DNA of 64,000 nt from the NCBI GenBank assembly GCA_033763975.1, contig JANRJM010000002.1, positions 1 to 64,000 of the forward strand, read 5' to 3'. Numbering within the stretch: position 1 is the stretch's first letter; each line of letters starts with the position of its first letter. This document shows, one piece after another, positions 1-64,000 of the stretch. Source of the stretch: Planctomycetota bacterium. GTDB lineage: Bacteria > Planctomycetota > Phycisphaerae > Phycisphaerales > UBA1924. Made by a program: the position numbers and the translations under genes. Under the pieces are notes generated by a model. The model searched no databases. It was given only the letters and a program-made list of their open reading frames with translations, and was not told the origin of the DNA.

Positions 1-1052
1 CTGGCGGGCGGGGCGCCGGGGGCGCGCCCGCGCGCACGGGGCGGCGGGGCGGGGTCGAACGCGGGGCGGGGCGGGGCGGCCTGGTTGGTGGGCGGGGTGA
101 GATTCTCGACGGGGACGGCGACCTGGCGGATCTTGCCGTCGGTGCCGACATCGTCGAGCTCGACGAGCACCAGTTGGGTGAGGATCTGCGAGTCGATGAC
201 CAGGCCGTCGCCCTCGGGGGTGCCCACGCGGGACTTCTTGCGCGGCAGGCGCTTGCGGAGATCGTCGTAGGTCTCGTCTTCGTAGCGGAGGCAGCACATG
301 AGGCGCCCGCAGCGCCCGGAGATCTTGACGGGGTCGAGCGTGGCCTTCTGGACTTTGGCGGACTTCATCGAGACGGGCTTGAGCACCTTGAGGAAGTTCT
401 TGCAGCAGCAGTACTGCCCGCACTTCTCGTAGTCGGCGGTGAGGCGGGCCTCGTCGCGCGCGCCGACGTGGCGGAGCTCGACGCGCGTGCGGAAGGCGAG
501 GGAGAGTTCGCGCGTGAGGTCGCGGAGCTCGATGCGTTCTTCGGAGAGGTAGAAGACGGTGACGGTCTCGTTGCCCAGGATGGGCTCGACGTCGACGATC
601 TTGCAGTGCAGGCGCAGGCGTTCGGCGATGCTGCGCGCGTGGAGGCGCATGGCGTGGCGCGACTGCTCCAAGCGGGACTGGGCTTCCAGGTCCTGCGTGG
701 TGGCGATGCGGAGGACCTTGCCGTCAGTGAAGAAGGGGTAGTCGCGTCCGCCGGAGTTGTCGATGTACTGGAGCATCTCCTTGCGCGAGACGCTCTTGGA
801 GCACCCGCTGTTGGGGCAGGTGCTGGTGAGCATCTCGCCGAGCTCGGTGCCGCGGAACGTGCGGACGACGAGCTTGCTCCCGCAGCCGGGCTTGACGGTG
901 CCCTGGTAGGGGAACTCGCCGACGAGCTTCATGGAGCCGAAGCGGACGACGAGCGTCTTGGGCGCCTTGAGGGCGTCGTAGGTGGCCTTGTCCTCGGCGG
1001 AGAGGGCTTCGGTGAGGTCGGCCTCGAACTGCGGGAGCGGGAAGATGGACAT
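1..1052 (-). CDS. ricT: PSP1-domain protein, RicT/YaaT-like (3' end beyond window)
   Basis: Start ATG at 1052; the frame stays open to base 1, so the C-terminus is outside the window. Residues around 248-258 read CGRLMCCLRYE, and a CGQYCCC segment lies about 35 residues before. These Cys-rich PSP1 signatures match the region that binds iron-sulphur clusters in Bacillus RicT/YaaT, where RicT works with RicA and RicF to promote RNase Y-dependent RNA processing. The visible C-terminal part turns into a Pro/Ala/Arg-rich tail. It is the last visible gene of the minus-strand operon, 16 bases after the 108-residue gene. The family call is firm; the exact role in this organism is inferred. Confidence 0.88.
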   Translation of the reverse strand, partial: MSIFPLPQFEADLTEALSAEDKATYDALKAPKTLVVRFGSMKLVGEFPYQGTVKPGCGSKLVVRTFRGTELGEMLTSTCPNSGCSKSVSRKEMLQYIDNSGGRDYPFFTDGKVLRIATTQDLEAQSRLEQSRHAMRLHARSIAERLRLHCKIVDVEPILGNETVTVFYLSEERIELRDLTRELSLAFRTRVELRHVGARDEARLTADYEKCGQYCCCKNFLKVLKPVSMKSAKVQKATLDPVKISGRCGRLMCCLRYEDETYDDLRKRLPRKKSRVGTPEGDGLVIDSQILTQLVLVELDDVGTDGKIRQVAVPVENLTPPTNQAAPPRPAFDPAPPPRARGRAPGAPPA

Positions 1053-1068
1053 GGGGATGCGGGCGACG

Positions 1069-1395
1069 CTACGGGCGGCCGAGTGCGCGGGCGCGGGCCT
1101 CCGTGAAGAGGGTCTGGAGCGGGAGGCGCGAGAGCTGCTGCACGCCGTTGCGCGTGTCGGTGCGGTAGATGAGCAGCATCTCGGAGCGTTCGTCGAGCAC
1201 GACGAGGACGTCCTCGTTGCCGGCGTCGGCGGTGAGGGCGGTCATGGCGCCGGCGCGGCTGACCATCTCGCCCAGCGCGACGGGCTCGGCGTCGCGCGGG
1301 CGGAGGGCCTGCACGAGCACGAGCAGCGCGAGGACCGCCGCGACGACGACGAGCGTCGAGTGGCGGGGTTGACGTTCCTGGTGGGTCGCGTGCAT
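1069..1395 (-). CDS. small membrane-anchored protein of unknown function (108 aa)
   Basis: I do not recognise a named family. One hydrophobic segment at about residues 14-30 (TLVVVAAVLALLVLVQAL) suggests a signal anchor with the rest outside the cytoplasm. The C-terminal half, VLVVLDERSEMLLIYRTDT followed by alternating hydrophobic residues, looks like one or two blades of a beta-propeller-like repeat. It resembles the C-terminal half of the next gene upstream (1399-1749), so the two may be paralogues. Only three bases separate its ATG from that gene's stop, which supports co-transcription and probably translational coupling. Confidence 0.7.
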   Translation of the reverse strand: MHATHQERQPRHSTLVVVAAVLALLVLVQALRPRDAEPVALGEMVSRAGAMTALTADAGNEDVLVVLDERSEMLLIYRTDTRNGVQQLSRLPLQTLFTEARARALGRP

Positions 1396-1398
1396 GGG

Positions 1399-1749
1399 TC
1401 AGCGTCCCGGGGTGGTGCGGGTGTCGGCGGCGAAGTTGCGATAGCCCAGGCTGGTGAGGCTCGTGCGCGACTGGTCCCAGCGGAGGGCGACGACTTCCTG
1501 GTTGGTCGTGTCCAGGACGTAAATGACCGACGAGCCCCCGGCGTTGCTGCGTCCCGCGACCATCGTGTATTCGCCCCGGGCGCGCCCGATGACGGGCTGC
1601 GAGGAGTTCTGCGCCGCGGCCGGGCCGGGGAGCGACAGCACCGCGAGCAGCACCACGAGCGCGACGTTCAGGCAGATGAGCGGGACGCGCACGTCGCGGC
1701 GGGGGCGGGCGACGGGCGGGGCGTGATCGGCGGGAGCGGGTGTGGACAT
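1399..1749 (-). CDS. small exported or membrane-anchored protein of unknown function (116 aa)
   Basis: ATG at 1749. Residues about 22-46 form a hydrophobic stretch ending in PAAAQN, a plausible signal peptide cleavage site or anchor. The mature part carries SVIYVLDTTNQEVVALRWD, similar in pattern to VLVVLDERSEMLLIYRTDT in the downstream 108-residue gene; both end in an Arg-containing tail. No enzyme motif is visible. Position inside the MCE/HYExAFE/RicT-like operon suggests an envelope role, which is only inference. Confidence 0.68.
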   Translation of the reverse strand: MSTPAPADHAPPVARPRRDVRVPLICLNVALVVLLAVLSLPGPAAAQNSSQPVIGRARGEYTMVAGRSNAGGSSVIYVLDTTNQEVVALRWDQSRTSLTSLGYRNFAADTRTTPGR

Positions 1750-1813
1750 GGAGCGGTCCTCCGCGGGGTCGTGGGGGGACGTGTGCGGCGGGAGCGGGGC
1801 GGGAACCTCGGGG

Positions 1814-2044
1814 CTAGTCCTGGTGGCCGCGCTTGGTGGCCATGGCGTTGGCGCCGATGATGAGCGCGCCGGTTGCGATCAGGATGAGGAAGCTCATGAT
1901 CGCGGGCGGGTCGTCGGGCTTGGAGGGCGTGGGCGGGACGGGCGCGCTGGGCGCGGCCTCCTGGGCCCAGCACACGGCGGTGACGAGCATCGTGCCGACG
2001 GCGGCGACGCTCCGGGCGGCGAAGCGGGAAAGGCGCGTGGTCAT
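1814..2044 (-). CDS. small exported membrane protein of unknown function (76 aa)
   Basis: ATG at 2044, nine bases after the stop of the HYExAFE gene. The N-terminus has the shape of a signal peptide (Arg-rich start, SVAAVGTMLVTAVCWAQ, likely cleavage after WAQ). A Pro-rich linker follows, then a transmembrane segment near residues 49-66 (IMSFLILIATGALIIGANAM) and a short basic end. It would therefore be anchored in the inner membrane by its C-terminal helix. No family recognised; the operon position is its only functional clue. Confidence 0.6.
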   Translation of the reverse strand: MTTRLSRFAARSVAAVGTMLVTAVCWAQEAAPSAPVPPTPSKPDDPPAIMSFLILIATGALIIGANAMATKRGHQD

Positions 2045-2053
2045 AAGTACATG

Positions 2054-2749
2054 CTACGACGGGCGGACGCCCCGCGGTTGCTCCGAAGGCCCGGCCGGGA
2101 GCAACTGATCGAGCGCGGGCAGGGGCGGGGGCGATTCGGCGAGGAACCCGGCCAGAGTCCGACCGACGCGGCGGCCCGCGGGAAGCGCGTGGGGCGCGAT
2201 CGGCGCGAGGGGCGCGCCCACGGTCGAGAAATCGGCGGGCGCCAGGTGCACCGTGCGCCAGCGCGGGCTGCGGACGCGCATGCGGGCCTTGTAGTCGGCG
2301 AGGCGGACGCAGCGGAGCGAGTACCAGCGCCCGGCGTGCTCGAAGATCTCGTCGAAGAGCGCGTCGGGGGGGAGTTCGTCGCACCAGTAGACGAAGAGAA
2401 AGACGCCCTCGAACGACGGGCCGAAGAGCATCTCCCAGCGCGAGAGGGACTCGACGTCGTCGAGGGTGACCCAGTTCTCGAGCCGGGCGGCCCCGGCGGA
2501 CGCGCGGGCGGAACGCCGGGGCATGATGCGGCGTCCCTTGACCTCGACGAGGAGGTTGGCGCCCTCGCCGTAGATCACAACGTCGAAACTCTTGAGGGCG
2601 TGCCCGTCGTGGCGGAGGGCGGGGAAGCGGTCGCCCGGGAGGAGCGCCTTGCGGGCCTCGTCGACGGCGACGTACGGGATGCGCCGGGCGCGCAGATAGT
2701 TCTCGAAGGCCTGCTCGTAGTGGTGGCGGCGCTGCACGCGTTGGCTCAC
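2054..2749 (-). CDS. HYExAFE family protein, possible PD-(D/E)XK fold
   Basis: The start is chosen as GTG at 2749, which overlaps the stop of the upstream MCE gene (GTGA). This gives 231 residues with the family signature HYEQAFE at 10-16, as expected near the N-terminus. HYExAFE proteins are a planctomycete family without an established function. About residue 55 onward reads SFDVVIYGEGANLLVEVKGR: an Asp, a spacer and E-V-K, the arrangement of a PD-(D/E)XK nuclease core. That reading is mine and not an established property of the family. The rest contains alternating Trp/Tyr-rich strands and no membrane segment. Translational coupling to the MCE gene suggests joint expression. Confidence 0.85.
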   Translation of the reverse strand: MSQRVQRRHHYEQAFENYLRARRIPYVAVDEARKALLPGDRFPALRHDGHALKSFDVVIYGEGANLLVEVKGRRIMPRRSARASAGAARLENWVTLDDVESLSRWEMLFGPSFEGVFLFVYWCDELPPDALFDEIFEHAGRWYSLRCVRLADYKARMRVRSPRWRTVHLAPADFSTVGAPLAPIAPHALPAGRRVGRTLAGFLAESPPPLPALDQLLPAGPSEQPRGVRPS

Positions 2750-4029
2750 TTCCCGACCTGGACCTCGACCAACTTGTCGAGCAGGTACTGCTCGGCCTGG
2801 CGGTAGCGGGCGATCGACTCGGCGAGGCTGGCGCTGAGCGCCTCGAAGTCCGCGGCGGTGGCGGCCCCGGCGCGCTGGGCGGCGGCGGCGGCCTCCAGCG
2901 CCTCGCCCGCGGCCCGCAGGTCGCTGGCGGCCTCGGCGTACGAGCGCGTCGCGTCGTAGATCACCTGGCTCTCGAGTTCCTTGGTCGAGGGCTGCTGGAG
3001 AAGGCGCCATGGCTGCGAGCGGACTTCGATGGCCGTGAGCTTGAGCTGGTCGGACATCAGACGAAGGTTCGCGAGCGTGCGGCGCAGGTTGGGGGTCTGC
3101 TCGCCGACGACCGCGCTCACGCGGCCCACGGCCTCGGAGAAGACGCCCAGCGCGTCGCGCCCGTCGCGCAGCGCGACGTTCACCGCGTCGATGGTCTCCT
3201 GGTTGAACTTGCCGGTGGCCTCCTCGAGGTTCTTGACCGTCTGGTCGATGCGGGCGCGGTTGTCCTCGATGAGCGAACGGACGGAGGCGATGACGCCCCG
3301 CGCGTCGTCGAGGCCCAGGTCGGCCTTCTCGAGCAGCGGGTCGAGGCGCGCCGAGGCCCGCTCGACGTTGGCGGCGGTGGCGTCGATGCGCACGGTCCAT
3401 TCGTCGAGCTTGACGCGGAGCTCGGCGAGCAGGGCGGCGGCGTCGGTCGCGCCGGACTCGACCTTGGGCCCGGTGTTCTCGACGATCGACGCGACGCGCT
3501 GCATGGTCTCGTCGATGGACTTGATGGCGGCGCGGAGCTGGGCCGACTGCTCGGGGCCGAAGCCCGCGTCGGCCAAGAAGCCCGGGGGGGCGGTGGCGCC
3601 GGGGATGACATCACCCGGGGCCAGGCGCGGGACGGGCGCGCCGCTGGCGGGGTTGGTGGGCGTGCCGACGCTGGAGATGTTGATGGCGGAGATGGAGCCC
3701 AGCAGGGGCTTCTCGAGGTACACGCGGGTGTTGGCGTAGAGCATGAGGTCGTCGCGCACTTCGACGCGCACGTCGACGCTGGTGGGCGTGCCCTGGTCGT
3801 CGCGGGCGAAGCCGACGTCGAGGACGCGTCCGACGGGCTGGCCGCCGAGGCGGACCTCGCTGCCGCGTTTGAGGCCGACCGCGCCGGTCTCGACGGGGAA
3901 GCGCACGGACAGGGGCATGACCGAGTCGAAGGGGGAGCGGTCGGAGAGGAGGAAACTGACCCAGACGGCGAGGACGACGCCCATGAGGACGAAGACGCCG
4001 GCGAGGACGTTGTTGCGGGCGTTCTGCAT
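2746..4029 (-). CDS. MCE/MlaD family lipid-transport substrate-binding protein
   Basis: 427 residues. An N-terminal signal anchor (about residues 8-27) is followed by one MCE domain (about 40-125, with GLKRGSEVRLGGQPVGRVLDV) and a long, helical, coiled-coil-like region with Ala/Glu/Arg heptads to the C-terminus. This matches periplasmic MCE proteins that carry lipids between inner and outer membrane together with an MlaF ATPase and MlaE permease. The ATPase gene lies directly upstream (48 bases), but no MlaE-type permease is in the operon, so the permease must be encoded elsewhere or be different. Confidence 0.9.
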   Translation of the reverse strand: MQNARNNVLAGVFVLMGVVLAVWVSFLLSDRSPFDSVMPLSVRFPVETGAVGLKRGSEVRLGGQPVGRVLDVGFARDDQGTPTSVDVRVEVRDDLMLYANTRVYLEKPLLGSISAINISSVGTPTNPASGAPVPRLAPGDVIPGATAPPGFLADAGFGPEQSAQLRAAIKSIDETMQRVASIVENTGPKVESGATDAAALLAELRVKLDEWTVRIDATAANVERASARLDPLLEKADLGLDDARGVIASVRSLIEDNRARIDQTVKNLEEATGKFNQETIDAVNVALRDGRDALGVFSEAVGRVSAVVGEQTPNLRRTLANLRLMSDQLKLTAIEVRSQPWRLLQQPSTKELESQVIYDATRSYAEAASDLRAAGEALEAAAAAQRAGAATAADFEALSASLAESIARYRQAEQYLLDKLVEVQVGK

Positions 4030-4077
4030 GGGCGCAGAATACGCGGCGGGGCGGGCGGGTTGCGCGGCGCGTGTCGG

Positions 4078-4959
4078 CTAGCGGGTGGGCGTCAGGCTGG
4101 GCATGCTGGCGACGCGGGTGTCGTCGCCCAGGAGGGTGCGCTCCAGCAGGCCCTGGTCCTTGCGGTCGGTGATCGGGCCCTCGGGGTCGCCCCGCAGGAA
4201 CTGGCGGATGAGGCGCTGATCGGTGGGCAGGGCGGCGGCCTGCTCGTCGGTCGCCTTGCGGAGCGTGTCGTACCACTCGCGGCTCTGGACGGTGAGCATG
4301 CGCCCCTTGTCGAGCATGGCCATGCGGTCGGCGATGGTGAAGGCGCTGTCCATCTCGTGGGTGACGACGACGCTGGTGACGCCGAGCTTTTTGCTCAGGT
4401 CCATCATGAGGTGGTCGATCTGGGCGCTGGTGACGGGGTCCAGGCCGGCGGAGGGCTCGTCGTAGAAGAGGATCTCGGGGTCGAGGGCGAGGGCGCGGGC
4501 GAGGCCGGCGCGTTTCTTCATGCCGCCGGAGATCTGGGAGGGGTACTTGTCGGCGTGCTCGAGGAGGCCGACGAGCTCGAGCTTGATCTTGACCTGGATG
4601 TCGATGATGGCGGGGTCGAGGTCGGTGTGCTCGCGGATGGGGAGGGCGACGTTCTCGTAGAGGGTCATGGAGTTGAAGAGCGCGCCGGACTGGAAGAGGA
4701 TGCCGAAGCGCTTGCGGACGTCGTCGAAGTCGTCGCGCGTGAGCCCGCAGATCGACGAGCCGAAGAGGCGGACGTCGCCGGAATCCGGGCGGAGCGAGCC
4801 GATGATGAGGCGGAGCAGCGTGGACTTGCCCGAGCCCGACCCGCCCATGATGACCATCGTCTCGCCCGGGAGCACGTCCAGCGTGACGCCCGAGAGGACG
4901 GTGCGCCCGTCGAAGCGCTTGACGATCTCGCGGCACGAGATGATGGGGTCGTCGGGCAC
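4078..4959 (-). CDS. MlaF-like ABC transporter ATP-binding protein
   Basis: I prefer the GTG at 4959 (MPDDPIISCREIVKRF) over an in-frame start further up at 5043, because family members begin a few residues before this first strand. Walker A is GGSGSGKST, the signature is SGGMKKRAGLARAL, and Walker B is ILFYDEPSAGLDP; the SGGMKKR form is typical of the Mla/retrograde lipid-transport ATPases. About 293 residues, with a C-terminal extension of some 40 residues after the ATPase core. First gene of the leftward operon; the gene on its other side is divergent. Confidence 0.92.
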   Translation of the reverse strand: MPDDPIISCREIVKRFDGRTVLSGVTLDVLPGETMVIMGGSGSGKSTLLRLIIGSLRPDSGDVRLFGSSICGLTRDDFDDVRKRFGILFQSGALFNSMTLYENVALPIREHTDLDPAIIDIQVKIKLELVGLLEHADKYPSQISGGMKKRAGLARALALDPEILFYDEPSAGLDPVTSAQIDHLMMDLSKKLGVTSVVVTHEMDSAFTIADRMAMLDKGRMLTVQSREWYDTLRKATDEQAAALPTDQRLIRQFLRGDPEGPITDRKDQGLLERTLLGDDTRVASMPSLTPTR

Positions 4960-5078
4960 GCGGGTAGCGTAGCGAACGCGTGGCGGGATGGGGCGCCTCG
5001 GGCACGCGCGAGCGGGGGCGGACGCTAGGATCGGGGGTGACACACTCGCCCTCGAGCCGCACGGGCGTCCTGGAACGG

Positions 5079-5630
5079 ATGGTGAACGCCGTGGAACAGG
5101 TGCGTCAACGGCTGCTGCGGGTCTCGCGGGCGCTGCGTGCCGGGGGCGTGCCGCACGCGGTGGTGGGCGGGCACGCGGTCGCGGCGTGGGTGGCGACGGT
5201 GGACGGCGGCGCCGCGCGGACGACGCAGGACGTGGACGTGCTGATCCGGCGAGCGGACCTGGAGCGATGCCGCGCTGTGCTGGAGGGAGCGGGGTTCGTC
5301 TACCGGCACGCGGCGGGGATGGACCTGTTCCTCGACTCGCCCCAGTCGAGCCCGCGACAGGGCGTGCACCTGGTGTTCGCGAACGAGTTCGTGCGCGCGG
5401 GCGAGGCGGCGGCGAACCCGGACGTGGAGGACGCGTCCGACATGGGCGAGCTGCGCGTGCTGAACCTGCACGCGCTGGTGCGGATCAAGCTCACGGCGTA
5501 CCGGGACAAGGACCGCACGCACCTGCGCGACCTGATCGGCGTCGGGCTCATCGACCGCGCGTGGGCGGATCGGCTGCCCGAGCCGCTGGCGGAGCGGCTG
5601 CGCGCGCTGCTCGACACGCCCGACGGCTGA
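5079..5630 (+). CDS. nucleotidyltransferase-fold protein (AbiEii-like)
   Basis: ATG at 5079 gives 183 residues; a GTG at 5037 in the same frame is an alternative. The core reads GGVPHAVVGGHAVAAWVA and then RTTQDVDVLI, the hG-G...DhDhhh pattern of the DNA polymerase beta superfamily. It resembles proteins annotated as nucleotidyltransferase or AbiEii/AbiGii-like. No antitoxin-like partner lies next to it, so a toxin role is not supported. It is divergent from the MlaF-like gene. Confidence 0.72.
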   Translation: MVNAVEQVRQRLLRVSRALRAGGVPHAVVGGHAVAAWVATVDGGAARTTQDVDVLIRRADLERCRAVLEGAGFVYRHAAGMDLFLDSPQSSPRQGVHLVFANEFVRAGEAAANPDVEDASDMGELRVLNLHALVRIKLTAYRDKDRTHLRDLIGVGLIDRAWADRLPEPLAERLRALLDTPDG

Positions 5631-5655
5631 GCGGCGTTTAGGTGCCGGGCGGCGA

Positions 5656-7152
5656 TCACGTGCCGGGCTGGGGCTGGGCTGGCGCGTCGGCGGGCTGGTC
5701 GGCGGGCTGGTCGGGCTTCTGCACGCCGTGGGCTTCGAGGATGCGGATGCCCGCGCGGGCGAGGTCGAGCAGGCGCCCCTCGTCGGTGCCGCCTTCGGCG
5801 TCGACCCAGGTGAGGGCCATGACGTACCAGCGGTCGTCGCTGCGGCGGAGGAGCCACGCGAACGAGAGCACGCCCGGCTCGCGCCCCGCGACGGCCCGCA
5901 CGTCGGTCCAGGTCTGCTCGTCGAGCGGCACGTCGCCCGGGTTTCGCCACAGCGGCGCGAGCGATTCGCCCCCCGGGCGGCGTTCGGCGTCGTGGATCGC
6001 CGCCATCAGGCGGCATTGGTCCTCGACGCTCGCGATCCACCCCACGCGCTCGGTCTCGGCGGGCTTCTCCCACGCGCCCAGCGCGTTCCAGTCGGGCTCG
6101 GCCTTGAGATCGCGCAGCAGTTCGGCGCGCACGAGCGGGTCGTTCTCGGCGTAGCGGGTCAGTTCGTCGGCGTCGGGCGCGAGCTTGAGCGCCAGGTACT
6201 CGCGCGTCGAGAGCACCGGGAACGACGGGCCCAGGTCCTTGCAGACCTCGCGCACCACGTCGGCGACGGCGTCTCGCCCCAGGGTGTGCAGCACGTGGTC
6301 GAGGGCGGTGCTGTCGTTGCCGGCGAAGGCCCGCGTGGCGAGTTCGCGCAGCGGGAGCACGGCGCCGGGGCCTTGCTCGCGGGTGGGCGAGCCGGGCACG
6401 CTCATCCACTCGGCGCGGAGCGTCACGGGCTGGTCGAGCGAGAAGGCCGGGTCGTGCACGCGCCGGGCGAGCGACGCGAGCGTCCAGAGGCGTGCGGCCC
6501 CGCTGACGTGCAGCGGGTCGCGCTCGCGGATCTCGTACACGTTCACGAGGCGGTTCGGGAGGATCGCGCCCTCCCCCCCACCGCCGTCGGCCGGATCGCG
6601 GGGCGCCTCGGGCACGAGCTCGTAGCACCCGAAGGAGACGCTGCCGCGGAGGCGGCCGAACTCGCCGGCGTAGGAATCCCAGTCGCCCGCGGCGCACGAG
6701 TACCCGGCCTGGTTGAACTGCAGGCCCGCGATGAGCCCGGAGGCTTCGTCGAGCACGATGAAGACGCTGAGGAAGAGGTTGGTCTCGCGGCCGTTGATGA
6801 TGCCGTTGAGGGCCTCGGCGTCGCCTTCTTCGTAGACCTCGACGAGGTCGACCGGGTTGTCGCGGAAGACGCCGGCGCGCATGGTCGTGAGGGCCTCGGT
6901 GATGTCGCCGACGCCGAAGACCTCGATGAACCGGGGCGAGAACTTGGCGGCGGGGTCGCCCAGGGGCGCGTCGCCGTTGATGACACGGAGCACCCAGGCG
7001 AGTTCACGCCCGACGCGCGAGTCGGGCGGGTCGACCCGGTGGACCTCGGCGGGCGCGGGGTCGGGCTCGTCTTCCTGCGCACGGGCCGCGGGGCAGAGGA
7101 GCACGCCCAGGAGCGTGGCGAGCAGCAGGACGGCGCGGGGGAGGAGGCGCAT
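5656..7152 (-). CDS. secreted serine beta-lactamase/transpeptidase-fold protein, probably catalytically inactive
   Basis: 498 residues with a signal peptide (cut near PAARA-QE). The N-terminal part (about 40-150) looks like the helical/ketosteroid-isomerase-like domain that precedes the beta-lactamase domain in ORF12-type proteins. The beta-lactamase-like core begins near residue 210. Where active enzymes have SxxK, here residues 217-221 are SGAAR: aligning the following RLWTLASLAR helix places Gly at the Ser and Arg at the Lys. The SDN-type motif is NDS (279-281) in GNDSTALDHVLHTLG. So the fold is recognisable but both catalytic motifs are altered. The tail is Pro/Ala/Gln-rich. Divergent from the ketosynthase gene. 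Confidence 0.75.
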   Translation of the reverse strand: MRLLPRAVLLLATLLGVLLCPAARAQEDEPDPAPAEVHRVDPPDSRVGRELAWVLRVINGDAPLGDPAAKFSPRFIEVFGVGDITEALTTMRAGVFRDNPVDLVEVYEEGDAEALNGIINGRETNLFLSVFIVLDEASGLIAGLQFNQAGYSCAAGDWDSYAGEFGRLRGSVSFGCYELVPEAPRDPADGGGGEGAILPNRLVNVYEIRERDPLHVSGAARLWTLASLARRVHDPAFSLDQPVTLRAEWMSVPGSPTREQGPGAVLPLRELATRAFAGNDSTALDHVLHTLGRDAVADVVREVCKDLGPSFPVLSTREYLALKLAPDADELTRYAENDPLVRAELLRDLKAEPDWNALGAWEKPAETERVGWIASVEDQCRLMAAIHDAERRPGGESLAPLWRNPGDVPLDEQTWTDVRAVAGREPGVLSFAWLLRRSDDRWYVMALTWVDAEGGTDEGRLLDLARAGIRILEAHGVQKPDQPADQPADAPAQPQPGT

Positions 7153-7244
7153 GTGCGCAGTATCTCCGATCCCGGGGCGGCGTCCAGCCCCGCGCGGGGA
7201 GGGGTGACGCGGACGGGGCGTGAGCGGCCCATAGAGTTGCGACT

Positions 7245-8603
7245 ATGCGCCGCCGCGTTGTCATTACCGGGTTGGGAGCCGTCACGCCTCTGGGGATGGG
7301 GATGCCCGCGCTGTGGGAGGGGCTGGTGGGCGGGCGCAGCGCGCTGGGCCCGATGACGCGGACCGATCCGTCGGGGTTCGCGTCGCGCCTGGGGGGCGAG
7401 ATCCCGAACTTTTCGGCCAAGGACCACGTGCCCAAGCACTACCGCAAGGCGGTGAAGGTGATGGCGCGCGACACCGAGATCGCCGTGGCCGCGGCGAAGG
7501 CGGCGGTTGAAGACGCCGGGCTGGTGACGCGTGGCACCGGCGACGGCACGGGGGCGCCGACGTACCCGCCCGAGCGGTTCGGGTGCCAGATCGGGTCGGG
7601 GCTGATCTCGGCCGAGACGCTGGAACTGACGATGGCGCTGGCGACGGCGGTGGGCGACGGGCCGGCCGACCACGCGGGGTTCGACATGCGGGCGTGGGGC
7701 GGGCACGAGGGCTCGGGCGGGATGAACAACCTGCCCCCGCTGTGGATGCTGAAGTACCTGCCCAACATGCTGGCGTGCCACGTGACGATCATCCACGGCG
7801 CGGAGGGGCCCAGCAACACGCTGACGTGCGCCGAGGCGAGCGGGCTGCTGTGCATCGGCGAAGGAACGCGGGTGATCGAACGCCACGCGGCGGACGGGTG
7901 CTACTGCGGCGGGGCCGAGGCGAAGCTGATGCTGATGGGCCTGTGCCGCCTGACGTTCGCGGAGCGCCTGGCGCCGACGGGCGAAGAAACCGACGGCTCG
8001 CGGGTGGTGAGGCCGTTTGACCCCGGCTCGGCGGGCTCGCTGCTGGGCGAGGGCGGCGCGATCGTGGTGCTGGAATCGCTGGAGACGGCGACGGCGCGCG
8101 GGGCGCGGGTGTACGCGGAAGTGGCGGGGTTCGGGGCGGCGCACAGCGGGCCCCCGCTCTTCGCGCCCCTGCCCGCGCCGACGCAGGACGCGTGCAACGA
8201 GGGGCTGGCGTTCGCGATCGAGGCGGCGTTGGCCGACGCGGGGATCGGCCCGGGCGAGATCGACGCGATCGTGCCGCAGGGCCTGGGCGCGCCCGCCGTG
8301 GACGCCCGCGAACTGGGCGCGCTGCGCGCGGTGTTCGGGGCGCGCCTGGCGGAGATCCCGCTGGTGACGCTGACGCCGGCGATCGGCGACCTGTTCGCGG
8401 GGCACGGGGCGGTGCAGGCGGCGGTGGGCGCGATGTGCGTGCGGGAGCAGCGCCTGCCGGCGCGCCTGCACGCGGGAACACCCGCGCCCGACGCGCGGTG
8501 CGGGGCCGACGCGGCCCGGGCCGCGGAAGTGCGCCACCTGCTGGTCACCACCGCGTCCATGGGCGGTCAGAACGCGGCGTTGGTGCTGCGGCGGGCCCGG
8601 TAA
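7245..8603 (+). CDS. beta-ketoacyl-ACP synthase-like protein with altered active site (Cys-Gln-Asp)
   Basis: 452 residues, thiolase fold of the FabF type: RRRVVITGLGAVTPLG at the N-terminus and GGQNAALVL at the C-terminus. The nucleophile is kept (Cys195 in LTCAEASG). The first catalytic His, normally in HGTGT, is Gln345 (QGLGAP), and the second, normally in the KSxxGH motif, aligns with Asp382 (AIGDLFAGHGAV). A nearby GH at 387-388 is out of register. This differs from classical chain-length factors, which lose the Cys. It is the first gene of a three-gene set with a GxxExxY protein and a complete ketosynthase, suggesting a non-condensing subunit of a heterodimer; that is inference. Confidence 0.85.
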   Translation: MRRRVVITGLGAVTPLGMGMPALWEGLVGGRSALGPMTRTDPSGFASRLGGEIPNFSAKDHVPKHYRKAVKVMARDTEIAVAAAKAAVEDAGLVTRGTGDGTGAPTYPPERFGCQIGSGLISAETLELTMALATAVGDGPADHAGFDMRAWGGHEGSGGMNNLPPLWMLKYLPNMLACHVTIIHGAEGPSNTLTCAEASGLLCIGEGTRVIERHAADGCYCGGAEAKLMLMGLCRLTFAERLAPTGEETDGSRVVRPFDPGSAGSLLGEGGAIVVLESLETATARGARVYAEVAGFGAAHSGPPLFAPLPAPTQDACNEGLAFAIEAALADAGIGPGEIDAIVPQGLGAPAVDARELGALRAVFGARLAEIPLVTLTPAIGDLFAGHGAVQAAVGAMCVREQRLPARLHAGTPAPDARCGADAARAAEVRHLLVTTASMGGQNAALVLRRAR

Positions 8604-8715
8604 ACCTTCTGGGAATCATGGGCCCGGGCGGTGCGGGCGGCTTACGATGGCGGGCGGCTGCGGACGGGCGTCGCGAACGCCATTTCCGGCGGACGGCACA
8701 GGGAGCGGAGCAAAC

Positions 8716-9312
8716 ATGTCGAACGACAATCAGCGCGATGATTACCGGCCGTACGGGGGCAGACCGCCCCGGGGCGGGCCGGGCGGGCCGGGCGGGCACG
8801 GCGGCGGGTATGGCGGGGGCCCGCGCGAGCGGCGCGGCGTGCCGCTGTCGGAACTGGACCCAACGACGACCGAGGCGTCGCGGAAGGTTATCGGAGCGGC
8901 GATCGAGGTGCATCGGGCGCTGGGGCCGGGGTTCCCGCGCGAGGTGTACGCGAACGCGCTGAAGGTGGAGCTCGACGCCTTGGGCGTGAAGCACGAGACG
9001 GGGCGGAAGATCCCCGTGCGCTACAAGGACAAGCCGATCGGAGAGATCACGACGGACCTGTACGTCGAGAACCGGTTCATCGTGACGGTGATGGGCGTGG
9101 CGGGGATGGTCGGCACGCCGGAGCGGCTGGCGCTGCGGGCGCAGCTCAAGGCGGCGGACTTCGAACTCGGGCTGATCATCAACTTCGGCGACCGGCGCCT
9201 GAAGGACGGGCTGGTGCGGGTGGTGAACATCGACAAGATCCGGGCCGAAAAGGGCCTGGGCGAGGGCGATGATTTCGACGACGCGGGCTCGACGCACGAC
9301 TTTGAGAACTAG
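8716..9312 (+). CDS. GxxExxY family protein, catalytic ExK missing
   Basis: ATG at 8716 preceded by GGAGCGGAG gives 198 residues. The first 40 are rich in Gly, Arg and Pro (RPPRGGPGGPGG), like an RGG tail. The domain that follows matches the GxxExxY/PDDEXK_3 family: AIEVHRALGPGFPREVYANAL, then IPVRYKDKPIGEITTDLYV and LKAADFELGLIINFG. The signature itself is shifted (G-F-P-R-E-V-Y). Asp114 of the nuclease core is kept, but where relatives have ELK the sequence is T124-V-M126. The protein is thus probably not a nuclease. It sits between two ketosynthase genes, 112 bases after the first and 18 before the second. Confidence 0.85.
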   Translation: MSNDNQRDDYRPYGGRPPRGGPGGPGGHGGGYGGGPRERRGVPLSELDPTTTEASRKVIGAAIEVHRALGPGFPREVYANALKVELDALGVKHETGRKIPVRYKDKPIGEITTDLYVENRFIVTVMGVAGMVGTPERLALRAQLKAADFELGLIINFGDRRLKDGLVRVVNIDKIRAEKGLGEGDDFDDAGSTHDFEN

Positions 9313-9330
9313 CCCTCCAACGCTTCCGCC

Positions 9331-10659
9331 ATGAACGTGCGCACGCGACGGGTCGTCATCACGGGGATGGGATGGGTCACGCCTCTCGGGCACGAGGTCG
9401 AGGGGGTGTGGCGCCGGCTGCTGGCGGGCGAGGCGGCGTTCGGGCCGGTGACGCGGTTCGACGCCTCGACCTTCGCGACGAACTTCGCCGCGGAGGTGAA
9501 GGGGTTCTCGCTGGACGCCCACCTGGCGGACGCGTCCGCGCACGCGGGCTCGGGGCGTTCGACGATGTTCGCGCTGGCGGCGGCGGCGCAGGCGTGGCGC
9601 CAGAGCGGGCTGCGCGACGTGTCGCCCCGGCGGGTGGGCATGTACCTTGGCGCGGGCGAGGGGTCGCTGGACTTCGGGAACTTCGTCGCGACGAACCTGG
9701 CGGCGTACGACCCGGCGACGCGGGCGCTGTCGGACGCGGGCTGGGCCCGGGCCGCCCTGCGCCTGATGCGCGCGCGGACCGAGCTGGAGCAGGAGCCCAA
9801 CGCGACGCTGGCGCACCTAGCGATGGAGTTCCCGATCCGCGGGCCGAGCTTCAACTGCATGACGGCGTGCGCGGCGAGCACGCAGGCGGTGGGCGAGGCG
9901 TTCGAGATCATCCGTCGTGGCGACGCGGACGTGATGCTGGGCGGGGGCACGCACAGCATGATCCACCCGCTGGGGATGACGGGGTTCATCCGGCTGACGG
10001 CGATGTCGACGCGTCGGGACGACCCGATGCACGCGTCGCGCCCGTTCTCGGCGGATCGCGACGGGTTCGTGATGGGCGAAGGGTGCGGGATGCTGGTGCT
10101 GGAGGAGCTGTCGCACGCGCGGGCGCGGGGCGCGACGCCGCTGGCGGAGATCGCGGGGTACGGGTCGTCGGCGGACGCGTTCCGCATCACGGACATCCAG
10201 CCGGACGGGAAGGGGGCGGTGTCGGCGATGGTGCAGGCATGCCGCCAGGCGGGGATCAACCCGCGCGAGCCGGGCGAGGACGGGCGGCCGCAGGTGCACT
10301 ATGTCTCGGCGCACGGGACGGGGACGCAGGAGAACGATCGGATCGAGACGATCGCGGTGAAGTCGCTCTTCGGCCCGCTCGCCGGAGCGGTGCCGTTCAG
10401 CAGCGTGAAGAGCCAGTTCGGGCACCTGATCCAGGCGGCGGGCGCGGTGGAGTTGATCACGTGCGTGCAGGCGATCCGCACGGGGTGGATCCCCGGGACG
10501 ATGAACCTGCACGCGCCCGACCCCGAGTGCGACCTGGACTACGTGGCGAACGCCGCGCGCGACCTGGGCCCGGCGGGCGGGGTCGACGTGTGCCTCTCGA
10601 ACAGCTTCGGCTTCGGCGGGCAGAACAACACGCTGTGCGTGCGCCGGTTCCGCGACTAG
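9331..10659 (+). CDS. beta-ketoacyl-ACP synthase, FabF-type, with complete active site
   Basis: 442 residues. All catalytic residues are visible: Cys180 (MTACAAST), His328 (SAHGTGTQEND) and His365 (VKSQFGHLIQAAGA). It would condense malonyl-ACP with an acyl primer in fatty acid or polyketide-like synthesis in the cytoplasm. The insert around residues 100-165 is longer than in E. coli FabF. Its stop TAG shares the palindrome CTAG (10656-10659) with the stop of the converging DUF1634 gene. No acyl carrier protein, ketoreductase or dehydratase gene is nearby, so whether it serves housekeeping or a special lipid is open. Confidence 0.9.
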   Translation: MNVRTRRVVITGMGWVTPLGHEVEGVWRRLLAGEAAFGPVTRFDASTFATNFAAEVKGFSLDAHLADASAHAGSGRSTMFALAAAAQAWRQSGLRDVSPRRVGMYLGAGEGSLDFGNFVATNLAAYDPATRALSDAGWARAALRLMRARTELEQEPNATLAHLAMEFPIRGPSFNCMTACAASTQAVGEAFEIIRRGDADVMLGGGTHSMIHPLGMTGFIRLTAMSTRRDDPMHASRPFSADRDGFVMGEGCGMLVLEELSHARARGATPLAEIAGYGSSADAFRITDIQPDGKGAVSAMVQACRQAGINPREPGEDGRPQVHYVSAHGTGTQENDRIETIAVKSLFGPLAGAVPFSSVKSQFGHLIQAAGAVELITCVQAIRTGWIPGTMNLHAPDPECDLDYVANAARDLGPAGGVDVCLSNSFGFGGQNNTLCVRRFRD

Positions 10660-11078
10660 ACGCGCACGCCCAGCAGCCCGGCGAGCAGGGCGCCCAGCAC
10701 GATGAGCGAGACCACGACGTAGAGCCGATCGCGCCGCAGCGCGAACGACACGAGCGCGGTGATGACGCGCGCGACGGGCGTCAGCACCAGCAGCACGACG
10801 CCCAGTTGCATGATCGCGCGGGGGTCGAGGCGCGAGAGGCCCGCGAAGAGATCGCGCAGCGTCGAGGGCGACGCGGGCGTGAAGGCCGCGTAGGAGGGCC
10901 GGGCGGCGTCGGGGCGCGTGAGGTGCAGCAGCGCGCCGATGAGCAGGATCGACGCGGCCAGGAGCGTGGCGACGGTGAGGATGTTCGCGAGGCGGGCTTC
11001 CAGCCGGCGCTGCGGCGCGGGGTTCGGCGGGGGCGCGGGGTCGGGCGGGAGCGACGTGGAGCGCGGCGGACGGGTCAT
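10656..11078 (-). CDS. DUF1634 family membrane protein
   Basis: 140 residues. A Pro-rich cytoplasmic N-terminus is followed by three hydrophobic segments (about 33-53, 88-108 and 118-138). ATG at 11078 overlaps the TGA of the TauE-like gene (ATGA). DUF1634 proteins are commonly encoded next to TauE/SafE transporters and are thought to be accessory to them; no reaction is known. The end overlaps the converging ketosynthase by four bases. Confidence 0.82.
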   Translation of the reverse strand: MTRPPRSTSLPPDPAPPPNPAPQRRLEARLANILTVATLLAASILLIGALLHLTRPDAARPSYAAFTPASPSTLRDLFAGLSRLDPRAIMQLGVVLLVLTPVARVITALVSFALRRDRLYVVVSLIVLGALLAGLLGVRV

Positions 11079-11917
11079 GCGAAGCCCCCCGTGAGGGCGC
11101 GGCGGAGCATCTCGACGCCCGCGAGCGTCACGATGCCCGCGAAGATGAACCGCAGCGTGCGGACGTGGATCCGGGGAAGCACGCGTGCGCCGGCGAGCGC
11201 ACCGGCGAGCGCGCCCAGCGCGACGGGAGCGCACAGGGCGGGCTCGATCTGGCCCCGCTGAAAGTAGATGCCCGCGGACGCCGCGGCGGTGACGCCGATC
11301 ATGAAGTTGCTCGTGGTGGTCGACACCTTGTACGGCAGGCGCATCGCGCGGTCCATGGCGAGGACCTTGAGCACGCCCCCGCCGATGCCCACGACGGCGG
11401 AGAGCATGCCGGCGAGGATCATGATGCCGAAGCCGAGAGGCACGCGGCACGCGCGGTAGGCGATCGGCCCCGCGGGCCCGGGGTACGTGGACTCCAAGCC
11501 CAGGCGGCGGGAGAGGGGGTCGGGCGGCAGGCTGAGATCGACCGGGGGCGGGGGCGTGCGGATCGCGCCCCACGCGGAGTACATGGCGACGAGGGCGAAG
11601 ATGATCGCGACGCCCGCGCGCGGGAGCACGCCGGCGATGGCGGCGCCGGCGATCGCCCCCAGCACCGTCGCGACCTGCAGGAGCATCGCGACGCGGAGGT
11701 TGGTGAAGCCCTCGCGCATGAACGCGGCGGCGGCGCCGGAACTGGTGGCGATGACCACGATGAGCGAGGCGCCCACGGCGTACTTGAGATCGACCCCGAA
11801 GACGAGCACCAGCAGGGGCACGAGGACCACGCCCCCGCCCAGGCCTGTGAGCGAGCCGAGAAGCCCCGCGCCGGCGGCGCTCAGGAGCAGAACGAAGGTG
11901 AAGAGCGCGGGATCGAT
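11075..11917 (-). CDS. TauE/SafE family sulfite/anion exporter with no standard start codon in the expected place
   Basis: The transporter reads AGAGLLGSLTGLGGGVVLVP at its first membrane segment, the Gly-rich hallmark of TauE/SafE, and has about eight hydrophobic segments with a repeat of the motif (ILAGMLSAVVGIGGGVLKV). The only ATG/GTG-type start in frame is GTG 11830, which would remove that first segment. Upstream of it the frame is open to a TAG at 11930-11932 and offers only ATC (11917), GTC or CTG codons. I place the start at ATC 11917 (280 residues) because it restores the usual N-terminus. Coupled by ATGA to the DUF1634 gene. Confidence 0.78.
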   Translation of the reverse strand: MDPALFTFVLLLSAAGAGLLGSLTGLGGGVVLVPLLVLVFGVDLKYAVGASLIVVIATSSGAAAAFMREGFTNLRVAMLLQVATVLGAIAGAAIAGVLPRAGVAIIFALVAMYSAWGAIRTPPPPVDLSLPPDPLSRRLGLESTYPGPAGPIAYRACRVPLGFGIMILAGMLSAVVGIGGGVLKVLAMDRAMRLPYKVSTTTSNFMIGVTAAASAGIYFQRGQIEPALCAPVALGALAGALAGARVLPRIHVRTLRFIFAGIVTLAGVEMLRRALTGGFA

Positions 11918-11952
11918 GGCGCGGACAGGCTAGCAGCGTCCCCGCGCGGGCG

Positions 11953-14559
11953 TCACACCGGGCACGGTTCGCCGGCGATGACGCGCGCGAGGGTCTCGAG
12001 GTCGAAGGCGTCGACGTTGCCGTCGCGGTTGAAGTCCGGGTCCAGGCCGATGGGGTTGTCGGCGCCGCCGACGACCTGTTCGAGGTAGAGCAGGTCGAAC
12101 TGGTCGGAGACGCCGTCGCCGTTGTAATCGGTCATGCAGTCGGGCGGGACGACCAGCATGATGGGCGAGAGTTGGGTCTCGAAGCAGGTCTGGCGGGCGT
12201 AGGAGAGGTAGCTGCCGGCGGCGTTGGGGCCGAGGCCCGTGATGGTGAGGGTGCGGGTGGCGGCGCCGCTGATGACGCCGACGCCCGCGAGCGGGCCGTC
12301 GACGAGCTGCACGCCGTCCTTCAGCCAACGGACGCTGGTGGCGACGCCCTCGAACTGCCAGTCGAGGGTGACGGACTCGCCCTGCCCGCGGAAGACGATG
12401 GGTTCGGGCGCGCTGGTGGTGCGGATGCGGGCCGAGGTGTCGAGGTGCGCGATGAACGACTGGGGCTGGGCGTAGTTCTGATCGGTGTACAGGAACGCGC
12501 CGCCGACGAGCACGCCCGCGTCGGTGGCCAGGAGCGATGGTGGGCGGGCGCTGATGGATTGCAGGCCCCAGGAGACGCGCGGGTTGATCGGCATGAGCCC
12601 GTGGGCGGCCCAGGCGCGCCCGTCCCAGGAGTAGACCTGCTGGAACATGCCGTTGTTGAGGTCGGCGGCGATGTACATGAAATCGTCGTTGGCGGCGAGG
12701 GCGGGCCCGACCGTGCCGGTCACGTTGGTGGGCATGTTCGCGACGAGCTCCCAGCCCCCGGCGCTCCAGGCGTACACCAAGCTCCCGCCCGCGGCGTACA
12801 GCGTGTCGCGGAAGACACCTAGGACGCTCGCCCGCGTGACGGCCTGGGGAAGGGGCATCGCCTGGAACGCCGCCCCGTCCCACTTGTAGACGCGCGGGAT
12901 CTGGAACTGGTCGACGCCGCTGGTGAAGGCCTCGCCGTTCACCAGGACGATGCGTCCGCTCCACGTCGGGATGGGGAGGCTGCGCCACGACGTGCCGTTC
13001 CACGCGAAGAGCCCGTTGAAGAAGCCGGTGGAGAGCGTCTCGGCGGTGGCGGCCCAGAGCTCGCCGTTCACTACGCCGAGCCAAACGGGGGGCGATTCGA
13101 GCCCCTCGCCCAGCGCGTTCCAGCCCTGGCCGTCCCAGTACGCGACCTTGTTGGCGTCGACGGCGCCGGCGAGATCAAACTGCCCGCCGACGGCGAAGCC
13201 GTTCTGGAAGCGGCAGACGGCCCAGGCCTGAGCGTTGAGGCCCGGCGCGAAGGGGGTCCAGAAGCCGTCTTCTGATCGGAGGCCGATGTAGCCAGCGGGC
13301 TGACTGCCCGCGCTGGGGAAGCGGCCGACGCCGAGCACGGAGCCGTTGTCCCAGGCGATCATGGAGGTGACGCGGGCGTTGACGCCGCGGGAGAGGGGGA
13401 CGACATCGGTGCCGTCGAACTGGGCGATGGCCCGAACGTAGCGGAAGTTCTGCTGGTTGTTGAGGTCGGCGGGGCCGAAGTTGCCGCCCAGGATGAGCTG
13501 GCCGTTGTACTCGCCCAGGGCGCGGATCGTGAGGATGGCGGGCCCGTACCAGCGTGCGGGGCCGACGGGGAACCACTCGTTGCCGCTGCGGCGGAGGATG
13601 GCGGCGTTGGCATTGGAACTGCCCGTGAAGAGGTACAGGAAGCCCTGGTAGCGGGCGATGGAGCGTGCGGAGGCGGGCAGCGTGGTCTGGAGCGGCGTCC
13701 AGGTGGCGCCGTCGAACTTCATGACGCCGGGCTGCTCGTTGGTCTGGAAGAGTCGGAAGTCGCCGGCGACGTAGAGGTCTTCGCCCTCGGCGAGGAGCGC
13801 GGTGATGCTGCCGTTGCACTGGAACGGGCAGGAGACGGGGGGCGGGAGCGGGTTGAAACCGATGCCGTTGAACGTCGCAACGCGGTAGGGGAACGACCCG
13901 GCGACGACGAGCGAGCCGTTGTAGATGGTCATGGCCTCGACGCGCGAGTTGCTCGCGCCGGGGCCGACGGTGGAGAACGAGGTGGTGAGCCAGGCGGAGC
14001 CGGAGAGCCGCGCGAAGTCGGCGCCCTGCTGCCCGCTGACGGTGAAGTCGCCGCCGGCGTACAGGGTGCCGTCGTGCGAGGCGAGGGACGTGATCGCGGA
14101 CCCGCCGAACAGAGCCCCGACGGTCGACCACGACGTGCCGTCGTAACGGGCGACCTGGAGGACGTGCTGCGAGTCGTTGTTCACCGTAAAGCGTCCGCCG
14201 GCGTAGAGGTCGCCGTTGTGGACGGCGAGGGCGAAGACGCCGTCGGTGGTGCCGATGCCGGTGCCCAGGCCGGCGCCCAGGGCGCGCCAGGTGCGTCCGT
14301 CCCAGGCGGCGACGCCGCGGGCGGGCACGCCGTCCATCGAGCCGAAGGACCCGGCGACGACGAGGAGTTCGGGCTGCGGGCCCGGGCCGTCGGGGTCCCA
14401 GCGGACCGAGGCGTCCGTGCGCGGGGCGACGGTCGACATCGGCGCCACTTCGCCCGCGCCGATGAAACCCGAGTCGTTGACGAAGCCGGTGGGGCAGGGC
14501 GTCTGGGCGTGTGCGAGCCCCGCGAAAAGAACGGTCAACCCGAGAAACAGCGTGCGCAT
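11953..14559 (-). CDS. large exported beta-propeller-like protein with Ig-like and dockerin-like C-terminus
   Basis: ATG at 14559 begins a clean signal peptide (MRTLFLGLTVLFAGLAHAQ), giving 868 residues. From about 40 to 700 the protein consists of repeats of the kind WDGRTWRALGAGLG / NGDLYAGGRFTV / VAGSF, spaced about 45-50 residues, as in delta-60/Kelch-like propellers. An Ig-like strand pattern follows (about 720-800). The end carries two Ca-loop motifs, DYNGDGVSDQFDLLYL and DFNRDGNVDAFDLETL, resembling type I dockerin repeats, common at the C-termini of planctomycete exported proteins. Probably cell-surface; ligand unknown. Confidence 0.82.
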   Translation of the reverse strand: MRTLFLGLTVLFAGLAHAQTPCPTGFVNDSGFIGAGEVAPMSTVAPRTDASVRWDPDGPGPQPELLVVAGSFGSMDGVPARGVAAWDGRTWRALGAGLGTGIGTTDGVFALAVHNGDLYAGGRFTVNNDSQHVLQVARYDGTSWSTVGALFGGSAITSLASHDGTLYAGGDFTVSGQQGADFARLSGSAWLTTSFSTVGPGASNSRVEAMTIYNGSLVVAGSFPYRVATFNGIGFNPLPPPVSCPFQCNGSITALLAEGEDLYVAGDFRLFQTNEQPGVMKFDGATWTPLQTTLPASARSIARYQGFLYLFTGSSNANAAILRRSGNEWFPVGPARWYGPAILTIRALGEYNGQLILGGNFGPADLNNQQNFRYVRAIAQFDGTDVVPLSRGVNARVTSMIAWDNGSVLGVGRFPSAGSQPAGYIGLRSEDGFWTPFAPGLNAQAWAVCRFQNGFAVGGQFDLAGAVDANKVAYWDGQGWNALGEGLESPPVWLGVVNGELWAATAETLSTGFFNGLFAWNGTSWRSLPIPTWSGRIVLVNGEAFTSGVDQFQIPRVYKWDGAAFQAMPLPQAVTRASVLGVFRDTLYAAGGSLVYAWSAGGWELVANMPTNVTGTVGPALAANDDFMYIAADLNNGMFQQVYSWDGRAWAAHGLMPINPRVSWGLQSISARPPSLLATDAGVLVGGAFLYTDQNYAQPQSFIAHLDTSARIRTTSAPEPIVFRGQGESVTLDWQFEGVATSVRWLKDGVQLVDGPLAGVGVISGAATRTLTITGLGPNAAGSYLSYARQTCFETQLSPIMLVVPPDCMTDYNGDGVSDQFDLLYLEQVVGGADNPIGLDPDFNRDGNVDAFDLETLARVIAGEPCPV

Positions 14560-14666
14560 CGGTATCACCCCTTGGTCCCTCTGGCGTGGTTGTACCACGG
14601 GGTGCAAGGGGGGTTGCAGAATCTGGGGACGCGGGCGGCGCGTCGCCGGCGGGCGAGGGCGGGGCC

Positions 14667-15482
14667 TTACTTCAGCAGGGCGCGAACGCGGGAAGCGGTG
14701 TCGGAGGAGATAAGGGGCCGGGCGGTGCCGCCCGGGACGTCGCAGATGTACTGCGCGGGCTCGTCGTCGTAGTTCACGACGCCGTCGTCGTCGGTGTCGC
14801 GGCGGAGCTCGATCAGGAGCTTGCGCGCCGGGGCGTAGAACTGCACGTTGGTCATGACGGTGCCGTCGGGCGTGATGACGCGGGGGTTCTCGCCCGTGGG
14901 GCCGGTGAGGATGAGCGACTGGAGGTCGCCGGCGTCGAGCACGCCGTTGCGGTTCGTGTCGCGCGTGGTGACGACGAAGAGCAGGGCGAGCGCGGGCGGC
15001 TGCGGCGTAGCGTCGCGGTGCCCGGCGGTCGGGCGTTCCACCAGCATCGAGAACCCGGAGATCACGGCGCGCGAGTCGAGCAGGGCGTGCTCGGCGTCGG
15101 TCGTGAGGTTACGGAAGACGACGTTGTGCCAGCGGACGCGGTTCACGCCGTGCTGATCGAGGTCGACCCGTGTGTACTACCGGCTCGAGGCGCGCGTGGC
15201 GGAGGGATCGCTGAACTGGTCGTCCGCGTCGAACCAGCCGTGCTCGCTCGTGATCGAGAAGGGCACCATGACCACGGGGTGCCCGGGGATCTCGGCGGGC
15301 ATGTAGAAGGTGGAACGCCCTTCGACCGGGGCACGCGTGGTCGTCATCGACAGCGTCTGCGTGTCGCGGGTGCGCGGCGTGGCCGAGCAGGCCCCGAGCG
15401 CGACGACGGCGAGCACCGCGGCGGTGATGATGCCCACGGCGCGAACACGCCGCAATCCCGATGCTTCAATGCCGGTGCGCAT
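14667..15482 (-). pseudogene. lipoprotein gene interrupted by an in-frame amber codon
   Basis: ATG at 15482 lies behind AAAAAGGAGGACGC, a strong ribosome binding site. The N-terminus is a lipoprotein signal (VLAVVALGAC, Cys at about 32). The frame runs 101 codons to a TAG at 15177-15179 and continues in the same frame without shift for 169 more codons to a stop at 14667. Across the TAG the protein reads TRASSR-stop-YTRVDLDQHGVN, so one changed base (for example TAC to TAG) explains it. The distal part has two EF-hand-like loops (DTNRNGVLDAGD, DTDDDGVVNYDD). TAG is a normal terminator elsewhere in this window. Recent nonsense mutation, sequencing error or readthrough are the options; a restart at GTG 15146 is possible. 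Confidence 0.8.
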
Positions 15483-15639
15483 GCTGCGTCCTCCTTTTTC
15501 GATGCGTCGGGGGTTGTCCCGACGGGGCGCGCAGCGCGCGCTGCGATCCGACGGTTCTGGCGGCCCCCGAGAGTCTACCGGTGGGCGGCGCGCGCGGATG
15601 CGGCCCGCCCCTACCATCCGCTCCTTCAGAGGAGTCCGC

Positions 15640-17469
15640 ATGTCCGAGCAACCCAACGCCGCCCAGCCCGCGCCCGAACAACTCGCCCCCGGTCAGGCCA
15701 CCCCCGGGCGGCCGAAATCCGACCCGGCGAGCGGCGCCGCCCCCGCCACGGGCGCCAAGAGCATGGACGCCATCATGGCGCTGTGCAAACGCCGCGGCTT
15801 CATCTTCCAGGCCAGCGACATCTACGGCGGGATCAACGGGTTCTGGGATTACGGCCCGCTGGGCGCGCAGATGAAGAAGAACCTGCGCGACGCGTGGTGG
15901 CAGGACATGATCATGAACCCGTGCTGGGGCAAGAAGGGCCCCGACGGCGAACGCGTGCGCTGCGTGCCGGTGGAGACGCGGATCATCCAGCACCCCAAGG
16001 TGTGGGAGGCGAGCGGGCACGTGGGCGGGTTCAATGACCCGATGGTGGATGATAAAGAGACGAAGCAGCGGTTTCGGGCGGATCATCTGATCGGCGTGTA
16101 CGCGCGCGAGCAGTCGCACGCGTCGATATCCATCCAGACGTATTACGACATTGTTGATGCAGCGCTGGCGGACCAACTCTTGCCCGCGCGGACGTTTGTC
16201 GGCAACGTGGGCGAGGTGTACGACCAGTTGTCGAGCGACGCGAAGAACAAGCTGCTCAAGCCATTGCGGTTCATCGGCGGGATGGGCGCCGATCGCGAGA
16301 AGATCGCGGCGTGGGGGATGGCTCTCATCGACGACCAGCATAAGAAGGAACTGGCCGCGGTCGTCGTCGCGGTGCCGATGGCGGCGCTGAAGGCTCGATC
16401 CGCGTCCATGCCCTCGCCGTTCACGGGAAAAGCCGGCCACCTGACCGAACCCCGTCAGTTCAATCTCATGTTCTCGACGTATGTCGGCGCGACGGCGAGC
16501 GAGGACGACAAGGCCTACCTCCGCCCCGAGACCGCACAAGGCATCTTCGTGCAGTTCAAGAACGTGATCGACTCGTCGCGCGTGAAGATCCCGTTCGGCA
16601 TCGGCAACACGGGGACGAGTTTCCGCAACGAGGTCACTCCCCGCAACTTCACGTTCCGCTCGCGCGAGTTTGAGCAGGCGGAGCTCGAGTTCTTCTGCCA
16701 TCCCGACGAGAGCCAGGCGTGGTACGCGTTCTGGCGTGATTTCCGCATGGAGTGGTGGAAGTCGATCGGGCTCGGGGGCGACAACCTGATCCTGCGCGAG
16801 CACGCGAAGGACGAACTCTCGCACTATTCGTGCGGGACGAGCGACGTGGAGTATCGCTTCCCGTTCACCGCGCCGGGGTTCGGCGAGCTCGAGGGGATCG
16901 CGCACCGGGGCAACTACGACCTCACGCAGCACGCCAAGCACTCGGGCGCGAAGCTCGAGTACTTCGACCAGGAGCGGGGCGAGCTGCTGCCCAACGGGTC
17001 ACGCCGGGGCGAGCGGTATCTGCCGCACTGCATCGAGCCCGCGGCGGGGCTGGACCGGGGCGTGCTCGCGCTGCTGTGCGAGGCGTACAGCGTGGACCCG
17101 AGCCGCCCCAGCCCGGAACTGCTGAAACTGCACCCGCGGATCGCGCCGATCAAGGCGGCGGTCTTCCCGCTGGTGAACAAGGACGGGATGCCGGAGGTGG
17201 CGGAGCGGCTGTACGACGAGTTGTTCGCGAAGTTCGGCCGCGACGGGTTCATCGAGACCGACGCCAAGCAGAGCATCGGCAAGCGCTACGCCCGCATGGA
17301 CGAGGCGGGCTGCCCGTTCTGCCTCACGATCGACGGCGAAACGCTGACGAACCAGACGGTGACGCTGCGCGATCGTGACACGGGGAGCCAGCAGCGCATC
17401 GCGCTCGACCAGGTCGGTGCGTTCCTGAGCGAGAAGCTGCACTTGACGCACCCTTTCTCACGCCCTTAG
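15640..17469 (+). CDS. glyQS: glycine--tRNA ligase, alpha2 (eukaryote/archaeal-like) type
   Basis: 609 residues from ATG 15640, preceded by AGAGGAG. It charges tRNA-Gly in the cytoplasm. Class II motifs are clear: the N-terminal FQASDIYGGINGFWDYGPLG, motif 2 near FGIGNTGTSFRNEVTPRNF with SREFEQAELEFF, and the C-terminal anticodon-binding domain (IAPIKAAVFPLVNKDGMPE). A roughly 35-residue disordered N-terminal leader precedes the core. Between QRFRADHLIG and LTEPRQFNLMF is an insertion of about 130 residues; the Cys residues often seen before RFRADHL are Asp/Thr here (DDKETKQRFRADHL). Divergent from the interrupted lipoprotein gene. Confidence 0.95.
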   Translation: MSEQPNAAQPAPEQLAPGQATPGRPKSDPASGAAPATGAKSMDAIMALCKRRGFIFQASDIYGGINGFWDYGPLGAQMKKNLRDAWWQDMIMNPCWGKKGPDGERVRCVPVETRIIQHPKVWEASGHVGGFNDPMVDDKETKQRFRADHLIGVYAREQSHASISIQTYYDIVDAALADQLLPARTFVGNVGEVYDQLSSDAKNKLLKPLRFIGGMGADREKIAAWGMALIDDQHKKELAAVVVAVPMAALKARSASMPSPFTGKAGHLTEPRQFNLMFSTYVGATASEDDKAYLRPETAQGIFVQFKNVIDSSRVKIPFGIGNTGTSFRNEVTPRNFTFRSREFEQAELEFFCHPDESQAWYAFWRDFRMEWWKSIGLGGDNLILREHAKDELSHYSCGTSDVEYRFPFTAPGFGELEGIAHRGNYDLTQHAKHSGAKLEYFDQERGELLPNGSRRGERYLPHCIEPAAGLDRGVLALLCEAYSVDPSRPSPELLKLHPRIAPIKAAVFPLVNKDGMPEVAERLYDELFAKFGRDGFIETDAKQSIGKRYARMDEAGCPFCLTIDGETLTNQTVTLRDRDTGSQQRIALDQVGAFLSEKLHLTHPFSRP

Positions 17470-18465
17470 GGAGCGCCGCGGACATACGTCATCATTTGCT
17501 TGAAATCCGTTTCAATTCACACAAGGACCACCCAAACGCCGGGATGTCGAAAAGAAGTGTAAACCTCTCGAACAGCGTGAGCGAGAATCGAAGGCAGTTC
17601 CTTGCGCTCAGCGAGTACTGAAACAATACAGGACGAGATCGTTCGCGAGGTACAATCGGCCTTTCCACCCATCGGCATATCCACCTTCTCGGGATTGCTG
17701 GCACATCTCGACTTGGGGCACTCGTCGATTCGCGCCAGTGAACGTCCCAAAGAACAGATCGGAGAGCAGCGAGCGACGGACACTCTCGCAGCTGCTCACC
17801 GAAACATAGCCAGAGCATGCCAAGAGATATTTTGGCAAAAGGACGTTCCAGATTTAGTTCCGAAGGGGACGGCGCTTTAAACTCTACAAGGCAGATTCTT
17901 GCAGGCCACAGCACCTCAACGCCGGCGGGGAGTGTGGTTGAATCCGCCGGGGGTAGAATCCATCTCGACCCGCCCTGAGACCCCGACTTTGGATGCAGAT
18001 TGAATCGAAAATCATATACGGATTCTGAGACCATATCTAGGTATCCCTCTACTCGCGTACCGCTATCTGCATGCGCGGGTTCCGCATCTACGACTGCAGC
18101 CGCTGGTATTTTATCGCGAGCACGCGGCGGGACACTTCCGTGTTTTGCTGCTTCAAAGCAGATGATAGGGTGCTTTCGGAGAAGAGAGTCAACTTCATGT
18201 CCGCATCGATCATTACATGTCTTGCATATTTGTATCTGGGGACAGTATTTAATAATGCATCGTGGCACTATATGTTCGCGGGACAATTGGCCTAGAACTA
18301 TTTTACCACAGTATGGACAGTACTTTCCAGAAGTCTGCATGCTGCCTCCAGTTCATGAACGCACTCGGACATTTGATCAACGATAGCATCTTGATGACAA
18401 CCCCGTTACACGACGTTTTTCGCAAGTAGTCTTGACCATCAACGGATCTGACATGATAATTGAGA
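17470..18465. other. low-GC island containing the HNH gene
   Basis: From the end of the glycyl-tRNA synthetase gene to the start of rtcB the base composition drops visibly, with A/T runs such as AGTATTTAATAATGCATC and codons ending in A/T that are nearly absent in neighbouring genes. The island has exactly one gene. I see no inverted-repeat ends, transposase or tRNA at the borders. This composition suggests recent transfer. Confidence 0.75.
17492..18340 (-). CDS. HNH-type endonuclease-like protein
   Basis: ATG at 18340 with GGAGGCAGC directly in front, which fixes the start; 282 residues. The N-terminus has CPYCGK, then LSREHIVPRC, then ICKTCNDRCGHEVDSLL: two zinc-binding CxxC knuckles around an EHIVPR motif, the layout of HNH endonucleases. 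The remaining 230 residues are not recognised and have no membrane segment. Codon use is far less GC-biased than in the neighbours. A weak promoter-like pair (TTGTCA...TCAAAT on the minus strand, 18400 to 18371) lies upstream. A defence or mobile-element role is plausible, but no partner gene is present. Confidence 0.75.
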   Translation of the reverse strand: MQTSGKYCPYCGKIVLGQLSREHIVPRCIIKYCPQIQICKTCNDRCGHEVDSLLRKHPIICFEAAKHGSVPPRARDKIPAAAVVDAEPAHADSGTRVEGYLDMVSESVYDFRFNLHPKSGSQGGSRWILPPADSTTLPAGVEVLWPARICLVEFKAPSPSELNLERPFAKISLGMLWLCFGEQLRECPSLAALRSVLWDVHWRESTSAPSRDVPAIPRRWICRWVERPIVPRERSRPVLFQYSLSARNCLRFSLTLFERFTLLFDIPAFGWSLCELKRISSK

Positions 18466-19725
18466 ATGACCAGCCGGCGCGCGTCGTACAACCTGTGGGG
18501 TTCGGTCGGCGAAGACTTCGACCGGGCGTCGCTGGACCAGCTGCTGCGCGCGTGCGGCCTGCCGGTGGCGGCCGCGGGGGCGTTGATGCCGGATGCGCAT
18601 GTAGGGTATGGGCTGCCGATCGGGGGCGTGCTGGCGACGCGCGGCGTGGTGATCCCGTACGCGGTGGGCGTGGACATCGCGTGCCGCATGAAGCTGACGG
18701 TGCTCGACCTGCCGGTGGCGCACTTCGAGAAGGAGCGTCGGCGCGAGCAGTTGGCGGGGGCGATCGAGGAGCGGACGCGGTTCGGGGTGGGATCAGAGTT
18801 CGAGATCCCGCACGAGCACCCGGTGCTGGATCTCGATTGGGGCGTGTCGCACATCACCAAGGGCATGAAGGACCGGGCGCGCAAGCAGCTCGGCACGAGC
18901 GGGTCGGGGAATCACTTCGTGGAGTTCGGGCGGCTCACGGTGTTCGAGGGCGGGCCGCGGGGCGTGGCGCAGACGTGGCTGGGCGGCTCGCACGCGCGGT
19001 GGGACCTTGCGCCGGGCGAGTACGTGGCGCTGCTGAGCCACTCGGGCTCGCGCGGCACGGGCGCGCAGGTGTGCAACCACTATTCGGCGCTGGCGCGGAA
19101 CCTGCACCCGGAGCTCGAGGGCGAGGTGGGGCGCCTGGCATGGCTGGACCTGGCGAGCCAGGCCGGGCAGGAGTACTGGGCGGCGATGAGCCTGATGGGC
19201 GAGTACGCGGCGGCGAACCACGCGTGCATTCATCGCGGGATCGTGGCGCACCTGGGCGTGGACGTGCTGGCGGAGGTGGAGAACCACCACAACTTCGCGT
19301 GGAAGGAGACGCACCGCATCGTGGGGGCCGACGGGGTGGCGCGCGAGGAAGACGTGATCGTGCATCGCAAGGGCGCGACGCCGGCGGGCGCGGGCGTCAT
19401 GGGCGTGATCCCCGGGTCGATGGCGGCGCCGGGGTTCGTTGTGGTGGGCAAGGGGAGCGAGGCGTCGCTGCACTCGGCGAGCCACGGCGCGGGGCGGCGG
19501 CTGTCGCGCACGAAGGCGCGCGAGCGGTACCGGTTCTCGGCGGTCCGGGGCGAGTTGGCGAAGCGCGGCGTGACGCTGCTCTCGGCCGGGGGCGACGAGG
19601 CGCCGGGCGCGTACAAGGACATCGAGCGGGTGATGTCGATGCAGCGCGACCTGGTGGAGGCTGTCGCGCGGTTCGACCCGGTGATCGTGAAGATGGCGCC
19701 GGACGGGGAGAAGCCCGAGGATTAG
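18466..19725 (+). CDS. rtcB: RtcB family RNA ligase
   Basis: 419 residues from ATG 18466 (a TTG six bases earlier is in frame). RtcB seals RNA 2',3'-cyclic phosphate or 3'-phosphate ends to 5'-OH ends with GTP and Mn2+, in RNA repair or tRNA splicing. Visible motifs: MPDAHVGYGLPIGGV, GVDIACRMK (metal Asp/Cys), GTSGSGNHFVEFG, LLSHSGSRGTG, ENHHNFAWKE, VHRKGATPA, GVIPGSMAAPG, and ASHGAGRR with the guanylylated His. No archease or RtcA gene is adjacent. Two methyltransferase paralogues follow on the same strand after 34 bases. Confidence 0.94.
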   Translation: MTSRRASYNLWGSVGEDFDRASLDQLLRACGLPVAAAGALMPDAHVGYGLPIGGVLATRGVVIPYAVGVDIACRMKLTVLDLPVAHFEKERRREQLAGAIEERTRFGVGSEFEIPHEHPVLDLDWGVSHITKGMKDRARKQLGTSGSGNHFVEFGRLTVFEGGPRGVAQTWLGGSHARWDLAPGEYVALLSHSGSRGTGAQVCNHYSALARNLHPELEGEVGRLAWLDLASQAGQEYWAAMSLMGEYAAANHACIHRGIVAHLGVDVLAEVENHHNFAWKETHRIVGADGVAREEDVIVHRKGATPAGAGVMGVIPGSMAAPGFVVVGKGSEASLHSASHGAGRRLSRTKARERYRFSAVRGELAKRGVTLLSAGGDEAPGAYKDIERVMSMQRDLVEAVARFDPVIVKMAPDGEKPED

Positions 19726-19759
19726 TGGCGGCGGGCGCGGGGCGTGCTACATTCGATGA

Positions 19760-21139
19760 GTGCCCGATGACGCCGCGTGTTGCCTGACACCGCCGGACGC
19801 GGAGGCATTGCGCCGCGTGGGGGAGGCGGTACGCACGGCGCTGGTGGATGGGGCGCGGGCGCCCGGGGTGGCGGGGCTGCTGGCGCGCGGGGGGGAGTTG
19901 GACGCGGAGGCGGCGTCGGAGTCGGAGCGGTCGCTGCTGATCCGGACGGGGCTGGCACGCCGGAAAGGCGGCGTGCTCCGCGCGCTCGCGCGTGCGGACG
20001 CGTGGGACGGGCTGTTGTACCTGCACGACGCCGCGCAGGGCGAGGAGGGGCGCGACACGGTGTACGGCGTGGGGCCGAACACCAAGGCGCTGCTGCGGAT
20101 GACGCCCCGGGTGCCGGGCGAGCGGGCGCTGGACGTCGGGTGCGGGCAGGGGATGTGCGCGTTCACGTCGGCGCGCCACTGCGCGGTGAGCGTGGGGAGC
20201 GACATCAACCGGCGGGCGGTGCACCTGGCGCGGGTGGGCGGGGCGCTGAACGGGCTGACGGGGGCGGAGTTCCGGGCGGGTGCGCTGCTGCAGCCGGTGG
20301 CGGGCGAGACGTTCGACCTGGTGACGTGCAACGCGCCGTTCGTGTTCAGCGGGACGCGTTCGGTGCACGAGGGCGGTGCCGCGGGAAGCGGCGATGACTT
20401 CACGCGGGCGCTGCTCGAGGGGCTCCCGTCGGCGCTGCGCGAGGGCGGGTTCGCGGCGGTGCTGTGCAACTGGGAGCACGAGAGGGCGGACGACTGGTCC
20501 GGCGAGATGCGCGCGCTGCTGGAAGGCGGGGCGTGCGACGCGTGGGTGGTACGCCTGCGGACGAGCACGACGGCGGGCGTGCAGGAGCGGTGGTTCGCCG
20601 ATGCGCGCGACCCGGACGTGCGCGATGAATCGGCGGACGTCGAGAGCCTCCGGCGCTGGCGCGAACACCTGCACGCGCGCGAGCGCCACCTCACCATGGG
20701 CTTCGTGTTCCTGCGTCGGCGGAGCGGGCGGACGTGGTTCCGCGCCGACACGCAGCGCCTGACGCCCGGCGACGAGCCGGCGGGCGCGCAGGTGGAGGCG
20801 GTGTTCAGGGCCGAGACGTTCGTGCGATCGCTCGCGGACGAGAGCGTGCTGGACCACGTGTACGAGCCCGCGTGCGACCGGCGCGAGCGCGAGGAAGAGC
20901 GCGGGATGGTGATCACCGAGCACGCGCGCGGGCTGCGGTTCAGCATGGCGATGGAAGCGCCCGTCCGCCGCGTGCTGGGGGCGTTCGACGGGGAGCGGAC
21001 CGCGCGACGGGTGCTGCACGACGTGTTCGGCGACGACGGCGGCCCGCACGCGCCCAGAATTGTGACGGAGCTGCTCCGGCGCGGGTACATCGCGGCCTCG
21101 GGGCGAACAGGCGACGGGCAAGCGTCGCGGGCGGGGTAG
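19760..21139 (+). CDS. class I SAM-dependent methyltransferase, PrmC/MTS-like (paralogue 1)
   Basis: Start GTG 19760; 459 residues. An N-terminal helical/winged domain (1-110) precedes a Rossmann methyltransferase domain: RALDVGCGQGMCAF (SAM loop), GSDINRRAV (acidic loop), and N191-A-P-F where N6/N5-glutamine or base methyltransferases have NPPF/NPPY. The C-terminal 150 residues form a separate domain ending in a winged-helix-like segment. It is a tandem paralogue of the next gene, sharing the same domain order and the GVGPNTKALL/GAGPSAQLLL, GETFDLV and HLTMGFVFLRRR blocks. Substrate unknown. Confidence 0.82.
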   Translation: MPDDAACCLTPPDAEALRRVGEAVRTALVDGARAPGVAGLLARGGELDAEAASESERSLLIRTGLARRKGGVLRALARADAWDGLLYLHDAAQGEEGRDTVYGVGPNTKALLRMTPRVPGERALDVGCGQGMCAFTSARHCAVSVGSDINRRAVHLARVGGALNGLTGAEFRAGALLQPVAGETFDLVTCNAPFVFSGTRSVHEGGAAGSGDDFTRALLEGLPSALREGGFAAVLCNWEHERADDWSGEMRALLEGGACDAWVVRLRTSTTAGVQERWFADARDPDVRDESADVESLRRWREHLHARERHLTMGFVFLRRRSGRTWFRADTQRLTPGDEPAGAQVEAVFRAETFVRSLADESVLDHVYEPACDRREREEERGMVITEHARGLRFSMAMEAPVRRVLGAFDGERTARRVLHDVFGDDGGPHAPRIVTELLRRGYIAASGRTGDGQASRAG

Positions 21140-21163
21140 CGAGGTTCGCTACGATCGTGCCTC

Positions 21164-22645
21164 ATGGCGCTGGCACCTTTCGCGGACATCTTGGGGGCGG
21201 ACCTGTCGGGGGTTCGTGGAGCGCTGCTCGCGGCGCCGTACGACCTGGAGAAGGCGACGCGGATCGACCGTGCCGCGGTGATGATGAACGCGCTGGACAT
21301 GGACGCGGCGCTGGAGGCCGTGCCGGGCGACGAGCCCGGGCACATCGCGACGCGCCTGTTCATGCTGGCGCGGGCGGAGACGGCGGAGGCGCTGGGTCGG
21401 GTTTTTCCCACCCGGGACCGCGACCTGCTGCTGTCGCTGGGCGTGCTCGAGCGCGACGGCGCGCGGTACCGGGCGGGCATCTCGATCCTGCCGATGGACG
21501 AGGGGCTCGTCACGCGCGACTTCAACGCGCTGATCGACAAGCGCCCGATGCGCCCGGATCATGTGCTCGGCGCCGGGCCCTCGGCGCAGCTCCTGCTGGG
21601 GCTCACCGTCCGGCGCCCCGCGCGCCGGGTGCTCGACCTGGGCGTGGGGCAAGGCGTGCAGAGCCTGGCGGCGGCGGCGCACGCGGGGCAGGTGCTGGGC
21701 ACCGACATCAACCCCCGCGCGCTGTCGGCGGCGGCGCTGACGGCGAAACTGAACGACCGCGCGAACATCGCGCTGCGCCAGGGGAGCCTGTTCGAGCCCG
21801 TCGCGGGCGAGATGTTCGACCTCATCGTCGCGAACCCGCCGTTCCTGATCGTTCCGCCGTCGGACCTGACGGCCGTCGCGGGGCGGACGGAGGGCGACGC
21901 CCTGGTGGAGCGCATCGCGCGGGAAGGTCCGTCGCATCTCGACGACGGGGGCTGGATGTGCATGATGGCGAGCTGGCACCACCCGACGCCCGAGACGTGG
22001 GTCGACAAACCCCGCGCCTGGCTCGACGGGCACGGGTGCGACGTGTGGGTGGTGGCGTACGACACGCACACCCCGGACGAGTGCACGATGAAGTTCCGCC
22101 TGGAGTTCCCCGACAGCCCGCTGGGCGCCATCCCGCGCGCCGAGTGGCTGCGGTACTACGAGCGGCTCGGGGCGGCGTACATCACGATGGGGGTGTTCTT
22201 CGTGCGCCGCCGGCGCGGGGCGAACTGGACGCGACTGGAACGGACGACGCCGGACTTCCGGCGCCCCGGCGCGGGCCGCGTCATCGAGGCCGTCTTCGAC
22301 AACGAGGCGTTCCTCGCCGAACACCCGGCGGCCGCGCTGCTCGAGCGGCGGGCGACGCTGCTGGACAGTGTCGAGGTCGAGCAGCGCTGGCGGGCGGCGG
22401 GGGACGGCGGGCTCGAGGTCGCCTCCGCGATCGTGCGCCACGTGTCGTCGTTGCAACTGCCTCTCAACGCGGCGGCGAGCGTGCTGCGCGTTCTCACGCA
22501 GGTCGACGGGGAGCGCACGCTGGGCGAGGTGCTCGACATCGTGGCGGACAGCCTGGGCACGCCCCGGGCCGCGCTGCGGGCGCAGGGCGTCTCGGGGCTG
22601 GAGGTCCTTGCGCGACGGGGCGTGTTCCGCCTGCTCGCGGAGTGA
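21164..22645 (+). CDS. class I SAM-dependent methyltransferase, PrmC/MTS-like (paralogue 2)
   Basis: 493 residues. Same architecture as the preceding gene, 24 bases away. Rossmann motifs RVLDLGVGQGVQSL and GTDINPRALS; catalytic-type motif N224-P-P-F227 (FDLIVANPPFLIV), which is the canonical form for amino-group methylation of glutamine or adenine/guanine. The C-terminal domain contains QVDGERTLGEVLDIV, matching AFDGERTARRVLHDV of paralogue 1. The overall plan resembles actinobacterial methyltransferases with flanking DUF domains. rtcB lies upstream, so an RNA or ribosome substrate is possible but unproven. Confidence 0.84.
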   Translation: MALAPFADILGADLSGVRGALLAAPYDLEKATRIDRAAVMMNALDMDAALEAVPGDEPGHIATRLFMLARAETAEALGRVFPTRDRDLLLSLGVLERDGARYRAGISILPMDEGLVTRDFNALIDKRPMRPDHVLGAGPSAQLLLGLTVRRPARRVLDLGVGQGVQSLAAAAHAGQVLGTDINPRALSAAALTAKLNDRANIALRQGSLFEPVAGEMFDLIVANPPFLIVPPSDLTAVAGRTEGDALVERIAREGPSHLDDGGWMCMMASWHHPTPETWVDKPRAWLDGHGCDVWVVAYDTHTPDECTMKFRLEFPDSPLGAIPRAEWLRYYERLGAAYITMGVFFVRRRRGANWTRLERTTPDFRRPGAGRVIEAVFDNEAFLAEHPAAALLERRATLLDSVEVEQRWRAAGDGGLEVASAIVRHVSSLQLPLNAAASVLRVLTQVDGERTLGEVLDIVADSLGTPRAALRAQGVSGLEVLARRGVFRLLAE

Positions 22646-22834
22646 TCGCTCGCGGATTCCCGGGCGAGTTCCGGCGTAACCGGGCCGCTCGCTCTGCGTA
22701 CGATCGCGGGGGCGTGAGCACTCGAGTGCAACGGGCGGGTGCGCGGCCCGCGAACCCGGGGCGAAAGTGCCGCGGGGAAAGTCCCAAGGGAAGACTGCGA
22801 GTGGGCGGGATGCCCATCCGGGGAGGCTGCCCGC

Positions 22835-24142
22835 GTGTGGAAGTGGCTGCTGATCGTGTTCCTGCTCCTGGTCGTCGGGTGCGTGGGGAGCGGGTATTAC
22901 CTGCAGTCGTCGGGCAAGCTTGACGAACTCATGAAGATGGTGCGTCCGGACCTCAAGCCCACCGAGGTGCGGGCGGTGCAGGCGGAGCGCGGGGACCTGG
23001 TCCGGACGGTGTCGGCCCCGGGGCAGGTGGAGCCCCGCGTGGTGGTCGAGATCTCCGCGCAGGTGTCGGCCCGCATCATCGCCCTGCCCTTCCGCGAGAA
23101 CCAGCAGGTCCGCAAGGGCGACGTGGTGGTGCGGCTGGACGCGCGCGACCTCGCCGCGCTGCTGGACTCCGCCAAGGCGCAGCTCCGCAGCGAGGAGGCG
23201 CGCCTCGAGGGCGCGCGGGCGGCCGAGGCCAACGCGCGGACGGAGTACGACCGGCGGGTCGAGCTCTTCGCCACCAAGGACATCGCGCAGAGCGAGCTGG
23301 ACACGGCCCGGGCGGAGCTTCGCCGCGCCGAGAGCGGGCTGCGCGTCGCCGAGCACGCCATCGAGATCGCGCGGGCGAACATCGTCCGCGCCGAGAAGGA
23401 CCTGGACAACACCGTCATCACGGCCCCCTTCGACGGGGTCATCACGACGCTCAACGCCGAGGTCGGCGAGACGGTGGTTGTCGGCACGCTGAACAACCCC
23501 GGGTCGGTCATCATGGAGATCGCCGACCTGGGGGTCATGGTGCTGACGGCACGCATCGACGAGGCGAACATCGCCCCGGTAGTGGAGGGGCAGAAGGCGC
23601 GGATCTTCGTCAACGCCTACCCCGAGCGCGCGTTCACGGGCACCGTCGAGAAGGTCGGTCTCAAGCGTCTGCTGGACCGCGACGGGACGGCGTACTTCGA
23701 GGCCGAGATCCTCGTGGACCTGCCCGAGGGCGTGCTGCTGCGCTCGGGGCTGACGGCGAACGCCGACATCGAGGTCGAGACGTTCCGCGACGTGGTGAAG
23801 GTGCCGAGCCAGGGCGTGCTGGACCGGGCGCGCGAGGACCTCCCGTCCCGCGTCGTGGAGGGGAACGCCAACATCGACGCGAGCACGAAGTTCGCGCGGG
23901 TCGTGTACATCATGAAGGACGGGAAGGCCCAGCCGGTGCCCGTGCAGGTCGGGGCCAGCGACCTCACGCACACGGTGGTCCTCGCGGGGCTCGACGCGGG
24001 CACGCCCGTCATCGTGGGCCCGTTCAAGGCGCTCGTCGGGCTGCGCCACGACCAGCTGGTCGTCGAGCAGAAGGCCCCCACCCCCGCGACGGCGACCCCG
24101 GCCGACGCCACCGCCTCGACACAACCGCAGGGCGCCGGATGA
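22835..24142 (+). CDS. MacA/HlyD-type periplasmic adaptor of an efflux system
   Basis: Start GTG 22835 after GGGGAGGCTGCCC; 435 residues. N-terminal membrane anchor ([20 protein letters not shown]), lipoyl half-motifs ([20 protein letters not shown] and [20 protein letters not shown]), a helical hairpin rich in Ala/Arg/Glu (about 105-190) that would contact the outer-membrane channel, and a beta-barrel/membrane-proximal part. Pro/Ala/Thr-rich tail. Its stop overlaps the ATG of the ATPase gene (ATGA). The adaptor, ATPase, permease and TolC-like genes follow in order. Confidence 0.92.
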
Positions 24143-24939
24143 GCACGGACGTCACCATCCGGTTGCGCGACCTGCACAAGGTCTACCGCGTCGGGAGCGA
24201 GCGGGTGCACGCGCTGCGCGGCGTGGACCTGGTCATCCGGCGCAACGAGTTCGTGGCGATCATGGGCTCCAGCGGCTCGGGCAAGAGCACGCTCATGAAC
24301 ATCCTGGGCTGCCTCGACCAGCCCACCAAGGGCGAGTACGAGCTCAACGGGCGCAAGACCGAGAAGATGCGGGCCGCCCAGCTCGCGCGCGTGCGCAACG
24401 AGGAGATCGGGTTCGTCTTCCAGAGCTTCGAACTGCTGCCCCGCGCCACCGCGCTCAAGAACGTGATGCTCCCGCTGGTGTACTCGCGGCGCAACTGGCT
24501 GGGCGCCGGGCGACGGGCGCGCGACGTGCTCCGGCGCGTTGGGCTGGGCGAGCGCATGACGCACCGCCCGAACCAGCTCTCGGGCGGGCAGCGCCAGCGC
24601 GTCGCGATCGCGCGGGCGCTGGTGAACGAGCCGAGCATCCTGCTCGCCGACGAGCCCACGGGCAACCTCGACAGCACGACGAGCGAGGAGATCATCGCGC
24701 TCTTCCGCAACCTGCACGCCGAGGGGCAGACCATCGTGCTCGTGACGCACGAGGAGGACGTCGCGGGGCACGCCCTGCGGATCGTGCGCCTGCGCGACGG
24801 GCGGATCATCTCGGACCACCCGACCGGAGAAGACCCGATCCACCAGGACTACGTGCGGCGGTCGCTCGAGGTGGCGCAGCGGGCCGCGTCCGGGGCGGGA
24901 GACGCGGGCGTGACGGCGACGGCGGAGGGCGCCCCGTGA
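24139..24939 (+). CDS. MacB/LolD-type ABC transporter ATP-binding protein
   Basis: 266 residues. Walker [11 protein letters not shown]-loop [18 protein letters not shown], signature [16 protein letters not shown], Walker [14 protein letters not shown], switch His in LVTHEEDVA. The sequence is of the MacB/LolD/FtsE class that pairs with FtsX-type permeases. The last 30 residues are an Ala/Gly tail. Stop and the following GTG overlap by four bases. In this operon it would energise export of a hydrophobic compound or peptide through the adaptor and TolC-like channel. Confidence 0.94.
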
Positions 24940-26174
24940 TCCTCGTCCGCCTGCTTACGCAGACCGTGCTGCTGGCCCTGGGCCAGATGTGGTCGAACAA
25001 GGTCCGCACGTTCCTCACGACGCTGGGCATCATCATCGCCGTCGTCGCGGTGGTCATCACCGTCGCGGCGATGGTGGGCCTCAAGCAGTTCGTGCTCGAC
25101 CAGTTCGCGACGATCGGCGCGAACAAGGTGTGGATCTTCCCGCGGCGGCCCCCCGAGGCGCGCGAGCGGTTCAGTTTCCGCCAGATCCGCCTCACCGTCG
25201 AGCAGGTGGACGGGCTGCTCGCCAACTGCCCGTCGCTCATGCGCCTGACGCCGATCATGCAGCTCAACCCGACGGTGCAGGCGGGCGAACGCGTGCGTCA
25301 GGGCGTGCTCGTGCAGGGCATCCGCCCGGAGTGGCACGAGATCGAGCAGCGGTTCGTGACCCAGGGCCGCCCGTTCATGCGGATCGACGAGGACGAACGA
25401 CGCCAGGTGTGCCTCGTGAACGACAAGGGCATCGAGGAGCTCGGGCTCGACACCGACCCGACGGGCGACTTCGTGCTCATCGAGGGGCGCCGGTTCCTGA
25501 TCGTCGGCGTGGTGGAGACCAAGAGCCTCTCGCCGATGTTCGGGGGCGACGAGGCGCTGACGGAGATCTACATCCCGTTCGCGACGGGGCTGATGATGCG
25601 CCCCGAGCCGGGGATGTACGTCGTGGCGCAGACGCACACGCCCGAGATGTTCGACGACGCCAAGGCCGAGGTACGATTCTTCATGCGCCGGGTGCGCGGG
25701 CTCGAGCCCGAGGACCCGGACACGTTCGGCGTGGAATCGATCGAGCAGGCGCGCAGCCAGTTCGGCACGATCGCGGCGGCGATGACCGGCGCGGTGGGCG
25801 GGCTGGTGGGCATCTCGCTGCTCGTGGGCGGCATCGGGATCATGAACATCATGCTGGTGTCGGTGAGCGAGCGGACGCGGGAGATCGGCCTGCGCAAGGC
25901 CGTGGGCGCGCGCCCCGAGGTCGTGCTGCTGCAGTTCCTGGTCGAGGCGGTGACGCTGTGCCTGGTGGGGGGCGGCATCGGGCTGGGGATCGGGCAGACG
26001 CTGGTGCTGGCGATGCGGATGTCGGGCGCGGACGCGGTGAAGGGGGCGGAGATCCCCGCGTGGGCCGTGGTGCTCGCGATCGGGTTCTCGGCGGGTACGG
26101 GCGTGATCTTCGGGATGTTCCCGGCGGTGAAGGCCGCACGCCTCGATCCCATCGACGCCCTCCGGCACGAGTAG
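24936..26174 (+). CDS. MacB-type ABC transporter permease (FtsX domain)
   Basis: 412 residues, GTG start overlapping the ATPase stop. TM1 near residues 26-48 ([19 protein letters not shown]), a MacB-type periplasmic core (about 50-280), then three transmembrane helices with the signature [20 protein letters not shown] and GLRKAVGAR. The domain order is that of MacB without its fused ATPase, which is encoded by the preceding gene. FtsX-family permeases of this class transmit ATP-driven movement to the periplasm rather than carrying substrate through the membrane. Confidence 0.93.
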
Positions 26175-26267
26175 CGCGGGGGGTCGAGAGATCACGGCCG
26201 CGGTGGCGCGGCGATGGGTGTGTCGTTCGGGCGAGCGCGGGGTCGAGCGGGTGCGTCGGGGGGCTGC

Positions 26268-27983
26268 ATGCGGGGACGAACGTCGGGCGTGGTGGTGGTC
26301 GCGTCGCTCGTGGTGGCGACGGGGTGGCTCGGGTCGTGCGGGCCGAACCCCTTCACGCGTCACGAGGACGACTACGCCCGGCGCGTGGCGCTCGAACGCC
26401 TCCGGAGCATCCGCGAGACGCCCCTGGAGGGCCAGCGGGCGCCGGCGCGTGACGCCGCCGACGAGCAGGGCCGCGCCGCCGAGATCCGCGAGCGGTTCGC
26501 GGGGCGCGAGCAGATGGAGCTGGGCATCGAGGAATGCCGCGCCTCGACGATCGAGCACAATCTCGATCTCAAGGTGGCGCTGATCGACCCGACGATCGCG
26601 CGGGAGCGGGTGAGCGAGGAGGACGCCCGCTTCGAGAGCGCCTTCACGCTGCGGACGACGTGGAACGAACTCGACTCGCCGACGGCGTCGACGCTCGCCT
26701 CGGCCCAGAGCCGCACCCGCACGTTCGTGCCCGGGGTCCGCATCCCGACGCGCACGGGCGGGACGGTGAGCGTGGACCTGCCCGTGACGCGCAACGAGAA
26801 CGACAACGCCTTCTCGACGCTCAACCCGGCGTACACCTCGGACCTGCAGTTCTCCGTCAGCCACCCGCTGCTGCGCAACGCGGGGCGCCGGGCGAACACG
26901 GCCCAGCTCCGCATCCTGGGCTACGAGACGCAGGTCTCCGAAGCGCGGACGAAGCTGGAGGTCATCCGCCAACTGGCCGCGAGCGACCGGGCGTACTGGC
27001 GCCTCTACCAGGCCCGGCGCGAGCTGGAGGTGTCGCAGCAGCAGTTCGAGCTGGCGCAGGAGCAGTTGGGGCGTGCCGAGCGGCGTGTGCGCGCGGGGGC
27101 GCTGGCCGACATCGAGGTGGTGCGGGCGCAGGCGGGCGTGGCCGATCGGCTCGAGGCGATCATCGTGGCGCAGAACACGGTGCTGCTGCGCCAGCGCGAG
27201 CTCAAGCGGATCATCAACCGCCCGGGGCTGGAGCTCGAGTCGCCCACGCTGGTGGTGCCCGCGACGCCCCCGGACCCCGTAGAGTACCTGCTGGATCGCC
27301 CGGTGCTCGTCGGCGCGGCGCTCGACAACCGCATGGAGATGCTCGAGCTCGAGCTCCAGCTCGCGGCCGACGCGGTCCGCATCGACTTCGCCCGCAACCA
27401 GGCCCTCCCGCTCGTGACGCTCGACTACACCTACCGCATCAACGGTCTGGGCGGCAGCACGCAGGACACCTTCCGCACGCTCGGCGACAACGACTTCGAA
27501 GACTGGGAGATCGGGCTGGCGGCGGAGATCCCCCTGGGCAACGAGGGCGCCAAGTCGCGCATCCGCCAGGCGATCCTCTCGCGCCTCTCGCGCCTGGGCA
27601 CGCGCGAGGCGCGCGAGCGCGCCATCCGCGAGGAGGTGCTCAACGCGGCCGACTCGATCGACGCCGGGTGGCAGCGCATCCTCGCGTCGCGCCAGTCGGT
27701 GATCTTGAACACCCGGGCGCTGCAGAGCGAGCAACGCCAGTTCGACGTGGGGAGCTCGACGAGCACCGACGTGCTCGACGCCGCGGCTCGCCTGGCCGAC
27801 GCGCAACTCTCGGAGGTGCGGGCCCTGGCCGACTACCAGATCGCGCAGATCGACCTCGCGTTCGCGAGCGGGACGATGCTGGGGGCGAGCAAGGTGACGT
27901 GGGAGTTCGCGCCGCCGCCCGAGGTGAGCCGGTGGGGGACCGAGGCCGAGCACGCCCCGCCGCCCCAGGACGGGGAGGAGTAG
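26268..27983 (+). CDS. TolC family outer-membrane efflux protein with lipoprotein signal
   Basis: 571 residues from ATG 26268. The N-terminus VASLVVATGWLGSC ends in a lipobox (LGSC). Two OEP repeats follow, with long helices (EARTKLEVIRQLAASDRAYWRLYQARRE region and REEVLNAADSIDAGWQRILA region) and a porin-like strand segment RPGLELESPTLVVP. It would form the outer-membrane channel of the MacAB-like pump encoded just upstream (93 bases). Lipid-anchored TolC relatives such as OprM are known. Confidence 0.9.
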   Translation: MRGRTSGVVVVASLVVATGWLGSCGPNPFTRHEDDYARRVALERLRSIRETPLEGQRAPARDAADEQGRAAEIRERFAGREQMELGIEECRASTIEHNLDLKVALIDPTIARERVSEEDARFESAFTLRTTWNELDSPTASTLASAQSRTRTFVPGVRIPTRTGGTVSVDLPVTRNENDNAFSTLNPAYTSDLQFSVSHPLLRNAGRRANTAQLRILGYETQVSEARTKLEVIRQLAASDRAYWRLYQARRELEVSQQQFELAQEQLGRAERRVRAGALADIEVVRAQAGVADRLEAIIVAQNTVLLRQRELKRIINRPGLELESPTLVVPATPPDPVEYLLDRPVLVGAALDNRMEMLELELQLAADAVRIDFARNQALPLVTLDYTYRINGLGGSTQDTFRTLGDNDFEDWEIGLAAEIPLGNEGAKSRIRQAILSRLSRLGTREARERAIREEVLNAADSIDAGWQRILASRQSVILNTRALQSEQRQFDVGSSTSTDVLDAAARLADAQLSEVRALADYQIAQIDLAFASGTMLGASKVTWEFAPPPEVSRWGTEAEHAPPPQDGEE

Positions 27984-28034
27984 CGACGCCGGCGCGCGAG
28001 GCCGCCCGGCGGGTCGGGGCGATACCCTCTCCCC

Positions 28035-29408
28035 ATGACGATCCACCCCGACATTCTCGCCGCCGTGGGCAACACCCCGCTCGTCCGCCTGAACAAGGTC
28101 GTCGGGCCGAACGACGCGACGGTGCTCGTGAAGTGCGAGTACATGAACCCGACCGGCTCGGTGAAGGACCGGATGGCGGTGCACGTGCTGAACGAGGCGG
28201 AGCGGCAGGGGCTGATCCGCCCGGGGGGCACGATCGTCGAGAACACGAGCGGGAACACCGGGCAGGGCGTGGCGATGTGGGCCGCCGTCAAGGGCTACCG
28301 CTGCGTCTTCACCATGCCCGACAAGATGAGCATCGAGAAGGTCAACATGCTCAAGAGCTTCGGGGCCGAGGTGGTCATCACGCCCACCGATGTGCCCGGC
28401 GACAGCCCGCAGCACTACGTGGAGACGGCCAAGCGCATCGCGCGCGAGACGCCCAACGCGTTCTACCTGAACCAGTACCACAACCCCCGCAACATCGACG
28501 CGCACGAGCTCTCGACCGGGCCCGAGCTGTGGCGCGACACCGCCGGCAAGTTCGACGTCTTCGTCGCCGGGGCGGGCACCGGTGGCACGGTCAGCGGCGT
28601 GGGGCGCTTCCTCAAGAAGACCGCCCCGCACGTCCGCGTCGTCGGCGTCGACCCCATCGGCTCCATCCACTACCACTACTTCTACACCAAGACCATGCCC
28701 ACACCGCACGTCTACAAGGTCGAGGGCGTCGGCGAGGACATCCTCTGCCAGGCCATGGACTATTCCGTCGTCGACGAGTTCCACCAGGTCTCCGACAAGG
28801 AGTCCTTCACGATGGCCCGGCGCCTCGTGCGCGAGGAAGGCCTGTTCTGCGGCGGGTCCTCCGGCAGCAACGTCCACGTCGCGGTCAAGCTCGCCAAGCA
28901 ACTGGGCCCCGGCAAGACCATCGTCACGATCCTGTGCGACAGCGGCACGCGCTACATCACCAAGTTCCTGCAGGACTCGTGGATGAAGGACTACGGCTTC
29001 ATGGGGGGTGACTACGACCTCGGGCTCGTCGAGGAGATCCTCGCCTCGCGCCCGCCTCAGAAAGTCATCACCGCCTCCGACAGCACGCCCGTCGGGCAGA
29101 TCATCGACCTCTTCAAGACGCACGGCGTGTCGCAGGTGCCGATCCTGGACGCCGCCGGACACCCCGTCTCGATGGTGCACGAGGTCGATGTGCTGCGCGG
29201 GCTGCACGGCGGGAAGATCGACAGCAGCGCCCCCGCCAAGGCGATCGCCCACCCCATCGGCGGGCTGATCTACCCCAAGGCCCGCATCGAGGAACTTTTC
29301 CGGATCTTCGAGACCGACCAGGTGGGCGTCGTGGTCGACTCCGGGCGCATCGTGGGCATCGTGAGCAAGATCGACGTGCTCGAGTTCATGTCCGCGCGCG
29401 GGAAGTGA
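28035..29408 (+). CDS. cbs: cystathionine beta-synthase
   Basis: 457 residues. PLP-dependent fold type II: NPTGSVKDRMA with the Schiff-base Lys, ENTSGNTGQG, and the PLP-phosphate loop GAGTGGTVSGVGRFL. After about residue 335 two CBS domains follow (PVGQIIDLFKTHGVSQVPIL and ARIEELFRIFETDQVGVVV). This architecture distinguishes it from plain cysteine synthase. It condenses serine (or a derivative) with homocysteine to cystathionine in the cytoplasm. With the gamma-synthase/lyase gene at 32884 it gives a transsulfuration pair. Confidence 0.93.
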   Translation: MTIHPDILAAVGNTPLVRLNKVVGPNDATVLVKCEYMNPTGSVKDRMAVHVLNEAERQGLIRPGGTIVENTSGNTGQGVAMWAAVKGYRCVFTMPDKMSIEKVNMLKSFGAEVVITPTDVPGDSPQHYVETAKRIARETPNAFYLNQYHNPRNIDAHELSTGPELWRDTAGKFDVFVAGAGTGGTVSGVGRFLKKTAPHVRVVGVDPIGSIHYHYFYTKTMPTPHVYKVEGVGEDILCQAMDYSVVDEFHQVSDKESFTMARRLVREEGLFCGGSSGSNVHVAVKLAKQLGPGKTIVTILCDSGTRYITKFLQDSWMKDYGFMGGDYDLGLVEEILASRPPQKVITASDSTPVGQIIDLFKTHGVSQVPILDAAGHPVSMVHEVDVLRGLHGGKIDSSAPAKAIAHPIGGLIYPKARIEELFRIFETDQVGVVVDSGRIVGIVSKIDVLEFMSARGK

Positions 29409-29454
29409 GCGCCGGCCGCGCCAGCCCGCGAACGGCGCGCAGGGGGGGTCCGTC

Positions 29455-31722
29455 ATGCTGTCCGCCGCTCGCGTGCTCTGCGCCGTCCTCGCCGCGCTGC
29501 CCGGCGGTGCGGGCGCGGCCCAGCCATCGGGCGAGACGCCCGCGCTGGCCGCCCACCGCCCCACGACGCAGGAGGCCGACACCGCCGCGCTGCGAAAGGG
29601 AGTGCGCTCGATCGCCGCCCCGGGGGTGCCCGGGCCGCTCGTCGTCTTCGGCCCGGGGGCGTTCGCGGTCGTCACCGGCGCGGAGGGCAAGGGCGTGTCG
29701 ATGCCGGTCGTGGTCGCGGCCCGCGCGGGGCCCGGGCGCGTGGTCGCGTTCGGGCACACGGGCTGCCTCGACGCGAGCGCCCTGGGCGTGGGCGACACCG
29801 GCACGCTGATGCGCAACGCGATCGCGTGGGCGGGCGTGCCGCAGGCGGCGCCAAAGGTGGGCGTGATCCTGAACCCGCCGCTGGCCGAGGCGCTGGCGCG
29901 CCTGGGTGTCGATGCCGTCGCCCTGCCCGCCGATTGGGATCGCGGGCCCGGCGCGCTCGCGGGCGTCGATGTGCTGTGCGTGCCGACGCACGCGCTCTCC
30001 GCGGCGCAGCGCGACCGCGTCCGACGCTTCATCGCGGGGGGCGGCGGGGTGCTGGCCTCGGGGCTCGGCTGGGGCTGGCTGCAACTGAACCCGGACAAGG
30101 CCATCCGCGAGCACCCGGGAAATGACCTCTTCGAGCACATCGGCATCGCCTGGGGCGACGGCACGCTCGATCGCACCGCGCCGGACGGCTTTCGCGTCGA
30201 CGACGCGCCGCTCGCGCCCGCCCTGCACGCCCTCCGCGCGCTCGACGCCTTCGAGCACGCCGCATCCAACGCCCCGCACGCCCCGGACCAGGCCAAGCCC
30301 GACACGCAGGCGGCCCACGCGCTGACGGCGGCGGTGCGCGTCGTGCCCCCGAACCACGCGGTGCTGGCGCGCACCCGGCGTCTGCTGGAAGGCCGCACGC
30401 AGGCGCTGGTGCCGACGCAGGGCTCGCCGCTGAAGGCCTCGCAATCGCTGGAGCGGGTGCTGCTGGCGCTGCAGGTGGAGTTGGAGAAGCAGAGCCGCCC
30501 CGAGCAGGTGCGGGCCCACCCCGCCGCGGCACACTTCCCGGGCGAGGTGCCGGCGACTACCCCGCGTGTGCAGCGCACGGTGCGGATCAGCACGGACGTG
30601 CCGGGGTGGCACTCGACGGGCCTGTACGCCGCCCCGGGCGACGTGGTGCGTGTCGGCGTCTCGACGCCCGCGCCCGGCGTGCGCGTGCGCATCGGTTGTC
30701 ACACCGACCACCTGTGGCACCACGACGCGTGGCGTCGCGTGCCCGACATCTCGCGGGTCTTTGCGCTGACGGGCCCGTCGACCCGCGTCGCGAGCGCATT
30801 CGGCGGGCTGGTCTACATCGAAACGCCGGGACGCGGCGGGAAAACGCTCGACATCGAGATCGTGGGCGCGGTCGCCGCTCCGCGCTTCGTGCGGGGCCAG
30901 ACCACGCCCGCCGAGTGGGAGGCGCTGCGCGAGCGCCCGGGCGCGTGGGACGCCCCGTGGGGCGAACTCGAATCGTCGAAGGTCATCCTCAGCGTGCCGA
31001 GCGCCGCGCTGCGCGCGATCGACGATCCCGAGGCGCTCATGGCCTTCTGGGACGCCATCTCCGACGCCCACGCCACGCTCGCGACGATCCCGCTCGACCC
31101 GCCCCGCCCCCACCGCTTCGTGCCCGACATCCAGATCAGCGCCGGGTACATGCACAGCGGCTACCCCATCATGACCCACCTGGACGCCGTCGACGACATG
31201 ACGGTCCTCGCCACGCTGCGCGCGGGCTCGTGGGGCCTGCTGCACGAGTTGGGGCACAACCACCAGGAGGGCGACTGGACGTTCGAGGGCACGGGCGAGG
31301 TGACGTGCAATCTCTTCGCCCTGCACGCCATCGACACGATCTGCGCACCCCCCGCCGCGAGCCGCGGGCACCCGGGCGTGGACGCCCCGCCCGCGCTGGC
31401 GCAGCACCTGGCGGCGGGCGCGCCGTTCGAGAAATGGAAGGCCGACCCGTTCCTCGCGCTGCACATGTACGTGCAACTCGAGCGCGCGTTCGGGTGGGAC
31501 ACCTTCAAAGCGGTCTTCGCGGCGTACCGCGCGCTGCCCCGCGACGAGCGCCCGCGCAGCGAGATGGACAAGCGCGACCAGTGGATGGTCCGCTTCAGCC
31601 GCGCGTGCGGGCGCAACCTCGGGCCCTTCTTCCAGGCCTGGGGCGTGCCCACCAGCGACGCCGCCCGCGCGTCGATCGCCGACCTGCCGGCGTGGATGCC
31701 CGAGGGCTGGCCCGGGCGGTAG
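29455..31722 (+). CDS. M60-like (enhancin-type) zinc metallopeptidase, exported
   Basis: 755 residues with a signal peptide-like N-terminus (VLCAVLAALPGGAGAAQ). The M60 motif is present: H597-E-L-G-H601 with the downstream Glu in GTGEVTCNLFAL, in the form HELGHNHQ...E. An Ig/C2-like domain (GLYAAPGDVVRVGVSTP) precedes the protease domain as in other M60-like proteins, and the N-terminal third (VAFGHTGCLD...GVLASGLGWGW) resembles a glutamine-amidotransferase-like fold. M60 relatives cleave mucin-type glycoproteins; the substrate here is unknown. It starts 46 bases after the cystathionine beta-synthase stop. Confidence 0.88.
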   Translation: MLSAARVLCAVLAALPGGAGAAQPSGETPALAAHRPTTQEADTAALRKGVRSIAAPGVPGPLVVFGPGAFAVVTGAEGKGVSMPVVVAARAGPGRVVAFGHTGCLDASALGVGDTGTLMRNAIAWAGVPQAAPKVGVILNPPLAEALARLGVDAVALPADWDRGPGALAGVDVLCVPTHALSAAQRDRVRRFIAGGGGVLASGLGWGWLQLNPDKAIREHPGNDLFEHIGIAWGDGTLDRTAPDGFRVDDAPLAPALHALRALDAFEHAASNAPHAPDQAKPDTQAAHALTAAVRVVPPNHAVLARTRRLLEGRTQALVPTQGSPLKASQSLERVLLALQVELEKQSRPEQVRAHPAAAHFPGEVPATTPRVQRTVRISTDVPGWHSTGLYAAPGDVVRVGVSTPAPGVRVRIGCHTDHLWHHDAWRRVPDISRVFALTGPSTRVASAFGGLVYIETPGRGGKTLDIEIVGAVAAPRFVRGQTTPAEWEALRERPGAWDAPWGELESSKVILSVPSAALRAIDDPEALMAFWDAISDAHATLATIPLDPPRPHRFVPDIQISAGYMHSGYPIMTHLDAVDDMTVLATLRAGSWGLLHELGHNHQEGDWTFEGTGEVTCNLFALHAIDTICAPPAASRGHPGVDAPPALAQHLAAGAPFEKWKADPFLALHMYVQLERAFGWDTFKAVFAAYRALPRDERPRSEMDKRDQWMVRFSRACGRNLGPFFQAWGVPTSDAARASIADLPAWMPEGWPGR

Positions 31723-31740
31723 CGGCGGGCGCCCGCGCGA

Positions 31741-32754
31741 TCAGCCCAGGTCGTTGTCGAGGATCAGGCGGTAGCGCGCCTTGCCGGCGTGCAGGTGCTC
31801 GAACGCCTTGTTCGCGTCGCGCATCTTGAATCGTTCGTTCACGACGCGCACCTTGTGGCGGGCGGCGAACTCGAGCATCTGCGCGGTGGTCGCGGGGCTG
31901 CCCAGGGGCGTGCCGCTGATCTGCTTCTGCCCGGCGATGAGCGCGAACGCGGGCACGGGGATGGGCTCCAGCACCGCCCCGACCATGTGCATGCGTCCGC
32001 GCGGGGCGAGCACGTCGAGGTACGCCTGCCAGTTGAGCGTGACGTTCGCCGTCACGAGCAGGAAATCGATGGTGCCCTTGTTGGCGGCCAGGTCCGCGTC
32101 GGAGCGCGAGTCGACCGCGCGGTGCGCGCCCAGGTCCATCGCTTCCTTCTGCTTGGCGCCCGTCGAGGTGAACGCGACGACCTCGCACCCCCACTTGTTG
32201 AGGAACTGCAGCGCGAGGTGCCCGAGCCCGCCGATGCCGACGACGCCCACCCGGTCGGTCGGCTTCACGCCGAACTGCACGATGGGGTTGAAGACCGTGA
32301 TCCCGCCGCAGAACAGCGGGCCGGCGCTCGCCGCGTCCAGCCCCTCGGGAATCGCGATCGCCCACTCCGCGCCGCAGCGCACGCGCGAGGCGAACCCGCC
32401 CATCCGCCCGACGATCGTCTGCTCGCCGGTCGGGCACAGGTTGTGATTGCCCGTCATGCACTGGCGGCAGTGCATGCAGCTCTGCGCGAACCACCCGAGC
32501 CCGACGCGCTGGCCGGGCCTGACGGTCTTCACCTGGCTCCCCACCGCCGCCACGCGCCCGACGACCTCGTGCCCGGGCACGAACGGGTACGCCGTCATCC
32601 CCCACTCGTTGTCGCGCATCGACAGGTCGCTGTGGCAGATGCCGCAGTGCTCGACGGCGATCTCGACCTGGTCGGGGCGCAGCTCGCCCAGCTCGATGTC
32701 CCGCAGATGCAGCGTTCCCTTGGGCGCGTCGGCAACCATCGCGGCGGTCTTCAT
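31741..32754 (-). CDS. NAD(P)-dependent zinc alcohol dehydrogenase (YahK/cinnamyl type)
   Basis: 337 residues from ATG 32754. Catalytic zinc site HCGICHSD with GHEVVG; structural-zinc Cys cluster around SCMHCRQCMTGNHNLC; Rossmann motif GVVGIGGLGHLALQF. The pattern matches the bacterial YahK/AdhC group, which reduces a broad range of aldehydes with NADPH. It lies between the converging metallopeptidase gene (18 bases) and the divergent cystathionine gamma-synthase/lyase gene (129 bases). Confidence 0.92.
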   Translation of the reverse strand: MKTAAMVADAPKGTLHLRDIELGELRPDQVEIAVEHCGICHSDLSMRDNEWGMTAYPFVPGHEVVGRVAAVGSQVKTVRPGQRVGLGWFAQSCMHCRQCMTGNHNLCPTGEQTIVGRMGGFASRVRCGAEWAIAIPEGLDAASAGPLFCGGITVFNPIVQFGVKPTDRVGVVGIGGLGHLALQFLNKWGCEVVAFTSTGAKQKEAMDLGAHRAVDSRSDADLAANKGTIDFLLVTANVTLNWQAYLDVLAPRGRMHMVGAVLEPIPVPAFALIAGQKQISGTPLGSPATTAQMLEFAARHKVRVVNERFKMRDANKAFEHLHAGKARYRLILDNDLG

Positions 32755-32883
32755 GCGTCGGGCTCCTGTGGGCTCGGCGTGCGCGGCACGCCGCCGGGTA
32801 GACAGTACCCCCGCCCGGGGCCGAAGCCACCGGGCCCCCGACGCGCCGGGCGCTCTACCCTGCACCTTCACGGAGTCCTCACG

Positions 32884-34116
32884 ATGCCCCACGAACCCGC
32901 CGGCACGCACCGCTTCGGCACGACCTGCATCCACGCGGGCCAGGCCCCGGACCCCACCACCGGCGCGATCATGACGCCCGTGTACATGACGTCCACTTAC
33001 GTCCAGTCCTCGCCGGGCGTGGTGAAGGACGACTACGACTACGCGCGCTCCAAGAACCCCACCCGGGCCGCCCTCGAAGCCAACCTCGCGGCGTTGGAAG
33101 GCGCCGCGCACGCGTTCACGTTCTCCAGCGGGCTCGCCGCCATGGACTGCGTGCTGCACCAGTTCCGCCAGGGCGACCACGTCGTGCTCTCCGACGACGT
33201 CTACGGCGGCACGTTCCGCCAGCTCGACAAGGTCTTCCGCCACCACGGGTTCGAGACCACCCGCGTCGACATGACCAACGCCGATCAGTTCCGCCACGCC
33301 CTGCGCCCCCAGACGCGCCTGGTGTGGCTCGAAACCCCCAGCAACCCGATGCTCAAGGTCATCGACATCGCGGGCCTGCGCCGGATCGTCGACGAGTGGG
33401 CGAAGCAGTCGTCCGCCGCGGGGGGCGTGCGCGCCACCGCGCTGGGGCCGCTGGGCACGCCGCTGGACACGCCCGTCCTGCTCGTCGACAACACCTTCGC
33501 GTCGCCCTACCTGCAGAACCCGCTGGCGCACGGGGCCCACGTCGTGATGCACTCGTGCACGAAGTACATCGGCGGGCACAGCGACCTCGTCGCCGGGGCG
33601 CTGTGCACGAGCGACCCGATCCTGGCGGCGCGCCTCAAGTTCACGCAGAACGCCGTCGGCGCCGTGCCGGGCGCGATGGATTGCTTCCTCATGCTCCGCA
33701 GCACCAAGACGCTGCACGTGCGCATGCAGCGCCACTGCGAGAACGCGATGGCGATCGCCCGCTGGCTGGCGGCCCACCCGCGCGTCGAGCACGTCATCTA
33801 CCCGGGGCTCGAGAACCACCCGCAGCACGCGCTCGCCAAGCGCCAGATGCGGGCGTTCGGCGGGATGATCTCGTGCGTCGTCAAGGGCGGGCTCGACGCT
33901 TCGCGCCGCATGCTCGAACGCGTCCACCTGTTCTCGCTCGCCGAGTCGCTGGGCGGGGTCGAGAGCCTCATCGAGCACCCCGCCATCATGACCCACGCCA
34001 GCATCCCCGCCGACGCGCGCCAGGCCCTGGGAATCGCCGACGGGCTCGTGCGCCTCTCGGTGGGCATCGAGGACGCCGACGACCTCATCGCCGATCTCGA
34101 CCGCGCGCTCGCGTAG
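32884..34116 (+). CDS. cystathionine gamma-synthase/gamma-lyase (Cys/Met metabolism PLP enzyme)
   Basis: 410 residues. PLP fold type I, Cys/Met metabolism family: YARSKNPTRAALEANLAALEG, FSSGLAAMDCVL, LVDNTFASPYLQNPLAHGAH, and the PLP-Lys motif HSCTKYIGGHSD; the C-terminal LSVGIEDADDLIADL is typical. An insert of about 20 residues (SSAAGGVRATALGPLG region) precedes the DNTFASP strand. Synthase and lyase cannot be told apart by reading; with cystathionine beta-synthase nearby, the lyase direction (cystathionine to cysteine) is more likely. Confidence 0.9.
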   Translation: MPHEPAGTHRFGTTCIHAGQAPDPTTGAIMTPVYMTSTYVQSSPGVVKDDYDYARSKNPTRAALEANLAALEGAAHAFTFSSGLAAMDCVLHQFRQGDHVVLSDDVYGGTFRQLDKVFRHHGFETTRVDMTNADQFRHALRPQTRLVWLETPSNPMLKVIDIAGLRRIVDEWAKQSSAAGGVRATALGPLGTPLDTPVLLVDNTFASPYLQNPLAHGAHVVMHSCTKYIGGHSDLVAGALCTSDPILAARLKFTQNAVGAVPGAMDCFLMLRSTKTLHVRMQRHCENAMAIARWLAAHPRVEHVIYPGLENHPQHALAKRQMRAFGGMISCVVKGGLDASRRMLERVHLFSLAESLGGVESLIEHPAIMTHASIPADARQALGIADGLVRLSVGIEDADDLIADLDRALA

Positions 34117-34123
34117 GCGACGC

Positions 34124-34567
34124 CTACACGCCCGCCAGCGCCACGCGCAGGCGCAGCGCCAGCGCCGCCCGGGCCGCGTCGTCCATGTCGCCCCGCAGCC
34201 GCGCCGCGTCCCACCCCCACACCGGGCTGCGCGGGTCGGGGTCGTCCGCGTGGCGCGGGATCACGTGCCAGTGCACGTGCGCCACCTGGTTGCCGAGGCA
34301 CTCGTAGTTGATCCGGGGCGGGCCGCCCCCCGCACCAGCGCCCGCGAACACGACGCGGATCGCCCGCGCGACGCGCGCCACCTCGCCGAAGACCTCGCGC
34401 TGCGCATCGAGCGAGAGTTCGTCCAGGTGCTCGACATGCTCGCGCAGCACCAGCACGCACCAGCCGCGGCATCCCTGGTTCTCGCCCAGCACCACCTCGC
34501 AGCGATCCAGCGTCGCAATGCGGAAAGACTCGTCGCGCGTCGGCCGCTCGCAGAGGGGGCAGGTCAT
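34124..34567 (-). CDS. HIT family protein
   Basis: 147 residues. The histidine triad reads HVHWHVIPRH (about residues 95-104). The N-terminal CPLCERP is a CxxC, as in several HIT hydrolases. Such proteins hydrolyse nucleoside phosphoramidates or dinucleoside polyphosphates. Stop is eight bases from the converging PLP-enzyme gene; the MBL-like gene is 31 bases upstream. Confidence 0.9.
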   Translation of the reverse strand: MTCPLCERPTRDESFRIATLDRCEVVLGENQGCRGWCVLVLREHVEHLDELSLDAQREVFGEVARVARAIRVVFAGAGAGGGPPRINYECLGNQVAHVHWHVIPRHADDPDPRSPVWGWDAARLRGDMDDAARAALALRLRVALAGV

Positions 34568-34598
34568 GCGGGAAGGGTACAGCGAGGAAGCCCTCTCC

Positions 34599-35306
34599 TC
34601 AGAACGGCCTCTTCGTGGGGTTCACCACGATGTTGTCCCGTCCGGGGATCAGCAGGTCCGCGACCTCGATGGCTTCCTCGAAGCTCGCCCGGGCCGCGTC
34701 CACGTCCGCCGCCGGCGAGGGCACCTTGCCCATCTCGAGGTGCTCGATCGTCGGCACGGCGTCGCCGCACACGAGCGTCGCGTGGCGCTCGCCCTCGACG
34801 AGCAACCCGCACATGCCGTGCGTCACGCCCGGGAGCGGGAACAGCGACAGTCGCTCGCCGAGTGTCTCGTCGTCGGGCGCCTTGCAGCGCTGCAGGAGCG
34901 CGACCTCACGCCGCAGAAACTCCATCACGCCCTCGTCACGCTCGCCCGCGCCCTCGACGCCCTCGCCCGAGGCCATCTGGCGCAGGCGCGACGCGAGGGC
35001 GACGCCGACGCTCTCGCGCTCCTGGCCCGAGATCCACCACGCCGCGTCGGCGAAGGCCTCGAGCCCCCGCCGCGCATCGGGGTGAAAACTGGTGAGGAAG
35101 ACGTCGGTGATGTCGGAGGGGCCGATGCCCGCGCGTTCGCCCAGGCGCGCCACCAGGGCCGGGGCGGGCAGCCCGGGGTCGATCAGGATGCGCCGGTCGC
35201 CCCGGGAGATGAGCGTCGTGGTGGCGTGCCCGGTGCGCGCGGGCGCCCGCTCGCCCCGCAGCGGGTGGGCCGCCATCGCGCCGATGCTCACGACCCGCAC
35301 GTCCAT
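34599..35306 (-). CDS. metallo-beta-lactamase-fold protein with degraded metal site
   Basis: ATG 35306 gives 235 residues (a TTG nine bases upstream is also in frame). The fold signature is recognisable: RRILIDPGLP, DITDVFLTSFHPDARRG, GVTHGMCGLLVEG, CGDAVPTIEHLE, LLIPGRDNIVVNP. In active enzymes the second block is THxHxDH and the last PGHD; here two His of the first and the His of the last are replaced (S-F-H-P-D-A, PGRD). It may not bind two zinc ions. Located between HIT and coaD on one strand. Confidence 0.75.
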   Translation of the reverse strand: MDVRVVSIGAMAAHPLRGERAPARTGHATTTLISRGDRRILIDPGLPAPALVARLGERAGIGPSDITDVFLTSFHPDARRGLEAFADAAWWISGQERESVGVALASRLRQMASGEGVEGAGERDEGVMEFLRREVALLQRCKAPDDETLGERLSLFPLPGVTHGMCGLLVEGERHATLVCGDAVPTIEHLEMGKVPSPAADVDAARASFEEAIEVADLLIPGRDNIVVNPTKRPF

Positions 35307-35330
35307 GCGCCCCAACGGTACTCTCCCGCG

Positions 35331-35894
35331 TCAGCCGTCGGAGACCACGCCCCCGCGGAGGCGTTCGAGCCCCGGGTGTCGGGCGGCCTTCTTGTGCTTG
35401 AGCGCCTCGACCACCGACCGCGGGCACATCGACGACAGCGACTTCTCGAGGTCCTCGCCCATCGCCGCGATCTGGCGGATCAGGCTCGACGACGTGTACG
35501 CGAAGCTCTGCCCGGCGACGATGAACACCGTCTCCAGCCCCGCGACCTCCCGGTTCGTCACCGCCTGCTGCACCTCGTACTGCAGGTCGCTGAGGTTCCG
35601 CACGCCCCGCAGCAACGCCGTCGCGCCGATCTCGCGGGCAAAGTCCACCGTCAGCCCGCCGAAGGGACGCACCTGCACGGGGGCGCCCGCGGGCTCGCTG
35701 GCCAGCAGATCGCGCACCAGTCCCTCGACCATGCCGACGCGCTCTTCAAGGCTGAACAGCGGGTCCTTGCCCGGGTTGCGCCCGACGCCCACGACGATCT
35801 CGTCGAAGAGGCGGCGTCCGCGCGCCACCACGTCGAGATGGCCGAACGTGACGGGATCAAACGACCCCGGGTAGAGGGCGAGGTGCCTGGTCAT
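35331..35894 (-). CDS. coaD: phosphopantetheine adenylyltransferase
   Basis: 187 residues from ATG 35894. It makes dephospho-CoA from 4'-phosphopantetheine and ATP, the fourth step of CoA synthesis. Motifs: LALYPGSFDPVTFGHLDV (the (T/H)xGH nucleotide motif), LLRGVRNLSDLQYE, and SFAYTSSSLIRQIA (the ISSTxxR equivalent). A family-typical length plus a C-terminal extension of about 25 residues. First gene of the coaD/MBL/HIT leftward group. Confidence 0.94.
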   Translation of the reverse strand: MTRHLALYPGSFDPVTFGHLDVVARGRRLFDEIVVGVGRNPGKDPLFSLEERVGMVEGLVRDLLASEPAGAPVQVRPFGGLTVDFAREIGATALLRGVRNLSDLQYEVQQAVTNREVAGLETVFIVAGQSFAYTSSSLIRQIAAMGEDLEKSLSSMCPRSVVEALKHKKAARHPGLERLRGGVVSDG

Positions 35895-35952
35895 GGGGCA
35901 ACTATATGTAATCCCGGGGTTCACACACCGTTCGGGAACCGTGTGGACCGTA

Positions 35953-35981
35953 TTGCTGTGTTGCGAAGAAATCACTAAGTT
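35953..35981 (+). promoter_or_regulatory. possible sigma70-type promoter for the PHP-glycosyltransferase gene
   Basis: In a visibly AT-richer stretch of the 240-base gap between divergent coaD and the rightward gene, TTGCTG (35953-35958) and TAAGTT (35976-35981) are separated by 17 bases. It is the only good pair seen in the gap. Match to consensus is partial and the activity is unproven. Confidence 0.3.
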
Positions 35982-36134
35982 GAGCACAGATAGGTACTTG
36001 CGCTTGCGTTCGGCTGACGTTGGCGTACGGTTTCAACCGATCTCTACCGCGGACGGACCAAGCAACCGGGGCGCTCGGAGGATGCCGAGGACCCGGCGCG
36101 TGGGGGTCTGTGCGTGCCGCGCAGGAGGTGAGGC

Positions 36135-38795
36135 ATGGTGCAGGCGGTCGATCACAACGCGGGCCCGGTGACGCGCATCGACGCGCACTGTCACTCCAGC
36201 GCCTCGAGCGGGCCGGTGAACGCGGCCGCGGGCATGATCGGCTGCCCGGAGTGCTACTCACCCCCCGAGAAGGTCTACGACCTTGCCATGGCGCGGGGGA
36301 TGGACCTGGTCACCCTCACCGACCACGACACGATCGCCGGCGCGCTCGAGCTTGTCGAGCGCGGGTTCGAGCGCGTCGTCGTCGGCGAGGAAGTCACCGT
36401 GCACTTCCCCGAGGACGGGTGCAAGCTGCACGTGCTCGTGTGGCTGCTCACCCCGGACCTGCACGAGCAGATCGGCACGCTGGGCCTGCGCGACGACGTC
36501 TACGCCTTCGCCGCCTGGCTGCGCGAGAAGAACCTCCCCCACTCCCTCGCCCACCCGCTCTACATCCAGAACCGCAAGCTCACGCTCTGGCACCTGGAGC
36601 GCTGCGCCCTGCTCTTCAAGGGGTTCGAGACGCTCAACGGCGCGCACAGCGGCACGCACCGCTCGGGCGTCGAGGCGTTCCTCGCGTCGCTCACGCCCGG
36701 CAAGGTCCACCGCCTCATCGAGAAGCACTCCTTGGAGCCCCACTGGGCCCGCATCTGGGAGAAGGCCCGCACCGGCGGCTCCGACGACCACGCCCTGCTC
36801 AACGTCGGGCGCGCCTGGACGGGCGTCACCCTCGACGACGCGCGCGAGGCCAACATCCGCCCCGAGTGCGTGGACGCCTCGGGCACCATCGCCGATCCGC
36901 GCGAGTTCTTCCGCGCCGTGATGTCGGGGCGCTCGCACGCGGGCGGGGCCGCCGGGCACTCCTCGCTCCTCGCCCACCAGCTCACCACCGTCGCGGCGAA
37001 CTACAGCGCCCGGCGCCTCGGGGGGCGGTCGGCGCTGTCGCAGGAGGTCGCGGCCCGGGCGCTGCGCTTCGCCGGCATCGACGCGCCCCGTCCCTCCAAG
37101 ATCCGACTGGGCCTGAGCGTGCTCGCGTCCAAGGTCCGCCGGCGGCGGCGTCCCACCGACCCGCTCGTGCAGGCCCTGTCGAGCTGCGCCCGCGACGTGC
37201 TCGCGAACTACCCGGACCTCAAGGCCCGCCTCTCGCCCGAGGGCATCTCGCGCGGGAGCGCGCTCTCCGAGCACGACCGCATGGCCGAGTTCGCGGACGA
37301 TCTCTACGCCGGCATCCACGCCGTGCTGGGCTCGGGCGCCCTCCGCGCGGTGCGCGAGAAGGACCACAAGCGGATCTTCGATCATGTCGCGTCCTACGCC
37401 ATGCTCGAACTGAGCCAGCTTCCCTATCTTTTCAGCCTCTTCCACCAGAACAAGGAGCGGGACTTGGTCGAGCAGGTCGAGCACGAGAGCGCCGAGCCGG
37501 GCGACGGAACCAGCGTCCTCGAGCGCCCGATGCGGGTCATGCTCTTCACCGACACGCTCGGCGACGTCAACGGCGTGTCGCGCTTCATCCGCAACGTGGC
37601 GGCCCGGGCCCAGGCCACCGGGCGGCGGCTCCAGGTCGTCACCTCCACCACCATGCCCCTGGAGAACGCCCCCAACATCACCAACGTGCCCCCGGTCTTC
37701 TCCACCGAGATGCCCCGCTACCCGCAGTTGCAGCTCGCCCTGCCCCCGCTCGTGCGCCTGCTCCGCATCGCCGACCGCTTCCAGCCCGACGTCATCCACG
37801 TCTCGACGCCCGGCCCCGTCGGCCTCGCGGGCATCATCGCCAGCAAGATGCTCCGCACGCCCGTCGCGGGCGTCTATCACACCGACTTCCCCGCGTACGT
37901 CGAGGCGCTCTTCGACGAATCCGCCGGGTACATGTGCGCCCAGGCGATGCGCACCTTCTACGCGCCCTTCGGCGCCGTCTTCACCCGCTCGCACGAGTAC
38001 TCCGCGTCGCTCCAGCGCCTGGGCATCCCCGAGAGCCGCATCGTCCCGCTCCAGCCGGGCATCATGACCGAGCAGTTCCACCCGCGCTTCCGCGACGAGC
38101 GCACGATGCAGGCGCTGGGCTCGCCCGCGGGCTGCGTGCGCGTGCTCTACGTGGGCCGCGTGAGCGTCGAGAAGAACCTCCCCCTGCTCACCCAGGTCTG
38201 GAAGGCCGCCGACCGGCGCCTGCGCGACCTGGGGGTCAACGCCGAGCTCGTGGTGATCGGCGACGGCCCGTACCGCGCCGAGATGGAGCGGGCCCTCCGC
38301 CCCTGCCGCGCACGCTTCCTGGGCTTCCGCCACGCCGAGGAGCTCAGCCGCCTCTACGCCAGCGGCGACCTCTTCGTCTTCCCCTCCGTCACCGACACGC
38401 TCGGCCAGGTCGTCATGGAGGCGCAGTCCTCGGGCATGCCGGTCATCGTGAGCGATCAGGGCGGCCCGCGCGAGGTCGTGCAGGACGGCGTCACGGGCTA
38501 CGTCCTCTCCCCCGACGCGCCCCGCGCCTGGATCGACCGCATCGTCGCCCTCGCCGAGAACGCCGACACCCGGCGCACCATGGGCGAGGCCGCCCATCTC
38601 TCCATGCGGCCATACTCCATGGAACGCAGCTTCGAGCACTACTGGCGCGTGCACGAGCGTGTCTGGCTCGAGCACCTCTCCCGCCGCGGGATCGCGCCGC
38701 GCTCGCCCGGGCAGGCCGCCCGCCTCGCCGAGGTCGTCGGGCCCGATGCCTCGCCCGCGACCCCCTCGCGCGAGTTCGACCAGGTCGGCACCTGA
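36135..38795 (+). CDS. PHP-domain/GT4 glycosyltransferase fusion protein
   Basis: 886 residues. Residues 13-260 form a PHP phosphoesterase-like domain: RIDAHCHSS, LTLTDHDTIAGAL, LAHPLYI and GGSDDHAL carry the metal-binding His/Asp set. After a linker of about 200 residues, a GT4/GT-B glycosyltransferase begins near 466 (MRVMLFTDTLGDVNGVSRF), with GVYHTDFPAYVEALFDESAG, LYVGRVSVEKNLPLL and the donor-sugar motif SVTDTLGQVVMEAQSSGMPV. The second part resembles SQD2/MgtA-like lipid glycosyltransferases, which is inference. Both catalytic sets look intact. Confidence 0.88.
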   Translation: MVQAVDHNAGPVTRIDAHCHSSASSGPVNAAAGMIGCPECYSPPEKVYDLAMARGMDLVTLTDHDTIAGALELVERGFERVVVGEEVTVHFPEDGCKLHVLVWLLTPDLHEQIGTLGLRDDVYAFAAWLREKNLPHSLAHPLYIQNRKLTLWHLERCALLFKGFETLNGAHSGTHRSGVEAFLASLTPGKVHRLIEKHSLEPHWARIWEKARTGGSDDHALLNVGRAWTGVTLDDAREANIRPECVDASGTIADPREFFRAVMSGRSHAGGAAGHSSLLAHQLTTVAANYSARRLGGRSALSQEVAARALRFAGIDAPRPSKIRLGLSVLASKVRRRRRPTDPLVQALSSCARDVLANYPDLKARLSPEGISRGSALSEHDRMAEFADDLYAGIHAVLGSGALRAVREKDHKRIFDHVASYAMLELSQLPYLFSLFHQNKERDLVEQVEHESAEPGDGTSVLERPMRVMLFTDTLGDVNGVSRFIRNVAARAQATGRRLQVVTSTTMPLENAPNITNVPPVFSTEMPRYPQLQLALPPLVRLLRIADRFQPDVIHVSTPGPVGLAGIIASKMLRTPVAGVYHTDFPAYVEALFDESAGYMCAQAMRTFYAPFGAVFTRSHEYSASLQRLGIPESRIVPLQPGIMTEQFHPRFRDERTMQALGSPAGCVRVLYVGRVSVEKNLPLLTQVWKAADRRLRDLGVNAELVVIGDGPYRAEMERALRPCRARFLGFRHAEELSRLYASGDLFVFPSVTDTLGQVVMEAQSSGMPVIVSDQGGPREVVQDGVTGYVLSPDAPRAWIDRIVALAENADTRRTMGEAAHLSMRPYSMERSFEHYWRVHERVWLEHLSRRGIAPRSPGQAARLAEVVGPDASPATPSREFDQVGT

Positions 38796-38829
38796 TCCCC
38801 CCGCGCGGTCACGCCCGCGGGCGCGCATC

Positions 38830-41334
38830 TCAGTCGCGCCGCGTGCGCCACGTGAGCCGTCCGTCGGCGTGGATGTCCACCCGCGACCACCCGCGCTCCG
38901 CCGTGCACAGCCACACGCGCCCCTCGCCCGCGCGCACCGCCTCCCAGCGCGGGTCGTTCGCCCGCAGGGGCCCGGTGCTCTGCAGCACCACGCGGGGCGA
39001 CAGCGCCCCCACGAACTCGATCGACGCCTCCCGCGCCGACCCGTGGTGCGGCACCTCGAGCACGTCGAGCGGGCCGGGCACCACGCCCCGCAGCCGCGCG
39101 ATCGCGTCGTCCATGATGTCGCCCGTCAGCAGCACGCGCCGCACGCCCCCACGCACCGGCGCTTCGAGCACCGCCACCAGCGAATGGTCGTTGTCCTGCG
39201 TCCACGGCGCGTCGGCGGGCGGCGAGAGGACCGTGACCCGTGCCGCGCCGATCGCGAACGTATCGCCCGCGTGCAGCACGAAGACCTCGGCCCCGCCCTC
39301 GCGCAGCGCCGCGAGCGCGCCCGACGCGCCCGAGCCGGGCGTGGCGGCCTGGGAAGCGAAGCGCGCCGACACCAGCACGCGCCGCACGCCCAGCGCCGGG
39401 GCCTGCTCCGCGCGGGCGTAATGGTCCGCATCGGGGTGCGTCATCGCGAGCGTCCGCACGCGCGACACGCCCAGCGCGGTGCACGCGCGGCCCAGATCGC
39501 TCCGCAGCCCCGACCGCACCGGCCCGCCCACGTCCCACAGCATCGCGTCGTCGCCAGAACGCACCAGCATGCTCGTGCCGTCGCCCACGTCGAGCATGTC
39601 GATCCGCAGCACCACGTCGCTACGCCCCAGCGGGTTCAGACGGTCGGCGAGCGTCCACTCAACACCCAGCCAGCACAGCACCGCCCCCAGCCCCACCCAC
39701 CATCGCGCGCGGCGCACGCTCCCCCAGCGCGCGAACGCCAGCACGAACAGCGTGGCGCCCGCGGCCCACGCCGCACTCGTCGGCGGCACGCGCACGCTCG
39801 CCCCGGGCAGCGCGTCGAGCACTTCCACCCCCGCGACGACCAGATCGCACAGCCGCGCCAGCACGCCCGACGACCACCCCGCCAGCCCCGGCGCCGCGGC
39901 CCCCACCAGCAGCGCCGCGTACCCGCCCCACAGGACCAGCACGATCAGGGGCGTCAGCACCACCGTCGCCGGCACCGCCGACGGGCTCACCAGCCCGAGC
40001 GCGTGCATCAGCACGGGCATCGACACGAGCCAGCACAGCACCCCCGCGCTCACGCTCAGGCGCACCTTCGCGCGCACCACCGCCCACACGCCCAGTTCGC
40101 GGGGCGACGACAAGCCGCGCAGCGTGTCGCCCCAGAGCGACGCGTCGAACCGCTCGCCCAGCCAGAGCAGCGTCGCCGTCAGCCCGACGCTCAACTGAAA
40201 GCCCAGCGACCACAGGTCCATCGGGCGCCACGCGAGCAGCGCGACCGCCGTCCAGCCCAGGATCGTCAGCCGGTCGTAGCGCCGTCCGAACGACTCGGCG
40301 AGCAGCAGCACGAGCACCATCGCCGCCGACCGCAGGATCGGCGACGACGCCGGCACCAGGCACGCGTACCCGACGACCGCGCCCGCGACGAGCAGCGGCT
40401 CCAGCCGCCCGCGTTCGCCCGTCAGGCGCACAAAGAGCAGCGTGAGGCCCGCCATCACCGCGAGGTGAAACCCCGAGATCGACAGCGCGTGCGCGAGCCC
40501 CACCCGCGCGAACGCGTCGCGGGCCTCGCGCTCGCCCGGGTCGTACTCGCCCAGCAGCAGCCCGCGCAGCAGGAACCGCGCGCGCGGAGAATCACCCGAC
40601 GCACGATCGACGACGTCCGATGCGCGGGTCCGCGCGCCGTCGAGCGCGCGCAGCCACGCGGAGCGCACCGCGCCCGCCCACCCGCGGCCCCCCGCGTCGG
40701 GCTCCACCAGCGTGCCGTCGGTCAGCGTGAGCGTCGCGCGCACCCCGCGCTGCGAGGCGAGCAGGCGCGCGTCGTCGTCGCCCGGGTTGCGGGGCGGGGG
40801 AATCGCACGCAGCACGCCCGTCAGCCGCACGCGATCGCCCGCGCGCACCGCCGGCCTCTCCTGCCCGCCCGCGCGGACCCGCACGCGCCCCCGCGCCGCA
40901 CGATCGCCCGCGTCGGACACCAGCGCGTCGGCGTCGAGATCAAAAACCCAGCGGGGCGATTCCGACCGAAATCGCGCCAGCGGCGCATCGGGCGGCGGAA
41001 GTTCGCGCGCCGACGTCGTCGCGACGCCCGCGAGCGTCACGATCGCGCCGCCCGCGGGCGGGTCGAGCGCGCCGATCGGGCGCTCGAGCACGCGGACGGT
41101 GAACCACCCGCCCCCGAGCAGCACGAGCGCCAGGCACAGCCCGATCCGTGTCGCCGCCGCGCGGGGGACGGCCGCCGCCGCCGCGCACGCGAGCGAACCG
41201 GTGAGCCAGGCCCACGAGGGCGCGTCGAGCCCGGCGTGCGCGAGCGCGATGCCGGCGCCGACGCACAGAAACGACATCGCGGCGCGCCGGCGCGCGTGCA
41301 CGAGTGTTGCCCCCTGAGTCCCCGCGTCGCCCAC
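38830..41334 (-). CDS. comEC: ComEC/Rec2 family DNA-uptake channel protein
   Basis: 834 residues from GTG 41334. N-terminal membrane helices and an OB-like DUF4131 region (VRAGDRVRLTGVLRAIPPP), the competence domain with about eight helices (GLAHALSISGFHLAVMAGL is the diagnostic block), then a C-terminal metallo-beta-lactamase domain (MLDVGDGTSMLVRS, MTHPDADHYARAEQA, LLTGDIMDDAI, EVPHHGSAREAS). ComEC conducts single-stranded DNA across the inner membrane during transformation. No comEA or comF is next to it, but a type II pseudopilin gene follows leftward transcription from 42541. Confidence 0.93.
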   Translation of the reverse strand: MGDAGTQGATLVHARRRAAMSFLCVGAGIALAHAGLDAPSWAWLTGSLACAAAAAVPRAAATRIGLCLALVLLGGGWFTVRVLERPIGALDPPAGGAIVTLAGVATTSARELPPPDAPLARFRSESPRWVFDLDADALVSDAGDRAARGRVRVRAGGQERPAVRAGDRVRLTGVLRAIPPPRNPGDDDARLLASQRGVRATLTLTDGTLVEPDAGGRGWAGAVRSAWLRALDGARTRASDVVDRASGDSPRARFLLRGLLLGEYDPGEREARDAFARVGLAHALSISGFHLAVMAGLTLLFVRLTGERGRLEPLLVAGAVVGYACLVPASSPILRSAAMVLVLLLAESFGRRYDRLTILGWTAVALLAWRPMDLWSLGFQLSVGLTATLLWLGERFDASLWGDTLRGLSSPRELGVWAVVRAKVRLSVSAGVLCWLVSMPVLMHALGLVSPSAVPATVVLTPLIVLVLWGGYAALLVGAAAPGLAGWSSGVLARLCDLVVAGVEVLDALPGASVRVPPTSAAWAAGATLFVLAFARWGSVRRARWWVGLGAVLCWLGVEWTLADRLNPLGRSDVVLRIDMLDVGDGTSMLVRSGDDAMLWDVGGPVRSGLRSDLGRACTALGVSRVRTLAMTHPDADHYARAEQAPALGVRRVLVSARFASQAATPGSGASGALAALREGGAEVFVLHAGDTFAIGAARVTVLSPPADAPWTQDNDHSLVAVLEAPVRGGVRRVLLTGDIMDDAIARLRGVVPGPLDVLEVPHHGSAREASIEFVGALSPRVVLQSTGPLRANDPRWEAVRAGEGRVWLCTAERGWSRVDIHADGRLTWRTRRD

Positions 41335-41393
41335 GACACCACACTACCCGGGCGTGGCGCGGCGCGCAGGCGTCGCCCGCCCCTTCGACGCGC

Positions 41394-41427
41394 ACAAAAA
41401 CAAAAAGGGCCCGGTCAAACCGGGCCC
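41394..41427 (-). terminator. intrinsic (Rho-independent) terminator of the pseudopilin gene
   Basis: Perfect 9-bp inverted repeat GGGCCCGGT/ACCGGGCCC (41407-41415 and 41419-41427) with a three-base loop. On the minus strand it is followed directly by TTTTTGTTTTT. It lies about 60 bases after the stop of the pseudopilin gene. It is the only clear hairpin-plus-T-run terminator that I found in the window. Confidence 0.9.
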
Positions 41428-41488
41428 GCGAACTCGATGCGACACTCTAGCAGCACCGACGCGCCGCGTCGATGTCAACAGCGCGCGG

Positions 41489-42541
41489 TCACGACCCGCC
41501 CTGGATCACGTCGTCGAAGCGCTCGACGACATCGATCGAGCGCGCGTTCCCGCTGCTGTCGGTGTGCGTGGTGCCCGGGAGCGGGCCGGCCTTGAAGTTC
41601 AGGCCGTAGTACAGCGTCCCGTTGATCGCGAGCTTCCCGCCGGCGTCGGCGCGGCTCAGGTACACGCCGTCGACGCCCGCGGACTGCACGACGAACGACC
41701 CGCGCGGGGCCGCCGGCAGGTAGTCGGTGATCTGCGGGTTCGGGTTGGAGTTCGGGAGCGGCGTCGTGGGGTTGCCGAGCATGCCCACGAGCGATTCCGA
41801 GCGCGTCGTGATGTTTGACGCGAGCAGGCTGCCCTTCGCCGCGTTGCCCTGGTCCACGCGCTTGTCGCCGACGAACACGCCGTTGGTGAGGAACGCGGCG
41901 TTGGAGTTCCAGTAGAACCGGGCCGGACGCTGGTTGAGCGCCCACGCGTCGCGCGCGAAGTCCGTCGACTGCGTCGCGCCGCCCGAGGCCATGTTGTCGG
42001 CCATCCACACCAGGATCGGCGTGCCGAATGCGTCGACCAGTTCGGGGATGAGCGCGTGCTCGGGCACGCCCGCGCGGTCGCCCCCGTCGACCTGGTTCTG
42101 CTTCTTGAAGTACCGCGCGCTGGGCGAGAAGTACGACGACTCCGCGCCCGTGCCGATGAGGCTGGGGTCGACCCGCACCTGGCGGGCCGTGTCGTTCATG
42201 GGCCCGATGAGCGACGTGCCCGGCCCGGTCGTGGAGACGATCCCGCCCCCGAGATCGAGCATGATGTTCTGCGACTGCGAGAACCCGCGCGTCGCGTTGT
42301 CGGCCAGGCCCATCTCCGCCTGCGAGAAGTACCCGGGCAGGCGCTTCTTGTCGAGCTGGAAGGCCTGCATCGCCTGCGTGAGCTGGGCGACCAGGTTGCG
42401 CGTGTCCTGCTTCTTCGACGCGTCGCGCACGCGCCCCAGCGCGGGCACGATCAGCGAGATGACCAGCACGATGATGGCGATCACCACGAGCAGCTCGATG
42501 AGGCTGAACCCGGCGCGCGCCCGCCTGCCTGCGATCCGCAT
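41489..42541 (-). CDS. type II secretion-type pseudopilin (prepilin N-terminal methylation domain)
   Basis: 350 residues from ATG 42541. The N-terminus RARAGFSLIELLVVIAIIVL is the prepilin peptidase site (cut between Gly and Phe, Glu at +5) and hydrophobic spine. The remainder is a long globular domain without the DUF1559 pattern; it contains a region naming dates/sizes is not evident, but YLPAAPRGSFVVQSAGVDGVYLS resembles the G-rich C-terminal strand of GspG/H-like pseudopilins. Secreted or pilus-tip function unknown. Ends at the terminator above. Confidence 0.85.
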   Translation of the reverse strand: MRIAGRRARAGFSLIELLVVIAIIVLVISLIVPALGRVRDASKKQDTRNLVAQLTQAMQAFQLDKKRLPGYFSQAEMGLADNATRGFSQSQNIMLDLGGGIVSTTGPGTSLIGPMNDTARQVRVDPSLIGTGAESSYFSPSARYFKKQNQVDGGDRAGVPEHALIPELVDAFGTPILVWMADNMASGGATQSTDFARDAWALNQRPARFYWNSNAAFLTNGVFVGDKRVDQGNAAKGSLLASNITTRSESLVGMLGNPTTPLPNSNPNPQITDYLPAAPRGSFVVQSAGVDGVYLSRADAGGKLAINGTLYYGLNFKAGPLPGTTHTDSSGNARSIDVVERFDDVIQGGS

Positions 42542-42784
42542 TGCTTCCACTCCCAAAAGTTCAGCCCGCCCCGAAGTCCCCGCGCTGCGACCGCAGCGGT
42601 CCTCGACCGAGTTCTGTTCGCCGAGAACACCCGTCCTGTTGCCGAGCTTCCGAACCCCCATCCATGATAGCCCCCGCCGCGCCCGCGCCCGACCGTTCCC
42701 GAGCGTCCCGGCACCGATCACGCTCCGAACATGCCCGACATCCCGCGGTTGATCCCGCCCCGCCGCGCCCTGACAATGCTCGTG

Positions 42785-43930
42785 ATGAGCAACGCCCCCG
42801 AGGTCGCACGCCGCGACACCGCCGCCGACGCCGCGACGGTGCTCGGGGGCGGCGGGCTCGCCATCTTCCCGACCGAGACCGCCTACGCGATCGCGTCGCG
42901 CGCCGCACCGGGCCCGCTCGCGTCCCTCGCGGCGCTCATCCGCGCCCACGCCCCCGACGCCTCGCCCGCGCCATTCACCTGGCACGCCCCGGACGTCGCC
43001 CGCGTGCTCGACACCTTCCGCCCGCAGAGCCCGCTGCACCGGCACGCGGTGCAGCGCCTGTTCCCCGGGCCGTTCCGCCTCGTGCTCGAACTCCCCGACC
43101 CGCGCGCCCGCGACGCGCGCCGCGCGCTGGGCGTCGAGCCGGGCGCGCTCGACGACGCCGGCGCCTTCGGTGTACGCGTGCCCGACCATGAGGCCGCCCG
43201 CTCCGTGCTGGCCGACGTCGCCGGGCCCGTGGTCGCCGTCCGGGCCGACGGGCTGTCCTTCGGCGACGGACGCACCATCGACGCCGACGCCGAGCGGCGT
43301 GCGCGCGACGCGGGCGTCGGCGCGATCGTCCGCGAGGGCGCCTCCCCCAGCGGGCGCGGGTCCACCACCGTGCGCCTCACGATCGACGGCGGTTGGACGC
43401 ACGAGGGCGGGGGCCTGCACGACGAGCGGGGCGTGCGCCGGCTGCTCGAACGCACGATCCTGTTCGTCTGCACGGGCAACACCTGCCGCAGCCCGATGGC
43501 CGAGGCCATCGCGCGCCACCTCCTGATGGAGCGCGCCCCGCTCCCGCCCGGGCAGCAGCCGATCCCGACGGTGGTCCGCTCGGCGGGCCTGGCGGCCCAG
43601 GACGGCGCGCCGATGACCCCCGAGGCCGCCGACGCGCTGCGAGAGATGGGCATCGACCCCGCACGCCACCACTCGCGCGCCCTGACCGCCGACGCGGCCC
43701 GGCACGCCGACCTCGTCTTCACCATGACCCGGTCGCACCTGCGCGCACTCGAGCGCGACTACCCGGGCCCGCAGGCGTTCCTCCTCGACCCCGAGGGCCG
43801 GGACGTGCCCGACCCGATCGGCGGCCCGCCGGAGGTCTACCGTGAGACCGCCCGTCGCCTGCGGGCGATTCTCGAGCGGCGCCTGGACGACCTTCGCCGG
43901 TCGGACCAGGCCGAAGGAGCCACCCCGTGA
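42785..43930 (+). CDS. YrdC/Sua5-like domain fused to low-molecular-weight protein tyrosine phosphatase
   Basis: ATG 42785 is preferred (381 residues); in-frame starts at 42731 and 42776 exist. Residues 10-230 follow the YrdC/Sua5 fold (GGGGLAIFPTETAYAIAS, LFPGPFRLVLELP, AFGVRVPDHEAARSVL, GRGSTTVRL). The usual KxR motif and the STSANLSG motif are not kept (PVVAVRADGLSFGD), so threonylcarbamoyl-AMP synthesis is doubtful. From about 232 an LMW-PTP domain is complete: ILFVCTGNTCRSPMAE (Cx5R) and DPIGGPPEVYRE with the general-acid Asp. It overlaps rpiB by GTGA. In Bacillus the separate genes ywlC, ywlE and ywlF occur in this order. Confidence 0.86.
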   Translation: MSNAPEVARRDTAADAATVLGGGGLAIFPTETAYAIASRAAPGPLASLAALIRAHAPDASPAPFTWHAPDVARVLDTFRPQSPLHRHAVQRLFPGPFRLVLELPDPRARDARRALGVEPGALDDAGAFGVRVPDHEAARSVLADVAGPVVAVRADGLSFGDGRTIDADAERRARDAGVGAIVREGASPSGRGSTTVRLTIDGGWTHEGGGLHDERGVRRLLERTILFVCTGNTCRSPMAEAIARHLLMERAPLPPGQQPIPTVVRSAGLAAQDGAPMTPEAADALREMGIDPARHHSRALTADAARHADLVFTMTRSHLRALERDYPGPQAFLLDPEGRDVPDPIGGPPEVYRETARRLRAILERRLDDLRRSDQAEGATP

Positions 43931-44391
43931 AGATCGTGCTCGGCGCCGACCATCGAGGCCATTCCAGCGTGCGTCAACTGCAGGAGAAACTCGCGCGCGA
44001 GGGACACCAGGTCGACCTCGTCGGCGACTGCTCCGGCACGCCCTGCGACTACCCCGAGCGCGCCTGGCAGATCGGACGCGCCGTCGCCGACGGGCGCGCG
44101 GACGTGGGCATCCTCGTCTGCGGCACGGGCATCGGCATGGCCATCGCCGCCAACAAGATCAAGGGCGTCCGCGCCGCCGTCGTGCACGACGAGATCACCG
44201 CCCAACTGAGCCGCAGCCACAACAACGCCAACGTCCTGTGCCTCTCGGCCGACCTGCTGGGCCAGCGCCTCATCGAGAAGATCGCCGACGTCTGGCTCGC
44301 GACGAGCTTCGAGGGCGGGCGCCACGCCCGGCGCATCCGCAAGATCCTCGCCATGGAAGAGGGCAAGGACCCCGCGACCATCAGCGAGTAA
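43927..44391 (+). CDS. rpiB: ribose 5-phosphate isomerase B
   Basis: 154 residues, GTG start overlapping the preceding stop. Interconverts ribose 5-phosphate and ribulose 5-phosphate in the pentose phosphate pathway. Motifs: VLGADHRGHSS, then CDYPERAWQIGRAV, and the active-site Cys in GILVCGTGIGMAIAANK, followed by AAVVHDEITAQLSRSHNNAN. Length is normal for the family. Translational coupling to the YrdC-like/phosphatase fusion. Confidence 0.95.
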   Translation: MKIVLGADHRGHSSVRQLQEKLAREGHQVDLVGDCSGTPCDYPERAWQIGRAVADGRADVGILVCGTGIGMAIAANKIKGVRAAVVHDEITAQLSRSHNNANVLCLSADLLGQRLIEKIADVWLATSFEGGRHARRIRKILAMEEGKDPATISE

Positions 44392-44419
44392 CCCGCCCGC
44401 CGAGTCGGGCGATTCGCCC

Positions 44420-46486
44420 CTACCGCCCCCACTGCTCGGCGGGTGCCCTGAGCAGCCGGTCGAGTTCGTCTTTTTCGGCCTGGCTGGGCAGGCGCTCGCG
44501 GATGTCGCGCAGCACGTTCATCGCCTCGTTCACGCCCACGCCCCGCTCCCACGCGTGCGCCAAGAGCATGGCGTCGCGCACGCCCTGGAAGGCGCGCACG
44601 TTCGACTTCAGCACGCTCAGCAGCCCGTCCTCGGGGCGCGCCTCCAGCAGCGGGGTGGCGCTCAGCCAGAGCGCGTCGCGCAGGATCGGGTCGCGCTGGC
44701 GCGTCGGGCTCATCCGCGCGAACACCCGCCACACCGACTGCGTGAACCCCGCGCGGAAGAAGGGCAGCACCAGCAACTCCGCAACCTCGGGCGAGATGGC
44801 GTCGGGGTTCTGCTCCAGCAGCGTGGCGCCGAGGCGTGCCACGTCCGCGTCGCGCCCCGCGAGCATCAGGGCGCGGATCGCCGACGCGTACCGCGCGCCC
44901 GTCAGGTCGTCGCGCAGCGTGCCGAGCACGTCGGCCTCGCCGGGGAGCGCCCCTCTCTCGCCGCGGGGCGCGGGCGGGCCCAGCGTGTACAGCGGGTCGC
45001 CCAGGATCGTGATCTTCCACCACGGCGCGCCGTCGAGCCGCGCCGCCACGCCGAACGGCGCCCCGGCCCGCAACCGCCCCGCGAGCGCGGGCGTCGGCAC
45101 GAACCCGCCCAGGTAGGGCTCGTGCACCGACCCAGCGTAGACGAACACGCCCCGCTCCAGCCAGCGCCCGCCCAGCCGATCTCGGTTGGCCGCGGCGGTC
45201 GCCGACCACGAGTGCACGATCGCCGCCGCCGCGGGAACATCGAGCACGGGAACATCGCCCGGCAGGCACCGCCCGGTGTGCACCTCGAAGAAATCGTCGT
45301 TGCCCTTGGTGTTCACCATCACCAGCCCGCCCGACACCGGGCGCGCTGCCCGGATGCGCCAGTCCCACGACGTCGTGCGGGGCGAGTCGAGCACCTCGGC
45401 CCGCAGCCCCCCCTCGCGCAGGATCTCCGCCGCCTGCGTGCAGTCGTACTTCGCCCACGCCCCCTCGTTCGGGTAGCCGTCGAACAGCCACGCGTCCTGC
45501 GGCTGCAAGAACAGCGCGCACATCGCCCGGTACACCGACACCGGCGCCGTGCCGAACGCGTGCCCGCCCCACGCCCAGCGCGCCCCGGGCGTCGCCGCCG
45601 GGCCCAGCCGCCCCACCCGGTCGCTCATCGCGAGCAGTTCCTTGCCCGTGTCGTACCGATTGGGCGAGTTCATCGCGATCGTCACGCCCTCGAGATCGTC
45701 CCCCAGCCCCCGCCACGACCACCCGCTCGTCTCCGCGACGCGCTCGCTCGCGCGGAGCAGGATCTCCGTCTCGGGCGCGCCGATCGTCGCGTCGAAGCCC
45801 TGGCGCATCGGCACGAAGCCCACGGCCTGCCCGCGCCCCGCCGCCAACGCCAGCCCGCCCGCCCACGCCGGGTCTTCCACGTTCATCAGCACGATGCCCG
45901 GGGGCGTGTGCCCGATTCCCCGCCAATGCGCCAGCAGCGCGTCCTCGCCGATCATGCTCCCCGGCGCGCCCTCGGGCACATCCCACGCCCGCGCCACGCC
46001 GTCGGTCACGCTCGCGATCGTCGTCTTCGCGAACGACGCCCCGTCGTACGTGCCGCCCGCGTCTCCCGCGGCGTTCCACCGCACCACGCGCGCCGGGCGG
46101 AACGCACGCGCGAACCGCGCGATGTTCTCCATCCCCTCCAGCGTCCCGTCATCGATCAGCACCGGGAACCGCGCCGTGGGCGACCACTCGCCGATCGCCC
46201 GCGTGTACGACCCCGCGTCGCGCACCAGCACCAGCACGTCGCCCACCGTCGCCGCCCGGCGCGTGGCGTCGACCCGTCGCCCGATGCGCACCTGCGCGGG
46301 CTCGTCGGCCGGGGCCGCCTGCCCGCCGGGCACAGGCGGCAGCGGGATCGGGTTCACCACCGGCGCCGGCGTCGGGCTCGCCGGTGGTGCAGCCCCCTGC
46401 GCCCACGCCGCGCACGCAACCCATGCCAGCGCGCCCTGGACAATCGCCTGCCCAACCGCCCCCAGCAGCCGCGGAAGTCGTGCCAT
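44420..46486 (-). CDS. large secreted protein, TIGR03790/C25-like fold possible
   Basis: 688 residues from ATG 46486 with a signal peptide (GALAWVACAAWAQG) and a Pro-rich linker. I do not recognise it firmly. The stretch GVFVYAGSVHEPYLGGFVPT, followed by PWWKITILGDPLYTLGPP, resembles the end of caspase-like domains in TIGR03790/gingipain-type proteins (a G-x-x-EP-L...GDPLY pattern). The usual His-Cys catalytic pair is not obvious. The final 180 residues are helical and repeat-like (LLEQNPDAISPEVAELL), resembling TPR. Converges with rpiB. Confidence 0.6.
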   Translation of the reverse strand: MARLPRLLGAVGQAIVQGALAWVACAAWAQGAAPPASPTPAPVVNPIPLPPVPGGQAAPADEPAQVRIGRRVDATRRAATVGDVLVLVRDAGSYTRAIGEWSPTARFPVLIDDGTLEGMENIARFARAFRPARVVRWNAAGDAGGTYDGASFAKTTIASVTDGVARAWDVPEGAPGSMIGEDALLAHWRGIGHTPPGIVLMNVEDPAWAGGLALAAGRGQAVGFVPMRQGFDATIGAPETEILLRASERVAETSGWSWRGLGDDLEGVTIAMNSPNRYDTGKELLAMSDRVGRLGPAATPGARWAWGGHAFGTAPVSVYRAMCALFLQPQDAWLFDGYPNEGAWAKYDCTQAAEILREGGLRAEVLDSPRTTSWDWRIRAARPVSGGLVMVNTKGNDDFFEVHTGRCLPGDVPVLDVPAAAAIVHSWSATAAANRDRLGGRWLERGVFVYAGSVHEPYLGGFVPTPALAGRLRAGAPFGVAARLDGAPWWKITILGDPLYTLGPPAPRGERGALPGEADVLGTLRDDLTGARYASAIRALMLAGRDADVARLGATLLEQNPDAISPEVAELLVLPFFRAGFTQSVWRVFARMSPTRQRDPILRDALWLSATPLLEARPEDGLLSVLKSNVRAFQGVRDAMLLAHAWERGVGVNEAMNVLRDIRERLPSQAEKDELDRLLRAPAEQWGR

Positions 46487-46614
46487 GGCCAGAGCGTACG
46501 GGCCCCGCGCCGATTTCCGTGACGGACGCCCTGGGGAAGCGCATCCACGTGCCCCATCGGCGCGGACGGGGCGGCGTCCGGGCCATTCGCCCGTTCCGCC
46601 CATCGAGCCCTGTC

Positions 46615-47868
46615 ATGCATCACACCCGCCGTGAGTTCATCAAGGTCTCGCTCGCCTCGTCCGCCGCCCTGGCGCTCACCCCCACCCTGCTCGCGGGCGT
46701 CGAGCGGCGCAAGCGCCTGCGGATCCTCATCCTCGGGGGCACGGGCTTCCTGGGCCCGGCCATCGTCGAGGACGCCCTCAAGCGCGGGCACGAACTCACG
46801 CTCTTCAACCGCGGCAAGCGCGAGAAGACCAAGGGCACCTCCTTCGACGACGTCACCAAGCTCTACGGCAACCGCGACCCCAACAAGCACGCCGAAGACC
46901 CCAAGCCCGAGGGCCCCAAGGGCCTCGAACAGATCGAAGCCGCCGTCAAAGCCGGCACGAAGTGGGACGCCGTCATCGACACCAGCGGCTACGTCCCCCG
47001 CATCGTCAAGGCCTCCGCCGAACTCCTCGCCCCCGCCGCTTCGCACTACGCCTTCGTCTCCACGCTCTCCGTCTACGCCAAGAACGACACCCCCGGCATG
47101 GGCGAAGACGCCCCGCTCGGCACGCTCGCCGACCCCACCGTCGAGACCATGGGCGCGCAGTTCGAGAACTACGGCCCGCTGAAGGCCCTGTGCGAGCAGG
47201 CCGCCGAGGCCGCCATGCCCGGGCGCACGCTCAACGTCCGCCCCGGGTACATCGTCGGCGTGCGCGACGACACCGACCGCTTCAGCTACTGGCCCGTGCG
47301 CACCAGCCAGGGGGGCGAGATGCTCGTCCCAGGATCGCCCGACGACCCCGTGCAGTTCATCGACGTCCGCGACCTCGCCGCGTTCATCCTGAACGCCGTC
47401 GAGCGGAAGGTCACCGGCCCGATCAACGTCTGCGGGCCGGTCGGCGGCACCACCTGGGGCGCGCTCATCGACGCCTGCGAGCAGAGCGTGCGTCGCATGC
47501 ACCGCGAGGGTGCAACGAAGGTCTGGATCCCCGCCGACTTCCTCGCGACGCAGGAACTGGGGCCGGGCATTCTGCCGATCTGGATCCCGCCGGAAGGCGA
47601 GTACGCCGGGTTCCACCGGCGCTCGATCGACAAGGCGGTGAAGGCCGGGCTCACCACGCGCCCCGCCGCCGACACGTGCGCCGAGATCCTCGGCTGGTGG
47701 CCCGGCGAGATCGAACGCCGCACCCGCGTCACGAAGGAAATGCGCGACGCCGCCATCGCCGAGGGCAAGGAACCGCCGAAGATGTCCGACCCGACGCGCC
47801 TGCGCACCGCGCTGCCCGAGGGGCGCGAAGCCGCCGTCATCGCCGCGTGGCGGGAGAAGACCAAGTAG
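46615..47868 (+). CDS. Tat-exported NAD-dependent epimerase/dehydratase-like protein
   Basis: 417 residues from ATG 46615. N-terminal twin-arginine signal TRREFIKVSLASSAALAL, then an extended SDR Rossmann start LRILILGGTGFLGPAIVE. The region FVSTLSVYAKND has the catalytic-type Ser, and a Tyr-x3-Lys is seen in ENYGPLKALCE. Export of an NAD-dependent SDR in folded form with its cofactor by the Tat pathway is common in planctomycetes and related groups. The substrate, perhaps a sugar nucleotide or isoflavone-like compound, is not known. Confidence 0.86.
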   Translation: MHHTRREFIKVSLASSAALALTPTLLAGVERRKRLRILILGGTGFLGPAIVEDALKRGHELTLFNRGKREKTKGTSFDDVTKLYGNRDPNKHAEDPKPEGPKGLEQIEAAVKAGTKWDAVIDTSGYVPRIVKASAELLAPAASHYAFVSTLSVYAKNDTPGMGEDAPLGTLADPTVETMGAQFENYGPLKALCEQAAEAAMPGRTLNVRPGYIVGVRDDTDRFSYWPVRTSQGGEMLVPGSPDDPVQFIDVRDLAAFILNAVERKVTGPINVCGPVGGTTWGALIDACEQSVRRMHREGATKVWIPADFLATQELGPGILPIWIPPEGEYAGFHRRSIDKAVKAGLTTRPAADTCAEILGWWPGEIERRTRVTKEMRDAAIAEGKEPPKMSDPTRLRTALPEGREAAVIAAWREKTK

Positions 47869-47876
47869 GAGCAGGC

Positions 47877-48002
47877 GTTCCGCGTTCCGCGTTCGGCATT
47901 CGGCATCATCCTCCGCCCACGGGGGAGGTTGCGAGTTCGCGAGCCGGAGGGCACTTCACCCCCTCACATCCTCACCTCTTCACCTCCTCACCTCCTCACC
48001 TC
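47877..48002. repeat. two short tandem repeat arrays in the gap before trpE
   Basis: At 47877-47904 four 7-base units (gttccgc, gttccgc, gttcggc, attcggc) are found. At 47963-48002 five 8-base units of the type tcacctcc/tcacctct follow, making a pyrimidine tract 18 bases before the trpE ATG. No ribosome binding site is visible at that ATG. An imperfect hairpin (CCTCCGCCC/GGGGGAGG) lies between the arrays. Confidence 0.75.
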
Positions 48003-48020
48003 TCTTCTACCCTACTCCCC

Positions 48021-49679
<1,659 letters not shown>

Positions 49680-49700
<21 letters not shown>

Positions 49701-51467
49701 TCGCCTCCCCTTCAACTGCACGGCGCTCGACGTCTCGCGCACCCACGCGAGGAGATCGAACGCCTCCGCCGCCGGCAGGTCGCCGAACTGCTGCTCGGTC
49801 GCTATCGCACCGACGAACCGGAACGGGCGGCGTTCGCGCAGCCACGCCGTCGCGAACTCCGTCTCGCCGCGCGCGGGCCTGATGTCAAGAATCGCGATCG
49901 GCGGGGCGGCGGCGTCGAGCACCGACTCGATCGACCGCTCGGGCGGCGCCTCCAGCGGATTCCCCGCGTGCAGCCCTTCGCCCCGGCGGATCGCCGCGTA
50001 CGTGCCCCGCGCGGTGCCGAACCCCACGCTCACGTAGTCTTTCCCGTACCACTCGCGCAGGTGCCAGCCCATGTTGGGCTGCATGGCCGAGACGTGCGCG
50101 TTGTGGGCCCACAGCACGATCTTTGCGTCGGGATCGCCCTGGAGGATCCACCGCACGTTCTCGGCCATCGCGCGATCCCGTGCCGCGTACCCGTTCGCCT
50201 CGGCGTACATCATCGCCCACTGGCGCAGGAGGTTCGCGTTGAACCCGAGCCAGGCGCGTTGCGCGGGCGACATCCCGCGACCGGCGAATCGCTCGTCCGC
50301 AAGGCGCAGCGACGCCACGAACCGCGCCGCCGCCGCCAGTGCCTCTTCGGGCGTGACGCCGTCGGGCTCGACCGCGGTGCTCGCCAGCCGCAGGCTCCCC
50401 GGCGCGTCGTGGCCGACGCCCGCGTCGAACGCGGTTTCGTACGTGCGCGTCTGACCCGACGAGAAGCCCTCCATCGCGGGCGCGCCGAAGGACAGGTCGA
50501 ACCCCGGGCCCTTCCACTCCACGCCGTCCAGTTCGATGCGGAGATCATCGATCCACGCGCGCCCCTTGCCCGTCATGATCGCGCCGAAGTTCACGTTCGT
50601 CGTATCGGGCGGGTTGTCGAGCGTCAGCGCGAAGCGCTGCCACGCCGTCGTCCCCGTCGGCCCTCGGTCCAGCATGTTGTCGAACGCACCCACCGACCCG
50701 TCGGCCTTGTCGGCCCGCCACCACAACCCGACACGTCCCCGCACGTCCTCCGTGCGGATCCACCCGGACAGCGTCACGGACTTTCCCGCGGCCTGCTTCG
50801 CGGGAAAGGTCCCGGTCGACACCGCGAACGGCGACACGCCCCCCATGGGCCCCTCACCGATGGCCCGCACCGTGCGCCGGAGCGACTCGAGTTCGCCCGC
50901 GAGCGGATCATCCGGGCCCAGCGCGTCGCGCAGGATCTTGAGCGGCAACCCCGGGCTCTGCATGTCGAACCCGGTGAACCGCACGCGCTTCCCCGAGCCG
51001 ACGGCGCCCTCGCGCTCGTTGAACGCGCGCATCCACCGGACCATCGCCGCGACCTCCTCGGTGTTCCACGTCCAGAACAGCATCCCGCCGACGAGCACCT
51101 CCGGATCGCCCTCGCCCTTCGAGACGTACTCGTCCACCGCGAAGCTCTCCGGAGCGCTCGCCTCGATCGAGAACACCGTGAACCCCATCTCGGTTGCGAG
51201 ATACTCCAACACCCGGTGCTTGAACTGGAACTGCTCGCGCGAGCCGTGCGTGCTCTCTCCCAGCCCCACGATCCGCGCATCGCCGATCATGTCCTTGAGG
51301 AACGACAGGTCCGCGAGGTCCGCGCCCGCGTGCACCGTGCGCACCTCGCGCGCGTGCGTACGCACCCACGCCGTTGCGTCGTCCGCGGGCTGCGCGAGCG
51401 AGACCACTCCGCCACCCGCAAACGCCGCAATCCCCGTCAGCCAACTCGCCGCCCACGCAGTGCGCAT
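49680..51467 (-). CDS. exported erythromycin-esterase-family protein with an inserted beta-sandwich
   Basis: 595 residues, signal peptide ending near VVSLAQ. Erythromycin-esterase fold: IVGLGESTHGSREQFQFKH with Glu71, His74 and His84, VFSIEASAPES, VRFTGFDMQSPG, and KIVLWAHNAHVS. Between about residues 215 and 335 a domain is inserted that reads SVTLSGWIRTEDVRGRVGLWWRA and TTAWQRFALTLDNPPDTTNVNFGAI, like a carbohydrate-binding jelly roll. The family includes succinoglycan-biosynthesis-type hydrolases; macrolide resistance should not be assumed. Overlaps the end of trpE. Confidence 0.86.
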
Positions 51468-51539
51468 CCCGTGCTCCTTGTCCCGCCGCCGCCCCTGGCC
51501 CGGCCCCTGTCCCCTACAGTCTCACCGACAGGAGGATGC

Positions 51540-51911
51540 ATGACAACCTCCGACGAACGCGTCGCCACCCTGCCCCCGCCCAAGGCGGCCCCCAAAGACG
51601 CCCCCGACACCAGGCAGCCCCCGCTGTGGAACGTCGTGCTCCTCGACGACGACGATCACACGTACGAGTACGTCATGCGCATGCTGGGCGAACTCTTCGC
51701 ATTCCCGCTGGAGCGGGCCTTCAAGGCCGCCCAGACCGTCGACGAGCACGGCCGCGTCATCCTCCTCACCACGCACAAGGAGCACGCCGAACTCAAGCGC
51801 GACCAGATCCACGCCTACGGCAAGGACCCGCTGCTCGCCCGCTCCGCCGGCTCCATGAGCGCGATCATCGAGGTCGCGCAGGGCGACCCGAACCAGCCGC
51901 CGCACCAGTGA
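51540..51911 (+). CDS. clpS: ATP-dependent Clp protease adaptor
   Basis: 123 residues from ATG 51540, with GGAGG at 51531-51535. Core motif NVVLLDDDDHTYEYVMRML corresponds to the DDxxT substrate-binding pocket, and THKEHAELKRDQIHAYG to the ClpA-contact helix of ClpS. ClpS hands N-degron substrates to ClpAP. The Pro/Ala-rich N-terminal extension is usual. No clpA gene is adjacent. Confidence 0.9.
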   Translation: MTTSDERVATLPPPKAAPKDAPDTRQPPLWNVVLLDDDDHTYEYVMRMLGELFAFPLERAFKAAQTVDEHGRVILLTTHKEHAELKRDQIHAYGKDPLLARSAGSMSAIIEVAQGDPNQPPHQ

Positions 51912-51930
51912 CCAGTGCTTGCTCAGGACA

Positions 51931-52062
51931 GCGAGGCAGCGAGACAGCGAGACGGCGAGGCAGGGCGGCAAGAACGCTCCGCGCGCCCGTGTGATCCTCT
52001 GACTCTTCTGCGGCCCTGCGGCCCTGTGGCCTGCGGCCCTGCGGCCCTGCGGCCCTGTGGCC
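51931..52062. repeat. two 8-base tandem repeat arrays between clpS and the dehydrogenase gene
   Basis: At 51931-51962 four 8-base units (gcgaggca, gcgagaca, gcgagacg, gcgaggca). At 52011-52062 five copies of cggccctg broken by one 7-base variant tggcctg and ending in tggcc. The unit sequences differ from each other and from the array before trpE, but the period of eight is shared. The gap of 219 bases holds nothing else recognised. Confidence 0.8.
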
Positions 52063-52130
52063 TTCCTGCCTTGCCCCGGTCCCCAGTGCCCAGTCCCTGC
52101 CGCCTCGCCGCGTGCCAACAATGCCCCCAC

Positions 52131-53087
52131 GTGCCCCCCGACCACGCCCGACCCTTCGTGATCCAGTGCGAGGACCTTGATCCCGCCGCCGGGGCGTGGC
52201 TGCGCGAGTCCTGCGACCTCGAGGTCTGCCACTTCTCCGACGCCCGCTTCCCCGCGCTGCTCGCGCGGGCCGACGCCGTCATCGTCCGCACCTACACCCG
52301 CGTCGACGGCGCGTTCCTCGACGGGGCCCCGCGCCTGCGCTGCGTCGCGCGGGCGGGCGTGGGTCTTGACCGCATCGACGTCGCCGAATGCCGCCGCCGG
52401 GGCGTGCAGGTCGTGCACACGCCCGACGCCAACTCCACCGCCGTCGCCGAGTACGTCTTCGCGCTGCTCGCCGACGTGCTGCGCCCGCGCACGACGCTCG
52501 CCGGGCCCGTCCCCACCGATCGCTGGAACGCCCTCCGCCGCGCGCACGAAGCGCCCGCGCAGTTCAACGAGCTCGTCCTGGGCATCCTGGGGCTGGGGCG
52601 CATCGGCCGGCGCGTCGCGCGCATCGGCGCGGGCTTCGGCATGGAAGTGCTCTTCCACGACATCGCCCGCGTCCCGGCGCCCAAGCGCCACGGGGCCGTC
52701 CCCGTCCCGCGCGACGAACTCCTGCGGCGGGCCGACATCCTCACCATCCACGTCGACGCGCGCCCCGCCAACGCGCGCCTCGTCAACGCCGACTTCCTCG
52801 CCTCCGTCCGCCCAACCGCCATCCTGCTCAACACCAGCCGGGGCGTCGTGGTCGACGCCGCCGCGCTCGCCGACTTCCTCCGCACCCACCCGGGCGCCCG
52901 CGCGATCATCGACGTGCACGACCCCGAGCCCTTCGGCCCGGACTACCCGCTCCTCGGGCTGCCCAACGCCACCCTGCTCCCGCACCTGGCCGCCTCGACC
53001 GCCGCGGCCCACGTCAACATGAGCTGGGTCGTCAAGGACCTCTGGCGCGTGCTGCGCGGCGAGAAGCCCGAACACCCCGCGCCCTGA
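52131..53087 (+). CDS. D-isomer-specific 2-hydroxyacid dehydrogenase, phosphoglycerate-dehydrogenase-like
   Basis: 318 residues from GTG 52131. NAD-binding motif LGILGLGRIGRRVARIG; catalytic set Arg in VARAGVGLDRID, Glu in DVHDPEPFGPDYPLL and His in LLPHLAAST; NTSRGVVVDAAALADFL is typical. The N-terminus is shorter than in SerA and no ACT domain is present. It may make 3-phosphohydroxypyruvate or act on another 2-hydroxyacid. Converges on the RNase E/G gene, eleven bases away. Confidence 0.88.
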   Translation: MPPDHARPFVIQCEDLDPAAGAWLRESCDLEVCHFSDARFPALLARADAVIVRTYTRVDGAFLDGAPRLRCVARAGVGLDRIDVAECRRRGVQVVHTPDANSTAVAEYVFALLADVLRPRTTLAGPVPTDRWNALRRAHEAPAQFNELVLGILGLGRIGRRVARIGAGFGMEVLFHDIARVPAPKRHGAVPVPRDELLRRADILTIHVDARPANARLVNADFLASVRPTAILLNTSRGVVVDAAALADFLRTHPGARAIIDVHDPEPFGPDYPLLGLPNATLLPHLAASTAAAHVNMSWVVKDLWRVLRGEKPEHPAP

Positions 53088-53098
53088 GCGCCCGACCG

Positions 53099-55948
53099 CT
53101 ACTCCGGCTTGGGCCGCTTGTTCAGTTCCGCCGGGCTCAACTTCCGGCGCGTCGCGCCGTACAGCGTTCGCACCTTCGGCGGCCCGCCCGCCTCCGGCGC
53201 CGGCTTGCCCGCCGCCGGTGGCTTGGGAGGCGCCGGTGGCTTGGACGATGCCGGGGGTCTGACACTCGGCGGTGCCGGCCGCGGTGCCGACGCCGGGCGC
53301 TCCGATCGCCCCGACTCACGCCCGCCGCCCCGGTCCCCTCTCGCCGGCCCGCCGCCCTGCCCGCCCGACGGGCCCTGCCCGCCGGTGGGACCCTGGCCGC
53401 CCGCGGGACCCTGGCCGCCCGCGGGACCCTGGCCGGACCCGTCGCCCTGACCACGGCCGCGCCCTCGGCGCCGACGCCGCCGCCGACGACGAACGCCCCC
53501 TTCGCCCGGTTCCCCCGCCTCGCCCGGCGCGCCCGGTTCGCCCAGCGGCGGGCCATCCGACCGTGCCTCGTCCTCGTCCGCGTCGTCCGCGGCGTGCGGC
53601 GGGCCCTCGTCTTCCGCGTCGGGCGCACCAGCATCCTCGCCACGATCACCCGCGCCCGCGCTCTCGCGAGCAATCACCGGCCCCGCGCCGTCCGGCGGCA
53701 CCGCGTCGTCGCGCACGTCCTCGTCGGGCCCTTCGGGCTGCTCGCCCGCGCCCGTCGCGAGCGGGCGTGCGGGCAGTTCCGCGTCATCGCCCCACTCCCC
53801 GCCCGTCGCGGCCGAGAGATCGGCCCGCACCGGGCGATCCCCGCGATCCGGGCGATCCGGGCGATCGGGCTGATCGCGCCGCACATCGCCCTCCATCCCG
53901 CCGCCACCGCCGCCGCCCCGGCCGCGCCGGCGACGCCGGCGCCGACGCCGCCCGCCTTCTCCTTCTGCACGCGCCTCGCCGGGCGTCATCGCCTGGTCGC
54001 CGCCGCGCTGCTCGCCGGGCGCATCGGCCCCGTCGCCCGCGTCGTCACGCGCGTCCCGTGGCGGCATCGCCGGCGGACGCGGCGCCCGCCCGTCGGTCGC
54101 GCCCTCCGCGGCTCGATCCGGCCCGCGCTCTCCACCACGATCTCCACCGCGCCCGCCCCGCCGACGACGACGCCGACGACGGCGTCCACCGCCCTCTTCG
54201 CCCGACGCACCCTCGTCCTCGCCCGCCGGGGCCGCGTCCTCGGGAAGATCGAACTCGATCGGGTGCCCGTCCTCGCCCGTGTCGCCCTCGATGTCGGGCT
54301 CGGGCTCGGGGGGCGCGACAGACTCTTCGTCCGTCAGCGCCCAGTCCGCCGCGGGCGTCGGGTCGACCCATTCGCGCAGGTCCCTGGGCCGGCGCGGCTG
54401 GGGCAGGTTGCCCAGGTCGATGTCCGCGCCCTGCGCGTCGTACGCGTAGAACGTCACGCGATCGACCGCCGTCGCCTCGCTCACGCGCACGTCCACGTGC
54501 TTCCCGTGCGCCCGCTCGACGCGCCCCAGCAGCGCCCGCTTCGTCGAGAGCAGCTCCCCCGCCACGCGCGGCGCCACGACCATCTCCACCTTGTGCACCC
54601 GCGGCACGTCGAGCACCGCCGACAGCTCGCGCAGCGCGTCCGACGCCACCGAGTCGGGCTTCTGCAGCATCCCGCGTCCGCGGCACGTCGGGCAGTCCGT
54701 GAAGTGCACGCTCTCGTGGCTCGGTCGCATCCGCTGACGCGTCATCTCCAGGATCCCGAACTCCGAGATGCTCGTGATCGTCGACTTCGCCCGGTCGCGC
54801 TTCAGCCGCTCCTTGAACCGGTTCTCGATCTCCTTGCGATGACGCGACTCACGCATGTCGATCAGGTCGTTGATCACGATCCCGCCCATGTCGCGCAGAC
54901 GCAGCTGGCGGCAGATCTCGTCCACCGCCTCCAGGTTCGTCTGGAACGCGTTGTCCTCGCTGTTGCGGCTCTCGCGGCTCTTCCCGCTGTTCACGTCGAT
55001 CGCCACCAGCGCCTCGGTCTGGTCGATCACCAGCCGCCCCCCGCTCGGCAATGGCACCTCGCGCGCATGGATCAGCGAGATCTGCTGCTCGATCCCGAAC
55101 GAGTGGAACAGGGGCGTGGGCCCCGGCGCGTGCAGCAGCTTCGTCGTCCCGCGCGGCGCCACGATCTTCATGAACCGCCCCGCCCGACGAAGCGCCGACT
55201 CGTGATCGACCACCACTTCCTTGATGTCCGTCGTCAGCAGGTCGCGCAGCGCCCGCACCAGCAGGTCGCTCTCGCTGTACAGCAGCCGCGGCTTGCCCCG
55301 CGGGCCCGCCTTCTCCCGCTTCTCCATGTCCTTCCACAGCCGCTGCAGGTACGCCAGGTCGCGCTTGAGCTCCGCCTTCGTCCGGTCCATCCCCGCCGTT
55401 CGCAGGATGAACCCGAACCCCTCGGGCAGCTCCAGCTGGTCCAGGATCTCGCGCATCGCGCGGCGCTGGTCCTCGTCCTCCACCTTGCGCGACACCCCCA
55501 CCTTGTCCATCCCGGGCATCATCACCAGGAACCGCCCGGGGATCGACAGGTAGCTCGTGACCGCCGGGCCCTTCGTGCCCACGCCCTCCTTCAGCACCTG
55601 CACGATCACCTCGTCGCCCCGGCGCAGCGCCGCCTGGATCGGAGGCCGCTCGCGCCGGGGCGTCTTGAACCCCACGCGCTCGGTCGTCTCGTCGTCCTCG
55701 CCCGGGAAGTAGCGCGGGTGCAGGTCCGTGACGTGCAAAAACCCGTTCTCGCCCACCCCGAAATCAACGAACGCCGCCTGGATCGACGGCTCCACGTTCA
55801 CCACCACGCCCGCGTAGATGTTCCCCACCCGCGAGGCCTGCGCGAACCGCTCGACGTGCAGTTCCTCGAGCTTGTCGTCCTCCACGATGGCGACGCGGCA
55901 TTCCTCGCCCGGGACATAGTTGATCAGCATCTTCGTCGTGTCGGGCAT
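53099..55948 (-). CDS. rne: ribonuclease E/G with long Arg-rich disordered tail
   Basis: 949 residues from ATG 55948. Degrades and processes mRNA and rRNA, cutting single-stranded AU-rich sites. S1 domain near residues 35-130, then the catalytic core with Asp318 (VAIDVNSGK) and Asp361 (VINDLIDM), and the zinc-link C419-P-T-C422. Beyond about residue 540 the protein is an acidic/Arg-rich tail with three runs of about nine to ten Arg followed by G/R/G, an RDQPDRPDRPDR segment and AGGQGP-type repeats; it ends in VRTLYGATRRKLSPAELNKR. The tail would bind RNA and partner enzymes, as in the E. coli degradosome. Confidence 0.93.
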   Translation of the reverse strand: MPDTTKMLINYVPGEECRVAIVEDDKLEELHVERFAQASRVGNIYAGVVVNVEPSIQAAFVDFGVGENGFLHVTDLHPRYFPGEDDETTERVGFKTPRRERPPIQAALRRGDEVIVQVLKEGVGTKGPAVTSYLSIPGRFLVMMPGMDKVGVSRKVEDEDQRRAMREILDQLELPEGFGFILRTAGMDRTKAELKRDLAYLQRLWKDMEKREKAGPRGKPRLLYSESDLLVRALRDLLTTDIKEVVVDHESALRRAGRFMKIVAPRGTTKLLHAPGPTPLFHSFGIEQQISLIHAREVPLPSGGRLVIDQTEALVAIDVNSGKSRESRNSEDNAFQTNLEAVDEICRQLRLRDMGGIVINDLIDMRESRHRKEIENRFKERLKRDRAKSTITSISEFGILEMTRQRMRPSHESVHFTDCPTCRGRGMLQKPDSVASDALRELSAVLDVPRVHKVEMVVAPRVAGELLSTKRALLGRVERAHGKHVDVRVSEATAVDRVTFYAYDAQGADIDLGNLPQPRRPRDLREWVDPTPAADWALTDEESVAPPEPEPDIEGDTGEDGHPIEFDLPEDAAPAGEDEGASGEEGGGRRRRRRRRRGGRGGDRGGERGPDRAAEGATDGRAPRPPAMPPRDARDDAGDGADAPGEQRGGDQAMTPGEARAEGEGGRRRRRRRRRGRGGGGGGGMEGDVRRDQPDRPDRPDRGDRPVRADLSAATGGEWGDDAELPARPLATGAGEQPEGPDEDVRDDAVPPDGAGPVIARESAGAGDRGEDAGAPDAEDEGPPHAADDADEDEARSDGPPLGEPGAPGEAGEPGEGGVRRRRRRRRRGRGRGQGDGSGQGPAGGQGPAGGQGPTGGQGPSGGQGGGPARGDRGGGRESGRSERPASAPRPAPPSVRPPASSKPPAPPKPPAAGKPAPEAGGPPKVRTLYGATRRKLSPAELNKRPKPE

Positions 55949-56253
55949 CACGCCCCCCGCTTTCTGCGCCCCCCCGGGCGCGTGCACGCCCGGCGCGGGC
56001 GCTCCGGCGCGCACGACGAAGATTCCATCGGCCGAAGCAGCGCTCGAACGGCCCCGGACGCCGGCGCCCGGTCCCGGGAGCGGCCCGCGCCGGGAAACCT
56101 GTCCCCCCGCGCACCGCCCGCCCCCGTCGGATGCGGGCGCGCCTCCGAGGCGCGACGCGCACATCCATCAAAGCCGCCGGCGAAGACACGCCGGAATCGA
56201 GTCTGTCCGGCCCGGCGCCCGTCGCGCGAGCCGCTGGTCTGTTCTCCCAAAGC
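55949..56253. other. 305-base leader between PTS enzyme I and RNase E genes
   Basis: No gene is seen. On the minus strand this is the leader of the RNase E/G gene. Two hairpins stand out: CCGGGCG/CGCCCGG at 55974-55993 with a six-base loop, ending about 26 bases before the ATG, and GCGCCTC/GAGGCGC at 56139-56153. In E. coli the rne leader forms hairpins for autoregulation; function of these is unproven. Confidence 0.4.
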
Positions 56254-58197
56254 CTACTCGACGGACCTTCCGTCGAACGCCTCGGGAACGAATGTCCGGG
56301 CCCGATCACGCAGCAGCCGCGCGACCTGGTCCGCTGAATCGAGCGCGAGGGCCTGCCGGGCCGCGCGTTCGCACTGCTGCACACTGACCGACCGGATGAA
56401 CCGCTTGAGCGACGGGATCGATGAGCTGCTGACCGACAGGGTACGCAGCCCCAGCCCGACCAGCAACATCGCGTACTCCAGGTCGCCGGCCGTCTCCCCG
56501 CAGCACGACACGGGCACCTTGTGCCGGCGCGCCGTCCGCGACACGTCCCGGATCAGGCGCAGCACCGCCGGGTGCGTCGGGGTGTACAGGTGCGCCACGC
56601 GCTCGTTGATCCGGTCCACCGCCAGCGTGTACTGCACGAGGTCGTTCGTTCCGATCGAGAAAAAGTCCGCCTCGCGCGCGAACGAGTCCGCCTGGATCGC
56701 CGCGCTGGGCACCTCCACCATCATCCCGAGCTTGATCCCCGCGTCGAAGGCGATGTTCTCCTCCGTCAGGTCCTCCATCACCTCGTGCACGAGGAACTTC
56801 GCCTGGCGCAGCTCCGCGATCGTCGAGATCAGCGGGAACATCACTTGCAGCGGGCCCAGCGCGCTCGCCCGCAGGATCGCGCGCAGCTGGCGCTTGAACA
56901 TCCCCGGGTTCTTGAGGCAGTACCGGATGCTCCGGTTGCCCAAAAACGGGTTGCGCTCGGGGATCTCCTCCATCGCCTGCGTGTACTTGTCCGCCCCCAG
57001 GTCCACCGTGCGGATCGTCAGGCTCCGCCCCGCGCACAGCTCCACGCAGCGCGCGTACGCCGCGAAGTGCTCCTCCTCCGTCGGCTCGCGCGAGCGCGTG
57101 AGGAACAGGTACTCCGTCCGGTACAGCCCGATCCCGGCGCCCCCGTGCTGCAGCACCTTCTGCGCCTCGTCGGGGAGCTCGATGTTCCCCAGGATCTCCA
57201 CCGCCGTCCCGTCCGTGGTGACGCTGGGCAGGTCGGAAAGCACCGCCAGCGACACCCGGAACAGCGCCCGCTGCTCCATCAGCCGCCCGTACTTCTCCAG
57301 CGTCGACGCGTCCGGGTTCAGGATCACCAGCCCCTCGTCCCCGTCGAGCACGATCTGCATCCCGTCCGCCGCCGCACGAAGCAGCGTCTTGCACCCCACC
57401 ACCGCGGGGATCTCCAGCGCCTTGGCGATGATCGCCGTGTGGCTTGTCATCCCCCCCAGGTCCGTCGCGAACCCCACCACCCGCGAGCGATCGAACGACG
57501 CCGTCTGCGAGGGCGTCAGGTCGCGCGCCACGATCACCGTGCGCTCGTCGGCCTCCAGCAGCGGGCGCGCCCGGTCCCCCGCCAGGTGCCGCTGCAGCCG
57601 CAGAGAGAGGTCGTCGATGTCGTTCACCTTCGTCGCGAACACGCTGTCGCCCGCCGCCCGGAACCGGTCCGCCAAGCCCGCCAGCAGGTTCGCCGCGGCG
57701 TAGTCCGCCGTCACCAGTTCCCGCTCGATCATCCGGCGGATCGGCCCCACCAGCGACGGGTCCGACAGCATCCCCACGTGGAACAGGAAGATCGACGCCG
57801 CTTCCTTGCCCATCTCGCGCTCGGCCCGCGCGTGCACCCCGCGGATCTCCGCGATCGACGCCGCCACCGCCGCGTCGAACCGCGCCACCTCCGCCGGCGC
57901 ACTCGCCGGCAGGATCGCCCGGCGCGTCACCCGGCGCACGTCGTCGTCGATCACCAGGACCTTGCCGATCACGATCCCCGGCGACACCGGCAACGCCTTG
58001 AAGACGATGGTCGGCGACGCCGCCCCCGCGGGCCCGTGCCCCGCCCCGCTCGCCGCCGATGCGCCCGGCTCCCCTGCCCCTGCGCCCGGGGCCGCCCCGC
58101 CCGGGGCCGCTCCGCCCGCCGCGTCGGGGCCGGGCGTTCGCGCAGCGGCCCCCTCGCTCGCGGACGACGATGGGGTTGGCGGCGTGGGCGACGGCAC
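56254..58197 (-). CDS. ptsI: phosphoenolpyruvate--protein phosphotransferase (PTS enzyme I)
   Basis: 647 residues from GTG 58197, which has CTGGGGGTCC before it. The phosphorylated residue is His253 in GGMTSHTAIIAKAL. Core motifs follow: GIGLYRTEYLFL, PERNPFLGNRSIRY, GMMVEVPSAA, FFSIGTNDLVQYTLA and VSCCGETAGD with the active-site Cys. The first 60 residues are a Ala/Gly/Pro/Ser-rich disordered extension not present in E. coli enzyme I. No HPr gene or EII permease lies next to it, so it may belong to a regulatory rather than a sugar-transport PTS. Confidence 0.93.
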   Translation of the reverse strand: MPSPTPPTPSSSASEGAAARTPGPDAAGGAAPGGAAPGAGAGEPGASAASGAGHGPAGAASPTIVFKALPVSPGIVIGKVLVIDDDVRRVTRRAILPASAPAEVARFDAAVAASIAEIRGVHARAEREMGKEAASIFLFHVGMLSDPSLVGPIRRMIERELVTADYAAANLLAGLADRFRAAGDSVFATKVNDIDDLSLRLQRHLAGDRARPLLEADERTVIVARDLTPSQTASFDRSRVVGFATDLGGMTSHTAIIAKALEIPAVVGCKTLLRAAADGMQIVLDGDEGLVILNPDASTLEKYGRLMEQRALFRVSLAVLSDLPSVTTDGTAVEILGNIELPDEAQKVLQHGGAGIGLYRTEYLFLTRSREPTEEEHFAAYARCVELCAGRSLTIRTVDLGADKYTQAMEEIPERNPFLGNRSIRYCLKNPGMFKRQLRAILRASALGPLQVMFPLISTIAELRQAKFLVHEVMEDLTEENIAFDAGIKLGMMVEVPSAAIQADSFAREADFFSIGTNDLVQYTLAVDRINERVAHLYTPTHPAVLRLIRDVSRTARRHKVPVSCCGETAGDLEYAMLLVGLGLRTLSVSSSSIPSLKRFIRSVSVQQCERAARQALALDSADQVARLLRDRARTFVPEAFDGRSVE

Positions 58198-58482
58198 GGA
58201 CCCCCAGTGTAGTAACGACGCCGCCCCCGCTCGCCGGAGCACGCGGCCGACGTTCCCTCGTCCGCCCGTGGTATGATCCCCCCGCAGGCCGACCTCAAGT
58301 CTCCCGGGCCTGACGACCACATCCGCGCGCCTGTCCGCCGTGCGCTCCGCGTGCCGCCCTGCACGGCGCCGTCCTCACGGTCCGCGCCCCGATCGGGGTC
58401 GAGAGTTTTGAACGCCCGAGACCAGCGCCCCGGTGCCGCTCGGGCCGTACTTCCGCTGAACGCAGTCTCTCCAGGAGTTGGC
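58198..58482. other. divergent promoter/leader region of ptsI and rho
   Basis: 285 bases with no gene. It must contain the ptsI promoter to the left and the rho leader to the right. The palindrome CCCCGATCGGGG at 58388-58399 is visible. Rho genes in other bacteria are often autoregulated through their leader; no consensus promoter could be assigned here. Confidence 0.35.
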
Positions 58483-59718
58483 GTGAACACCCAAGGCGAG
58501 TTCGGAAACGCGGGCGGAGGCGGGCAGGGACGCCGGCGCCGGCGCAGGCGTCGAGGCCGGGGTGGCGGCGCCGCCGGGCAGGCCCCGCCCCACACCCCCC
58601 ACAACTCCAACACCCCCCCCGCTCCCCAGCCGCGCGACCATCAGCCGCCCCCGCCGCGCCAGGGGCCTGGCCCGCTGGATGTCGACGGCAACCCCCTCAG
58701 CATCCGCCCGGGCGCCAAACGCTTCGAAGACCTCACCAGCATCGACCCCCAGCCCCGCTACACCCTCGAGTACCCCGGCTGCCCCGCCTCCTGCCGCCTC
58801 ATCGACCTGTTCTGCCCCATCGGACGCGGCCAGCGCGGGCTCATCGTCTCGCCCCCCAAGGCCGGCAAGACCACGCTCCTCAAGGACATCGCCACCGCCA
58901 TCCTGCGCAACCACCCCGACACCGAGGTCGTCGTGCTCCTGGTCGACGAGCGCCCGGAAGAAGTCACCGACTTCCGCCGCACCTTCGTCAGCCCCGAGAC
59001 CGAACGCCTGGCGCGCGAGGTCATGGCCCGGGGCGAGGCCGCCTTCCGTGAAGCCGCCCCGCCCGACGCCGACCCCCACGCCGACCCCCTCGGCGGCTCC
59101 GACGCCACCCCCGCCCCGCCCGCCCGCCCCCGCGTCCGCGTCATCGCCAGCAGCAACGACCACCCGGTCGAACGCCACATCGAGATCTCGATCTCCACGC
59201 TCGAGCGCTGCCGGCGCATGGTCGAGGCCGGGCGCCACGTCGTCATCCTGCTCGACTCGCTCACCCGCCTGGGGCGCGCCTTCAACCAGAGCCGCCGGCA
59301 CGCCAGCAGCGGGCGCACCATGACCGGCGGGCTCGACAGCCGCGCCCTCGAGGTGCCCCGCCAGATCTTCGGCGCCGCGCGCAACACCGAAGAGGCCGGC
59401 AGCCTCACCATCATCGCCAGTTGCCTGGTCGACACCGGCTCCGCCGCCGATCAGGTCATCTTCGAGGAGTTCAAGGGCTCGGGCAACATGGAGCTCATCC
59501 TCGACCGCAAAATCGCCGAGCGACGACTCTTCCCCGCCATCAACCTTGCCGAGAGCGGCACGCGCAAAGAAGACAAGCTCCTCACCGAGCAGGAACTCAA
59601 GACCATGACCGCCCTGCGCCGGCGGTTGCTCGCCATGCACCCGCCCCAGCAGGTCGAGCAGCTCCTCGCCGCCTTGCAGCGGTTCCCCACCAACGCCGCC
59701 CTCGTCGGCAGCGGGTAA
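58483..59718 (+). CDS. rho: transcription termination factor Rho lacking the N-terminal primary RNA-binding domain
   Basis: 411 residues from GTG 58483, with CAGGAGTTGGC in front. The helicase core is complete: RFEDLTSIDP, LFCPIGRGQRGLIV, Walker A with Lys129 (PPKAGKTTLL), VLLVDERPEEVT, ILLDSLTRLGRAFN, the R-loop VDTGSAADQVIF and KGSGNMELILDRKIAERRLFP. Before it are only about 80 residues: an Arg block (GRRRRRRRRGRGGG), then Pro/His/Asn-rich sequence. The roughly 130-residue N-terminal module with the cold-shock/OB fold of E. coli Rho is missing. An Asp/Pro-rich insert sits near residue 205. Confidence 0.93.
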   Translation: MNTQGEFGNAGGGGQGRRRRRRRRGRGGGAAGQAPPHTPHNSNTPPAPQPRDHQPPPPRQGPGPLDVDGNPLSIRPGAKRFEDLTSIDPQPRYTLEYPGCPASCRLIDLFCPIGRGQRGLIVSPPKAGKTTLLKDIATAILRNHPDTEVVVLLVDERPEEVTDFRRTFVSPETERLAREVMARGEAAFREAAPPDADPHADPLGGSDATPAPPARPRVRVIASSNDHPVERHIEISISTLERCRRMVEAGRHVVILLDSLTRLGRAFNQSRRHASSGRTMTGGLDSRALEVPRQIFGAARNTEEAGSLTIIASCLVDTGSAADQVIFEEFKGSGNMELILDRKIAERRLFPAINLAESGTRKEDKLLTEQELKTMTALRRRLLAMHPPQQVEQLLAALQRFPTNAALVGSG

Positions 59719-59722
59719 GGCC

Positions 59723-59962
59723 CTACTTCACGCCCCGCGGCCTGTGCCCGGGCGCCGCCGCCGCCAGCAGCCCCGCCCCCACCGCCGCCAGGAAGATCCC
59801 GCCCCCGAAGGCGGCGAACGCGCCGTTGCGCGCTTTTTCTTCCTCGATGCCGAACGACACGATGACGTGCAGGATCTGCTGCCCCACGAGCACCACGCCG
59901 ATGCCCGCGACGAGCAGCATCGCCCCCAGGCCCAGCATGATCCGTCGCAGCACGTAGCGCAC
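59723..59962 (-). CDS. small two-helix membrane protein of unknown function (79 aa)
   Basis: MRYVLRRIMLGLGAMLLVAG begins a first hydrophobic helix (about 8-33), a short charged loop EEEKARNG follows, and a second Gly/Ala-rich helix (about 49-69) ends in a basic tail. No family recognised. The stop is four bases from the stop of rho, converging. Confidence 0.55.
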   Translation of the reverse strand: MRYVLRRIMLGLGAMLLVAGIGVVLVGQQILHVIVSFGIEEEKARNGAFAAFGGGIFLAAVGAGLLAAAAPGHRPRGVK

Positions 59963-60086
59963 GCGCCCTCCTCGCGCCCCGGCCCCTCGCCGGGCGGGGC
60001 GAGTTGAGTCTAACCCCGCCCCGGTGCCCGCGTTGAACCCGGCCCGGTTTGTCCCGAGGGCCCGGGGGCGGTATCGTCCGCTCCCT

Positions 60087-62603
60087 GTGACCGTTCCACC
60101 CCGGCCCCCTCATCCCGTCCCGCGCGGCACGCCGCACCCGTCGTGGCTCGCCCGCCGGGCACGGCCCCTCGCGCTCGCCGCGGGGCTGCTGGTTTCGCTC
60201 TCGCCGGCGCTCGGGCAACCTGAATCAACCCCGCCGCAGCCCCCGCCGCCGGCCCCCGGGGCGGCGGACCTCGAGCCCTTCCAGGGCCGCCCGGTGCGGC
60301 GCATCGTCTTCCGCGTGCCCGCGCCAACACCCCAAGGGGCACCGCAGGGGGCGCCCGAGAGCCTGTCGCCGTCGGACGAAGCCCTGGCGCGCAACCAGCT
60401 CCGCCAGATCGAGGGCGCCCCGTTCGACCCGCGCGTGGTCAGCCAGGACATCTCGCGCCTCAACCGCCTCGGGCGATTCCGGCGCGTCGAGGCGCGCGTG
60501 CAGCAGCTCGCCGACGGCTCGGTCGAACTCGCCTACGACGTCACCCTCCAGCCCCTCATCACCGCCGTCCAGACCATCGGCAACCGCGTCTTCGACGACG
60601 ACGAACTGGTCAAGGACCTCGCCCTCGAGGGCACGCCCGTGGACCCCACGCAGCTCGAGCGCGCCTGCCGGCGCATCGAGGCGCAGTACCGCGCGCGGGG
60701 CTACTACAACGCGCTGGCCACCATCGACCAGGCCGAACTGGACGAGAGCGGCATCGTCGTCTTCCGCATCCGCGAGGGCGAGCGCATCCTCGTCACCAGC
60801 GTGCGCTTCGAGGGCGTCACCGCCTTCACGCCCCGCCAGCTCCAGTCCGCCATCAAGACGCGCGAGGCCTGGCTCATCGACCGCCTGCGCGAGCGCGCGA
60901 GCGTCGACACCGACGTGCTCGACGCCGACGTGGGCGCGCTCATCGCCTACTACCGCGATCGCGGGTACCTCGACGTCCGCGCCGACCGCGTCGTCACGCC
61001 CTCCGCCGACGGGCGCGAGGCGCTCGTCACCTTCGTCATCGACGAGGGCCAGCAGTACAACGTCCGGGCCGTGCTGCTCCGCTCGGCCCCGGGCGAGACG
61101 CCCGTCTTCGAGCCCGAGCAGATCGCGGCCCTCATCCCCCTCAAGGCGGGCGACGTCTACAGCGACTCGCAGCGCAGCCGCTCGCTGCAGGCCATCGGGC
61201 GCGCGTACCACGCGCTGGGCTACGCCGACGCCCGCGTGGGCGCCGAGATCCTCCGCGAGCCCGGTCGCCCGCTGGTGGACATCCGCTTCGTCATCACCCA
61301 GGGCCCGCCGCTGCGGGTCGGCCTGGTCGAGGTCCGGGGCAACGCCGCCACCCGCAGCGACGTCATCCGCGAGCAGATCACCATCCGCCCGGGCGACGCG
61401 CTCGACCCCGTCGAGATCGACGAGAGCCGCAAACGCCTCGAGCGCCTCCGCCTCTTCGAGACCAACTCGGTCCGCACCGCCATCCAGCCCGGCGCGGGCG
61501 AGGACCCCGGCGCCCGCGACGTGCTCTTCGAGGTGCAGGAGACCAACACCCGCTCCTTCAACTTCGGCGCGGGCGTCAGCTCCGACGCCTCCATCACCGG
61601 CACCATCTCCCTCACCCAGACCAACTTCGACATCACCGACATCCCCACCTCCTGGAACGAGGTCTGGTCCGGCGAGGCGTTCTACGGCGGGGGCCAGACC
61701 TTCAAGATCGAGGCCCTCCCGGGCGATCGCGTCCGCGCCTTCTCCATCTCCCTCACCGACCCCTCCGCCTTCGGCTCCGACTACTCCACCAGTTCCTCCG
61801 TCTACTTCCGCGATCGCCTCTACTCCGCCTACACCGAGCAGCGCGTCGGCGCCCGCTTCTCCATCGGGCGGCGGTTCGGCTCGCGCTGGCAGGTCAACTT
61901 TCCGTTCGTCATCGAAACCGTCGACCTCCGCGAGATCGACAGCGACGCTCCCACCGAGTACTTCGAGCTCGAAGAGGGCAGCACCCTCGCCAGCGTCGGC
62001 GTCCGCCTCTCGCGCACCAGCGTCGACAACGTCGCCTTCCCCTCCGTCGGCAGCAACGCCGAGGTCGGCCTCTACCAGTACGTCGGCGAAGAAGCCTTCA
62101 CCCGCACCGCCGCCGAGTACTCCCGCTTCTTCAAGCTCGAAGAAGACGCCCTCAACCGCAAGACCGTGCTCCAGCTCACCGCCCGCGCCGGCTACATCCT
62201 CCAGGACCAGGAAGACGTCCCCTTCTACGAACGCCTCTACCTCGGCGGGCAGTCCTTCCGCGGGTTCGGCTTCCGGGGCGTCGCCCCCGTGGGCATCCGC
62301 AACGACAACGGCGAGCCCTCCGACGAGACCGTCGGCGGCGTCTTCTCCTTCTTCGCCGGCGCCGAGATCCGCCGCCCCCTCCTCACCGACCTCGTCTCGG
62401 GCGTGCTCTTCATCGACACCGGCACCGTCGACGAAGACCTCTCGTTCGACAAGTACCGCGTCTCGGTCGGCTTCGGCATCCGCATCTACGTCGAGCAGCT
62501 CAGCAGCGCCCCGCTCGCGTTCGACTTCGGGTTCCCCATCCTCAAACAGGACACCGACGACACGCGCATCCTCACGTTCACCTTCGATCTCCCGTTCGAT
62601 TAA
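60087..62603 (+). CDS. bamA: outer-membrane protein assembly factor BamA
   Basis: 838 residues from GTG 60087; the start is chosen in front of a signal sequence (RPLALAAGLLVSLSPALGQ). Five POTRA-like repeats (about 60-440, for example GNRVFDDDELVKDLALEG and VEVRGNAATRSDVIREQ) precede a 16-strand Omp85 barrel. The conserved barrel motif is R725-G-F in GGQSFRGFGFRG. It inserts beta-barrel proteins into the outer membrane. Pro-rich stretch after the signal. Followed by ompH and lpxD in the order seen in proteobacteria. Confidence 0.93.
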   Translation: MTVPPRPPHPVPRGTPHPSWLARRARPLALAAGLLVSLSPALGQPESTPPQPPPPAPGAADLEPFQGRPVRRIVFRVPAPTPQGAPQGAPESLSPSDEALARNQLRQIEGAPFDPRVVSQDISRLNRLGRFRRVEARVQQLADGSVELAYDVTLQPLITAVQTIGNRVFDDDELVKDLALEGTPVDPTQLERACRRIEAQYRARGYYNALATIDQAELDESGIVVFRIREGERILVTSVRFEGVTAFTPRQLQSAIKTREAWLIDRLRERASVDTDVLDADVGALIAYYRDRGYLDVRADRVVTPSADGREALVTFVIDEGQQYNVRAVLLRSAPGETPVFEPEQIAALIPLKAGDVYSDSQRSRSLQAIGRAYHALGYADARVGAEILREPGRPLVDIRFVITQGPPLRVGLVEVRGNAATRSDVIREQITIRPGDALDPVEIDESRKRLERLRLFETNSVRTAIQPGAGEDPGARDVLFEVQETNTRSFNFGAGVSSDASITGTISLTQTNFDITDIPTSWNEVWSGEAFYGGGQTFKIEALPGDRVRAFSISLTDPSAFGSDYSTSSSVYFRDRLYSAYTEQRVGARFSIGRRFGSRWQVNFPFVIETVDLREIDSDAPTEYFELEEGSTLASVGVRLSRTSVDNVAFPSVGSNAEVGLYQYVGEEAFTRTAAEYSRFFKLEEDALNRKTVLQLTARAGYILQDQEDVPFYERLYLGGQSFRGFGFRGVAPVGIRNDNGEPSDETVGGVFSFFAGAEIRRPLLTDLVSGVLFIDTGTVDEDLSFDKYRVSVGFGIRIYVEQLSSAPLAFDFGFPILKQDTDDTRILTFTFDLPFD

Positions 62604-62665
62604 GCCCCGTACCCTTCCCTCGCACCGCGGGGCCCCGCCCCCCGCCGCCTGGAGACACATCCCCG

Positions 62666-63334
62666 ATGCACCGCTCCGCCGCTCAGGACCTCGGGCTCTC
62701 CGCGTTCGCCGTCGCCGCCGCCCTCGCCGTGCTCGTGGGCGCCGCGTTCTCGGGCAACGCCTCCCCGTCGCGCCCCGTCGCCCCGCGTCCCACGACGGTC
62801 GCCGTCGTCGACCTGACGGCGGTCATGGAGCAGCTCGCCGAGTTCAAGGACCGCAACACCGAGTTCGGGCGGCGGGGCGACATCATCCGCGCCGAGCTGC
62901 AGGCCCTGGACGACAAGATCACCCAGGCGCAGAACGAACTCAAGAACACCATCGACAAGTCCGACACCAAGCGCCAGATCGACAAGCTGCGCGAGATCGA
63001 AGAGAACCGCATCATCCTGAAGGCCCGTCAGGAGGCCCACAAGGCCGTCGTCGAGCTCGAACAGGGCGAGTTCGTCCACAGCCTCTACGCCAAGTCGATC
63101 GAGGCCGTGAAGGCCCTCGCCGAGAAGGAAGGCATCGACCTCGTCATCGCCGACGACCGCGCGATCATGACCCGCCCCGAGGCGCCCATCGGCGAGAACC
63201 GCCGACGCATGGACGCCCGCGGCATCATCTTCGCGGCGCCCCACCTCAGCCTCACCGACCGCCTCGTCACCATCATGAACAACGACTACTCCGCCGGACG
63301 CGCGACCCCGGCGCCCGCGCAGGGTCGCCCCTAG
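62666..63334 (+). CDS. OmpH/Skp family periplasmic chaperone
   Basis: 222 residues. N-terminal hydrophobic signal (AFAVAAALAVLVGAAFSG), a strand TTVAVVDLTAVMEQ at the start of the mature part, then two long charged helices (about 70-150; the coiled-coil arms of Skp), and a C-terminal strand region EGIDLVIADDRAIM. Skp holds unfolded outer-membrane proteins for BamA. Position between bamA and lpxD supports the call. Confidence 0.87.
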   Translation: MHRSAAQDLGLSAFAVAAALAVLVGAAFSGNASPSRPVAPRPTTVAVVDLTAVMEQLAEFKDRNTEFGRRGDIIRAELQALDDKITQAQNELKNTIDKSDTKRQIDKLREIEENRIILKARQEAHKAVVELEQGEFVHSLYAKSIEAVKALAEKEGIDLVIADDRAIMTRPEAPIGENRRRMDARGIIFAAPHLSLTDRLVTIMNNDYSAGRATPAPAQGRP

Positions 63335-63365
63335 CACCCCGCCCGCCGGCACCCGGAGCGACCCC

Positions 63366-64000
63366 GTGACCACCGCCCCCCCGCGCCCGGACACCCCGGC
63401 CCACACGTCGCCCCGCATCACCTCGGGCGAACTCGCCGCCACCCTCGGCGCGTCGCTGCTCGGCCCCGCCGACGTCACCCTCACCCGCATGGATTCCCTC
63501 GACCACGCCGCCCCGGGCGCGCTGGTCTTCATCCGCAACCACCGCTTCGCTCGCCGATGGCCCGCCTCCCAGGCCTCCGCCGCCCTCATCTCGCGCTCCA
63601 TCGCGCTCGCCGACCTCATCCCGGACTTTGACCCCGCCAACCCCGCCTCGCCCCGCCCGCTGCTCATCGTCCCCGACGCCGACATGGCCGCGATCCGCGC
63701 CGCCGCCTTCTTCACCCCGCCCGCGCCCCCCGCGCCGCCGGGCATCCACCCCGGCGCGCACGTCGACCCCGCCGCCAGCGTGCACCCCACCGCCAGCATC
63801 GGCCCGGGCTGCATCCTCCGCGCCGGCTGCGTCGTCGGCGAGCGGGCCGTGCTCGTCGCGGGCGTGGTCCTCGGCCTCGACGCCCGCGTCGGCGCCGACA
63901 CCGTCCTGCACCCCCACGTCTGCGTCCTCGACCGCTGCGTCGTCGGCGAACGCTGCATCCTCCACGCCGGCGTCATCATCGGCGCGGACGGCTTCGGCTA
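63366..64000 (+). CDS. lpxD: UDP-3-O-(3-hydroxyacyl)glucosamine N-acyltransferase, 5' part
   Basis: Start GTG 63366, 31 bases after the ompH stop; the frame is open to the right edge (about 211 residues seen). The N-terminal uridine-binding domain (ITSGELAATLGASL, ALVFIRNHRFARR) is followed by the hexapeptide-repeat left-handed helix (IHPGAHVDPAASVHPTASIG, CVVGERAVLVAGVVLG). HAGVIIGADGFG with the catalytic-region His marks the LpxD active site. It adds the N-linked acyl chains of lipid A. Confidence 0.92.
   Translation, partial: MTTAPPRPDTPAHTSPRITSGELAATLGASLLGPADVTLTRMDSLDHAAPGALVFIRNHRFARRWPASQASAALISRSIALADLIPDFDPANPASPRPLLIVPDADMAAIRAAAFFTPPAPPAPPGIHPGAHVDPAASVHPTASIGPGCILRAGCVVGERAVLVAGVVLGLDARVGADTVLHPHVCVLDRCVVGERCILHAGVIIGADGFG

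Follow-up and report, generated by a model that had tools for sequence, protein, structure and literature searches.

Why does a bacterium carry a ketosynthase homolog that has lost the residues of catalysis next to a ketosynthase that has kept them? This question is raised by two genes in the window analyzed here, a stretch of 64,000 nucleotides from a planctomycete of the order Phycisphaerales (GCA_033763975.1, contig JANRJM010000002.1). The first gene, located on the forward strand at positions 7245-8603, encodes a KSbeta-like protein (chain-length-factor-like or FabF2XL-like), and the second, at 9331-10659 on the same strand, encodes an active-type ketosynthase (KSalpha). We propose that the KSbeta-like protein is probably a non-catalytic subunit similar to a chain-length factor (CLF), which forms a heterodimer with the 9331-10659 protein and serves AcpXL-type elongation of a long or very long (hydroxy)acyl chain.

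The KSbeta-like protein and its active-site positions

The open reading frame at 7245-8603 starts with ATG and runs free of stop codons for 452 amino acids, and its product matches both the N- and the C-terminal Pfam ketoacyl-synt domains. The AlphaFold model (mean pLDDT 91.8), calculated from a 51-row alignment comprising a subset of the loci found, adopts the KAS II fold over its full length, with 1e5m as the best structural match (Z 60.6, rmsd 1.8 Å, 406 residues). No chain described as a CLF was recognized among the 50 structural matches listed, which carries no weight either way. Together, the reading frame, the domains, and the FabF fold bear out the ketosynthase-like gene recognized in the first-pass annotation. 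The protein shares this fold with FabF (KAS II) but has none of the Cys, His, His, and Lys residues at the catalytic positions, and it scored 236.7 bits with TIGR03150 (FabF / KAS II), under the cut-off of 493.75. A promoter and terminator scan detected neither kind of element.

The register of the active site was determined with phmmer, by aligning the family profile with FabF, and with MAFFT, using E. coli FabF and annotated KS and CLF proteins. The FabF sequences in the five phmmer alignments came from B. subtilis, S. aureus, and Listeria and included two variants. All three methods place Glu197 (codon 7833-7835) in the column of the catalytic Cys, and Cys195 (codon 7827-7829) two residues earlier. 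The segment GPSNTLTCAEASGLLCIGE of the KSbeta-like protein pairs with FabF without gaps, its E. coli counterpart being GPSISIATACTSGVHNIGH, and in E. coli FabF the ungapped match spans GPS through TACTSG to IGH. Placing Cys195 at the nucleophile would require two residues to be deleted ahead of it and an insertion to follow. In the ketosynthase fold, the nucleophile is located at the N-terminus of a helix; since the model has a strand at residues 190-193 and a helix from residue 196, this location is predicted to be occupied by Glu197. The gap-free alignments and the helix position thus rule out Cys195 as the nucleophile.

At the remaining catalytic positions, Gln345 (codon 8277-8279) aligns with the first His (HGTGT), Thr377 (codon 8373-8375) with the Lys of the KSxxGH motif, and Asp382 (codon 8388-8390) with the second His of that motif. 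The active site therefore reads Glu-Gln-Asp, with Thr377 in place of Lys, and all catalytic positions are lost in gap-free or nearly gap-free alignments. The first-pass annotation had described a ketosynthase-like protein in which Cys195 was kept and both His residues were replaced by Gln345 and Asp382. Its second half stands, whereas the kept Cys does not, because the alignments put Glu197 and not Cys195 on the catalytic Cys, which makes that headline wrong by a register shift of two residues. The same annotation had allowed that other His residues might turn out to occupy the two catalytic positions, and none of the three candidates aligned does so. His387 lies five residues past the second His position in a variable column (H in 16 of 107 sequences), and His179 and His184, which do not vary in the alignments of 24 and 51 rows, align with the His and Tyr located before the elbow strand in E. 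coli FabF and not with a catalytic His.

Conservation within the family and relation to chain-length factors

Conservation was assessed in an alignment of 107 family members, comprising the window sequence and 29 and 77 loci from two collections, in which the same species may recur; L001-L004 were excluded, as were sequences with a query coverage below 80%. Named members belong mostly to Phycisphaerales or Planctomycetota. Two loci titled Leptolyngbya and Chitinophaga (L044 and L088, respectively) carry the planctomycete-type gene and are probably misnamed metagenome bins. Residue 197 is Glu in 101 of the 107 sequences, Asp in five, and His in one. Cys occurs at residue 195 in 103 sequences, the other four having Ala, Val, or Phe there. 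The columns of the two catalytic His residues drift. Position 345 is occupied by F (29), Q (20), L (13), and H (12), with G and T the next commonest, and position 382 by N (39), D (32), S (11), and Q (10), followed by E and A. Asp353 and Glu356 are invariant in all 107 members. Two further sequences, L147 (6396-7862) and L150, match the family profile too, but both have an intact triad and obtain higher scores with the profile of the partner.

Outside this family, we grouped 19 distant KSbeta-like relatives after seeing the first tree and for being without Cys, so that the absence of Cys among them is partly a matter of choice. At the nucleophile position, Glu is found in 11 of them and Asp in five, with one sequence each having Asn, Ser, or Gln. 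Of the 19, 17 still have the Lys, 11 the first His, and seven the second. Their comparison with the family suggests that the nucleophile may have been lost first and the His residues later, an order opposite to that implied by a kept Cys and lost His. The position equivalent to Cys195 is Cys in six of these relatives and Ser, Leu, Gln, Glu, Met, Thr, or Ala in the other 13. In trees built with the window gene, 12 randomly drawn family members, and the 19 distant sequences, the 19 relatives and the 13 family members fall on one side of a branch with a support of 100 (SH-aLRT). The best tree separates the KSbeta-like proteins from actinobacterial CLFs; the AU test does not reject a single clade (p 0.279), in a tree from which FabF2XL was left out because of its very long branch in an earlier tree.

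Similarly to actinobacterial CLFs, the KSbeta-like protein has lost the Cys and both His residues and is encoded beside an active KS. In three annotated Streptomyces CLFs, Cys is replaced by Gln, the first His by Asp, and the second His by Arg, with Lys kept. These sequences contradict the statement in the first-pass annotation that CLFs are missing the Cys but retain the other residues; since they lose both His residues as well, the accompanying remark that the window protein shows the reverse is also wrong. The two kinds of protein differ in the residue at the nucleophile position (Gln in CLFs and in one relative, L138; Glu here), in the catalytic Lys (kept in the three CLFs, Thr377 here), and in gene order, the KSalpha gene lying upstream of the CLF gene there and downstream of the KSbeta-like gene here. 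When the KSbeta-like protein was used as a phmmer query, the actinorhodin CLF chain (131.7 bits) scored above the KS chain (112.4 bits), and the family profile gave the opposite ranking (KS chain 221 bits, CLF chain 191 bits).

An acidic replacement of the Cys is not new, since Rattray and colleagues reported Asp or Glu at the Cys163 position in the Rhodopirellula baltica FabF paralogs RB3714 and RB4527 (Rattray et al., 2009; PMC2649909). The same account describes other replacements in Kuenenia FabF paralogs and suggests a different substrate and function for these. Like the window protein, RB3714 and RB4527 are planctomycete FabF-like proteins with an acidic residue in place of Cys; they differ in that both retain the first His and one retains the second, and the section describing them does not include a partner ketosynthase (PMC2649909). 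KS-CLF matches in Planctomycetes were catalogued in 2023 (PMC10132072).

Partner ketosynthase, carrier protein, and operons in related genomes

The alignment assigns the active site of the partner (9331-10659) to Cys180-His328-Lys360-His365, confirming the first-pass annotation, which had credited this neighbor with a full triad. Cys, His, Lys, and His are present in all 70 members of the partner family aligned with the filters used for the KSbeta-like family. Between the two ketosynthase genes of the window, on the same strand, lies a gene encoding a GxxExxY protein (8647-9312; PF13366, TIGR04256; PDDEXK_3), to which we were led by clustering open frames in the neighborhoods of the loci, a clustering that returned antisense shadows along with genes and was read by eye.

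Among 41 genomes of the order, namely the window's own and those of 40 relatives, the KSbeta-like gene is present in 40, which span six families; in one of them (G038) the copy consists of two fragments. The KSalpha partner occurs in the same 40 genomes, with 57-80% identity in the relatives, and the weaker full-length matches of that search, near 41-44%, are other FabF-like genes. The one remaining genome (G003), which is 71% complete, is without KSbeta, KSalpha, and ACP. According to a tally made by reading the two match lists, the KSbeta-like and KSalpha genes are adjacent in 36 of the 40 genomes and apart in four (G004, G009, G019, and G023). Of 80 database loci, 69 extend 1,500 bases or more downstream; the partner is visible in 61 of these and was not found in 8. 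The pair is direct in 22 of the 61 partner-bearing loci, and in 39 the GxxExxY gene lies between, as in the window; where it does not, 9-62 bases separate the two matches (26 loci measured).

With the KSbeta-like protein as the query, three ketosynthase genes were found in the window's genome, and two ACP-type matches exceed the Pfam cut-off. One ACP adjoins FabF on contig C14, and the second, on contig C16, is flanked by two FabZ-like genes. The second-type ACP is present in the same 40 of 41 genomes as the pair and, as read from the two match lists, lies on a contig different from that of KSbeta in 40 of 40.

The same components form a FabZ-ACP-FabZ-KSbeta-KSalpha operon in other orders of this class and, outside it, in two genomes. 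ACP and FabZ homologs are located directly upstream of the pair and on the same strand in G258, G164, G150, G217, G091, G069, and G316; in G164 the short locus does not reach the first FabZ, and in G091 the contig ends within the partner. In G268, FabZ and the pair were found, with no match to ACP. The operon with ACP was found in five of the six same-class genomes examined (nine had turned up in the search). In other classes, KSbeta, KSalpha, and ACP occur together in two of the 14 genomes with examined flanks (G069 and G316), and in most of the 14 the examined stretch shows the KSbeta-like gene without these companions. G262 combines the ACP/FabZ module with a KSalpha-like gene only, and G052 combines it with two full-triad ketosynthases. 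The first-pass proposal that the KSbeta-like protein is a partner subunit of its neighbor is supported by three observations: the two genes are conserved as neighbors, they are retained together even where separated, and in relatives they form part of operons.

The operon of G069 (L148) also contains FabG. In this genome, a protein with DUF362 and ferredoxin domains is encoded directly downstream of the ketosynthase pair (L148, 7011-8135). Downstream of the pair in G316 (L149, 2275-5113) lie genes for a GH3-domain protein, matching the lyso-ornithine lipid synthetase OlsH below the OlsH cut-off, and for an alpha/beta hydrolase, which hint at a lipid end product. Another planctomycete class contributes a locus (L151, G294:C107) with four ketosynthase genes, ACP, KR, and several FabZ-like matches, resembling a larger cluster of the type II PKS kind; in two of these ketosynthases the nucleophile is replaced by Phe or Ala and the first His by Asp.

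The rhizobial FabF2XL system offers a comparison based on experiment. An Agrobacterium fabF2XL mutant was reported to produce lipid A without the very-long-chain fatty acid, restored in part by a plasmid copy (PMC11901934). A record of Sinorhizobium sp. M103 contains a 616-bit match, above the cut-off, to NF005084 (locus L180). We take NF005084 to be the FabF2XL family, an assignment that fits the gene order, and NF005079 is presumably the AcpXL family. The unannotated L180 carries on one strand ACP, FabZ, the NF005084 protein, and then ketosynthase matches in two frames, an order matching that described for acpXL-fabZXL-fabF2XL-fabF1XL. The ketosynthase downstream of FabF2XL (L180, 3654-4945) is split across these two frames in the deposited sequence. 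FabF2XL has Glu at the nucleophile column and is encoded upstream of a further ketosynthase, as is the KSbeta-like protein, and relatives outside the window's order share its operon order with ACP and FabZ. FabF2XL differs in retaining the GH motif at the second His, and in the window's genome the pair lies apart from the ACP module, on another contig.

Profile scores are low for both components. The KSbeta-like protein reaches 60 bits with NF005084 (cut-off 320), and the second ACP 48 bits with NF005079 (cut-off 83). The search of the window's genome with NF005084 gave nothing above the cut-off, housekeeping FabF (55.9 bits) scoring higher than the KSbeta-like stretch (43.6 bits). As an analogy, FabF2XL is the best experimental parallel to the KSbeta-like protein, resting on gene order and one residue and not on close sequence kinship.

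Proposed role of the pair and alternative explanations

We infer a heterodimer in which the KSbeta-like protein would complete the dimer with the active ketosynthase encoded at 9331-10659, help to hold the acyl carrier protein, and shape the acyl pocket, much as a chain-length factor does. Acylation, decarboxylation, and condensation would be carried out by KSalpha. The second ACP and the two FabZ-like dehydratases of contig C16 most likely serve the pair, whose predicted product is a long or very long (hydroxy)acyl chain made by an AcpXL-type elongation system.

Other functions of the KSbeta-like protein have to be weighed against this role. The first-pass annotation suggested that Cys195 could be acylated, the protein acting as an acyl acceptor or transferase. 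Its conservation in 103 of 107 family members and its position near the active-site elbow would agree with such a function, which we nevertheless regard as extremely improbable: every alignment made places Cys195 two residues ahead of the nucleophile position, so the idea loses its basis, the position is not Cys in 13 of the 19 distant relatives and in four of the 107, and no His or Lys remains to activate it. The acidic residue in place of Cys could also point to a KSQ-type decarboxylase converting malonyl-ACP to a starter. Loss of the nucleophile alone would fit this activity, as would the Lys (17 of 19), first His (11 of 19), and second His (7 of 19) of the distant relatives; KSQ decarboxylases generally retain both His residues, but both positions are degenerate in the window protein and across the 107 members, and we consider this function very improbable. 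Somewhat less remote, though still improbable, is a stand-alone homodimer that binds acyl groups or regulates and merely shares an operon with the ketosynthase. KSbeta-like copies without a partner in the examined stretch are common in other planctomycete classes, but within the order the partner accompanies the KSbeta-like gene in 40 of 40 genomes and adjoins it in 36.

For the product of the pair, the main rival is a polyene, which seems unlikely but deserves to be taken seriously. A KS pair, ACP, KR, and dehydratase are likewise described for systems producing aryl polyenes and for highly reducing type II PKSs (PMC8358021, PMC10698177), and the scan of genes in the L148 operon turned up no separate enoyl reductase, the SDR there matching FabG best. 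Against a specialized product stands the presence of the pair in 40 of 41 genomes from six families, which fits core lipid metabolism better. The role of a CLF-like subunit in acyl chain elongation thus remains the explanation that we favor.

A broader possibility, on which we are evenly divided at best, is that many Planctomycetota possess a core AcpXL-type machine consisting of FabZ, ACP, FabZ, a dead KSbeta, and an active KSalpha. Its KSbeta, in which a conserved acidic residue has taken the place of the nucleophile, might set the length of an acyl chain of the outer membrane, and the window's order might have split the pair from the carrier module, with decay of the other catalytic residues. 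A literature search for acpXL together with chain length factor found no papers. The additions made here, which our limited search of the literature did not turn up, are the pairing with an active ketosynthase, the ACP/FabZ operon of relatives, and the occurrence in 40 of the 41 genomes from the order. With the misread active site corrected, an odd enzyme becomes a testable partner subunit, and another phylum joins the question of why a ketosynthase dimer retains a dead half.

The window's other genes were assessed by eye. Near the pair, on the minus strand at 2746-5043, are look-alikes of an MCE/MlaD-type protein and an ABC ATPase of lipid transport.
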